From positions 1 through 36,677 of the IMG/VR virus record IMGVR_UViG_3300007734_000638: a stretch of 36,677 bases of DNA; one strand, 5' to 3'. The notes beneath the pieces are model-generated. The model was not told the DNA's origin. It did no database searches and saw only the letters and a list, made by a program, of their open reading frames with translations. The position numbers and the translations under genes are program-made. Source of the stretch: a virus. Shown piece after piece: positions 1 through 36,677 of the stretch (position 1 is the first letter of the stretch; each line of letters starts with the position of its first letter).

Positions 1-987
1 CCCCCACCACCAACCCGCGCCGGTGTTTGCAGCTTTATCAAACGCCTGACCCACATCGACAATACCGACAGGAACGCCCGTGGCTCCATCCGACAACGTG
101 TCGCCAAAGTCGATACTGTCATGCCCAACCAGCTTGGCTTTGGGGAACCGATTCTTAAACTCGGGATCTTGCAACAACTGCTGCAATCCGGTCGGTGTTG
201 GCGGGTAGCGGTTGGCAATCTGGGCAAACCCGTACTTGACCGAGTTCATGGTCGGGGTGGCCGAGGTCGCATTGGTGTAGTTGGTCTGATCGAACCCCAG
301 CAACCGACCCATGTTGGCCACACCTGGTGCGCGACGAATGCCCCCGCTAAAGTTTTCCCAGCCGGGTTTCAGTTGGCCGTTGGCGTCAAAGATTTGATCG
401 CTGTTGACCCCCTGACGCGCCCACCAATCGGTGTTCTGGTAGTCCGTCCGTCCCGCTTGACCGGGATTTGTGGCGTTAGTTCCCGTGGCATACCGAGACT
501 GTGCGGCCTTGGCTTCACCGGAAGTAGCAATACCCTGCACCATGCGGTTGATTCCAGCCGCGCCTTTGCCCCAACCGTTCTGACCAGACAACCACGCGGT
601 AATCTCCGCGTCACTGGCGTCCCGCAACAGATGCGTCTTATAGGCGGCAGCAATCTGAGCGCGTAACGACGGGTCTTGCGTTTCATCGGCGGGTGCAGAA
701 GGGCCGAAATCAGAAGGCGGAGCGTTTCCACCCGTGCCGGGTTGTCCACCCGTAGGTTCTTCTGCGCCACCACCAACGTCGCCACCGCCATCCTGTGCTT
801 CACTACCACCACCACCGCCACCCTGTGACCGTGCGGCATATGACTGCGCTTCACCCGAGTTACGAATAGCCTCAATCCACGCGGCGGGGTTATCGCCATA
901 CCCGTAGGCACCCGACTCCCAGTTGGCAACCTCGTCGTCACTGGCGTCCCGGCCTAAATACGTGCGATACGCTTCACGAATACCCAT
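1..987 (-). CDS. DUF4214-like repeat virion protein (N-terminal part; wraps across the window end)
   Basis: The frame is open from an ATG at 987 with an AAAGGA ribosome site upstream, and runs off the window at base 1 after 329 codons. Two related units are visible near the N-terminus, one with AYRTYLGRDASDDEVANW and one with AYKTHLLRDASDAEITAW, each followed by a G...I...SGEA pattern. This resembles the DUF4214-type 'LGR' repeat found in surface and adhesion proteins. A Gly/Glu/Pro-rich linker separates the units. If base 1 joins base 36677, the frame continues for 25 more codons and stops at 36600, giving 354 residues. The gene lies between two probable ejection-module genes, so a virion or tail role is inferred from position. 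No catalytic motif is seen. Confidence 0.75.
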   Translation of the reverse strand, partial: MGIREAYRTYLGRDASDDEVANWESGAYGYGDNPAAWIEAIRNSGEAQSYAARSQGGGGGGSEAQDGGGDVGGGAEEPTGGQPGTGGNAPPSDFGPSAPADETQDPSLRAQIAAAYKTHLLRDASDAEITAWLSGQNGWGKGAAGINRMVQGIATSGEAKAAQSRYATGTNATNPGQAGRTDYQNTDWWARQGVNSDQIFDANGQLKPGWENFSGGIRRAPGVANMGRLLGFDQTNYTNATSATPTMNSVKYGFAQIANRYPPTPTGLQQLLQDPEFKNRFPKAKLVGHDSIDFGDTLSDGATGVPVGIVDVGQAFDKAANTGAGWWWG

Positions 988-1012
988 GATGTGTCCTTTG
1001 TGCCGTTGTTCG

Positions 1013-1705
1013 CTATTCGATTGGCGTGGTGTCTTCGACGTAGTCAGGCAGCGTGGGGCGCGTCAACTGCAACGCATCCGGCTCCACATACACACTGAGT
1101 TCGTTCTGCGGCATTCCCAGCAGGTTTCGCATGTAGTTCATCTGGTTCTGACGAGCGCCATACATCTTGTCCTGCGTCCGACCCTGCGACAGTTCACTTG
1201 CACGGGTATTGAATGACGTATCGCCATAGCGGCTGAAGTCGTTCATCACGCCAGCGGAACTTAAGCCGTAATTCTGTTTGTCGGAAAACCGTTTGGACAG
1301 CCGATCCAACTCGGATTGCCGCTTGATGTACGCCAACTGGTCAGCACTGGACTGCGCTTGAATACGGGCCGCTTCTGTGGCAGCTTTGGTCTGCATATCC
1401 GCTGACTTAGTCGCGGCATCGGAACCTTTTTTGGCTCCATACAGATTTCCAGCGGTTTGAATACCTTGGGACGCAATTTGCGCTTGTCCGGGGGTCATTT
1501 TAAATCCTTTATTTTGATTGACCGATGTGCTGGGCGTACTGCCAGATGGATATGTAGGGCTGCTACTCCGCGAAAACCATGGCAACGGAATACCGCCACC
1601 ACGGCCACCACTGCTTTGCGGCAGCAACCGGTCGGTATCAACCACAGCAGTTGGATCAGTGCCGTGGACAATGACGCGAAAATTGGGATTAGCGTCTACA
1701 GCCAT
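1013..1705 (-). CDS. Probable internal virion / DNA-ejection protein, coiled coil
   Basis: 230 residues. The start at 1705 has a good GGAG ribosome site about 8 bases upstream. The N-terminal 70 residues are Ser/Pro/Gly-rich and probably disordered. Residues about 70-150 are Ala/Gln/Lys-rich with heptad-like spacing (AATKSADMQTKAATEAARIQ) and should form a long helix or coiled coil. The C-terminal half is Asn/Gln/Arg-rich. Its length and place after the gp10-like gene resemble P22 gp7 (229 residues), one of the ejected proteins, but I see no clear sequence match, so the role is inferred from position. It sits 19 bases after the GNAT-like gene and 25 bases before the DUF4214-like gene. Confidence 0.75.
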   Translation of the reverse strand: MAVDANPNFRVIVHGTDPTAVVDTDRLLPQSSGGRGGGIPLPWFSRSSSPTYPSGSTPSTSVNQNKGFKMTPGQAQIASQGIQTAGNLYGAKKGSDAATKSADMQTKAATEAARIQAQSSADQLAYIKRQSELDRLSKRFSDKQNYGLSSAGVMNDFSRYGDTSFNTRASELSQGRTQDKMYGARQNQMNYMRNLLGMPQNELSVYVEPDALQLTRPTLPDYVEDTTPIE

Positions 1706-1724
1706 ACATTAACTCCTGCCATGC

Positions 1725-2078
1725 TCATGGCTTCCACGCATAGTGCTTGCCGACCAACCACTGCGCCCCAAGCTTCTCTAGCAACGGCTCCACCCGAGAG
1801 TTCTGCGCCCATGCCACGACACCTGGGAGAGATGCGGTCACGCGGCGGATAAGCTCCAGTAACTGCAGTCCTGATCGGCGCGTAGCTGGTTTCACATCCA
1901 AACCCTCAAGATGCCACAGCGGATACACCGCACAACACGCCAAGATCCGTTCCTGCTCTTCCACTACCAGCACTTTGCCTTCAGGTGGCAGGATTGGCAC
2001 CACGGTTTCCAGTTGCGTCCCCACCAGACGACCATACTCTTCTACGGGTAAGATCCGCGCTACGCGACTTGTTCGCAC
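1725..2078 (-). CDS. GNAT-like acetyltransferase, tail-module associated
   Basis: 117 residues from a GTG at 2078; the open frame extends further upstream, but that part overlaps two other genes. The pattern fits the GNAT fold: a beta strand VLVVEEQERILACCAVYPLW, then LEGLDVKPATRRSGLQLLEL, matching the strand that leads into the acetyl-CoA pyrophosphate loop (R/Q-x-x-G-x-G/A, here ATRRSGLQ), and a final strand VAWAQNSRVEPLLEKLGAQW. Small GNAT-like proteins occur in podovirus tail modules; their substrate is unknown to me. The gene overlaps the end of the preceding gene by 19 bases. The start is the least certain part of this call. Confidence 0.65.
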   Translation of the reverse strand: MRTSRVARILPVEEYGRLVGTQLETVVPILPPEGKVLVVEEQERILACCAVYPLWHLEGLDVKPATRRSGLQLLELIRRVTASLPGVVAWAQNSRVEPLLEKLGAQWLVGKHYAWKP

Positions 2079-2542
2079 AGCACGTCCAGTTGGTATTGCA
2101 TCGTGACAGCCCCAACACTGACATACGTCGTCGCATAGGTGATCGCCGTAGCTTCGTCCACGCGCACCAGATACGTCAGACTGCCCGTGGTCGCGGTGCT
2201 GTTGCCCGTAATTGCCGCGCTGCTGGTCGTACACGCCACCGTCGATGTCCATCCGAACGTGACCGTCAGCGACGAACTGGTGGTCGCCGCTCTCGTCACC
2301 CGTGCCGCCATCGACAAGCGATACACCCCGGGCTGCACTTGCAAGATGCCGAAGTTCGTCGAGGCAATCGACGCAGACTGCACCGTCAACGAGCTCGTGG
2401 CAATAATTGACGGACTGCCGTTGATCCGGTCGGCCATCGACAGCAGCCAATACCGCATGGCTTGAGTGACACGTCCCGAGATCCGAGACGCCGTCACCGG
2501 CTGCTCCACCACAAACTCCGGTTGGGGGGCAAGGTTGATCAT
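2060..2542 (-). CDS. Putative virion-associated protein, Ser/Thr-rich beta
   Basis: 160 residues, three bases after the gp10-like gene. After an N-terminal helix (TQAMRYWLLSMADRIN) the protein is almost entirely Thr/Ser/Val/Ala-rich with alternating hydrophobic residues, as in a beta-sandwich head or tail decoration protein. There is no signal peptide, membrane segment or catalytic motif. Its position between the gp10-like tail hub and the GNAT-like gene makes it a structural protein by inference. The P22 needle gene would lie about here, but this protein lacks the long trimeric coiled coil of that family, so I do not call it a needle. Confidence 0.75.
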   Translation of the reverse strand: MINLAPQPEFVVEQPVTASRISGRVTQAMRYWLLSMADRINGSPSIIATSSLTVQSASIASTNFGILQVQPGVYRLSMAARVTRAATTSSSLTVTFGWTSTVACTTSSAAITGNSTATTGSLTYLVRVDEATAITYATTYVSVGAVTMQYQLDVLCEQVA

Positions 2543-2545
2543 GCG

Positions 2546-4003
2546 TCATGCGTTTCCCTGAAAGTTGCGACCTTCGACAATGGCCCCCACAATGCGCCAC
2601 GCAATGGGGTCGGTCACAGTAATCTCCGGCACCCACATCCGTTGCGACGACGCCAGCCGCGTCCAATACATCTGCGCCTGAAACTGTCCCTGCGTTCCGG
2701 CACTGGTCGTCAACGTGTTTGACCAGTTCCGCAAGTCCGTGCTGGTGCGGAGCATGACTTGCGGGTTGGCTCCCTGTCCCGATCCCGTGCCAAGACCTGG
2801 TTCCAGCAACAGTTCAAACCGGCTGACAAACATCCGGCGACCCTGCGCTAACCACAACGCGGGAGGAATACGGAGGCGACGAATCAATTCTCCGTCACAC
2901 TCGGTGGTAAAGTCCGTGTCCATCGCGCAGATCATGCCGCTGGTGCGATTGCCCACCAGATGCTTGCCAAAGGCATAGGCGTGGCTTCTCGGCCCCCAAT
3001 AGCCATACGAACCAGTGCTGGTGTTCCAAATGCCGCGTTCGTGCCACAGGCCCGTAGAGAGGTCGTAGACCCATGTCGCGTTGGCGGTCGGAAACGTCAG
3101 GCAGTAGAACGTATGCCCCTGATCCGAATACACCACCGCTTCCGCGTCACTGATGGTGCTGTATTTGGCAATGGCCGTCTCAATGGCGTAGGTGCTAATA
3201 CGCTGCGGCACCAGACCCGTCGCCGCGACCACAATCCCCGCACCATCGGCGGTCTGGGACAACCAGATCATCTTGTCTGCCGCCAGCTTGACCGAGTAGG
3301 GTGCTGCCGTGCCGTAGCCAAACACGCTGCCGGGCACGGGCTGGAACGGGAACGGAGACGTTCCGGCGTCATACCAGACTTCGCCGGTCTGTTCGCCAAT
3401 CAGCCAAATCTGCCGGTTGCCGTCAACCACCATGGCTTTCCATGGGTCAGGCGCAATCGACCGTTGGGCGTAATCCAACGCCGACCAACTACTGCCATCG
3501 TTCAAGGCACTGATGTAATACGTTGAGGTGGCTGAATCGAAGGCCAAGAAATAGCCATCGATCATGCCGACCATCGTGCATTTGCCAGCCAAAAACGAGA
3601 TGGTGCTAAGCGTGTTGGTGGCAATGTCCAGCAGGTAGCCATTGCCGCCACTAGCAATCAACAACTGCCCACCCGCGTCACCATTGCTAGCAATACTGGC
3701 CGGGTTGGGATCATTGGTGACCGTGCCGCTTGTCACAATGGACGCACTGTTGGTGACCAACACCTGATAAACATGCGACCCCATGACGGCGTAGCAGCGA
3801 CCGGCCATGGCAAACATGGCTCGGCAGTTGATGTCAGCTACCGTGACGTAGTCTTCCTGACCGGGACAGGGATAGAGCGCGGCTCCTTGTGGAGAAGCCG
3901 ATGACTGGATGGGTTCAGGATACCAGTTGACCGTGCGCTCCACATCCGCCCACGGGCTTTGGCTCTCGTTCGACCCGTAGACAAATCCTGGGTACGCGGC
4001 CAT
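2546..4003 (-). CDS. P22 gp10-like packaged-DNA stabilisation / tail hub protein
   Basis: 485 residues, close to the 472 of P22 gp10. The N-terminus (GFVYGSNESQSPWADVERTVNWYPEP, quoted here only by its parts SQSPWADVERTVNWYPE) carries the conserved opening of this family: a short patch of hub residues, then N-W-Y-P/V-E. It is followed by LYPCPG, corresponding to the 'L-x-x-T/C-PG' turn. Repeated beta strands with GY, WL and YG motifs fit a beta-propeller-like hub. In P22 this protein binds gp4 and plugs the portal channel after packaging. It abuts the gp4-like gene directly (4003/4004), which supports co-assembly. Confidence 0.82.
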   Translation of the reverse strand: MAAYPGFVYGSNESQSPWADVERTVNWYPEPIQSSASPQGAALYPCPGQEDYVTVADINCRAMFAMAGRCYAVMGSHVYQVLVTNSASIVTSGTVTNDPNPASIASNGDAGGQLLIASGGNGYLLDIATNTLSTISFLAGKCTMVGMIDGYFLAFDSATSTYYISALNDGSSWSALDYAQRSIAPDPWKAMVVDGNRQIWLIGEQTGEVWYDAGTSPFPFQPVPGSVFGYGTAAPYSVKLAADKMIWLSQTADGAGIVVAATGLVPQRISTYAIETAIAKYSTISDAEAVVYSDQGHTFYCLTFPTANATWVYDLSTGLWHERGIWNTSTGSYGYWGPRSHAYAFGKHLVGNRTSGMICAMDTDFTTECDGELIRRLRIPPALWLAQGRRMFVSRFELLLEPGLGTGSGQGANPQVMLRTSTDLRNWSNTLTTSAGTQGQFQAQMYWTRLASSQRMWVPEITVTDPIAWRIVGAIVEGRNFQGNA

Positions 4004-4738
4004 TTAGCTATCCGAATAAATATTGTAGTGCGGCCCCGCGCCACCAAAAAGCAAACCGGCCACACCGGACGACAAGTCCGATAGGCGCTGGTTCGCTCGT
4101 TTGATGTCAGCTTTGCTTTCCATCGCCGCTTGCTGCAAGTCTGCCGTCAATGGGGAGTCAAACGCACTGGCCAGTTCCTTGGCCAAACCAGTTCGCAGAA
4201 ACCGACGATACCCCGGCGGCAGCGAAATGGTGGTGCTGAGCGAGGCAAACTCAGCAACCGGCACGGGCGTGTAGATCACGCCCTGCAACGTGGTACTGGT
4301 CGGCAGGGGCCACAGATAGACCAGCCCCAGTCCCGCTGTCCACGTTGGGTTGTAATACGCCGCTTGTGGATACACGGACGTCAGCCCCTTTTGCGCGATA
4401 CCCGCATAGGCATCTTCCGTCAGCAATGGCCCCAAATTATATTCAATCGTGGGAGACACCGAAGTGTCTTGAAAGCCAATGTTCGTCACGTCCATCGGGC
4501 CTGTCGGACGCACACAGTTAATGACCCCGCCCACGCCAATGGTGTAGCTGGCCGCGGTTGAAATCGTCCACGTGGTCCGCGCCTGGGCATACACCGTCAA
4601 GCCTTCGTTGGCGAGACTGTTGACCCAGTCGTTTAAACGATCAAACGCAAACGCTGCATCATTCGCAGTGGCCGTTTCTCCCACCTGCAACACGCGCAGG
4701 TCTTGGAGCGCGGCAGTAATCAGTTGGGACACCGTCAC
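4004..4738 (-). CDS. P22 gp4-like head-completion / tail accessory factor
   Basis: 244 residues. The N-terminus has the helical pattern of the P22 gp4 family: QLITAALQDLRVLQVGE, then AFDRLNDWVNSLANEGL, then a strand pair with YTIGVGGVINCVRP. In this family the 'YTIG-GG-----RP' stretch is a hallmark. Gp4 binds below the portal dodecamer and recruits the gp10-like hub, and the gp10-like gene follows immediately. It is longer than P22 gp4 (166 residues), as in many environmental relatives. The C-terminal helix (FDSPLTADLQQAAMESKADIK) is also typical. The TAG stop at 4004 abuts the ATG at 4003. Confidence 0.82.
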   Translation of the reverse strand: MTVSQLITAALQDLRVLQVGETATANDAAFAFDRLNDWVNSLANEGLTVYAQARTTWTISTAASYTIGVGGVINCVRPTGPMDVTNIGFQDTSVSPTIEYNLGPLLTEDAYAGIAQKGLTSVYPQAAYYNPTWTAGLGLVYLWPLPTSTTLQGVIYTPVPVAEFASLSTTISLPPGYRRFLRTGLAKELASAFDSPLTADLQQAAMESKADIKRANQRLSDLSSGVAGLLFGGAGPHYNIYSDS

Positions 4739-4740
4739 GG

Positions 4741-5019
4741 TTACACCTGATACAACGCGTTCATCAACGTCGCAGAGGTTGTGGTGCTATTGACGCGAAT
4801 ACACTTCAGCGGCAACACCGTTCCCGCCAACACCGTAAACGCGCCAGTCGAACCATCTTCAAACACGGCCACCACAATGCCAGCGCCACCCACAAAGATG
4901 GCATCGGCAGGAATGGCCTTGGTCGCGGCATTCGCCGCATACGTGCTGCCATCAAAGTTGACCGTGTCGCTCTTGGTAATCAACACCGACCGATTATACG
5001 TGTCGCTGGTTTGTGCCAT
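4741..5019 (-). CDS. Small beta-rich virion protein (spike-base-like)
   Basis: 92 residues. The visible pattern is SDTVNFDG, then ADAIFVGGAGIVVAVFEDG, then VLAGTVLPLKCIRVNSTTTSA. It resembles a family of small phage or gene-transfer-agent proteins sometimes annotated as spike-base protein, whose key features are a 'hYVGGAG' turn and 'LPh...RV..TGTTAT'. The match is from memory and covers most of the length. It lies two bases from the gp4-like gene and one base after the AT-hook-like gene, within the head-to-tail block, so a structural role is likely. Confidence 0.75.
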   Translation of the reverse strand: MAQTSDTYNRSVLITKSDTVNFDGSTYAANAATKAIPADAIFVGGAGIVVAVFEDGSTGAFTVLAGTVLPLKCIRVNSTTTSATLMNALYQV

Positions 5020-5502
5020 TTACGTCCTAACTTTCAACGGACGACCGCGCTTCCGGCGCACGGGCGTTTCGGGAACCGCTGGCACCTGTTCGTGCGTGGC
5101 ATCATCGGCCACCTTGGCTTCGGCTTTCGCCAACTCACTTAACCGCTGATCTGCAAAGTGCCGCTGGGCGGTTACTTCGGCAATAGAGCGCATATCGTGT
5201 TCGTATTTCTCAATAGCTTCCACGGGGCCGGTTGACCAACCCTGCGCCAATGCCCGATCACGCTCTTCGGCATTGCCTACGATCAACTGACACGACCGCG
5301 CAAATGCCTCACCGACTGGATCGCCAACCGCCGCCAACGGGTCGCCACACATGACCTTGCCGTTATCACGGGCAAAGGCTTTATACAGCATGTCCGGGAA
5401 CGGTTCGTGTCCATTAGCGTTCTTCCCGCCATGCCGCTTCTGCGTGTTCCACTGCGCCATTTCGCGGGAGTGTTCGCTGTCGGGGTTGTGAATAATTGCC
5501 AT
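5020..5502 (-). CDS. Conserved podovirus structural-module protein with AT-hook-like tail
   Basis: 160 residues. Hydrophilic, no membrane segments. EPFPDMLYKAFARDNGKVMC and QLIVGNAEERDRALAQGW are patterns I recall from uncharacterised proteins encoded next to coat genes in environmental podoviruses. The extreme C-terminus is RRKRGRPLKVRT, which contains the R-G-R-P core of an AT-hook that binds the minor groove of AT-rich DNA. It could contact packaged DNA, but that is inference. It follows a terminator-like hairpin (5519-5547), so it may be expressed at a lower level than the coat genes. Confidence 0.75.
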   Translation of the reverse strand: MAIIHNPDSEHSREMAQWNTQKRHGGKNANGHEPFPDMLYKAFARDNGKVMCGDPLAAVGDPVGEAFARSCQLIVGNAEERDRALAQGWSTGPVEAIEKYEHDMRSIAEVTAQRHFADQRLSELAKAEAKVADDATHEQVPAVPETPVRRKRGRPLKVRT

Positions 5503-5518
5503 GTGTCCTCACGAAAAT

Positions 5519-5547
5519 GAAGGAGACGGCACGTAACCGCCTCCTTC
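5519..5547 (-). terminator. Terminator-like hairpin between head genes
   Basis: The stem GAAGGAGaCGG (5519-5529) pairs with CCGcCTCCTTC (5537-5547), 10 pairs with one mismatch and a 7-base loop. On the minus strand it is followed by ATTTTCG. It lies in the 53-base gap after the 5556-6185 gene. It could act as a partial terminator or an RNA-stability element separating the abundant coat and decoration proteins from the lower-copy tail genes. Confidence 0.55.
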
Positions 5548-5555
5548 AGGTTGCC

Positions 5556-6185
5556 TTACGCCCAGGTCGGAGAACCCGCCAACGCCGTGGCGCTGGTCGG
5601 GCCGACGCTGACCCAGAAGCCGTTACACGCCACCAGCAGTGACGACATGGTCAACGACGCCGAGAAGGTGCCAACATCGAAGCTGGCCCCACCATTGCCC
5701 AGCCCCGAACTGGCCGTCACGGTGTGCGCGGCCTTGCCGTTCGCCACGATGTGCAGATAGCACCCGTCTTGGTCTTTGGTCGGAACCGCCAGCGTCATCG
5801 CCAACGCCGACGTGCCGTTGATGATGGCCACCGTCCACTGCGACGCGCCAAAGGCAATTGCCCCCGCCGCCGTGTAGGACGCCACCGTCACCGACATCTG
5901 ACCCGGATACAGGACGCCTTCGTTGACCTGACTTGGTGCCTGCGCCAGATCCGAAGCCAGCGCGGTCATCACGTTCGCACCGGTCTGGTGCGCCGCGGTG
6001 ACCGATCCCTGCTGTCCGCGAGTCACGCCGACAATGACACCCGAGGTGTATGCCTGGTTGATCTGCATCCATTCGCCATCAACGCGAATGAGACGCCCCG
6101 CCGTCAACGACGTGGCCGACGCCACCGTAATGGTGTTGTCGATCAGCGCCACCGCAGCGGCAAGAGTCGTATTTACCAATGCCAT
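5556..6185 (-). CDS. Probable head decoration / accessory structural protein
   Basis: 209 residues, starting three bases after the coat gene stops. The N-terminal 70 residues show a repeated small-domain pattern, TTLAAAVALIDNTITVASAT then AGRLIRVDGEWMQI then GVTRGQQGSVTAAHQTGANV. I recall this as a common beta domain in phage virion proteins. The rest is Ala/Thr/Gly-rich beta sequence. Its position directly after the major coat gene suggests a capsid-binding or spike accessory role. No enzyme motif is visible. Confidence 0.75.
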   Translation of the reverse strand: MALVNTTLAAAVALIDNTITVASATSLTAGRLIRVDGEWMQINQAYTSGVIVGVTRGQQGSVTAAHQTGANVMTALASDLAQAPSQVNEGVLYPGQMSVTVASYTAAGAIAFGASQWTVAIINGTSALAMTLAVPTKDQDGCYLHIVANGKAAHTVTASSGLGNGGASFDVGTFSASLTMSSLLVACNGFWVSVGPTSATALAGSPTWA

Positions 6186-6188
6186 AAC

Positions 6189-7427
6189 TTAACCCCACAC
6201 TCGCGCGGCCAGCCGCGCCTGAATCGTTGCCGCACCAATCAGAATGTCCAGACGGCTCGGGTTCTGATCCGTGCCAATCTGATACTGCTCAACCATGCGA
6301 ATGCTAAAGCCCAGTGCTTTGCTCCGCACGGTGGTGGATTCCGCACCCGCGCCTGGCTTCATCAGGTCGGCCATCACGAACGCAAACGCGTCGGGGTGAT
6401 AGACGAACGACTGCGGCGAGGTGGTGGTGGCCAACGTGCCGCTGGAGGCCGAGGTTGCGCCGAGGACGGTCACAACGGCGTTGTTGGCAGGCGAAGCATC
6501 CACCGTCTGCAACTGACCCGAAGTCACAATCGACGGGCTGATCGGCAGGGTCGCCATCGCACCCGACGAATCCGACGTATCGGCGGTCACCACAAACTGC
6601 TGCAAACGACCAGTAGACGAGTACGACAGAGGGTTGACCGAGTTCACGCCAGCAATGGTGAAAATGTCACCCTTCTTAAGCGTGGACGCGCCCGATGCCC
6701 AACCGTCAATGTTGATGGTCGAGCCGGTCTGACTCGCGCCATCCACCAACGGCGTGGACGCGGTAAAGGTGCCGGTCGTGTGCGTGGGACGCACCGGATC
6801 CTGCAACCACTTATCAACACCCAACTGCCGACGACCGAACATGCCCTCTTCGTAGTTCTCCGAGATGATGGCGGTTGGGTTAAACAGCGAACTGGTGGTG
6901 TTGGCCAGCGTGGACATGGCCAGCGGATCCAACACGGCCACGCGACCCTTCAGCGGGGTCGAAAGGTCGGTTAGCTTCACACCCGCCTGCAGGTAGGTGA
7001 TGGTGGCGCTCGGCGTGGTGCCGGGCGTCCCGACCGCGCTGTAGATGTCGCGGTAGACGGCGTTAAACGCCAGCACTTCGGCCGCGTTGGCCAGTGCTTC
7101 CGAACCCGGATCGACATACCGCGCACGGATGTTGTCCAGTTCCGTGGTGGCCTGCGCCGACGAATACCCAAACGCGACGTTCTTTTGGTTCGTCAGCGAG
7201 ATCGGCACGGTCTGGTCATACAGGTTCTGCAGCTGCAGCGCCTGACCATCCGTCACAGTGAAACGCTGGGGCAGTCGCGCATTGACGGTATTACCGACCT
7301 TCGCGCCAGCAATTTCGTACTGCGAATCGTACGTGCGGTTGACGTTGGCCAGGAACACCAACTTGTTAATAAATCCGCGAGCGACTTCCTTGGTCGTCCA
7401 CGACGGGGTTGCGAGGGTATTAGCCAC
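6189..7427 (-). CDS. Major capsid protein, P22 coat-like
   Basis: 412 residues, similar to the 430 of P22 gp5. The start MANTLATPSWTTKEVARGF has the conserved opening of P22-type coat proteins: an N-arm, then a helix beginning 'hThhhIh.eAL'. Further fits are VGNTVNARLPQRFTVTDGQ and YVDPGSEALANAAE (HK97-fold E-loop and spine region), a central beta-rich insertion (about 210-320), and a C-terminal RLDILIGAATIQARLAARVWG. It forms the icosahedral shell on the scaffold encoded upstream. The ribosome site AAAGGAT lies about 13 bases upstream. The order scaffold-coat-gp4-gp10 is that of P22. Confidence 0.85.
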   Translation of the reverse strand: MANTLATPSWTTKEVARGFINKLVFLANVNRTYDSQYEIAGAKVGNTVNARLPQRFTVTDGQALQLQNLYDQTVPISLTNQKNVAFGYSSAQATTELDNIRARYVDPGSEALANAAEVLAFNAVYRDIYSAVGTPGTTPSATITYLQAGVKLTDLSTPLKGRVAVLDPLAMSTLANTTSSLFNPTAIISENYEEGMFGRRQLGVDKWLQDPVRPTHTTGTFTASTPLVDGASQTGSTINIDGWASGASTLKKGDIFTIAGVNSVNPLSYSSTGRLQQFVVTADTSDSSGAMATLPISPSIVTSGQLQTVDASPANNAVVTVLGATSASSGTLATTTSPQSFVYHPDAFAFVMADLMKPGAGAESTTVRSKALGFSIRMVEQYQIGTDQNPSRLDILIGAATIQARLAARVWG

Positions 7428-7450
7428 AGACTATCCTTTCGACCGATGGG

Positions 7451-8362
7451 TTACATGCGACCCGCGGCGCGATCAGCGGCGTTCATGCGACGGAAGTGTT
7501 CATCCATCGACAAATCATCCGAAATCGCAAATGGGTCGGCGACTGGTGGCGAAGTACCAAGCGGCTTGATTGGCGCTTTCGCGGAACTCACGACTCGGGC
7601 TGGGCCGCGCACAGAGGCAGCTTCGAGTCGGGCTTCAAGTTTGCCCATTTCCCGGTAGGTTTGCGCCGGGTGCAGCGTGGACAAACGCTGAGATTCTTCG
7701 GGGTTGGCCGAGAGCCACTTGAGCATCTCAATGCCCACCGGACTATCCATCGCCAGGTGCTGCATGGGCAGCGACATGGGCGTATCGGGATTCAGGGACG
7801 CCATCAGTTCCGGGTCTTGCGCGGAGGCATCCTGCAACCGAGACATCCATTGGTGCTGTTGCTGCTGTTGGGATTCCTCAATCTGGCGCTGCTGGTATGC
7901 CTGATGGCGCACGACATCGCGTTCCTGATGTCTAGCATCGGCCACAAACGCCGCCAACGCCATTGAATAATCCTCGTAGGCATCAAACTGCTCGACCCGT
8001 GGCACCCCGGACATGTTTTTAAAACGCGACCAGTCAGGAGCCGTCTCGGATTCGACTGGCAGCGGTTGCACCAACTGCTGCACACGGGCTTCTGCGGCTT
8101 CGGCGCGACGTTCCGCTTCACGCTGTTTGGCAATCGCGGCCTTGACCGCTTCAGTGGGGTCGCTTCGGCGGTTGCTTTTAACGGGAGCGGCTTTAACGGG
8201 TTCGCCTATCGGCAGGTCAGGAGCAGTGGATTCCACCACCATATCCGAGTCCATCGTCGCCTGAATTTGCTCAGGCGTTTCGTGACTCGAATCAATCGTC
8301 ATGTCACTGACGGGGACAACGGACGTTGTGTCGGGTGCCGAGTCGTTAAGCTCTGTGGACAT
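7451..8362 (-). CDS. Scaffolding protein
   Basis: 303 residues, the same length as P22 gp8. Strongly charged, Gln/Glu/Ala-rich, with a central helical stretch (QREAERRAEAAEARVQQL) and a Gln run (EESQQQQQHQW). The C-terminus DLSMDEHFRRMNAADRAAGRM is the short helix-turn-helix-like basic tail by which scaffolds bind coat protein. It lies just upstream of the coat gene. The first ATG (8362) follows an AT-rich spacer with a promoter-like pair (8377-8405), so scaffold and coat may have their own transcript in addition to read-through. Confidence 0.82.
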   Translation of the reverse strand: MSTELNDSAPDTTSVVPVSDMTIDSSHETPEQIQATMDSDMVVESTAPDLPIGEPVKAAPVKSNRRSDPTEAVKAAIAKQREAERRAEAAEARVQQLVQPLPVESETAPDWSRFKNMSGVPRVEQFDAYEDYSMALAAFVADARHQERDVVRHQAYQQRQIEESQQQQQHQWMSRLQDASAQDPELMASLNPDTPMSLPMQHLAMDSPVGIEMLKWLSANPEESQRLSTLHPAQTYREMGKLEARLEAASVRGPARVVSSAKAPIKPLGTSPPVADPFAISDDLSMDEHFRRMNAADRAAGRM

Positions 8363-8376
8363 GCGTCAACATCAAT

Positions 8377-8405
8377 ATCATAAAGAATACAAGCAAATCA
8401 ATTAA
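8377..8405 (-). promoter_or_regulatory. Candidate promoter for scaffold-coat
   Basis: On the minus strand, TTAATT (8405-8400) is followed after 17 bases by TATGAT (8382-8377), which matches the -10 consensus in 5 of 6 positions. The 58-base gap is clearly more AT-rich than its surroundings. The -35 match is weak (3 of 6), so this is a candidate only. Confidence 0.35.
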
Positions 8406-8420
8406 TAAGCCAAACTCTTG

Positions 8421-8720
8421 TTATTTACCTTTGGCATTACGGGCGCTAATAGCCCGAGCTTTTTGCTGGGCGTCTTCTTTGCTCGACGCGCCCCATGCTT
8501 TCAGTGACAGCGCCAATCGCGTCGGATCGCCATCCGGTTCCGTCATTGGCCCCATCATGTTACCCATCCGGGCCAGAAAACTGGCACGACGGGGATTATC
8601 CCCGGCTTTAACAGGTGGTCTGAGGGTGCCACCAGTTTCGGCTTTATACGACGCCCGACCGGCGGCATTGAGTCCGCCTTCTGGATTCTTGCCTTCCTTG
8701 CGCGTCCATGCGGCACTCAT
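8421..8720 (-). CDS. Small basic head-module protein (DUF6321-like)
   Basis: 99 residues, overlapping the portal stop by 4 bases (8717-8720). The pattern AWTRKEGKNPEGGLNAAGRASY, then PVKAGDNPRRASFLARMGNM, matches from memory an uncharacterised family seen next to portal genes (DUF6321-like, 'W-x-R-K-E-G...GGL-N--GR--Y'). Basic and without membrane segments. It might bind DNA or help head assembly, but no function is known to me. It ends before the AT-rich gap ahead of the scaffold gene. Confidence 0.75.
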   Translation of the reverse strand: MSAAWTRKEGKNPEGGLNAAGRASYKAETGGTLRPPVKAGDNPRRASFLARMGNMMGPMTEPDGDPTRLALSLKAWGASSKEDAQQKARAISARNAKGK

Positions 8721-11146
8721 TCGTCCTCCCGCTCTTCTGACTGTTCCATGCCCATCGGGGAGGCGTTCATTATGCGGTCATGCTCGGCGTCGAGGCTGTC
8801 GCGTTCAGCCATCTGCTGCTCATGGAACTGCTTGGCGGCTTGCTGCACCGACGTAACTTCGTGTGCCGTATCGGCGGTGTCTTTTTTGACGGCAGCGGCC
8901 AACGCAGCATTGGCTTCATCAGCGCGGATCTTCATGGCCGTAATGGTCATCTGCGTTTCGTTCCGCATCCGTTCAATTTCAATCTTGGCTTGTTGGTCAC
9001 TTTGGGCCTGCAGCGTCTGCGCTTGCAGCTTTTCGCGCTCCTGCTGCAGGATCATGTCCTGCTTCTGGAGTTCCAACTGCGCCTGTTGTTGGAGTTTCTG
9101 GCTATCCGACTCCAATAACTTAGTCTTTTCGTCCAGCGCCTTGCCCAATTGTTCGACCATCTGGCTGGCTTGCTGCAATTGATTCTGCAACTGCTGGGAA
9201 TCCGGGCCTTCAGCTTGCGCCTGCAGCGGCGGCGGCAGCATTTTCTTGACCCGTTCAGCGGCTTCTAAGTGACCGGGGAAATCACGGAACTTCAGGTAAA
9301 TATCACCCAAGATGGGGAACAACGCGGGATTGGCTTGGAACAGATTGCCCATTTCATCCGCGCCTTCTTCGTTCCGGCTCTTGTAGCTTTTGCCAATGCT
9401 GACCGACACGCCGTAACGACCCTTTTTCAGGTCGTAATTGAGTATCTTGCCCTGCGGACGCGCCCCGACCATGGGCGACGGCATCCCCGGCGGCATCGGA
9501 GGCGCACCCTGCGGTATCGGCATCCCGGGTTGACCCATCATGCCTATCGGCATTGGCGGCGCAGGAGGAGCCTGTGGTGCGCCCTGCGGCACCGCCACGG
9601 GACGCTGCGTCTGGGGGTTCACCCGGAACGGCTGGTTGAGCATGACCGTCTTGGAGCGGTCTTCCCGGTCAAGAATCCGGGCCACGCGACCCGGACGGTC
9701 GTAAATGTGGGGAATTAAGTCCAACACGACCTTGGCTTCGTAGGTCATGCTAATTTCTGCCAGATTGTCGAGGAAATGGCTGGACCCGGCCATGTGCTGG
9801 TTCTGGAGCGCCAACACCGCTCGACCGCTCTTGGCGTTGGTAGCTTGCTGCCCTAGCGCACTCTCGTACGCGCCCGTGCCTTCGTGAATAAACTCTCGCG
9901 CCTGTTGCAGCAAGAGCATGGACGGGCCGAGACGCGACGTATCGACCTGGGTGCGCTGCGGCGGCGGGGCCGGGGTGCCATTGAGCGAGACATTGCGGTA
10001 GCGTAAGTAAGGGAAGTTGCGGACGTTGGCTAACTGCCACTCTTCCTCGTGGCCCTCTTCCTGCCCTTCCACCATGGTGTACGGCGCTTTGGTTTCCAGG
10101 GACGCCATTTCTACGGCGCTGCTGGCGCTGTAGTTCAGCAGCCGGACGGCATCTTTGTTGGGTTCAATCATGCCGACCCAGCGGCGTTCCTGCTCAAACG
10201 GAATCAATTCCCGTCCCACCACCGGGATAATGGGGATATACCGGCCATCCATCGCCTGTTTGGGTTCCAGTTCCTCAATGGCGTTAATGGTAGACCAGTA
10301 CAGGACGGGCGTCTTTTCCTTGCGTGTTCGTGCCTCGGCTCCGGTTCGTGCCGTACGTCCCGCCGGGATCTTCGTTTCGTCCGCGTCGGTGCCGTCATCT
10401 AGCAGCACCCGTGTGGTCGTTTCGTATTCCAACCGGTAATATTCGGCTACCCGAACGGCGCGACCTTCGCCTTCGTCGCCGCTGATCCACGATTGGGTGT
10501 TCATGCCAATGGCCGACAGTTCATCTTCTGAGAACGTGGCCATCTCGCTGTTGGGATACTGGCGCTTATACGCCGCCCACGGCATGTCATTTACGAGGAA
10601 CGCCCACTGCCCGTCCGAAAAGTCCGGTTCTTGCGCAAACGGGTCCAGCACCACACTGCCCTGCTGCAAGATGCGCTTAATCATGATGCGCTGGTCAAAC
10701 GGATCACCCGAGTCCGGGTCAGGCTCGGTCATCACGCGGTAATACCCGCGTCCCGCCTTGACAGCCCGTTCAAACGCCCACGACCGCGCCAATCCCGCAC
10801 GGCTTTCGACCTCAATGCGCCGATACAATCCCTGAATAATCTCGGCGGTGTCATCGCTGGCTTCGTCGGACAACGCATGGATGGTGACGCCCAGATGCGC
10901 CCCCTTTTCGGCGTTCAGCACCAATTGGATCGGGTGATCCAAGCTAGGGATCGACAACATGGGCCGCTGTGGAATAGCTACGCCGCCAATTAGCTGCGGC
11001 TTGCGCTGGTCTTTGACTTCGGTGGGCCAGCACAAATCCGGCACTTGGAAACGCAGGGCGTCTACTTCACGGTTGCGCTGCTCCACATCGGCGTCGGTGC
11101 CAACCTTAAATCGGTCAAGGGCTTGCTGCAATTCAGGTGTTGCCAT
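8717..11146 (-). CDS. Portal protein, P22-like
   Basis: 809 residues (P22 gp1 has 725). The N-terminal core RFKVGTDADVEQRNREVDAL then LIGGVAIPQRPMLSIPSLDH, and WAFERAVKAGRGYYRVMTEP followed by VVLDPFAQEPDFSDGQWAF, is characteristic of P22-type portals. A Pro/Gly/Met-rich stretch (about 530-575) precedes a long Gln-rich helical region (about 640-760), equivalent to the helical barrel or crown. The portal forms the dodecameric ring through which DNA is packaged and ejected and to which terminase docks. It follows TerL after a one-base step (11147/11146). Confidence 0.87.
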   Translation of the reverse strand: MATPELQQALDRFKVGTDADVEQRNREVDALRFQVPDLCWPTEVKDQRKPQLIGGVAIPQRPMLSIPSLDHPIQLVLNAEKGAHLGVTIHALSDEASDDTAEIIQGLYRRIEVESRAGLARSWAFERAVKAGRGYYRVMTEPDPDSGDPFDQRIMIKRILQQGSVVLDPFAQEPDFSDGQWAFLVNDMPWAAYKRQYPNSEMATFSEDELSAIGMNTQSWISGDEGEGRAVRVAEYYRLEYETTTRVLLDDGTDADETKIPAGRTARTGAEARTRKEKTPVLYWSTINAIEELEPKQAMDGRYIPIIPVVGRELIPFEQERRWVGMIEPNKDAVRLLNYSASSAVEMASLETKAPYTMVEGQEEGHEEEWQLANVRNFPYLRYRNVSLNGTPAPPPQRTQVDTSRLGPSMLLLQQAREFIHEGTGAYESALGQQATNAKSGRAVLALQNQHMAGSSHFLDNLAEISMTYEAKVVLDLIPHIYDRPGRVARILDREDRSKTVMLNQPFRVNPQTQRPVAVPQGAPQAPPAPPMPIGMMGQPGMPIPQGAPPMPPGMPSPMVGARPQGKILNYDLKKGRYGVSVSIGKSYKSRNEEGADEMGNLFQANPALFPILGDIYLKFRDFPGHLEAAERVKKMLPPPLQAQAEGPDSQQLQNQLQQASQMVEQLGKALDEKTKLLESDSQKLQQQAQLELQKQDMILQQEREKLQAQTLQAQSDQQAKIEIERMRNETQMTITAMKIRADEANAALAAAVKKDTADTAHEVTSVQQAAKQFHEQQMAERDSLDAEHDRIMNASPMGMEQSEEREDE

Positions 11147-12574
11147 TTAATGTGCCATCCAGCTTGAGGCTTGCGACGTGCGCCGTGGTGACCGATTAAC
11201 CGTTTGTGGGGCCACGCGCATCTGTGATCGCCCACTAATGACTAAATACCGCGTGGCATCCATTAAATGGTCGCCACTTTTGACAATCTTACCTTGCTCG
11301 TCCCGATGATACTTGCGAAACTCGTTGCGCCAGTTGCGAAGATGCTCTTGCACCTTGAGCCGCCCCGATACCAGCAAGTTCCACGTTTCGGTAATACCAG
11401 CTTCTACGGCATTAACGGCAGGGTCGAGCTTGAGGCCCAACCGCCCGTAAATCTGAATCAGGGTGCGCCCATCAATCTGGCTACTGCCGGACGACGCGGG
11501 GTCAATCACGCCAGACATCCACGCGCCACGGGCTTTGACCGCTTCGGCATGGCTGGCGGGTTCGCCCTGTCCTTGATAATGCTCGTCATACAGCACAATC
11601 TGGCCGGATCCGGGATTCTGTGCGCCCCAAATGACGGCGGTGCGGTTCCAGCCCACATCCATCGCGTAGACTTTGCGCCAGGTGTCGGGAATCTCAGCAG
11701 TCGGGACGATGATGTCCTTCTCGGAGATGGGATAAATCGCGCCCGACCCCAGACTGGGTTCGCCCTCGGTTCGGGCCGCAATTTGGTAGGGTGGCGTGGT
11801 CGCCATCAGGGCGCGGCGTTCATCGACATCCAGATGCGGGACATCTTTCCATCCGGCTTGGATATACGTCTTAAACTCGGCGGCTAAGTCCGTTTCTGGC
11901 TCAAGAAATCCCTTAACCACCGCGCTCATGCCCTGCAACGGCGTGAACGTCACCATCACAATGCCCTTGGTGGTCACCGTGCGGTAGAGCATTTCGGTGT
12001 AGCAGTCGGACGGCGGCTCCTCGTCGCACCAGATGACATGCTTGCTGGTGCCTTCAAACGACGGTCGTCCCTGTTCGTAGGTCTTGAGGCCCAACAAACT
12101 CTGGCCCCCGGACACATGTTTGATCACCGCGCCTTCCAGCGCCCCCGGCAACCCTCGGCTGCTAATCGTGGAGACGATAAGATGGGCGGGAATCATACCC
12201 GTGCCTGGCAGTTGGACGGATCCCAGCAACTTGGCTTGGACAATGTCGCGGGTCGTCTGGCTATTAGTGCCAACGGCCCAGCATTCCACGGGGGTGTCAA
12301 ACCGACGACCGGCCCACCACTTCGGATAGAGGCCCGTCAGGTGGCAGGTCAGTTCGTAGGCGCCTGCTTCCGACTTGCCCACCCGATTCGCGGCCATAAA
12401 CAGCCGCTCTTTAAAGACTTTGCCTTGCGAAAAGAATTCTAAGTGGCGGGGATAGAGCGCCCGGGCCAAGGGGCCGCTGTCGGCAAAGAAGTTGGTAAAC
12501 CGGGACGACGACCGGCGTTCCGCTTCATCCATCAGGCGCTGAAACAGCACCTGTTCGTCTAGCGTCAGTGGCAT
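11147..12574 (-). CDS. terL: Terminase large subunit (packaging ATPase-nuclease)
   Basis: 475 residues. Walker A is AANRVGKS (61-68), Walker B VIWCDEE (180-186), with a coupling motif TFTP (209-212). The RNase H-like nuclease carboxylates are Asp306 in AMDVGW, Asp359 in VIDPA, and Asp436/Asp439 in DHLMDATRY. All key residues are present, so it should be active. It translocates and cuts DNA at the portal. The length fits P22 gp2 (499). It directly follows the putative small subunit. From sequence alone I cannot tell headful from cos or terminal-repeat packaging; the apparent circularity favours headful or circular permutation. Confidence 0.93.
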   Translation of the reverse strand: MPLTLDEQVLFQRLMDEAERRSSSRFTNFFADSGPLARALYPRHLEFFSQGKVFKERLFMAANRVGKSEAGAYELTCHLTGLYPKWWAGRRFDTPVECWAVGTNSQTTRDIVQAKLLGSVQLPGTGMIPAHLIVSTISSRGLPGALEGAVIKHVSGGQSLLGLKTYEQGRPSFEGTSKHVIWCDEEPPSDCYTEMLYRTVTTKGIVMVTFTPLQGMSAVVKGFLEPETDLAAEFKTYIQAGWKDVPHLDVDERRALMATTPPYQIAARTEGEPSLGSGAIYPISEKDIIVPTAEIPDTWRKVYAMDVGWNRTAVIWGAQNPGSGQIVLYDEHYQGQGEPASHAEAVKARGAWMSGVIDPASSGSSQIDGRTLIQIYGRLGLKLDPAVNAVEAGITETWNLLVSGRLKVQEHLRNWRNEFRKYHRDEQGKIVKSGDHLMDATRYLVISGRSQMRVAPQTVNRSPRRTSQASSWMAH

Positions 12575-13036
12575 TTAATCGTGGAGCTTCTTGAGCAACG
12601 CCGCCATGCTGGCTTTCAATTCCGCATCACTGAGACTTGCGGTCGGGGTCGAAGTCACATCCAGATCCAAACTCTGCCGCGCCTGTCCAAACAGGCGATC
12701 CATGATGTCCTTGAGGATGGGCGCACTGGGCGCAATGGCACTCAGCCGATATGCCTGTTCTCCCGCGTCCAGTTTTTCGTTCATGACATCCGCATCCACC
12801 ACCGTCTGCCACTTGCCCTGCGCGTCCCGCGCTTGCATGTGGGTGACGCCCTCAGCGGCGGTCAACTGCGCTTCCACCAGCCGGTCAAACCGTTTCGACA
12901 CGGCCTGTTTCCACGCGGCCAGCAATTCGGCCTTTTCGCGGAGCCGCATGGTCTGACGAATCTTCGTGCCGTTGACAATGTCGCCCGGTCGATGTTTATA
13001 CCGGGGGCCAAGTTTGGGTGTTCTGGACGTGGGCAT
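12575..13036 (-). CDS. Probable terminase small subunit
   Basis: 153 residues, next to terL with no gap, similar in length to P22 gp3 (162). Basic N-terminus (PKLGPRYKHRPGD), then a long helix (REKAELLAAWKQAVSKRFDRLVE), and a C-terminal segment ending ELKASMAALLKKL. The basic N-terminal DNA-binding part and helical oligomerisation core fit a small terminase, but I recognise no family signature. The call rests mainly on position and size. The start at 13036 has an AGGG-type ribosome site and is the first gene of the late operon. Confidence 0.6.
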   Translation of the reverse strand: MPTSRTPKLGPRYKHRPGDIVNGTKIRQTMRLREKAELLAAWKQAVSKRFDRLVEAQLTAAEGVTHMQARDAQGKWQTVVDADVMNEKLDAGEQAYRLSAIAPSAPILKDIMDRLFGQARQSLDLDVTSTPTASLSDAELKASMAALLKKLHD

Positions 13037-13068
13037 ATCGCTGCCCTTGGTTGTATCACAGTTGGGAC

Positions 13069-13096
13069 TTGACGGGTAGTCCCGTTGTGCTATCGT
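13069..13096 (+). promoter_or_regulatory. Sigma70-type promoter reading into the structured RNA
   Basis: TTGACG (13069-13074, 5 of 6 matches) and TATCGT (13091-13096, 4 of 6) are separated by 16 bases. Transcription would start near 13102-13104, exactly at the foot of the first hairpin of the RNA candidate. It faces away from the terminase gene that begins at 13036 on the other strand. Confidence 0.55.
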
Positions 13097-13101
13097 AAGG
13101 G

Positions 13102-13316
13102 TGCTCTGCCGGGAGGGTAAACCGCTGGCGGCAGGGCGACGTTGTTGAGGTAGCTACCAGCATCAGACAGCTACCACGGTGGGAACCCCCTTCAGTGGGG
13201 AACCGATTAGAGCCGCTGATGAGGTGTACGACGCACACCTAACGTCTGATCGCGTGGTGCCTCGATCGTGAGGAGCCACCCCACTCTCCGCTCAACGCCG
13301 AGTCCCTCGGTTTGTT
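13102..13316 (+). ncRNA. Candidate structured non-coding RNA, unknown class
   Basis: About 215 bases between a promoter-like pair and a terminator-like hairpin, with no convincing reading frame. Hairpins on the plus strand: 103-111/129-137 (GCTCTGCCG with CGGCAGGGC, 9 pairs including one G-U); 149-155/169-175 (GGTAGCT with AGCTACC); 187-190/197-200; 222-227/235-240 (AGGTGT with ACACCT); 254-257+260-263/270-273+276-279 (all +13000). The loop of the second hairpin contains ATCAGAC (13162-13168). This is complementary to GTCTGAT (13244-13250), and its CATCAG part (13161-13166) to CTGATG (13216-13221), giving two alternative pseudoknots. It lies next to the terminase genes. I do not recognise a known RNA family. 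Confidence 0.55.
13298..13316 (+). terminator. Rho-independent terminator of the RNA candidate
   Basis: CCGAG (13298-13302), a 3-base loop TCC, CTCGG (13306-13310), then TTTGTT. The stem is short but fully GC-closed and is followed directly by the T-rich run on the plus strand. Confidence 0.5.
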
Positions 13317-13324
13317 CGCGGATC

Positions 13325-13363
13325 ATGGGTAGGTTCGCCCCAGACTGGGAGAACTCTACCCAT
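13325..13363. other. Long imperfect hairpin
   Basis: ATGGGTAG (13325-13332) pairs with CTACCCAT (13356-13363), GTTC (13333-13336) with GAAC (13351-13354), and the tip CCCAG/CTGGG (13339-13343/13345-13349) closes it. About 16 pairs in 39 bases, with a bulged T and a small internal loop. It lies just past the terminator of the RNA candidate. It could be a second terminator, an RNase-processing site or a protein-binding dyad. Confidence 0.5.
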
Positions 13364-13425
13364 CTTCCAACTCACATCCGTTCCCTCTTCCTATTCAGTA
13401 CCAGATCTACACACTTCATGGGCGT

Positions 13426-13467
13426 ATCCTCCGCCCCCGCCCCCAAAGGGCGGGAAGGACGGAGGAT
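13426..13467. other. Very stable GC hairpin
   Basis: The outer stem ATCCTCCG (13426-13433) pairs with CGGAGGAT (13460-13467). The inner stem CCCGCCC (13436-13442) pairs with GGGCGGG (13448-13454), with loop CCAAA. Fifteen pairs, mostly G-C. No T-run follows directly on either strand. It probably works as a transcription or replication roadblock, or as an insulator between the late operon and the palindrome cluster. Confidence 0.5.
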
Positions 13468-13619
13468 CTGGCCACCCTCTGTACATTACCTTCCTTGATC
13501 TTTCCTGATTTCTCCGATCCTCCATGCGTCCACCCGCCAGGCTCCAGTTTTTGGGCCGTTTCTGGCTCTCCGTGTTCTGTTTCGGCACACGCGTGTTCCA
13601 TTTCAAACCATTTCACTGC

Positions 13620-13715
13620 CCGGACAATTTGTCCGGACAACCCGGACACGTTGTCCGCCCTTAGCCTTTACGTGTCCGGACAACCTGTCCGCCTTGTCCG
13701 GACAATCTGTCCGCC
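13620..13715. repeat. Palindrome/iteron cluster A (TTGTCCGGACAA)
   Basis: The complete palindrome occurs at 13629-13640, 13694-13705 and, one base shorter, 13673-13683. Half sites (TGTCCG or CGGACA) lie at 13620-13627, 13643-13648, 13651-13657, 13686-13691 and 13708-13713. A 21-base unit, TGTCCGGACAA-y-CTGTCCGCC, is repeated in tandem, and TGTCCGCCCTTAGC occurs twice. The same motif forms cluster B at 16.9-17.1 kb, so a sequence-specific DNA-binding protein (repressor or replication initiator) is expected. Confidence 0.8.
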
Positions 13716-14004
13716 CTTAGCGTTGACAGTTTTACTGCGTATCCAGTTGTTTTCTGGATTTCGCGGGGTATGAAGAGGTGGGAGGGGGGAATCCCGAATC
13801 CAAAAGCGCTTCGGTTTCTACCGGGCCGGAATCCGATTAGGGCAAACGCCCAATCCTGAACTGGGTGAGCTGGCGCCGGGAACCACGGCGGCCGGGCCAG
13901 CTACCGGCCCGTACATGGGTTGGGTCACATGCCCCACATGGGCGTGGGAGGGGAGGGGAAGGTTGGAGACCCTGTCCATTCTAGGCAAGAGTTGAGTGTA
14001 GGAC
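13716..14004. other. Non-coding stretch with hairpins
   Basis: No convincing gene. A perfect -35-like TTGACA stands at 13723-13728, but no good -10 follows. Hairpins: GATTaGGGC/GCCCAATC (13835-13855) and CGGGCC/GGCCCG (13893-13911), the latter overlapping an alternative AGCTGGC/GCCAGCT pairing. A 29-codon ATG frame at about 13770 is too short and unsupported to call. The stretch ends in G-rich sequence near 13950. Confidence 0.4.
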
Positions 14005-14047
14005 TGTCACCTAAAGTGGACACTTCTTTTGTCACCTAAAGTGGACA
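14005..14047. repeat. Two identical 18-bp operator-like repeats
   Basis: TGTCACCTAAAGTGGACA occurs at 14005-14022 and again at 14030-14047, 25 bases apart start to start. Each copy has imperfect dyad symmetry (TGTC...GACA). The second copy covers the -35 element and spacer of the promoter at 14029-14057, as a repressor site would. Confidence 0.7.
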
Positions 14048-14057
14048 TTAAAATAAT
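14029..14057 (+). promoter_or_regulatory. Promoter for the early plus-strand operon
   Basis: TTGTCA (14029-14034, 5 of 6) and AATAAT (14052-14057, 5 of 6) with a 17-base spacer. The operator-like repeat overlaps it. A weaker extended -10 (TGCTATACG, 14083-14091) lies just downstream and could be a second start. The leader to the first gene at 14245 would be about 180 bases. Confidence 0.5.
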
Positions 14058-14139
14058 ACGCAACTTGTTGTACGATTGTGCTTGCTATACGCTTGGGCCT
14101 TGTGTTCTACTTGTCTGGTCGGCACGTTTCGCCGACGGG

Positions 14140-14168
14140 CCCGCGTCATCCCGGCGCGGGTCATTTTT
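14140..14168 (+). terminator. Leader terminator / attenuator-like hairpin
   Basis: CCCGCG (14140-14145) pairs with CGCGGG (14155-14160) across a 9-base loop and is followed by TCATTTTT. It lies between the promoter near 14.03 kb and the first gene at 14245, so it could attenuate the early operon. Confidence 0.5.
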
Positions 14169-14244
14169 GAAACTAAGAACAGGCGCTCGAACTCATCGTA
14201 CGCCGGTGGATTCGTCGAAGCATGCAAAGTATGGGGACAAGACA

Positions 14245-14478
14245 ATGCACAAAATGACCGCTGATGAACAAATCGACGCTATCCTCTCCGATTTGATGAC
14301 CGACATCCGGTGCGCTGAAGCGCAAGCAACTGACGGCCCGTTTTTTCCCGAACGCAATATCACCGCGATCGAGCTTCGCGATTACGCCTCGAAATGCCGA
14401 GTGCAAGTCGGAATGATCACGGCTCGGCGTGGCGAGGGTATGCGGATCGTGAATGCGCTCATCGATGGAGAGCAATAA
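14245..14478 (+). CDS. Small early protein of unknown function
   Basis: 77 residues from the ATG at 14245, preceded by GGGGACAAGACA. The open frame extends 72 codons upstream, but that part covers the hairpin leader and has no ribosome site, so I reject the longer start. The protein is acidic at its N-terminus (MTADEQIDAILSDLMTDIRC) and has two predicted helices, the second in YASKCRVQVGMITARRGEGM. I recognise no family. As first gene of a promoter-proximal early operon it is a candidate host-takeover or regulatory protein, by position only. Confidence 0.65.
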   Translation: MHKMTADEQIDAILSDLMTDIRCAEAQATDGPFFPERNITAIELRDYASKCRVQVGMITARRGEGMRIVNALIDGEQ

Positions 14479-14526
14479 ATAGACTCAACACACGGACACC
14501 ACTCGGGCGCAGCTACAACGGCCCTG

Positions 14527-14556
14527 TTGACAATCCGAACCGTTTAGGTATTTAAT
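14527..14556 (+). promoter_or_regulatory. Strong promoter for the ADP-ribosyltransferase gene
   Basis: A perfect TTGACA (14527-14532) is followed after 18 bases by TTTAAT (14551-14556, 5 of 6). Transcription would start near 14563, about 38 bases ahead of the TTG start. This is one of the best promoter matches in the window and lies inside the early operon, giving the enzyme its own expression. Confidence 0.6.
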
Positions 14557-14600
14557 CCGTTTACTCGTTCGATTCACACACACAAGAAAAGGAACAAGAC

Positions 14601-15404
14601 TTGACCATAACAAGACTTGAACAGTTGACTCACGCAGAACGTTTGACCGAAGCGCTGGTGCTGGCCGTCCTGGTGGGAGCCGAGAACAAGGTGGCGCAAG
14701 GCATCAAAGCGTTTCACGGTTCCCCACATGACTTTGACCAGTTCAGCGTAAGCAAGATCGGGACGGGGGAAGGGGCGCAAGCCTACGGGCATGGGCTGTA
14801 TTTCGCGGAAGCGCCAGAGACAGCGGGATTCTATAAAGATTTCCTGGCGAAGAAAGCGGATACGCCAGAGTATTGGGAATCTGTCAAGGATCGCGTGCCT
14901 GAGTTCTTAGGGGTGGGCGAACAGGACGAGCTTTTCAAACTCAAGCAGAAACTTGCCAAGAACGCCACGAATGGCCCACCGTTGACGGCTCAAGAAACGG
15001 GGAGATTCGATGCATTGAATGGTCGATACCGCGAATACTACGAAGCCGTAGACGCGCTAAAGCCCAAAGGCCACATGTATGAAGTCAACATCGACGCCGA
15101 CCCCGAGGACTTTCTTGATTGGGATGCCCCCCTAAGCCAGCAGAGCGAGAAGGTGCGGCAGGCGTTCACAAACTTGCACGGGCCTGAAGATTTAGCGAAT
15201 TACGCGGATGCCCCTGGTCGGAAGTGGGCAGGCCCAGCCGCCAGTGAAAGACTTCGCAAGGCGGGCATCCCCGGCATCAAGTATCTTGACGGGGCCTCCC
15301 GCTCAGCCGGGCAAGGCTCCCACAACTACGTCGTGTTTGACGATACCAGAATCAGTATTGTAAGGAAATTCGGCACCGCCGCACTGCTGGAGGCGCGATC
15401 GTGA
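14601..15404 (+). CDS. Stand-alone ADP-ribosyltransferase (ART-PolyVal-like)
   Basis: 267 residues from a TTG at 14601, with AAAGGA about 8 bases upstream. The core begins at residue 36, KAFHGSPHDFDQF (His39 in the NAD-binding strand). It continues with GTGEGAQAYGHGLYFAE (Tyr62 and Tyr67 region) and ends with AGIPGIKYLDGASR and NYVVFDD, the signature of the ART domain found in phage 'polyvalent' proteins, which transfers ADP-ribose from NAD to a protein or nucleic-acid target. In other phages the domain is normally part of a giant fused protein; here it is almost the whole gene, with only about 35 leading residues. It overlaps the next gene by 4 bases. The target is unknown; host proteins are the usual guess, as for T4 Alt/ModA. 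Confidence 0.75.
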   Translation: MTITRLEQLTHAERLTEALVLAVLVGAENKVAQGIKAFHGSPHDFDQFSVSKIGTGEGAQAYGHGLYFAEAPETAGFYKDFLAKKADTPEYWESVKDRVPEFLGVGEQDELFKLKQKLAKNATNGPPLTAQETGRFDALNGRYREYYEAVDALKPKGHMYEVNIDADPEDFLDWDAPLSQQSEKVRQAFTNLHGPEDLANYADAPGRKWAGPAASERLRKAGIPGIKYLDGASRSAGQGSHNYVVFDDTRISIVRKFGTAALLEARS

Positions 15405-15703
15405 ACCGCCAATCTATTTCCGGTGGTTGGATTGACCTCGACACGGCAAAAAAGTTTGCCGAAGATCGCAAGTGGGACGGTCACAACATGATCAGTGTCA
15501 ACACCGGGTCGCAATGGGATCACGAAGTGTTGTACCGCAGTGCCGGCGGCGTCTACGTGTTGCACACCTGGTCAGACTACCAGGGCACTCGTGACACGTG
15601 GGAGCGGATCGGTATTCACAACGCGGTCGCGTGGCTGTTGCGGAACGACTACCAGCCCACGACGCCGGACGAAGAAGCGATTGTGGCCGGGTTGGAGGTC
15701 TGA
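15401..15703 (+). CDS. Unknown partner gene of the ADP-ribosyltransferase
   Basis: 100 residues, GTG start at 15401 in a GTGA overlap with the ART stop. A compact soluble protein: SGGWIDLDTAKKFAEDRKWD, then NMISVNTGSQWDHEVLYR, then GVYVLHTWSDYQGTRDTWER and a helix NAVAWLLRNDY. I have seen this 'TGSQW-HE-L' arrangement in uncharacterised plasmid and phage proteins but know no function. The tight coupling to a potentially toxic enzyme makes an antitoxin, immunity or targeting role possible. That is inference from arrangement only. Confidence 0.7.
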   Translation: MNRQSISGGWIDLDTAKKFAEDRKWDGHNMISVNTGSQWDHEVLYRSAGGVYVLHTWSDYQGTRDTWERIGIHNAVAWLLRNDYQPTTPDEEAIVAGLEV

Positions 15704-15705
15704 TC

Positions 15706-15975
15706 GTGATTACACCCACGATTCATCTGAATGGCACGTCCGGCGCGGATCTGCTGTCGCAAACGGTCGATGCCTTGATCGCGTTATCGGACGCGATCAA
15801 GGCGTTGCGGGCCGCAGGGCCAAACGGGCGCGATTACTACGTCCAACAAAAGGCGAACTTCGCGCAGGCGCAGCAGCAGCACTGGGACAGACTCGCGAAG
15901 TTGGAATCCGTACAGGCCGATCTGGTGGCGATCTCAGAAGCGATTCATGCGCAAATGACCGAACGGAGCCGCTGA
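15706..15975 (+). CDS. Small conserved phage protein, helical
   Basis: 89 residues from the GTG at 15706, two bases after the previous stop. It opens IHLNGTSGADLL and continues as helices: ALIALSDAIKALRAAGPNGR, DYY, QKANFAQAQQQHWDRLAKL, ADLVAISEAI. The pattern 'IHLNGT...PN-RDYY...H--R---L' recurs in small phage proteins in my memory, always without known function. No metal site or membrane segment. It lies in a run of small early genes with tight spacing. Confidence 0.72.
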   Translation: MITPTIHLNGTSGADLLSQTVDALIALSDAIKALRAAGPNGRDYYVQQKANFAQAQQQHWDRLAKLESVQADLVAISEAIHAQMTERSR

Positions 15976-15980
15976 TCACA

Positions 15981-16070
15981 ATGACACGCAACAACGTCTA
16001 CGACATCCTGATCGGGGTCGCATTGACCCCGGTTCTTTATCTGCTGGTGGTGTTAGTGGGGTGCCTATGA
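15981..16070 (+). CDS. 29-residue membrane micro-protein
   Basis: MTRNNVYDILIGVALTPVLY followed by LLVVLVGCL. A single hydrophobic span of about 20 residues after a short polar N-terminus. It starts 5 bases after one gene and its stop overlaps the next start (ATGA at 16067), so it sits in the operon as a translated unit. The role is unknown; candidates are inner-membrane effector or superinfection exclusion. Confidence 0.55.
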   Translation: MTRNNVYDILIGVALTPVLYLLVVLVGCL

Positions 16071-16267
16071 ATCCCGAAGATCTCAAGTCGCAAGCCGCAG
16101 CCCTTTTGGGCCGATTGGGTGGCCTGAGCCGGTCACCAAAAAAACAAGCCGCTAGCGCGGCAAACGGCAGGTCGTCAGCGGTGAGAAAATACCCCCGTTG
16201 CGAGAACTGCGAAGCGAAAAGACGCACCTGTTATCACCGAGTCAAAAAAGCGGAGGTCCAGTCATGA
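16067..16267 (+). CDS. Small basic protein with CxxC cluster
   Basis: 66 residues starting at the ATGA overlap (16067). The N-terminus is a helix (NPEDLKSQAAALLGRLGGLS), the middle is Lys/Ser-rich, and the C-terminus has CENCEAKRRTCYH, three Cys and a His that could form a small zinc knuckle. The basic character suggests nucleic-acid binding. No family recognised. It overlaps the next gene by 4 bases. Confidence 0.65.
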   Translation: MNPEDLKSQAAALLGRLGGLSRSPKKQAASAANGRSSAVRKYPRCENCEAKRRTCYHRVKKAEVQS

Positions 16268-16512
16268 ACGAGAACCTGAAGGTTGGCGACGTTGTCTTGT
16301 GCCGTGGTGGATGGGGCAGCGAAGCCCCCAAGCTGGTCACGATCACGCACTTGGAACTGTGCGTCGAAGCTGGCGACAGGTACGGGGTGCCGGTGGCCGA
16401 ATTGCCGTGGTCAAAAAAAGGCTGCGCTGTAATCGATCTGGACAACGGGCACTGGTGCTACGGGTATCAAATTGAGCCGCTGGCCCAGCGGATCGGGGAC
16501 GAACCGGTCTAG
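16264..16512 (+). CDS. Small conserved phage protein, beta barrel-like
   Basis: 82 residues, start at 16264 in an ATGA overlap. LKVGDVVLCRGGWGSEAPKL, then YGVPVAELPW, then VIDLDNGHWCYGYQIEP. The 'VGD-V-CRGGWG' start and 'V-DLDN-HW-YGYQI-P' end are a pattern I recall from small early phage proteins of unknown function. The strand-rich sequence suggests an SH3- or Tudor-like barrel. It is the last gene of the early operon; a terminator follows at 16532. Confidence 0.72.
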   Translation: MNENLKVGDVVLCRGGWGSEAPKLVTITHLELCVEAGDRYGVPVAELPWSKKGCAVIDLDNGHWCYGYQIEPLAQRIGDEPV

Positions 16513-16531
16513 TCGTACGGATAAACTCCAT

Positions 16532-16573
16532 CGCCCGTGGTTTGCCGACGTTTCGGTACCACGGGCGACTTTT
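16532..16573 (+). terminator. Terminator of the early operon
   Basis: CGCCCGTGGT (16532-16541) pairs perfectly with ACCACGGGCG (16558-16567), followed by ACTTTT. A second small hairpin CGACGA/TCGTCG (16583-16598) follows in the same 93-base gap, facing the end of the oppositely oriented XRE gene. Confidence 0.7.
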
Positions 16574-16605
16574 CGGCGACCACGACGACTTTTCGTCGCT
16601 GCGTC

Positions 16606-16878
16606 TCAACCATCCTCATTGGGCGGCAGAACCTCCCACAAGTGTTTATTCAGGCGGTGAGCCGCGAGTCCGCGAAAGGCACTTGATAGCTGGCACCGCA
16701 CGAAATACTCGGGCCGTCGCAACCTGGTGGTACCCTCCCAGCCCTGCACCGTGCGCCAACTCATCCCGGTGCCGTCCTCTTGTGTCCAGTGCTTGGCGAA
16801 TTGTCGGCAGGTTTCCCGCAGGATCTCTCGCCTGAAGACGGCAATCTGAATCGGCGTCCATTGAATCGACGTGAGCAT
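16606..16878 (-). CDS. XRE/Cro-like HTH regulator
   Basis: 90 residues, ATG at 16878 with GGAGAC 5 bases upstream. The segment FRREILRETCRQFAKHWTQE, then GMSWRTVQGWEGTTRLRRPE, has the spacing of a lambda-repressor-type helix-turn-helix. The first helix ends in 'QFA', and the recognition helix is 'SWRTVQGWE' with the usual W-E-x-G-like end. The C-terminal 25 residues are short and basic. It lies directly beside the TGTCCGG cluster B (16939-17146), which may be its operator and possibly the phage origin. Repression or replication control are both possible. Confidence 0.7.
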   Translation of the reverse strand: MLTSIQWTPIQIAVFRREILRETCRQFAKHWTQEDGTGMSWRTVQGWEGTTRLRRPEYFVRCQLSSAFRGLAAHRLNKHLWEVLPPNEDG

Positions 16879-16906
16879 GTTTACGTCTCCATCTGTCCTG
16901 ACCCCC

Positions 16907-16937
16907 CTCCCTCCCCTACTATGTAGGGGGGGAGGGG
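16907..16937. other. Pyrimidine/G-run inverted repeat
   Basis: The stretch CCTCCCTCCCCTAC (16906-16919) pairs back on GTAGGGGGGG-A-GGGG (16923-16937) across a 3-base loop, with one G-U pair and one mismatch. The seven-G and four-G runs on the plus strand could also join a G-quadruplex. It lies between the XRE start and iteron cluster B. Confidence 0.5.
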
Positions 16938-16938
16938 T

Positions 16939-17146
16939 TTGTCCGGATCAGATCCCACCGTGTCCGGACAACCCTGTCCGGTGGTTAACCTACTGAGAAC
17001 AAAAAACTTATGCGTTTACGCTTTTCTGTTGTCCGGACGTTGTCCGCCACCATGTAAGAATTACGTGTCCGGGCATTTTCAGGCCCAAAATCGCAGATCC
17101 TGACGGTGTGTCCGGGTTTGTCCGGCCTTTGTCCGCCCCTTGTCCG
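16939..17146. repeat. Palindrome/iteron cluster B (TGTCCGG), possible origin
   Basis: Copies of TTGTCCGG or part of it at 16939-16947, 16961-16971 (full TGTCCGGACAA), 16975-16981, 17029-17038, 17040-17046, 17066-17072, 17109-17115, 17118-17125, 17129-17135 and 17140-17146. An AT-rich segment (about 16984-17028, including a run of six A) sits inside the cluster. Multiple same-direction repeats beside an AT-rich stretch and next to a regulator and primase genes are typical of an iteron-controlled origin, but operator function alone would explain the repeats too. Confidence 0.7.
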
Positions 17147-17189
17147 CCCCTATCAGGTCGTCTATCAGGTCGTCTATCAGGAGGCCCAT
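17079..17189 (-). CDS. Possible 36-residue protein within cluster B (doubtful)
   Basis: ATG at 17189 preceded by GAGGGG. The product begins MGLLIDDLIDDLIGADKG because a 12-base unit is repeated in tandem, and ends in a basic Arg/Thr/Gln-rich tail. Its 3' part is made of TGTCCGG repeats read backwards, so the frame may be an accident of the repeats. The good ribosome site is the only positive evidence. Confidence 0.25.
   Translation of the reverse strand: MGLLIDDLIDDLIGADKGRTKAGQTRTHRQDLRFWA
17151..17181. repeat. 12-bp tandem repeat, 2.6 copies
   Basis: TATCAGGTCGTC occurs at 17151-17162 and 17163-17174 and is followed by a partial copy TATCAGG (17175-17181). It abuts the last TGTCCG copy of cluster B, just ahead of the replication operon's 3' end. 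Confidence 0.8.
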
Positions 17190-17196
17190 AGTCCCC

Positions 17197-17643
17197 TCAT
17201 AGCCGCCCCCGATAGACGGTTGCCGCCGCCTGACAGGCGGGGCAGCGCCCATATTCCCGGCCATCCACCAGCGCCTCCCCGCAACTAAAGCACGCCCAGA
17301 GGCCGTGAGGGCCATCGGAGGCCACCGGCACACAATCCCCGCCGCCGCGTTCGATCATCGCGTCTAGCCGCCCCTGAGCCGCCGGGGTGAGTATCTGGGC
17401 CACCGCGAGGGCTTCGGCGTCAGACCGCGAGAGGTTGCCGTCGTATTCGGCAATTCCGGCGCGTTCGTCGTACTCGGCCAAATAGTCCAGAATGTCGCGC
17501 TTATGGTCACGGATCGCCTGACCGTCAGCCGGGGTCAGCCGGTGACCTGGTTCGACAAACAACGTGTCACCTTCGGCCCGTAACTTGAACCCGTCGCGTT
17601 CCAGCCGCAGCAGCAGGTCAATAGCGCCATCCGCTCGCATCAA
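17197..17643 (-). CDS. TubC-N-like domain protein with C-terminal zinc ribbon
   Basis: 148 residues. The N-terminal half AIDLLLRLERDGFKLRAEGD then LTPADGQAIRDHKRDILDYL is the TubC N-terminal docking pattern ('LL--L---G--L-----L-V-P---L-----A-I--HK-ELL--L'), common in phage and mobile-element proteins next to primases. The C-terminus has CFSCGEALVDGREYGRCPAC, a four-cysteine zinc ribbon. It overlaps the primase-helicase stop by 4 bases (17640-17643), so it is probably a primase accessory or loading factor. That role is inferred from position. Confidence 0.75.
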   Translation of the reverse strand: MMRADGAIDLLLRLERDGFKLRAEGDTLFVEPGHRLTPADGQAIRDHKRDILDYLAEYDERAGIAEYDGNLSRSDAEALAVAQILTPAAQGRLDAMIERGGGDCVPVASDGPHGLWACFSCGEALVDGREYGRCPACQAAATVYRGRL

Positions 17644-19685
17644 AACCTCCCCGTTTGCTGACCGCTGGTCAGGCTAACCGCTAGCCGGATTCGCTGATCC
17701 GGGTCACGGGCGAACACGCCGTCCATGCGGCGAATGGTGCGCCCAATCGTGTCGGTCTTCTCGCCCAGTTCTGTCGCCAATTCCTCGACCGACAAGGGCC
17801 GGTGGGCCACCAACGCCTTGATGCGCTGCCAGACCGGCAACACGGCGCTCAGTTCCTCGCTCGACGCAACATCGAACCGGTCAACCCGCGTAGTCGTCTG
17901 GTCAAACGTCAGCCGCAACCCGAAGGCCGGGAGCCGCCGGGACGTATTCGACTTCTTGTGGCTGAGCGCCACTTCGATCACGTTGGCCCCGTCACCGGCA
18001 TCGTTCGACCGTTTGATATGGAACAGGCTCCGAGCGCCGTTCGACCAGAAGGTACTTCCGAACGGTTTATCCTCCCCATGATCCAACGACTTGGTCGTAT
18101 GCGCGAGATGCAACGACCCCACTCCCAACTGCCGCACCGCCCTGAAGAACGCCGTCGCATGTTCCGCATCTTCGGGCCGACCTGGCACCGCAAAGCCGAC
18201 ACTGTCACAGATAAAATACTGGATGCCGTGCTGCACAATGTGCCGCTGCAACCGGGCCGCTTCGGACACCATGGGCGACGCGCACCGGACATAGTGCAAA
18301 GTGTCACGCGGCATTCCGTCCCAACCACACAGCCGCTCCAGCCGCTCCCGGTGATCCTCAGGACTAAACTCCCAGTCGCCATACAGCACCTTGATGCCAC
18401 GACGGGCTAACGTGGAGGCAATGTGCAGCGCCAAGTACGATTTGGCTGAGCCTCCGTCACCAAACAAAATCATGGGGTGCCGTTGCAGGATCGGAATGCC
18501 GGATACCTCCCAGTTACTGACGACTTCGGGCAACCCGTAATCGGCCAGCGGCTGAATCGGGGTGCCTTCGCTCTCGGCCTGTTGCACCCGCAACGATAAC
18601 GTCTCGACCGCGCCTAACCAGTCGAGGCCAGCGGCACCGGAGCGCCCTGCACATGACTGCGCCAGTGTCGCCCGTGTGCGCTGGCTGCTGAAATTGGCGC
18701 TGCTCCACAACAACACGCCGTCGATAGTCTTCGCGCCCATCATCGTGGTGGTCACGGTCAGTTCGCCGTGCAGGTCACGGTCACGATCACGGTGGAGTTG
18801 TTCCGCACGAAGGGTGATGCCGAGCGACGGGTACTCCAAGCTGTAGGCTCCTTCGCCCAGCTTCACAAACGTCTGCTCCGACCGCAGGAGGTCAGGGAGG
18901 CTGCCGTGTTCAATGACCGGCATCTCGACCGGAGGAGCCGTCGCCAAGGCCAACAAGCTGCTGGCGGTGCCACCGGACGCAAACCAGTCCGAGACATCTC
19001 CGTGCGCCTGTAATCCCGGTAGGACAACCAACCGCGCCGACAGTCCCGCCGTGGTCAACTGCTCAACGACACTGGCCGCATGGCGACGACCGGGCACATC
19101 ATGGTCAGGGACGACATACACCTGCGTAGGAGCCAACGCGACAAGGGCCGCGGTTTCTTCGGCTTTCCACTTTCCGGCCCCGCCGCAGTTCGTGGTTGCC
19201 GCCAGCCCGTGGGCGCGGCACACCTCCACATCCTTCTCGCCTTCGACCACCCACACCACCGGCTGACCGGGAAGGTCAGGCCAGTGATAGAGCGCCCGGG
19301 TCCTCGACGCTGACCAGATCCAACCACCGGCCCCATCCGGTCGTCGCTGCCGGAAACTCTTATCCGCGCCCCGCACGACTTGATGCAAAAGAGTGCCAGC
19401 CAGGTCGGTGTAGTCGTAGACCGCTGCCGCGCTGGTCGAGCGCAAGACCGGGGTCGGCTCCGGCACCCGGATCACCTCCTCAAACAGATCCGCGAGTGTC
19501 AGGCCCACCGACGACAGAATGTCAGCGGTCGCGCACCCGGCATGGCAGTGGATCAGCACCCGGCCATCCTTCTCGGTCGCACTGACCGAGGCCACGCGGT
19601 CTTCGTGGACGGGACATTGGAGCGCGTAGCCAGCCCCCGCCCGTTTCGCAGACGGGAACCGACCGACGACTTGGTCGAGCGTCAC
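17640..19685 (-). CDS. Primase-helicase (CHC2-like zinc finger, TOPRIM, RepA/AAA_25-type ATPase)
   Basis: 681 residues. Zinc site CPVHED (Cys24, His27) with HCHAGC (Cys47, Cys51). TOPRIM VVEGEKD (about 146-152) and VPDHDVPGR (192-200). The ATPase part has Walker A GDGGSAKS (409-416), Walker B FICDSVG (491-497) and the sensor LHLAHTTKS (525-533), with FGSTFWSNGARS further on. A winged-helix end (SVEELATELGEKTDTIGRTI) closes the protein. It should make primers and unwind DNA at the phage fork. With no phage DNA polymerase found, host polymerase is probably used. It overlaps the next gene start by 4 bases (19682-19685). Confidence 0.88.
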   Translation of the reverse strand: MTLDQVVGRFPSAKRAGAGYALQCPVHEDRVASVSATEKDGRVLIHCHAGCATADILSSVGLTLADLFEEVIRVPEPTPVLRSTSAAAVYDYTDLAGTLLHQVVRGADKSFRQRRPDGAGGWIWSASRTRALYHWPDLPGQPVVWVVEGEKDVEVCRAHGLAATTNCGGAGKWKAEETAALVALAPTQVYVVPDHDVPGRRHAASVVEQLTTAGLSARLVVLPGLQAHGDVSDWFASGGTASSLLALATAPPVEMPVIEHGSLPDLLRSEQTFVKLGEGAYSLEYPSLGITLRAEQLHRDRDRDLHGELTVTTTMMGAKTIDGVLLWSSANFSSQRTRATLAQSCAGRSGAAGLDWLGAVETLSLRVQQAESEGTPIQPLADYGLPEVVSNWEVSGIPILQRHPMILFGDGGSAKSYLALHIASTLARRGIKVLYGDWEFSPEDHRERLERLCGWDGMPRDTLHYVRCASPMVSEAARLQRHIVQHGIQYFICDSVGFAVPGRPEDAEHATAFFRAVRQLGVGSLHLAHTTKSLDHGEDKPFGSTFWSNGARSLFHIKRSNDAGDGANVIEVALSHKKSNTSRRLPAFGLRLTFDQTTTRVDRFDVASSEELSAVLPVWQRIKALVAHRPLSVEELATELGEKTDTIGRTIRRMDGVFARDPDQRIRLAVSLTSGQQTGRF

Positions 19686-20377
19686 CGCGCCACCAGCGTC
19701 ACGGTGGAGGTCAGGGTCGTGCCGGGTACCGCCAGGTCGGTGCGAAGCGCACGGGCGAGGGCATTGAGGTTCGCGGGGGACGACTCAATCAACGACAACG
19801 TGGACTGTGGGGTGGGCGCACAGACCTTCGTGATCCACGCCTTCGTGACCTTCGTGGCCCCCGGTTCGTCCAACAGGATCTGACCGGCCACCGACAACAC
19901 CAAGGCGCGGAGGTCGATCACGGTCGCGCTATACGTCGTGCGTGACTGCATCCCCTCGATGGTCGTCGCCACCACAACCGGCGACTCGACCACGGGCGCA
20001 CCGGCCAGTTGTGCCTGCACCGATGCGGCTGCTACCAGAGCGCGTTCCCGTGCCTCCTGCTTGGTGAACGCGACGATCAACTGCATGACGCGGTCTTCGG
20101 CAATTTCGAGCGGCCCGAGCAGCGACTTCTCCTGCCCATCGAGCGTCTTCTTCGCCGCGATCAGCGGAGCCTTCGCATCTTTATAGATCCCGGTGATCCA
20201 CCGCCGCATGTGCTGCACCTTCGCGAGGAACGCCGACGCCTCGACGCTGTCCTCGGGGGTGTGAACCACGACCTGTTCAGACAGACTGATCAGGGCCGTC
20301 GTTTGGCTCGACAATTCCCGATTCGGCTTGAGGTCGAGCGTCAGGGTGTCGTTCAGGGCTGGGGAGACGAGTGCCAT
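19682..20377 (-). CDS. Coiled-coil protein of the replication/recombination operon
   Basis: 231 residues. A central helix HMRRWITGIYKDAKAPLIAA then LGPLEIAEDRVMQLIVAFTK resembles siphophage proteins encoded beside recombination genes. The Ala-rich segment continues (EARERALVAAASVQAQLAGA) and the C-terminal 80 residues look like a small globular domain. No catalytic motif. Its ATG lies 101 bases inside the end of the nuclease gene upstream, the largest same-strand overlap in this operon apart from the methyltransferase case. A recombination partner of the nuclease is plausible. Confidence 0.75.
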   Translation of the reverse strand: MALVSPALNDTLTLDLKPNRELSSQTTALISLSEQVVVHTPEDSVEASAFLAKVQHMRRWITGIYKDAKAPLIAAKKTLDGQEKSLLGPLEIAEDRVMQLIVAFTKQEARERALVAAASVQAQLAGAPVVESPVVVATTIEGMQSRTTYSATVIDLRALVLSVAGQILLDEPGATKVTKAWITKVCAPTPQSTLSLIESSPANLNALARALRTDLAVPGTTLTSTVTLVAR

Positions 20378-20936
20378 CCGTGTCCGTCCGTTTCATCAAT
20401 GCGAGGGCTAATGTGTAGTCGGCAGGGTCGAGGTACTCGACGCTCTGTCCCAGCCGACCGTCTTTCCGCAAGTAGAGCGCGAGACGACGACGCCGTTGCG
20501 GCGGCACGTCGTCGTAGAGGAGGTCATACATCGCCAGTTGCAGTCCGTGCCACGACGCAGGACCGCCGGTCTTCAGGTCAACGATCAGTGGATGACCGTT
20601 CATGATGCCCACACGATCAGCGGTGCCAGCGGTGTCGTGGATCACCGAGTAGTGCGGCTGCTCGATGTGCGACCACCGAGGAGCCATCATCTGGTGCCAA
20701 AACGTGTACGAATCGAGGTAGCCGCGCTCCGTCTCCGGCAGGGTCGCCTCTCGACCGTGATCATATTCCGCACACGCGAGATGCACCCGTGTGCCACGGG
20801 CGGCAGAGGCTGCTGTGTAGAATTGTGCGCCAGCGCCCAGTAGACCCGCTGCCGCAATGCGCGAGGTCACACTGGGAATGACGCGCCCCTGCCACGTATA
20901 TGTGTGCGCCTCCGCGTCGAACACTACACGCCCCAC
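20277..20936 (-). CDS. PD-(D/E)XK nuclease, RecB/Cas4-like
   Basis: 219 residues, GTG start at 20936 with GAGGAG 5 bases upstream. The core is ARGTRVHLA (Gly48, His52), then GTADRVG (Asp107), HPLIVDLKTGG (Asp120, Lys122) and LQLAMYDLL (Gln133 motif). This is the full G-x-x-x-H / D / D-x-K / QL-x-x-Y set of RecB-type exonucleases, so it should be active. The last 35 residues are Pro/Asp-rich and overlap the next gene. It probably processes DNA ends for recombination together with the coiled-coil and SSB-like proteins. Confidence 0.85.
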   Translation of the reverse strand: MGRVVFDAEAHTYTWQGRVIPSVTSRIAAAGLLGAGAQFYTAASAARGTRVHLACAEYDHGREATLPETERGYLDSYTFWHQMMAPRWSHIEQPHYSVIHDTAGTADRVGIMNGHPLIVDLKTGGPASWHGLQLAMYDLLYDDVPPQRRRRLALYLRKDGRLGQSVEYLDPADYTLALALMKRTDTDGTRLPSPERHPDARPQAESGIVEPNDGPDQSV

Positions 20937-21082
20937 AGGTTCTCCTCGTCATCCCGCGTTGGGGATTCGTAGTCTTCCCATCCCGGATCAGGCTCCGGTG
21001 CGTCCGGAATCTCTTCGGCGTCCGGCTCTTCGTTGCCTGGGTCGCTGTCCAGCTTCCAAATGTCGTATCCGGGTAGATTCAT
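20924..21082 (-). CDS. Small acidic protein, 52 residues
   Basis: ATG at 21082 with GGAGAC 4 bases upstream; a longer frame upstream has no ribosome site. More than a third of the residues are Asp or Glu (GNEEPDAEEIPDAPEPDPGW). It overlaps the nuclease start by 13 bases. It could mimic DNA or act as a partner for a basic protein, as many small acidic phage proteins do. No family recognised. Confidence 0.65.
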   Translation of the reverse strand: MNLPGYDIWKLDSDPGNEEPDAEEIPDAPEPDPGWEDYESPTRDDEENLWGV

Positions 21083-21160
21083 GGGTGTCTCCCTCTCACA
21101 AAAACGAATGGGCGGCTGCCCCCATCCCCGTGGTGACAGCCGCCCGACGCCCAACCCGAC

Positions 21161-21550
21161 TTAAAAAGGAATTGAATCGTCGCCCGTTCCGTCTCCCGCT
21201 GGAACTGGAGCGACCTTCGCCTTTGCGGGTTGTTTCTTGGGGACGGGACGCAGACGCACCCCCCCAATGATCTTGCCGCCGAACTCGATGGTGGGGTCGC
21301 AATACGCGATAATGTCCTGACCGACCCAGTCATCCGTCTCAGCGGTGCCGAATGCGGCCACACATCGACGGGTGTTGGTGGCGTTCAGAATGAGCGGCTT
21401 CAGGCCGCTGAGGTTCAGGATCCACTTGCGCTCCATACTGCCATCGTCGGCCTTGAGCTGATCCTCGGTGCAGGAGATGACCTTGTGAATGGAACCTTCC
21501 TCAGTAAGGGAGTCTGATTTGAGGTACTTGCCGGTGCTGATCAGTGCCAT
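21161..21550 (-). CDS. Probable single-stranded-DNA-binding protein
   Basis: 129 residues from the ATG at 21550, with GGAG 7 bases upstream. Strand-rich core: YLKSDSLTEEGSIHKVISC, KWILNLSGLKPLILNATNTR, DDWVGQDIIAYCDPTI, GKIIGGVRLRPV, consistent with an OB fold. The C-terminus is GDGTGDDSIPF, an acidic tail ending I-P-F as in bacterial SSB, which binds partner proteins. It is the first gene of the replication operon, right for an SSB. The core sequence is not that of E. coli SSB, so the call depends on the tail and the position. Confidence 0.7.
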   Translation of the reverse strand: MALISTGKYLKSDSLTEEGSIHKVISCTEDQLKADDGSMERKWILNLSGLKPLILNATNTRRCVAAFGTAETDDWVGQDIIAYCDPTIEFGGKIIGGVRLRPVPKKQPAKAKVAPVPAGDGTGDDSIPF

Positions 21551-21591
21551 GTGCTTGCTCCTTGGGTTGTGTGAACGAATCGAACACCGAG

Positions 21592-21621
21592 AGCCTATCA
21601 AAACCCGCAGACGGGTGTCAA
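21592..21621 (-). promoter_or_regulatory. Promoter of the minus-strand replication operon
   Basis: A perfect TTGACA (21621-21616, minus strand) is followed by the extended element TGATAGGCT (about 21600-21592). The spacer carries the dyad CCCG-CAGA-CGGG (21604-21615), a likely operator. It faces the SSB-like gene at 21550 and overlaps the divergent promoter region of the Cro-like gene. Confidence 0.55.
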
Positions 21622-21624
21622 CTG

Positions 21625-21654
21625 TTGCGTGTATCTCCGTAACCGTGATACCGT
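21625..21654 (+). promoter_or_regulatory. Promoter of the Cro-like operon, possibly leaderless
   Basis: TTGCGT (21625-21630, 4 of 6) precedes the extended element TGATACCGT (21646-21654) after 18 bases. Transcription would begin at about 21661-21662, the ATG itself, giving a leaderless message. No Shine-Dalgarno site lies upstream of that ATG, which fits. Confidence 0.35.
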
Positions 21655-21661
21655 GACCGGC

Positions 21662-21853
21662 ATGATTGTAGACCCCCTCATGCGCTTGCGGCTCTTGGTG
21701 AAGCACCATGGCAGTCAACGAGCGGTCGCGCGACACCTAAGTGTGTCGGCGTCTCTGCTGTCCGACTGGCTGCTCAAGCGCCGACCCGTGCCAGACTCCT
21801 TGTTGACGAAGCTGCGACTGAGGCGGGTCATCGTCTCCATGAGGCAGGTATGA
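21662..21853 (+). CDS. Cro/XRE-like repressor
   Basis: 63 residues from the ATG at 21662. PLMRLRLLVKHHGSQRAVAR then HLSVSASLLSDWLLKRRPVP then DSLLTKLRLRRVI is a typical Cro helix-turn-helix: 'hGSQ-A-A--L-VS-S-LS--L-G-R--P' and a conserved end '-LL--L-L-R'. It is divergent from the replication operon across a 111-base gap with a dyad symmetric operator candidate, so it should control both directions, as Cro does in lambdoid phages. A longer GTG start at 21629 is possible. Confidence 0.75.
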   Translation: MIVDPLMRLRLLVKHHGSQRAVARHLSVSASLLSDWLLKRRPVPDSLLTKLRLRRVIVSMRQV

Positions 21854-22149
21854 CGCAACCAACCCTGTTTACCACCGCACCCCGCTTTGACGGGGAGACA
21901 ATAGACATCGAGCGCGACGATGACCGCTTGCGCTGCCAACTAAGGGCCGTGCAGACGCTCATGACGGATGGGTGCTGGCGCACCCTGTTGGACATTGCGG
22001 GACAGTGTGGCTATCCCGAGAGCAGCACTCCGGGCATCAGCGCACGACTGCGCGACCTGCGGAAGTCGAAGTTTGGATCACACACGGTTGAGCGTCGATA
22101 CCTGCACGGTGGCTTGTGGCAATACCGGGTGAACAGCCATGGTGCATAA
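21850..22149 (+). CDS. Winged-helix protein, unknown role
   Basis: 99 residues, ATGA overlap with the Cro-like gene. CQLRAVQTLMTDGCWRTLLD, then STPGISARLRDLRKSKFGSH, then LHGGLWQYRV has the layout of a small winged helix: helices, a recognition helix 'GISARLRDLRK', then a beta wing. I recall this pattern in phage proteins that follow a Cro gene; function unknown. It overlaps the next gene by 11 bases (22139-22149). Confidence 0.75.
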   Translation: MTQPTLFTTAPRFDGETIDIERDDDRLRCQLRAVQTLMTDGCWRTLLDIAGQCGYPESSTPGISARLRDLRKSKFGSHTVERRYLHGGLWQYRVNSHGA

Positions 22150-22462
22150 GGACTACACCGTCGTCTGGAACGGCGTGGGTGACCAACGCTATTTGTCTAC
22201 AGAGCGCGATACCGTGCGCGTGGCCGTGCCGCTGGAGAAACGTGGAGCCGTTGCGCGGGATATGCAGGGCATCGTGTTGGCCGCACTCTGCACCGCCACG
22301 GTACCGCTGAGCGCCCATACCTTGTCCGACATGACCGGCTTCGGGGTGAAGACCTGCCGCGTGATCATGGCGAGAGCTGTGCAGCATGGACGGGCGCTTC
22401 GTGCCGGTCGCCAGCGGGAGAAGACGCGGCACTATCAGCAGACCTGGGTGGCCATCAAATGA
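22139..22462 (+). CDS. Putative HTH protein
   Basis: 107 residues. The N-terminal third is strand-like (DYTVVWNGVGDQRYLSTERD); the middle IVLAALCTATVPLSAHTLSD then MTGFGVKTCRVIMARAVQHG looks like a winged-helix DNA-binding unit with recognition helix 'GVKTCRVIMARAV'. The end is basic. It overlaps both neighbours (11 and 4 bases). It might be a second regulator or a replication initiator-like factor. No family is recognised. Confidence 0.65.
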   Translation: MVHKDYTVVWNGVGDQRYLSTERDTVRVAVPLEKRGAVARDMQGIVLAALCTATVPLSAHTLSDMTGFGVKTCRVIMARAVQHGRALRAGRQREKTRHYQQTWVAIK

Positions 22463-22794
22463 GATCCAAGTACGGGGCTATTCGGACGACCATCGACGGC
22501 ATTACCTTCGCCAGCAAAGCGGAAGCGCGGCGGTATGCGGAGTTACAGATTCTGTTGAAGTCAGGCGAGATTACTGACCTGAAGCTGCAACCACGCTACC
22601 CGTTGGTGTTCACGCCTCGCAAGGGAGCCGATCCGGTGAACGTCGGCAGTTACATTGCCGACTTCTGGTACAGGAAGCGCAACAAAGAGGCGGTCGTTGA
22701 GGATGTGAAGGGGATGTTGACGCCGGTCTACCGGCTGAAGAAGAAGATGGTCGAAGCCATCTACGGCATCAAGATCGTCGAGGTGCGACGGTGA
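22459..22794 (+). CDS. DUF1064 phage nuclease
   Basis: 111 residues, ATGA overlap at 22459. GITFASKAEARRYAELQILL then GEITDLKLQPRYPLVF then YIADFWYRKRN and VVEDVKGMLTPVYRLKKK: this is the DUF1064 signature ('F-SK-EA-RY-EL--L---G-I--L--QP', Y-I-A-D-F, V-x-D-x-K-G). The family has a PD-(D/E)XK fold; Asp in YIADF and Asp/Lys in EDVKG are the expected active-site residues. Members are proposed Holliday-junction or endonuclease proteins. The fold assignment is more certain than the substrate. Confidence 0.85.
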   Translation: MRSKYGAIRTTIDGITFASKAEARRYAELQILLKSGEITDLKLQPRYPLVFTPRKGADPVNVGSYIADFWYRKRNKEAVVEDVKGMLTPVYRLKKKMVEAIYGIKIVEVRR

Positions 22795-22955
22795 CCTGCA
22801 TTCAGTGCCACCGCCCCGCACGGTTGTCGGGCCGTGCGAAGACTTGCATTGTCTGCGCGTATCGGAAGACGGTTGCGAACGCGGTGGCGTCCAAGATTGA
22901 GCGCGAGTTCAAGCGCAGCCAAATGCGCCAGTGGCGCGAACGACGACTGGCATGA
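22791..22955 (+). CDS. Small zinc-binding protein
   Basis: 54 residues, GTG start at 22791 in a GTGA overlap. CIQCHRPARLSGRAKTCIVC provides a CxxC...CxxC zinc ribbon, followed by a very basic helix (KIEREFKRSQMRQWRERRL). A nucleic-acid-binding role is likely. It overlaps the cytosine methyltransferase start by 4 bases, so the two are co-translated. Confidence 0.7.
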   Translation: MTCIQCHRPARLSGRAKTCIVCAYRKTVANAVASKIEREFKRSQMRQWRERRLA

Positions 22956-23794
22956 GCGCCTACTACAACGAGCATGACCCGTTCGCCGCCGCCTGGTTGC
23001 GCGAGTTGATGAAAGACGGCCTGATCGCGGATGGAGAGGTAGACGAGCGTGACATCCAGACCCTTGACCCCCGCGACCTGCGCGGCTTCACCCAGTGCCA
23101 CTTCTTTGCCGGGATCGGCGGCTGGAGTTACGCCCTCCGACTGGCCGGATGGGACGATGCTCGACCTGTTTGGACAGGCAGTTGCCCCTGTCAGCCCTTT
23201 AGTAGTGCGGGAAAGTCTGGGGGGGGGGGCGATCCGCGCCATCTTTGGCCAGCGTGGTATCGCCTCATCCGCGAGTGCCGCCCTGCAGTCCTCTTTGGTG
23301 AACAGGTTGAAGCAGCGGTTGCCCATGGGTGGCTCGACCTTGTTTGCGATGACCTGGAACGAGAAGGCTACGCCGTCGGGGCGGTCGGTCTGCCTGCTGC
23401 GAGCGTCGGGGCACCGCACATCCGGCAACGGCTGTGGTTCGTGGCCGACACCCAAAGCGCAGAACGCGAACAGAGCGGTTCTGCACGGGCGGGGAGGTCA
23501 GGACTTACAGACGGTGGTGGCGCTAGCCAGTTGGCCGACGCCGACGGCGCGGGATCACAAAGACGGGAACGCCACCAGTTGCCAGAACGTCCCGATCAAC
23601 TGTCGCCTTGGGCGGCAGGTTCACTTGAGTGGCTTCCCTGTCGAGACGGCAAAGCAAGACCAACTCAATCCGGCCTTCAGCCTTTGGCTCATGGGATACC
23701 CAACCGTGTGGGCACATTGCGGGGCGCGGGTAATGCCATTGTCCCGCAAGTCGCGGCAGCGTTTATCGCCGCCTATCAAGAGGTGAACGCATGA
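22952..23794 (+). CDS. DNA (cytosine-5) methyltransferase
   Basis: 280 residues. Motif I FFAGIGGWSYAL (51-62), motif IV GSCPCQPF with catalytic Cys80, motif VI GEQV (116-119), motif VIII QRLWFV (159-164), motif X GNAIVPQVAAAF (260-271). The target-recognition part between VIII and X is short (LADADGAGSQRRER, then EWLPCRDGKARP). The enzyme uses S-adenosylmethionine to methylate cytosine in DNA. No restriction gene lies near, so it probably protects phage DNA from host restriction. A tract of eleven G (23219-23229) encodes the glycines just after motif IV. From 23157 on, a second protein is open in the +1 frame. Confidence 0.9.
   Translation: MSAYYNEHDPFAAAWLRELMKDGLIADGEVDERDIQTLDPRDLRGFTQCHFFAGIGGWSYALRLAGWDDARPVWTGSCPCQPFSSAGKSGGGGDPRHLWPAWYRLIRECRPAVLFGEQVEAAVAHGWLDLVCDDLEREGYAVGAVGLPAASVGAPHIRQRLWFVADTQSAEREQSGSARAGRSGLTDGGGASQLADADGAGSQRRERHQLPERPDQLSPWAAGSLEWLPCRDGKARPTQSGLQPLAHGIPNRVGTLRGAGNAIVPQVAAAFIAAYQEVNA
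23157..23786 (+). CDS. Second protein overlapping the cytosine methyltransferase gene (+1 frame)
   Basis: 209 residues from the ATG at 23157, with GGATGGGACG just upstream, wholly inside the methyltransferase gene. Sequence features do not look random: MLDLFGQAVAPVSPLVV at the start, STLFAMTWNEKATPSGRSVC, two copies of the motif SWPTP (in GSWPTPKAQ and ASWPTPTARDHKDG), then GRQVHLSGFP and LNPAFSLWLMGYPTVWA. I recall proteins with this same architecture ('LFGQ', repeated WPTP, 'LNP--S-WLMG-P--W') in many phage and prophage genomes next to or inside this methyltransferase. The function is unknown. Confidence 0.6.
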   Translation: MLDLFGQAVAPVSPLVVRESLGGGAIRAIFGQRGIASSASAALQSSLVNRLKQRLPMGGSTLFAMTWNEKATPSGRSVCLLRASGHRTSGNGCGSWPTPKAQNANRAVLHGRGGQDLQTVVALASWPTPTARDHKDGNATSCQNVPINCRLGRQVHLSGFPVETAKQDQLNPAFSLWLMGYPTVWAHCGARVMPLSRKSRQRLSPPIKR

Positions 23795-23991
23795 TGACAG
23801 GGATCAGATGGATGATCGGTGCTGCCGCCGTGACCGCATGGGTGGTTGGCGCGGCGGTGTATGCGGCGTGGCTGAAACACGAAGCGCAGAAGGCGCGTCG
23901 AGACAGTGAACAGCGCAAGACATTGGATCGGATTGTCCAAGCCTCGATGCCGCCAGCGGCACCCGGCATCAACAGAAAGCGAGTGTCGTGA
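23791..23991 (+). CDS. Small membrane protein
   Basis: 66 residues. Start at 23791 (ATGATG, overlapping the methyltransferase stop); 23794 is equally possible. A single membrane span WMIGAAAVTAWVVGAAVYAA near the N-terminus precedes a charged cytoplasmic-type tail (HEAQKARRDSEQRKTLDR). It could be a holin-like, exclusion or anchoring protein. No family recognised. Confidence 0.65.
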   Translation: MMTGIRWMIGAAAVTAWVVGAAVYAAWLKHEAQKARRDSEQRKTLDRIVQASMPPAAPGINRKRVS

Positions 23992-24842
23992 TGGAGATTA
24001 CCGAAGCGATCGCGATTAAGGTGCGAGACGCGGTAGATGCCGGTCTGGTCGCCGGAGTGGGTCAGCCGATTCCCGGCCAGATGTGCGTCGAGGCGGCGGT
24101 GTGCTACGCGCTGGGCCTGCCGCACGGCGATGATCCGGGCTGTGTGTCACCCACACTGCGGCAACTCAAGATTGTGTTGAACGACTCGTCGTGGTCGAGC
24201 ACTACCGCCCGCGCTCAGGGCTTGCGCCGACTTGCTGTGGCACAGTTGGGCAGCAAAGGTGTGCTTGATGATGACGTGTTTGTCCGGCGCATGATTACAA
24301 TGACGATCCGTGTGTCCGTGCCACAGGCGCTGAGACATGCAGCGTGGCTTAACCCCCAGCATGCCGACGCGTTGGAGTCGGCGGCGGTGCGGTGCGAGAT
24401 CGAGGGGACGCTAGGCGCTGCCCGTGCTGCCCGTGCTGCTGCTACTGAGGCTGCTGCTGCTGTCCGCGCTGCTGTCCGTGCTGCTGCTGCTACTGTTGCT
24501 GCTGTCCGTGTTGTCCGTGCTGCTGCTGCTGCTTATGCTGCTGCTGATGCTGCTGCTGATGCTGCTGATGCTGCTGTCCGTGCTGCTGCTGATGCTGCTG
24601 AGTGTGCTGATGCTGCTGCTTACGACGCATCGCTGTCTGCTGATGCTGCCCGTGTTGCTGCTACTGATGCTGCCCGCGCTGCTGCTGCTGCTGATGCTGT
24701 TGCTGCTGCTGCTGCTGCTTATGCTTACGACGCATCGCTGTCTGATTACGCTGAGCGCGTGGTGGAGATTTTGATCGACATGCAAGCGCCGGGATGCCAA
24801 TGGTTGGCGTTGGTGCCCAAGGATGACAAGGAGGACAAATGA
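23991..24842 (+). CDS. Alanine-rich protein with GCT triplet-repeat region
   Basis: 283 residues from the ATG at 23991 (TGATG overlap). The N-terminal 140 residues are globular: EITEAIAIKVRDAVDAGLVA, GQPIPGQMCVEAAVCYALGL, RQLKIVLNDSSWSST, ARAQGLRRLAVAQLG. From memory this is a recurrent phage/bacterial protein head of unknown function. Residues about 142-260 are almost only Ala with Asp, Arg, Val and Tyr, mostly encoded by GCT (24412-24730), predicting a long Ala-rich helix. The last 25 residues are ordinary again (VEILIDMQAPGCQWLALVPK). A tandem duplicate YDASLS occurs twice in the repeat. Confidence 0.78.
   Translation: MEITEAIAIKVRDAVDAGLVAGVGQPIPGQMCVEAAVCYALGLPHGDDPGCVSPTLRQLKIVLNDSSWSSTTARAQGLRRLAVAQLGSKGVLDDDVFVRRMITMTIRVSVPQALRHAAWLNPQHADALESAAVRCEIEGTLGAARAARAAATEAAAAVRAAVRAAAATVAAVRVVRAAAAAYAAADAAADAADAAVRAAADAAECADAAAYDASLSADAARVAATDAARAAAAADAVAAAAAAYAYDASLSDYAERVVEILIDMQAPGCQWLALVPKDDKEDK
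24412..24730 (+). repeat. GCT/GCTG triplet-repeat tract inside the alanine-rich gene
   Basis: About 320 bases dominated by GCT codons interrupted by GAT, CGT, GTC and TAT. The tract TTACGACGCATCGCTGTCTG occurs twice (about 24617-24636 and 24724-24743), an internal duplication. Long same-frame triplet arrays are prone to slippage. The other frames of this tract encode only Leu or Ser runs and are not genes. Confidence 0.85.
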
Positions 24843-25033
24843 CGTTACCGTGGATCACCAAGCACGACACCATTGACCACTGGACACCCCAACGCGCAGG
24901 GGACGCGGAACGCCGGATGCTGGTGGCCGACGGTCGGGTGATCGAACCGAGTTACCTCTGGTCTGCCGTCGCGCAACAGCATGAAGCGGCAGCGGCGGTG
25001 AACCGCGAACGGGCAAGTCGGACGGAGGCATGA
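24839..25033 (+). CDS. Small conserved-context protein, unknown
   Basis: 64 residues, ATGA overlap and an excellent ribosome site (AAGGAGG). Hydrophilic and mostly helical: TIDHWTPQRAGDAERRMLVA, then a second helix SAVAQQHEAAAAVNRERASR. No motif or family recognised. Coupled to both neighbours by 4-base overlaps, so it is a true member of the operon. Confidence 0.65.
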   Translation: MTLPWITKHDTIDHWTPQRAGDAERRMLVADGRVIEPSYLWSAVAQQHEAAAAVNRERASRTEA

Positions 25034-25674
25034 GCCACTACCACCTGATCGGCCAACTACCGCATCACCAATACGTGCAGGTGAACACCGCGTTTACGCA
25101 TCGTGCGTCAGAGGTATCCAGCATTCCCGGCATCTGGTTTGGCCTAGTGTCGTATCCCGGTCGCGCCTGGGGCTGTACCGTGCTGTTGGAGAATGGGGCC
25201 GTCTACCGCAACCTGCCCCTTCACGCGTTGGCGCACAAGCTGGATGGGCTGGACATCCCGTGGGAAGCCCGAGAAGCCCAGCACTGGGACTGCTACGGCT
25301 CTGGCTTCACCACCTTGTGCTACGACACGCTCAGGGGGCTTGAATGCACCGCCAAGACCGCCGATGTGCAGCGTAACGGCGAATACCTCTGCACCATCGC
25401 GCCGGTGGGGGATGCCTACTCGGCGGTGCCGTCGCAGAGTAAGGAACTGGTGCTCGTTGCGTTGACGAATGGGCGCTACACGTTGCAGCCGACTGACCGT
25501 GTGGTGTTCAGGGACGTGTCGTTCACGGTGGGTGAGGGATTCCCGTGTGGACTGCGGCGGCAGGACGAGACGTATTCAGCGGAAGGAGAGCAGCCCATGC
25601 GCACCCAAGGGATGAGCCGCGCCGACAGCCGCCGGGAGTTTAAAAAGGCGATTAAGGGAGAGACACCAGAATGA
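25030..25674 (+). CDS. Unknown phage protein, beta-rich, with charged tail
   Basis: 214 residues. QVNTAFTHRASEVSSIPGIW then GCTVLLENGAVYRNLPLHAL then AQHWDCYGSGFTTLCY read as a globular beta-rich domain. KELVLVALTNGRYTLQPTDR is a second strand block, and the last 50 residues are charged (SRADSRREFKKAIKGETPE). I believe this is a family present in several environmental phages, but I know no function. It overlaps the adenine methyltransferase gene by 4 bases. Confidence 0.7.
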   Translation: MSHYHLIGQLPHHQYVQVNTAFTHRASEVSSIPGIWFGLVSYPGRAWGCTVLLENGAVYRNLPLHALAHKLDGLDIPWEAREAQHWDCYGSGFTTLCYDTLRGLECTAKTADVQRNGEYLCTIAPVGDAYSAVPSQSKELVLVALTNGRYTLQPTDRVVFRDVSFTVGEGFPCGLRRQDETYSAEGEQPMRTQGMSRADSRREFKKAIKGETPE

Positions 25675-26126
25675 AGAACGACCTGATGTTCTCGTCCAAG
25701 TCGGACGAGTGGGCCACGCCGGTCGATCTGTTCGACAAGCTGGACTACGAGTTCGATTTCGAGATTGATCTTGCGGCAACCGGAGAGAACACAAAGTGCG
25801 AGTCGTTCTATAGCAAGGAATCAAACTCGCTTGAACAGGACTGGGGCGGCACGTTTGACAGAGGTTGGATCAATCCTCCCTACTCGCGTGGTCTGTGCGC
25901 CCAGTTCATCGCTAAGGCCGCAGAGGAACGCCGGAAGGGTTTCTTGACCGTGATGCTGCTTCCGGCCCGGACGGACACCAAGGCGTTCCACACGCACATC
26001 TACGACGCCAGCACATGGCGACCGCGAGACGGTATCGAGATCCGGTTGCTGCCGGGACGGTTGAAGTTTGGCGGCAGCACGAACAGTGCGCCGTTCCCGT
26101 CGATGATTGTGGTGTTCAGACCATGA
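25671..26126 (+). CDS. DNA N-6-adenine methyltransferase (phage Dam type)
   Basis: 151 residues. DEWATPVDLFDKL at the N-terminus, FEIDLAATGENTK (the S-adenosylmethionine region), WINPPYSRG with the catalytic N-P-P-Y (68-71), and LPARTDTKAFHTHIYD. This is the compact phage Dam family (the 'W-TP--LF--L', 'D-AA', 'NPPY', 'LPARTDT--FH' set). It methylates adenine in DNA, probably to resist host restriction or to time replication. Start in an ATGA overlap. With the cytosine enzyme, this phage carries two solitary methyltransferases in one operon. Confidence 0.88.
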   Translation: MKNDLMFSSKSDEWATPVDLFDKLDYEFDFEIDLAATGENTKCESFYSKESNSLEQDWGGTFDRGWINPPYSRGLCAQFIAKAAEERRKGFLTVMLLPARTDTKAFHTHIYDASTWRPRDGIEIRLLPGRLKFGGSTNSAPFPSMIVVFRP

Positions 26127-26443
26127 GGATACTGACTATCTACATCAGCGGCCCCATCAGCGGCCTGCCTGACGGCAACCGACCGGCGTTTGCCGAGATG
26201 GCGGTTACGTGGCGGTCGAAGGGCTGGGAGGTCGTGAACCCCCATGAACTGTTCGCGGCGGAGGAGGAAGAGAGTTGGGAGGGCTATATGCGGAAAGACC
26301 TTGCGGCCTTGCTCACCTGTACGCACATCGTTATGCTGCCGGGATGGGAACATTCACGGGGAGCGCGGTTAGAGAAGACGGTGGCCGATGCGGTCGGGAT
26401 TCTCTTGATGTTACCCAGTGACGCAAAAGAAGACCCCGCCTAG
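26123..26443 (+). CDS. DUF4406 protein (nucleoside deoxyribosyltransferase-like fold)
   Basis: 106 residues, ATGA overlap. The start ILTIYISGPISGLPDGNRPA matches the 'YISGPISG' loop of DUF4406, whose relatives include nucleoside 2-deoxyribosyltransferases. Then WEVVNPHEL and CTHIVMLPGWEHSRGARLEK (the 'LPGWE-S-GA--E' active-site stretch with Ser and Glu) fit the fold. It might remodel nucleotides or modified bases, but the substrate is not known. It lies beside the methyltransferase, suggesting a nucleotide or DNA-modification role. Confidence 0.8.
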   Translation: MRILTIYISGPISGLPDGNRPAFAEMAVTWRSKGWEVVNPHELFAAEEEESWEGYMRKDLAALLTCTHIVMLPGWEHSRGARLEKTVADAVGILLMLPSDAKEDPA

Positions 26444-26570
26444 ACTCGTCAAGCCCCTGCCCCCCGTGGACTGCCCAGACTGCCCCACCACCCATCACGG
26501 CGTGGCGGGGTATCTGGTCTGTCCCGTCTGCGGGACGTTGTCGGTGGTGGTGGCCTACAACCCGATGTGA
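26418..26570 (+). CDS. 50-residue zinc-ribbon protein
   Basis: GTG start at 26418, overlapping the DUF4406 gene by 26 bases. CPDCPTTHHG then CPVCGTLSVVV gives four cysteines with two nearby histidines, a standard small zinc ribbon. It overlaps the holin-like gene on the other strand by 16 bases at the 3' ends. The sequence GTCCCG-TCTG-CGGGAC (26521-26536) inside it forms a neat hairpin. Function unknown; probably an RNA- or DNA-binding helper. Confidence 0.6.
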   Translation: MTQKKTPPRLVKPLPPVDCPDCPTTHHGVAGYLVCPVCGTLSVVVAYNPM

Positions 26571-26728
26571 ACGGGGTCTTTAGTCACGGCGCGGAGGGCA
26601 ATGTTGATCAGGCCCACCACGATGGCCGTCGTCTCCGGTGGCAGGGGAATGACGCCACTCACCGCTGCCGCAATGGACAGCACCTGCATCCAGAAGGTCT
26701 TACTCTTAAACAGGTTCTTTGCTTTCAT
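26555..26728 (-). CDS. Small holin-like membrane protein
   Basis: 57 residues from the ATG at 26728. Amphipathic start (KAKNLFKSKTFWMQVLSIAA) then a hydrophobic run AAAVSGVIPLPPETTAIVVGL and INIALRAVTKDPVHI. Two short hydrophobic segments joined by a Pro turn are typical of holin-like phage proteins of this size. It is the last gene of the late operon, after the DUF5675 and unknown genes, where lysis genes are expected. It ends inside the oppositely oriented zinc-ribbon gene. Confidence 0.6.
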   Translation of the reverse strand: MKAKNLFKSKTFWMQVLSIAAAVSGVIPLPPETTAIVVGLINIALRAVTKDPVHIGL

Positions 26729-26737
26729 GCTGACTCC

Positions 26738-27310
26738 TTAGTCCAAGCCCAGTGCGGTACGCCATTCCGCACGATGTTTGTCGATGCTAGCGTCCAAGTT
26801 CATCCCCGCGAGGTAATCATAGATGGTGCGGCCAAACCAGCGGCCCACCTGGGCATCCGGCACCCGCCCCGCTTCCGCATAGTCGGCCCACAGGATCATC
26901 CCAATGGCGTCAAAGGCGGCGTCCCCCGGATACGGCGGCAGGGCCTGCACGACCGGCACGTCCGGCTCAGGCGGGTCAGGCGCATAGACATGCTGATCGG
27001 CGGGGAGGATACCAATGGGATCCTCCTCAAATCGGTAGGTATCTGACCCCGAGCCGGGAATACAGTCCCACGCCTCACGGGAAGGCAGGGAGACGGCGAC
27101 ATCGTCCGACATCGGGCGACCCCCGCCCCCGTCCTTCACATGCCACTGGGTGTCTGGGACAGCGTTATAGACGGGATGGCCCCAGTAGGCACACCCGACC
27201 ACCCGCATCCAGAAGGCGTTGCGTTCATCCCGCGTGGAGGACGCGCCGAGGTTGTAACCTTCGTCGTTGTGGATCCACTCGGCCATATCGACGAGATCTT
27301 CAATGCTCAT
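26738..27310 (-). CDS. Unknown late protein with acidic proline-rich middle
   Basis: 190 residues, overlapping the DUF5675 gene by 4 bases. N-terminal IEDLVDMAEWIHNDEGYNLG and RNAFWMRVVGCAYWGHPVYN; a middle APDPPEPDVPVVQALPPYP; and a C-terminal half DAIGMILWADYAEAGRVPDA then VGRWFGRTIYDYLAGM. I recall a similar C-terminal pattern in environmental phage genomes but cannot name it. No signal peptide. Its place next to lysis-type genes suggests a cell-wall enzyme or lysis helper, by position only. Confidence 0.7.
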   Translation of the reverse strand: MSIEDLVDMAEWIHNDEGYNLGASSTRDERNAFWMRVVGCAYWGHPVYNAVPDTQWHVKDGGGGRPMSDDVAVSLPSREAWDCIPGSGSDTYRFEEDPIGILPADQHVYAPDPPEPDVPVVQALPPYPGDAAFDAIGMILWADYAEAGRVPDAQVGRWFGRTIYDYLAGMNLDASIDKHRAEWRTALGLD

Positions 27311-27711
27311 TGCGCCTCCTCAATGGTGATGGCGATCGGGTCACCCGCCGTCGTCGCTCGACGCAGATGCTCCATGACGTTCATTAGAGCCAACTTGCTC
27401 TCTTCCACCCGGTCATACGCCCGGATCCGGCCCACCAGCACACAGCCATGGGTATCCGCTTGCGTGTTCCCGGCATGCATGCGAATGCCTGTGAATCCTG
27501 GCACCGCCAACACTTCTGGCAGCACCTTCTGGAACCGTTGGGACAGTGACAACCGGACATCGTAGCGACCGGCAGGAATGGCCGTCTCGCCGGGGATCTT
27601 CACCGGACGCACGACATCTTCCAATGTCCAGCAAGTAAAGACGCCATCAATGAGCAGAATACCCATCGTCGCGGCGACCGTCGAGGGTTCCCGAATGACG
27701 CGGAGGTTCAT
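27307..27711 (-). CDS. DUF5675 protein, candidate cell-wall/lysis protein
   Basis: 134 residues. TWTLED (here CWTLED), PGETAIPAGRYDVRLS, LAVPGFTGIRMHAGNTQADT, HGCVLVG: this is the DUF5675 pattern, including the 'IR-H-GN---DT-GC-L-G' end that resembles a catalytic His/Cys loop of L,D-transpeptidase-like enzymes. Members are often placed with phage lysis genes. It could be the cell-wall enzyme of this phage, as no standard endolysin was found. Enzymatic role inferred. Confidence 0.8.
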   Translation of the reverse strand: MNLRVIREPSTVAATMGILLIDGVFTCWTLEDVVRPVKIPGETAIPAGRYDVRLSLSQRFQKVLPEVLAVPGFTGIRMHAGNTQADTHGCVLVGRIRAYDRVEESKLALMNVMEHLRRATTAGDPIAITIEEAQ

Positions 27712-27794
27712 GACTCAGCCCACGTCAACAACAGCAGCCCGAGTGAGAAACAGCAGCCCAAGACAAACAGGGCGCACAGGAGCGGCACCGTCAC
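27708..27794 (-). CDS. 28-residue membrane micro-protein
   Basis: GTG at 27794 in a GTGA overlap with the preceding gene, and its TGA overlaps the DUF5675 start (ATGA). The product MTVPLLCALFVLGCCFSLGL then LLLTWAES is one hydrophobic span. Both overlaps in register make translation likely. It could be a small spanin, antiholin or anchor protein; the cysteine pair within the span is unusual. Confidence 0.55.
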   Translation of the reverse strand: MTVPLLCALFVLGCCFSLGLLLLTWAES

Positions 27795-28000
27795 CGCATG
27801 ACCCAGTAGATCGCGGCGACGACGACCGCCGACAGCGCACTGATAGCAATGGCGTTGATACGACCACTACGGTCAGCTAGCACGGCAATTTCCCGTTCAC
27901 TGGTGCGGGTGCGTCCATTCAGGGTATCTAGTCGTGTATGAATGCCTTTCAGGGCATCCATGACCGCCGCGTGACGCTCGTCCAATACTTGATCGTCCAT
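27791..28000 (-). CDS. Coiled coil plus membrane-anchor protein
   Basis: 69 residues from the ATG at 28000. The long upstream extension of this frame crosses another gene and is rejected. Helical N-terminus DERHAAVMDALKGIHTRLDT and TRTSEREIAVLADR, then a C-terminal membrane span INAIAISALSAVVVAAIYWV. This arrangement (coiled coil, then tail anchor) resembles XhlA-type or holin-partner proteins in lysis cassettes. The next gene downstream overlaps by 4 bases. Confidence 0.65.
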   Translation of the reverse strand: MDDQVLDERHAAVMDALKGIHTRLDTLNGRTRTSEREIAVLADRSGRINAIAISALSAVVVAAIYWVMR

Positions 28001-28004
28001 GACA

Positions 28005-28622
28005 TTATTTCTTCGGAGCCGGAATGGGGCCACCGACGGGGAACTGGCCACACGCCGCCGGGTTGCCTTGACCGGCATCCGTGATAAACCCCTGTCCCAG
28101 CGCCACCGGCCCACCATTCAGCGTCTCCCCTAGTGGGCAGCGACAGTTTGCCAGCTTGACGCCATTGATCGACGGCGCGGGTGAACAGGCAAAGCTGAAG
28201 CAGTTCACGACGGGTGCGGCGATACCCGGTGCGCCTGCACAGACCTGCCCCGTGACCTGCGTTTGTGCTAACGGCGAGGTCGCCCATCCGTTGATCGCCT
28301 GCGGGATGTGCTGTCGAAACGAATACAGGCTCCACACGCCGTTCTTTGACGGAGCCGCACACGACCCCCGCATGTTGCCGCTGTTCACGTCCGCAATGGC
28401 CTTGCCTTTGAGGATGGGGCAGGTACAGGACATCTCTGGGTACGACGCCAACCCGCCACCCGCCACCCGCACGTGGATCATCTTCGGCTGGCCCTGACTG
28501 TCGAGGACGGGCGTACAGGTGGAGGCGGCACACAAGGCAAATTCACCGGAGCAGGTGGTGACGCCGGGTGGTGGCGCGGGTGGTGACTGAAGGGTCAGAG
28601 CAAAGAGCAGCAAGGTCATCAT
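28005..28622 (-). CDS. Secreted-type, cysteine-rich protein of unknown function
   Basis: 205 residues. A hydrophobic start (MMTLLLFALTLQSPPAP) looks like a short signal peptide or membrane anchor. The mature part has about 12 cysteines, many in close pairs (SCTCP, NCRCP, NCFSFAC), and Pro/Gly-rich linkers. A protein like this needs an oxidising compartment and is unusual for a tail or lysis cassette. It starts in an ATGATG overlap with the appendage gene. No family recognised. It might decorate the virion surface or act in the periplasm. Confidence 0.7.
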   Translation of the reverse strand: MMTLLLFALTLQSPPAPPPGVTTCSGEFALCAASTCTPVLDSQGQPKMIHVRVAGGGLASYPEMSCTCPILKGKAIADVNSGNMRGSCAAPSKNGVWSLYSFRQHIPQAINGWATSPLAQTQVTGQVCAGAPGIAAPVVNCFSFACSPAPSINGVKLANCRCPLGETLNGGPVALGQGFITDAGQGNPAACGQFPVGGPIPAPKK

Positions 28623-29041
28623 GCGTTGGCTAACTCCATCAAGTCGGACTGAATTTCGGCGGCACGGGCAGCCGTGACAATGCCCTTGGCAACCAGTCCA
28701 CTCATCAACTGCGCAAACTGTGGGTCAGCCAGATCGATCCGTGTAGCCAATTGGAACTGCGCCATGCCCCACACGACATCCGCGTCCGTGCTGGTGGTGG
28801 CGATCTGCCATTCCGCAGCGGTCAGCACACTCACCACTTGCGCTGGCGTGACGATAGTTCGCACGATCACAGGCGCAGGGCCGAAGGTGTCCGTCGCCTT
28901 GTTGTAGGTCATCCCGATCTGCGCCTCTGGGCGATCCGTGACATCCACGAATGTCCATGACGCATCAGGCGGGATGGGCATCCCGCCGCCGCCATTCCAC
29001 TCGCTTTGGGCGATGCCGGTCTTGATTTGTAGTTGTCTCAT
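28619..29041 (-). CDS. Tail-appendage-associated protein, unknown
   Basis: 140 residues. The N-terminal half is beta-like (SWTFVDVTDRPEAQIGMTYN), then PVIVRTIVTPAQVVSVLTAA and a helical end (FAQLMSGLVAKGIVTAARAA). The pattern of a short N-terminal beta part followed by an Ala-rich helical end is common in phage fibre-assembly or fibre-associated proteins. It touches the next gene at a single base (29041). No catalytic motif. Confidence 0.65.
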   Translation of the reverse strand: MRQLQIKTGIAQSEWNGGGGMPIPPDASWTFVDVTDRPEAQIGMTYNKATDTFGPAPVIVRTIVTPAQVVSVLTAAEWQIATTSTDADVVWGMAQFQLATRIDLADPQFAQLMSGLVAKGIVTAARAAEIQSDLMELANA

Positions 29042-29616
29042 TAAAAAAACTCCACTACTTCCCAGCTGTATTCCTGAGTGCCAGAGGCGATGCCGCTGGT
29101 GACGGTCACCGTTGTTGCGCCAGCCAGTTCGACAATGGCTTCCATGCGCTGGTCATTTCCGCTCGTTGACCAACCCAGTGGATTCAGCCACGCCTTCGCC
29201 GTATTCACCGATGTGATGGTCGTGTTCGCCGTGCTCGCCGCCGTCAGCGTGGTCAATCCTCGCTGCACCGAACGAATGACTCCCGGCAGGAACTCGATGA
29301 TAGTGATCTTCATCGGCGTCGCGACGCCGCCCGTGGCCGCGCCTGGGTCAACCGCCGTAATCGTGGTGCTGTTGGTCAGCGTCACGCGAGGGTTGAAGCT
29401 GACGTTCGACGTTGCACCCCCCCAGTCCGTGTAGTAGTTGGCGAACACGAGAATCGAGCGCGACATGTCAACGGCGGTGATGGACACCGTGCCGCTATTA
29501 GCCGCCACAAGAGTCAGGGTCACTTTTTGCACAGAGTTGATCAAGCTCGACGCGCCCCACAGGGACACCAACCCGCCCATCCCCGCAGGGCCGATGAAAT
29601 TACGTTCGCGTCTCAT
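29041..29616 (-). CDS. Probable beta-rich virion/appendage protein
   Basis: 191 residues. Thr/Ser/Val-rich strand pattern throughout (KVTLTLVAANSGTVSITAVD, NPRVTLTNSTTITAVDPG), ending EYSWEVVEFF. It starts with basic MRRERNFIGPAGMGG. The composition suggests a beta-sandwich appendage or receptor-binding accessory protein. Stop and start of neighbours overlap by a single base at both ends. No known family. Confidence 0.7.
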   Translation of the reverse strand: MRRERNFIGPAGMGGLVSLWGASSLINSVQKVTLTLVAANSGTVSITAVDMSRSILVFANYYTDWGGATSNVSFNPRVTLTNSTTITAVDPGAATGGVATPMKITIIEFLPGVIRSVQRGLTTLTAASTANTTITSVNTAKAWLNPLGWSTSGNDQRMEAIVELAGATTVTVTSGIASGTQEYSWEVVEFF

Positions 29617-29963
29617 CAGGCGATCCTGTTGACGTAGCCGTTGATCAAGATCACGTTGGCGGTTCCCGCAAACGCCTTGACCACCAGCGAACCCGTCAGC
29701 ACCAGCCCCGGCACCACCATCAGGTAGCCACTCTCACCCGGCACGGTGACTTCGATATTGCCATCCGGCGCCGTCGCTTCGCCCCACTCCACCGTCAGCT
29801 TTACGGCGGTGGTGGAACTGTTCACGGCCCACAGCCATATTTCGTCCAGCGAGGTGGCGTGCGCCGTATGGATCGTCGTGCCGGCCGTGGAAGTCGGCAC
29901 TACCTTGATCTGTTTGCCGCTGGTCGAACCACTGAGGATAACTTTGCTAAATGTCGTAGCCAT
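29616..29963 (-). CDS. Small beta-rich virion protein
   Basis: 115 residues. KVILSGSTSGKQIKVVPTST, IWLWAVNSSTTAVKLTVEWG, IEVTVPGESGYLMVVPGLVL, AFAGTANVILINGYVNRI: a jelly-roll-like strand sequence of the sort found in small tail-tip or head decoration proteins. It shares the general look of the 4741-5019 protein but no clear sequence identity. It lies just after the fibre gene, so an appendage or fibre-tip role is likely. Confidence 0.7.
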   Translation of the reverse strand: MATTFSKVILSGSTSGKQIKVVPTSTAGTTIHTAHATSLDEIWLWAVNSSTTAVKLTVEWGEATAPDGNIEVTVPGESGYLMVVPGLVLTGSLVVKAFAGTANVILINGYVNRIA

Positions 29964-29972
29964 AAGGGAACT

Positions 29973-31088
29973 CTAACTGAACACTTGCGTGGCGAGGATA
30001 TTGTTTTGGTCATCGACCGCCGTGCCGCCGACCGCCCATGTGGGCAACGCACCCGTCCCAGCACTGGTCAGCACAAACCCCGAAGTGCCGGGCGTAATGC
30101 TCTGCATGGCCCCCGTGGCCGTGGTGCCGCCCACCAGGACGCCATAGGCTTGCTGCGTGGCGACTCCGGTGCCGCCATTGGGAACGGTCAGGGCCGTATT
30201 CAACCCACCCGTCAGGGTCGTAACACCCGTCACGCCCAGTGTAGAGGACAGGGTCGCGGCTCCCGTGACGCCCAAGGTGGCCAACGTGGCTAGACCCGTG
30301 ACACCCAATGTCCCACCAATGGTGGCGTTGCGTGACTGGAAGAAGTCCCGAGGCCGGTTGGCCCCCGCCTTGCCGATGTCGTACGTCGCATCGACAAACA
30401 GGACATCTTGACTGATCGGGTTAGGCAAGACCGAGATGGCCGTGGTGCCTGCCATCAACAGGCTGCTGGTGGTCAACGCCACGCCCACCTGGCGCGACAA
30501 CACGGGGGGGGTCGCCGTCAAGGCTCCCGCCGTGGCCGACACGTAATACGTGCTGCCCACGACCACCGCAGAGGCCGTGGTGGCCGTGCCAGCCAGACGA
30601 ATGGTGCCAGCGGTATTAAGGGCAATGGCGCTGACCGCGATCCCCACGCTCTGGGGCAGGGTGCTGGTGGCGGCGGCATCCGCATCCGTGAGATACCACA
30701 GCCCCGGTGTTAAGGGAGTCGTTTCCGCACCCGAGGACAGGTAGCACACCTGGCCTGCCGTGACCGCCTGTCCGACGGTACCTTCAATGTCGAGGTTCAC
30801 CGCCGCGCCGGGGACGGACAGGATGTTGTCCTGCTCCTCAATGGTGGCCCCCGCCGCCGTCTTGTAGGTGAACTTGAAGTTGCCCCCAGCTGGGAGGTAA
30901 GCCACGAACCGACCGGCGCTATCCGCGACAATGGGGTTGGTGTTGGGGGTGGCTAACGACGCATCCGCATACGTGGTGGCCGCAGTCGTAGTGCCACCCA
31001 CATAGGTGTAGATCAACGCGCCCGAGACGGCCACGCCATCGGCGTCGAGGACGGTCTGATACGGGGTCGGAGTGAGGGTGCCTGCCAT
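29973..31088 (-). CDS. Tail fibre / appendage protein
   Basis: 371 residues. The N-terminal 85 residues, GVAVSGALIYTYVGGTTTAA then TNPIVADSAGRFVAYLPAGG, are the short adaptor domain of many podovirus tail fibres. The middle is Thr/Ala/Gly-rich with TLGVTG repeats (GGTLGVTGLATLATLGVTGA), as in triple-stranded fibre shafts; these are direct repeats in the DNA near 30200-30330. The end NGGTGVATQQAYGVLVGG is a trimeric fibre motif ('-PNGGTG-'). It is the main candidate for receptor recognition, although short and lacking an enzyme domain. The tip may be the small proteins that follow. Confidence 0.8.
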   Translation of the reverse strand: MAGTLTPTPYQTVLDADGVAVSGALIYTYVGGTTTAATTYADASLATPNTNPIVADSAGRFVAYLPAGGNFKFTYKTAAGATIEEQDNILSVPGAAVNLDIEGTVGQAVTAGQVCYLSSGAETTPLTPGLWYLTDADAAATSTLPQSVGIAVSAIALNTAGTIRLAGTATTASAVVVGSTYYVSATAGALTATPPVLSRQVGVALTTSSLLMAGTTAISVLPNPISQDVLFVDATYDIGKAGANRPRDFFQSRNATIGGTLGVTGLATLATLGVTGAATLSSTLGVTGVTTLTGGLNTALTVPNGGTGVATQQAYGVLVGGTTATGAMQSITPGTSGFVLTSAGTGALPTWAVGGTAVDDQNNILATQVFS

Positions 31089-31121
31089 AAAACTAATCCT
31101 CTACCGTGTTATTACTGCAAA

Positions 31122-33710
31122 TCATTTGTTGAACAGTTTCTTAAACATGCCAGGCATATCAGTTTCCGACGGCATTGTAACGGGCGACCGGAAATCTTTC
31201 CGTCGAATACCCAGCGTGGCTACCGTCTCATCTGTTACAAGATCCCAATCAAAACGTTGTCCATCCCAAGCCTCACTCATGGCGTCCGCAAGCGATTCAA
31301 TCTTTGGGTTGGATTTTACGCCACGAATCGCTGCCGATAGCTTTCGAACAATTTGCTCACGAGTTCCCATGATTCCAGCCGCATGAAACATTTTTTGCGT
31401 TGGAGTGCCAGCCACGCGGGGATTAAACAGCAGGCCACGCGCTTCTTCGGGGTCCAGTGTGTCATAAGCCGCACGTCGCCCCTTAGCAGATGACCCACCC
31501 TGCTGGAATGGCATTTCTTCAAGGTCATTCGCCAGCCAACGAAGCATAAAAGATCGCTCGGCCCTCGCCGACGTATCGTTTGCCGCAGGAACTGTTGGTG
31601 CAAGTTTTTGACGAGCCTTGGCTAGTTTCTCGGGGGCTGTTTGAGGTACCGACACTGAAGGCTCACTGGGAGGCATGGCATACACACCACGCGGCAGCGC
31701 CTTGGTCGCAGACGGCACCACTTCCGCGTCAATGTAGTCGCCCGTGCCTCGCGCTGGCGCACCCACTTTGTTGCCTAATTCGTCCACCACGACTCCGCTT
31801 ATCACGGGTGGGCGATTCGACATGGTCTGAACCGGCGCGTTCCCGCGACTCGGCACACCGCCAAGACGAATAGATCCAGAGTTAAACGGCACCTGGTCTA
31901 CGCCCATCATTTGGCCCACGGTGTTGATACCACCAAACCCGCCACGCTCATTGGGGCCACCTGTGCGCGGAGGGGCTTGATCCGCAGACGGCGGGGAAGA
32001 ACCTGCCTCAATCCGAGGGATCACGCGAGAGATAAACGGCTCACTGGGAATACGGCCCGAGGGATCAGCCCCGGAACCCGTGGGTATTGAACCACGCTCA
32101 AGCAATCCACGGGTTGTGGGCAATGGGCCAACGTCAGGAACAGCCTCAAATGAATTGCCAGACAACACGTTTAACAGATTGGACATCTTTGAGCGCGTAG
32201 AGGGACTGCGGCTTATCGCCCGTCGCGCCAATCCCGCAGCAGCAAGTGCGCCAGCAATTTCCGGTTGTCCAGCAAGTGCGCTAACGCCAGAAGCGGCAAG
32301 TGATGCCGCGTCATACGATGAAAACGCATTTGATTGAGCCGCGCCCTTGACATACAAATCATCAAGCAGGTCGTATCCCTCATGGGCGTAATCCAGCGCC
32401 TTCGCTACACCTGGAAGCTGGCGTTTTAGATCACCGCGAATGCTGTCAGAAAGTTTCTTCATCCCTGCCGCCGCCGTGGCGTTGGCCGGAGCCGTTGTAT
32501 ACGAACCACTTGATCGGTTCTTATCAAGAAACTGCTTTAAGTCCAGCGCGTCTTCCGGCGTAATTTGATGCCGTCCAGCAATGGCATTAGACAAACGACG
32601 CGCTGTAGACGCATCGCCACTGCCCATGTCTTGCTCGTCAAAATGAGCCGCCATGTTGTCAAGTCTTCGCACAAGGTCTGGGCCGTTGGAAACGGAAATG
32701 CTTTGAAGATTGCTTTGAGAAACCGCGTCACGAATACGCGTGTTAGCAAGATCAACGCCCGTCTTAACTTGATCTTGTTGTTGTTCAATAGAACCAGACA
32801 CGCCACGTTTGGCTGCTGTCGAAGCCGTTGATGGAATCTCAGGAAGTCCTTTAGCTCGCAACGAAGCGTTTAACTCCTGTTGCGCTTTGGTATCAATGGA
32901 TTCCGCATTGCGAAGCCAAGCCACTAGACCACTGCCAGAAGTCGGCGCTACTACACGACGAAGGGCGGTCTGTCCCCCCTTGGCAACAACCGGAAACGCG
33001 GCACCAGCCACGGCACCAGTTACCGTATCGCGTCCCAGATCACTCAAAGTCGTTGGTTGCCCCTGAACCGTACGCGCTATGGTGTTCTCAATAGCGGCAG
33101 TGGGCGCGCCCTGTGCCGCACCCTTGGCGGCTAAACCCAACACGTTGGCAGACTTCAAACGCTCAAATGCCCGAGCGCCAGACGGTGCGGCCTTTGACGC
33201 TAACATTCCGGCCAGCTTTCGCTCCACGCCAGGCGCAATGGTGCGAAGCACGGCCTTCCCTGCTCCGGTTACCAGTTTGCCCGTGGGCAGCGCACCAATC
33301 AGCGCACTCGTTGCCAATTCAGACGGTGTAGCATCTTCGCCTTCGTATTTGCCTGCAAGGTATTCACCCAAGGTGGCACCAGCCGCGCCAAGCGCAGGCA
33401 CCGCATATGGAGCCAGTGGGCCAGCCAGCGCGCCTGCCATGCCGCCAGCAACAGCCGGAATAACACGCAGCGCCGTTGATGCGGCGGTGTCCGTCCATGA
33501 GCGTTCAGTAGGAGCTTCCGCGCTGACATCATCAAGCAATGAATCAACGGACGCTCCGTTTTTAACCAGATCCAAGTCAATTTCAAACTCCCGAGACTTG
33601 GACTCGGATGGAAACGACAAAGATCGTGGATTACCCGGATCGGGTGATGTCGCCTTATATTTGCTGGCAAGACGAAGCAAGTCTTCTGTAGAAACAGCAC
33701 TTTGTGCCAT
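31122..33710 (-). CDS. Large internal virion / ejection protein
   Basis: 862 residues. N-terminal helix (STEDLLRLASKYKATSP), then a Gly/Ala/Pro hydrophobic stretch VAGGMAGALAGPLAPYAVPA with ALGAAGATLGEYLAGKYEG, which could insert into or cross a membrane. The middle has long polar helices (KRGVSGSIEQQQDQVKTG). The C-terminal 150 residues (ERSFMLRWLANDLEEMPFQQ, AMSEAWDGQRFDWDLVT) look globular. Size and position match a P22 gp16 or T7 gp16-type ejection protein that forms a channel through the envelope. No lysozyme motif is apparent. GC content is lower here than in most of the genome. Confidence 0.75.
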   Translation of the reverse strand: MAQSAVSTEDLLRLASKYKATSPDPGNPRSLSFPSESKSREFEIDLDLVKNGASVDSLLDDVSAEAPTERSWTDTAASTALRVIPAVAGGMAGALAGPLAPYAVPALGAAGATLGEYLAGKYEGEDATPSELATSALIGALPTGKLVTGAGKAVLRTIAPGVERKLAGMLASKAAPSGARAFERLKSANVLGLAAKGAAQGAPTAAIENTIARTVQGQPTTLSDLGRDTVTGAVAGAAFPVVAKGGQTALRRVVAPTSGSGLVAWLRNAESIDTKAQQELNASLRAKGLPEIPSTASTAAKRGVSGSIEQQQDQVKTGVDLANTRIRDAVSQSNLQSISVSNGPDLVRRLDNMAAHFDEQDMGSGDASTARRLSNAIAGRHQITPEDALDLKQFLDKNRSSGSYTTAPANATAAAGMKKLSDSIRGDLKRQLPGVAKALDYAHEGYDLLDDLYVKGAAQSNAFSSYDAASLAASGVSALAGQPEIAGALAAAGLARRAISRSPSTRSKMSNLLNVLSGNSFEAVPDVGPLPTTRGLLERGSIPTGSGADPSGRIPSEPFISRVIPRIEAGSSPPSADQAPPRTGGPNERGGFGGINTVGQMMGVDQVPFNSGSIRLGGVPSRGNAPVQTMSNRPPVISGVVVDELGNKVGAPARGTGDYIDAEVVPSATKALPRGVYAMPPSEPSVSVPQTAPEKLAKARQKLAPTVPAANDTSARAERSFMLRWLANDLEEMPFQQGGSSAKGRRAAYDTLDPEEARGLLFNPRVAGTPTQKMFHAAGIMGTREQIVRKLSAAIRGVKSNPKIESLADAMSEAWDGQRFDWDLVTDETVATLGIRRKDFRSPVTMPSETDMPGMFKKLFNK

Positions 33711-35749
33711 TAGTAAAGCTTCGCTTTCGTTGCGGGTCGAGAAGCCAAGATACGGGCTGTTGCTTCGTCTCCACCCAAAAGCGTGGTGTAGTTGCTAATG
33801 ATGTCACCCTCAAGAGCATCCTTGAATCCAAACAAAATGCTGTCTGTCAGCTTCTCGGTATTTGAGAAATTGCTAAACAACGCCGAGTAATCTTTGCTTT
33901 CTTGGGCGCTAAACGCGGCACCAGTAATTCCGCGCCGATAATTAATCAAAGCGTTTTTCAAATGCGTTCCAAGTTTCTGGTATTCTGGATTTACGGATAA
34001 GCCGAATGTGTTGGCTATCTTTTGAATGTTTCCAGAAATTGGCCCTTCTGATTTCGTGATGGTTTTCCGTAATACCGCAAGCGTGTCCTGGATGTCACTC
34101 AACGCATCAATAGTGGCCTGTCTAGCCACATAACGAGTCCCTGCTTCTCCCGTAGGAATAACAGAAGCGCGTAGCAACTGAAGACGCCGTTCTTCATCAG
34201 GGGCATCAGCAATTTGCCGAACAAAGTTCTTGCGTGTTTCAGGAGTAAACTTTAAAGAAATGGTATTGACAGCGCCTTGAATATTGAGCGGCAACTTGTT
34301 GAACGTTTCTGTAGCCGTGCGATTTATTAACGTAGTTTCCGCTTTGTCTTCTGCGGCGGCAATTGCCAATGAACGCAATAGCGCAACTTGAGGATCATCG
34401 TTGCGAAGATTCTTGGATTTGGCATACGCGTCAAAATCAACGTTGGTCATCTTGGATCTATCTGGAAGACCCCTTGATTTTGCAAAAGCGTCTAGCGATA
34501 ATTCCTCTGGCGTAACCTTTGTTTCCGCTCTACGTCCAGCAGACAGCCATTGATCAAACGGCAGTTTGCTTCCAGAATCTTTCCAATCACTCATGTTTTG
34601 AGCAAGTTCTTGTGCTGCAGGAGACACGGGTGTTGGTCCCATCTGTGTGGCATTGCCGGACGCGCCCATAACGTAATCGCCAGGATTAACAACCTGCCGT
34701 GGGCCTTGGGCATCCCATTGCTTAACCAAAGACTGGAGCATCTGTATCTGCTGTTGCGGCGGCTTACCAAACATCGCAACCTGGAAGTCTTCCAAGTCTT
34801 GGGCTGGAATACGATTTCCGGCTGGCCCCATCACAGATTGCAAGATGTCTTCAATCGGGACGCTAGGATTGGCCTTATAGGTGTTCAGCACCACATTGGC
34901 AATTGACCCACGCATGGCCACTTCCGTCTTGGCCAAGTCTTCTTTTTGTTTATCAAACGCGGCAAAGATCGCGTTGGCCTGCTGACCTTGTCCCGCTAAT
35001 CCGCCTGCAACTGTCGGAGAGATGCCTGCTTGGATTAGATCGTTGTAGGCCGTCTTCACGTCATACATGCCCTGCTCAGTGGTATACCGACCCACTGGCG
35101 CTGTTTTGTACGATTCAAGACTGGCTTTGCGACCCGTGGGCAATGACGTGCGCGTTTCGGTCTGCCCTAACACGCCAGCCATAGAACGCGACAAACCATC
35201 CGACGGCGCTGTTTCCGGCTGACCGCCAAACACGTTTGACCGCGATATGGCCGACGGCAACCCACTAAACGACTCAGCGGGTACTTCAATCGGTTCTCCA
35301 TCAACCATGCGGAACGTAGCGTCTGTACGCACACTCGGATTGAGGTTTCCTCTAAAGTCAATGCCACCAAACGCCCTGTCTGCCAACCCCTCCACTGGTG
35401 CGTCCGTAAACACTTCATACGGACGACCGGCTTGAAAGTTGCCGGGATTCACGCGCATCCGCTCGTCTTGTCGCGTCTCCAACCCTCGCGCCTTCAGGAT
35501 GGCTTGCGCCTGATCCATCTCTCGCTGCTGCTTCGCCGCCGAAGAGTTGTAATCCCTGAGCGACTTAGAGATGTCCTGCCCAATGCTCGAAATGGCATTG
35601 CCGTAGATTTGCCCTTTGGCCTCAGCCGCTCGAGCCTGTGCCGACGCCACATCGATCAGCGCCTTGGCTTTGGCATCTTCGCCACGGGCCATCAGGTCGG
35701 CAATGGTGCCGATGTAGGGGTTGCGGTAGGGGGTGTATTCAAAGGCCAT
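33710..35749 (-). CDS. Internal virion / ejection protein
   Basis: 679 residues, starting at an ATG (35749) that overlaps the previous stop by 1 base, and ending in the start of the next gene (33710). N-terminal helix GTIADLMARGEDAKAKALID and AQARAAEAKGQIYGNAISSI; middle Gln/Pro-rich; C-terminal TVNTISLKFTPETRKNFVRQ-type helices (AGTRYVARQATIDALSDIQD). No catalytic motif. Position suggests the second ejected protein, comparable to P22 gp20. Base composition changes inside the gene: the 5' part is GC-rich and the 3' part (about 33710-34900) is clearly less so. Confidence 0.75.
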   Translation of the reverse strand: MAFEYTPYRNPYIGTIADLMARGEDAKAKALIDVASAQARAAEAKGQIYGNAISSIGQDISKSLRDYNSSAAKQQREMDQAQAILKARGLETRQDERMRVNPGNFQAGRPYEVFTDAPVEGLADRAFGGIDFRGNLNPSVRTDATFRMVDGEPIEVPAESFSGLPSAISRSNVFGGQPETAPSDGLSRSMAGVLGQTETRTSLPTGRKASLESYKTAPVGRYTTEQGMYDVKTAYNDLIQAGISPTVAGGLAGQGQQANAIFAAFDKQKEDLAKTEVAMRGSIANVVLNTYKANPSVPIEDILQSVMGPAGNRIPAQDLEDFQVAMFGKPPQQQIQMLQSLVKQWDAQGPRQVVNPGDYVMGASGNATQMGPTPVSPAAQELAQNMSDWKDSGSKLPFDQWLSAGRRAETKVTPEELSLDAFAKSRGLPDRSKMTNVDFDAYAKSKNLRNDDPQVALLRSLAIAAAEDKAETTLINRTATETFNKLPLNIQGAVNTISLKFTPETRKNFVRQIADAPDEERRLQLLRASVIPTGEAGTRYVARQATIDALSDIQDTLAVLRKTITKSEGPISGNIQKIANTFGLSVNPEYQKLGTHLKNALINYRRGITGAAFSAQESKDYSALFSNFSNTEKLTDSILFGFKDALEGDIISNYTTLLGGDEATARILASRPATKAKLY

Positions 35750-36600
35750 TAGATCAACCCATACATGCGCTGGTAAGTGTCACCGGCATTCAAGCGGCCC
35801 TGGTTGTACTGCTCGACCCAGTTCCGATACTGCTGGTCATACGCCTGCTGTTGCGCCTGCAAGCCGTAGTTCTGTTGCTGCAGTCCATACTGCTGCTGGT
35901 TCTGATACGACCCAAGGTTTGTATTGTAGGCACCCGACCGACGCGACTCCGCTTCTTGGTTGGCCATGTTCTGCCCTGCGGTGTTGGTCGTGTATTGACG
36001 ATAGGCGTTCTCGGCGTTGGTGTTGTAGGCATTGGCGGCATTGCCGACATTGCGGTCGAATGCGCCAGCGCGGTTTGCTTCGTTCTGGTTATACGCGCCC
36101 ATGGCGTTGGCGTAGTTGGTCTGGTAGGTGTTGAACCGGTTCTGCTCGTTCGTGGTGTAGTTGTTGAGCTTCCGGCCATACGCCGCCCCATACTCCTGTG
36201 ACCCCGCCTGTTGGCCGTAGTCCAAGATGTCTCGGAGGTTGCCGCCCGTGTTGGTGACCCCCTTGGCCGCGCCACTGCGTTCCAGCGCTTGTTGCCCCTG
36301 CTGCATCCGGAACTGGTAGCCGGGGTCGGCGTTCATCTCGTCTACGCTCAGGCCGGTAAACGGCTGCGCGGCGGCGTATTCAGGCCGCGAGAACGGAGTT
36401 GCGCCTTCGTAGGCCGGAGGCATAAACGGGGCCGGGGCGTTATAGGGTTCCGGGTTGTAGTTGGCCAGCGGGTTGTAGGGCGTAATGCCGCTGCCCATAT
36501 TGCCGCCACCGTAACCACCACCACCGTAACCACCACCACCGTAACCACCGCCGCCGCCCATCCCCATGCCCATCGGGCCAGCCGTGGCTGCTGGGTTCAT
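35749..36600 (-). CDS. Gly/Tyr- and Gln/Asn-rich internal virion protein
   Basis: 283 residues, ATG at 36600 in a TGATG overlap. The N-terminus has tandem 15-base repeats encoding GGGGY units (about 36500-36560), then a Pro/Asn/Tyr-rich stretch. The middle carries LSVDEMNADPGYQFRMQQGQ and QALERSGAAKGVTNTGGNLR, then EYGAAYGRKLNNYTTNEQ. I recall this 'DPGYQFR--QG--AL-RS-AA-G---SGG' block from podovirus DNA-transfer proteins. The rest is Gln/Asn/Tyr-rich. Low-complexity ends probably help it pass unfolded through the portal. Probably an ejection protein. Confidence 0.78.
   Translation of the reverse strand: MNPAATAGPMGMGMGGGGGYGGGGYGGGGYGGGNMGSGITPYNPLANYNPEPYNAPAPFMPPAYEGATPFSRPEYAAAQPFTGLSVDEMNADPGYQFRMQQGQQALERSGAAKGVTNTGGNLRDILDYGQQAGSQEYGAAYGRKLNNYTTNEQNRFNTYQTNYANAMGAYNQNEANRAGAFDRNVGNAANAYNTNAENAYRQYTTNTAGQNMANQEAESRRSGAYNTNLGSYQNQQQYGLQQQNYGLQAQQQAYDQQYRNWVEQYNQGRLNAGDTYQRMYGLI
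36501..36558. repeat. 15-bp tandem repeat encoding GGGGY units
   Basis: The unit CCACCACCACCGTAA (plus strand) occurs about three times in tandem and encodes Tyr-Gly-Gly-Gly-Gly on the minus strand. Long G/C-rich repeats like this are likely to vary in copy number between related phages. Confidence 0.75.
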
Positions 36601-36677
36601 CAGGGGACTGCCACCACCGGACGCGGTAAAACCACGCGCTGCGGCTGAGGCTGTCGATCCTGCACCACCGCCAGTGG
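36600..36677 (-). CDS. C-terminal end of the gene open at base 1 (if the genome is circular)
   Basis: Reading the minus strand from 36677 in the frame left open at base 1 gives 25 Pro/Val/Gln-rich codons ending in PRPVVAVP, then TGA at 36602-36600. The last A of that stop is the first base of the ATG of the next gene (TGATG). This one-base stop/start overlap is the kind of junction used throughout the genome, which supports joining the two ends. If the genome is not circular, this short stretch would have no independent meaning. Confidence 0.6.
   Translation of the reverse strand, partial: PLAVVQDRQPQPQRVVLPRPVVAVP

Follow-up and report, generated by a model that had tools for sequence, protein, structure and literature searches.

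Comparison with related phages indicates that the window, an IMG/VR viral contig of 36,677 bases, encodes a genuine structured RNA next to its terminase genes, with a fold and a pseudoknot that are supported by compensatory changes. We favour, with moderate confidence, the reading of this locus as a stand-alone, accessory, structured and trans-acting noncoding RNA of about 190-270 nt with its own sigma-70-type promoter. What speaks for a stand-alone noncoding RNA is the position of the promoter, the non-coding status of the locus and the conserved fold seen by comparison. A preliminary description of this DNA had proposed a structured RNA that is read from the plus strand, starts at a promoter of its own and lies beside the terminase genes; covariation, a G-U bias and the position of the -10 box all support that proposal. 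To our knowledge, few small structured RNAs besides tRNAs and antisense RNAs are known in P22-like podoviruses. The RNA has a well-defined start and a pseudoknot supported by covariation, and its invariant loops suggest that it has a specific partner.

Genomic context and distribution of the RNA

The minus strand of the window encodes a P22-like podovirus structural module, with portal (PF16510), coat (PF11651), a Terminase_6 large subunit and scaffold. The 153-aa gene upstream of terL (12575-13036) gave no family hit and is presumed to be terS, given its location and its relatives. The RNA locus sits between terS and a rightward, accessory-like gene region and is divergent from terS, so that the leftward terminase operon and the rightward RNA promoter stand back to back. 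The first gene downstream is 600-900 bases away. The genes on the downstream side point rightward in the lineages inspected and are unrelated between lineages; in at least L096, L005 and L017, a TTGACA-type promoter of their own precedes them. The RNA itself has stops in nearly every frame and no frame open across all homologues; this bears out the earlier statement that the block contains no protein gene, and a hidden protein gene was rejected.

A TerL search of viral contigs, combined with motif scans, retrieved homologues of the RNA in about a dozen related phage contigs, all at the same position beside terS (L052, L096/L002, L003, L241, L004, L005, L009, L014, L015 and L017). The L003 copy is cut by the contig end, L006-L008 are identical to L005, and L010 is identical to L009. 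The carriers are mostly seawater-derived phages. Over the modelled RNA, members of the window's own subclade share 88-91% identity with the window and the other lineages 58-62%, the terL DNA identity in the same comparison being 81-92%. Scanning viral contigs with looser motifs, as well as a genome scan, brought up nothing beyond the same clade and chance matches, and BLAST searches of phage and plasmid collections gave no convincing match to the RNA. Rfam 15 produced no match in the window at the gathering cut-off; at E up to 5-10, searches of the window, L009 and L017 yielded chance-type matches far below it. No tRNA was found in the window either; the preliminary description had not recognized the RNA as a tRNA, a ribozyme or a known riboswitch. 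A literature search, covering mostly papers outside subscription, retrieved no description of the RNA. From these comparisons it appears to be a new, previously uncatalogued family that is confined to one genus-level phage clade.

Three near-full-length relatives lack the RNA; their TerL, TerS and coat proteins are, respectively, 75-81%, 53-68% and 93-95% identical to those of the window. Because relatives sharing TerS, TerL and coat lack it, the RNA is an optional element of a locus that is collinear in other respects, and packaging in this family does not need it. Phages with and without the RNA can thus be compared for its role.

Two of the carriers deserve separate mention. G001, the contig of L002/L096, contains two slightly different copies at its ends (606-755 and 37120-37269), which are probably strain variants, both assembled across one and the same site of a permuted genome. 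L241, a close homologue, comes from a contig (CALAPX010000122.1) of a Spartobacteria MAG; it could hint at a verrucomicrobial host or represent a misbinned contig.

Promoter, fold and covariation

The promoter pair TTGACG-16-TATCGT, earlier described as starting transcription at the foot of a hairpin, is present in the window and scored 9 of 12 consensus matches plus a TG before the -10 box in the promoter scan (Table 1). Each of the 11 copies examined has a TANNNT -10 box 6 bases before P1 (5 in L015), with different surrounding bases; most copies also have a TG before the -10 box or a TTGCNG -35 box at 17 bases. When the 110 bases upstream were searched automatically for the best whole promoter, this site did not come out in every copy, and the argument for the start site is the fixed position of the -10 box, not the promoter score. 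Since that box stands at a fixed distance from P1, transcription very probably starts at the foot of P1.

Table 1. Features of the RNA locus, in positions of the window
Feature	Position	Strand	Evidence and remarks
Sigma-70-type promoter	13069..13096	+	Promoter scan; -35 TTGACG, 16-nt spacer, extended -10 TG-C-TATCGT
P1 hairpin	13103..13137	+	9 bp, 17-nt loop GGAGGGUNAACCGCUGG; 7/9 pairs change on both sides; loop nearly invariant
P1 strands	13103-13111/13129-13137	+	9 pairs
P2 hairpin	13149..13175	+	6 bp; 4/6 pairs change on both sides; 100% paired
Pseudoknot 5' strand CATCAG	13161..13166	+	Pairs with 13216-13221; 5/6 pairs change on both sides
Conserved joining segment GGUGGGANCC	13178..13187	+	Alignment
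P3 hairpin	13187..13200	+	Fold; short in the window; in the L009/L017 lineages 40-43 nt long and of a different build
P7 5' strand CGAUUAGA	13204..13211	+	8 bp in the window's subclade; one pair covaries (U-A to C-G)
Pseudoknot 3' strand CUGAUG	13216..13221	+	Pairs with 13161-13166
P8 hairpin	13223..13239	+	78% of pairs kept; 4/5 change on both sides; register shift by one between lineages
P7 3' strand UCUGAUCG	13245..13252	+	Contains GTCTGAT, the rival loop partner proposed earlier
P9 hairpin	13254..13279	+	Per-sequence folds; same-position stems of different sequence (GUGGU/GCCAC, GAUGGG/CCCAUC, GAUAGG/CCUAUC)
P10 hairpin	13287..13322	+	Contains the proposed terminator; T-run weak or absent in relatives
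P11 hairpin	13325..13363	+	GUUC/GAAC in the window versus GGCU/AGCC in relatives

On its own, the RNA sequence from the window folds no better than expected by chance (z -0.94, with 38 of 200 shuffles doing equally well). Compensatory changes in the stems, a check suggested in the preliminary description, were found among the relatives. Over 10 distinct sequences, the 28 nested pairs were 92.1% standard, with 16 changed on both sides and a covariation score of 0.51; about three lineages make up the alignment, so that each changed pair represents one to a few events. Shuffled controls reached 77.5% pairing and a score of 0.22, a comparison that overstates significance, and the safer control, with slid partners, gave 33-46% and a score of at most 0.14. 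The 9-pair hairpin and the GGTAGCT hairpin described earlier correspond to P1 and P2, and both covary.

The loop of P2 combines an invariant ACCAG with the 5' strand of the pseudoknot. The pseudoknot takes a different form in each of three lineages (CATCAG/CTGATG, GCATC/GATGC and CGCA/TGCG) and was counted together with P2 and P7 on distinct rows. Its helix alignments were set by hand from motifs and the A4 rows are spliced stem segments, both of which lean towards the proposed structure. P3 was removed from the alignment of the P2/P3 region, since MAFFT misplaced P2/P3 when it was included, and the stems of the 3' part were taken from per-sequence folds, RNAalifold being spoiled there by misalignment. 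Of the 319 cells counted over the P1, P2, P7 and pseudoknot helices, 31 are G-U and A-C never occurs, which identifies the plus strand as the transcript. Conservation is mostly in the loops, where 44 of 87 unpaired columns are invariant versus 20 of 56 paired ones.

The P2 loop had also been proposed to pair with two competing partners, and both matches are present in the window, one of 6 bp to 13216-13221 and one of 7 bp to 13244-13250. The former is the covarying pseudoknot. The latter, ATCAGAC/GTCTGAT, is restricted to the window's subclade and amounts to 2-3 bp in L004-L015 and L017; the GTCTGAT strand pairs instead with CGATTAGA (13204-13211) to form helix P7. This helix has 8 bp in the window, seven out of eight in the L009 group (one A.A mismatch) and 8 bp plus a bulge in L017. 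The coincidental rival pairing may be explained by the resemblance of the loop to the 5' strand of P7. An RNA switch built on mutually exclusive pairings is not supported, because the rival pairing is lost in other lineages and the GTCTGAT strand is engaged in P7. A two-state switch was rejected, as the two pairings are not both conserved among homologues.

The hairpin and T-run previously proposed to end the block (13298-13316) could not be established as a terminator. Its tail is only TTTGTT and was not called by the terminator scan, the U-tract of the window lies inside the longer hairpin P10, and the P10 of L017 has no T-run. Conserved hairpins continue beyond this site, to about 13363, and the stems of P9, P10 and P11 are kept with different sequences among relatives. 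Should the transcript include P11, it would not terminate at P10.

Proposed role and alternative explanations

We propose that the RNA is transcribed rightward, away from the terminase operon, and folds into P1, P2 with its loop in a 4-6 bp pseudoknot to the P7-P8 joining strand, a variable P3, and P9-P11. The invariant loops GGAGGGUNAACCGCUGG, ACCAG, GGUGGGANCC, UAGAGCC and GUCU would keep a tertiary core together and serve to bind a partner. Comparative evidence shows the fold, the transcribed strand and the start site, and that the RNA does not depend on any particular downstream gene. That the RNA would be a discrete molecule working in trans is suggested by the exclusion of packaging, replication and gene-specific leader roles together with the invariance of the loops. 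Its partner would most likely be a host protein or RNA, since no phage protein gene shares its pattern of presence and absence: none of the window genes tested follows the RNA across relatives. The RNA is kept where the replication module has been swapped. Its role would be accessory (regulation, host takeover or anti-defence) rather than in packaging. Elsewhere in the phage, the best complement to the L1 loop has three mismatches, which is near chance, and antisense targeting within the phage by this loop was rejected. More speculatively, and with a rather low probability, the RNA might represent a new functional class unrelated to known families, namely a pseudoknotted small RNA that is catalytic or directed at host machinery (an anti-defence or a polymerase/ribosome-directed RNA, for example), with its group-I-like order of strands and its five invariant loop motifs.

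Alternatively, the RNA could be a cis-acting leader or antitermination element like put of HK022, which modifies RNA polymerase for read-through into the rightward accessory genes. Both are promoter-proximal structured phage RNAs; here the structure begins exactly at the transcription start, no strong conserved terminator directly follows it, and the downstream genes, rightward and variable, leave room for a cis effect on that side. A terminator-like site (14138-14162) precedes the first gene of the window; among relatives, however, sites of this kind close to the first gene are not conserved. Whereas put acts in cis on the early operon, the genes here lie 600-900 bases on, with promoters of their own in at least three relatives, and the pseudoknotted fold of 190 nt or more far exceeds what put needs. 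We consider such a leader unlikely.

A ribozyme or ligand-binding RNA, with the invariant loops as active or binding site, is a more doubtful candidate. Its loops are conserved while the stems change freely, and the order of strands (pseudoknot-5', P7-5', pseudoknot-3', P8, P7-3', P9) is that of P3, P7, P3', P8, P7' and P9 in the group I intron core. Unlike in group I, P2 encloses the P3-like strand; P4-P5 and exons are lacking, the RNA starts at its own promoter and interrupts no gene, and no group I, hammerhead or other Rfam model matched at E up to 5-10. A group I intron was rejected on the enclosing P2, the promoter and the absence of an Rfam match. The hammerhead (CUGANGA...GAAA) was also rejected: a CUGAUGA occurs only in the window's subclade, where UAA comes after it and not GAA, the corresponding sequence in relatives is GAUGCGG or UGCGGG, and no model matched. 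ROOL and GOLLD RNAs (PMC12286853) are likewise phage-encoded, elaborate and pseudoknotted, but they are much larger and often near tRNA islands, and their Rfam models fail to match the RNA described here.

A replication-linked RNA, such as a primer or origin transcript, is improbable. A palindrome cluster and a conserved element near 13738-13830 do come after the RNA. However, the RNA is kept in G007 and G002 (the latter record may be incomplete), where the primase and exonuclease genes of the window had no homologue that could be found, and is missing in G009 and G010, which have such homologues; the conserved element is present without the RNA in L020. A replication RNA was rejected on this independence from the replication module.

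Least credible of all is a packaging or prohead RNA like the phi29 pRNA, used by the neighbouring terminase, an option raised in the preliminary description: the RNA always adjoins terS in the clade and, like pRNA, is phage-encoded and structured with a loop pairing, but that pairing is within one molecule, the setting is P22-type (TerS/TerL, coat and portal), no Rfam family matches, phage pRNA included, and the RNA is missing from near-full-length relatives whose terminase, portal and coat are homologous, and is thus not present wherever the homologous motor is. P22-type headful packaging needs no RNA, and the TerS of an RNA-positive relative (61% identity) is no closer to that of the window than the TerS of an RNA-negative one (68%).

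Other elements around the locus

An inverted repeat, GGGACT...AGTCCC (13064-13083), is centred on the -35 box of the RNA promoter, between this promoter and the TGTGATAC motif, which is conserved upstream of terS. L052 carries a paired change (AGGACT...AGTCCT). The repeat might be an operator for both divergent units.

The palindrome TTGTCCGGACAA and its near copies form two clusters (13616-13705 and 16939-17040), with 7 matches at up to 2 mismatches versus 1.5 expected. These palindromes also occur downstream of the RNA in L052 and L096 and were not seen in the L009 group. The noncoding element around 13738-13830 (GTATCCA...TTTCGCGGGGTATGA...GGGGAATCCC...AAAGCGATTCGG) lies near terS in both RNA-positive and RNA-negative relatives, and in L020, one of the three near-full-length relatives without the RNA, this element is found directly upstream of terS, with only about 200 bases between them. 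It is possibly a late promoter, an operator or an origin.

The rightward region, whose gene content is entirely different between relatives, includes in the window a gene (14601-15404) with a weak ART-PolyVal match, below the curated cut-off. Two tandem copies of TGTCACCTAAAGTGGACA (14007-14046), a possible operator, immediately precede the point where the rightward genes begin.
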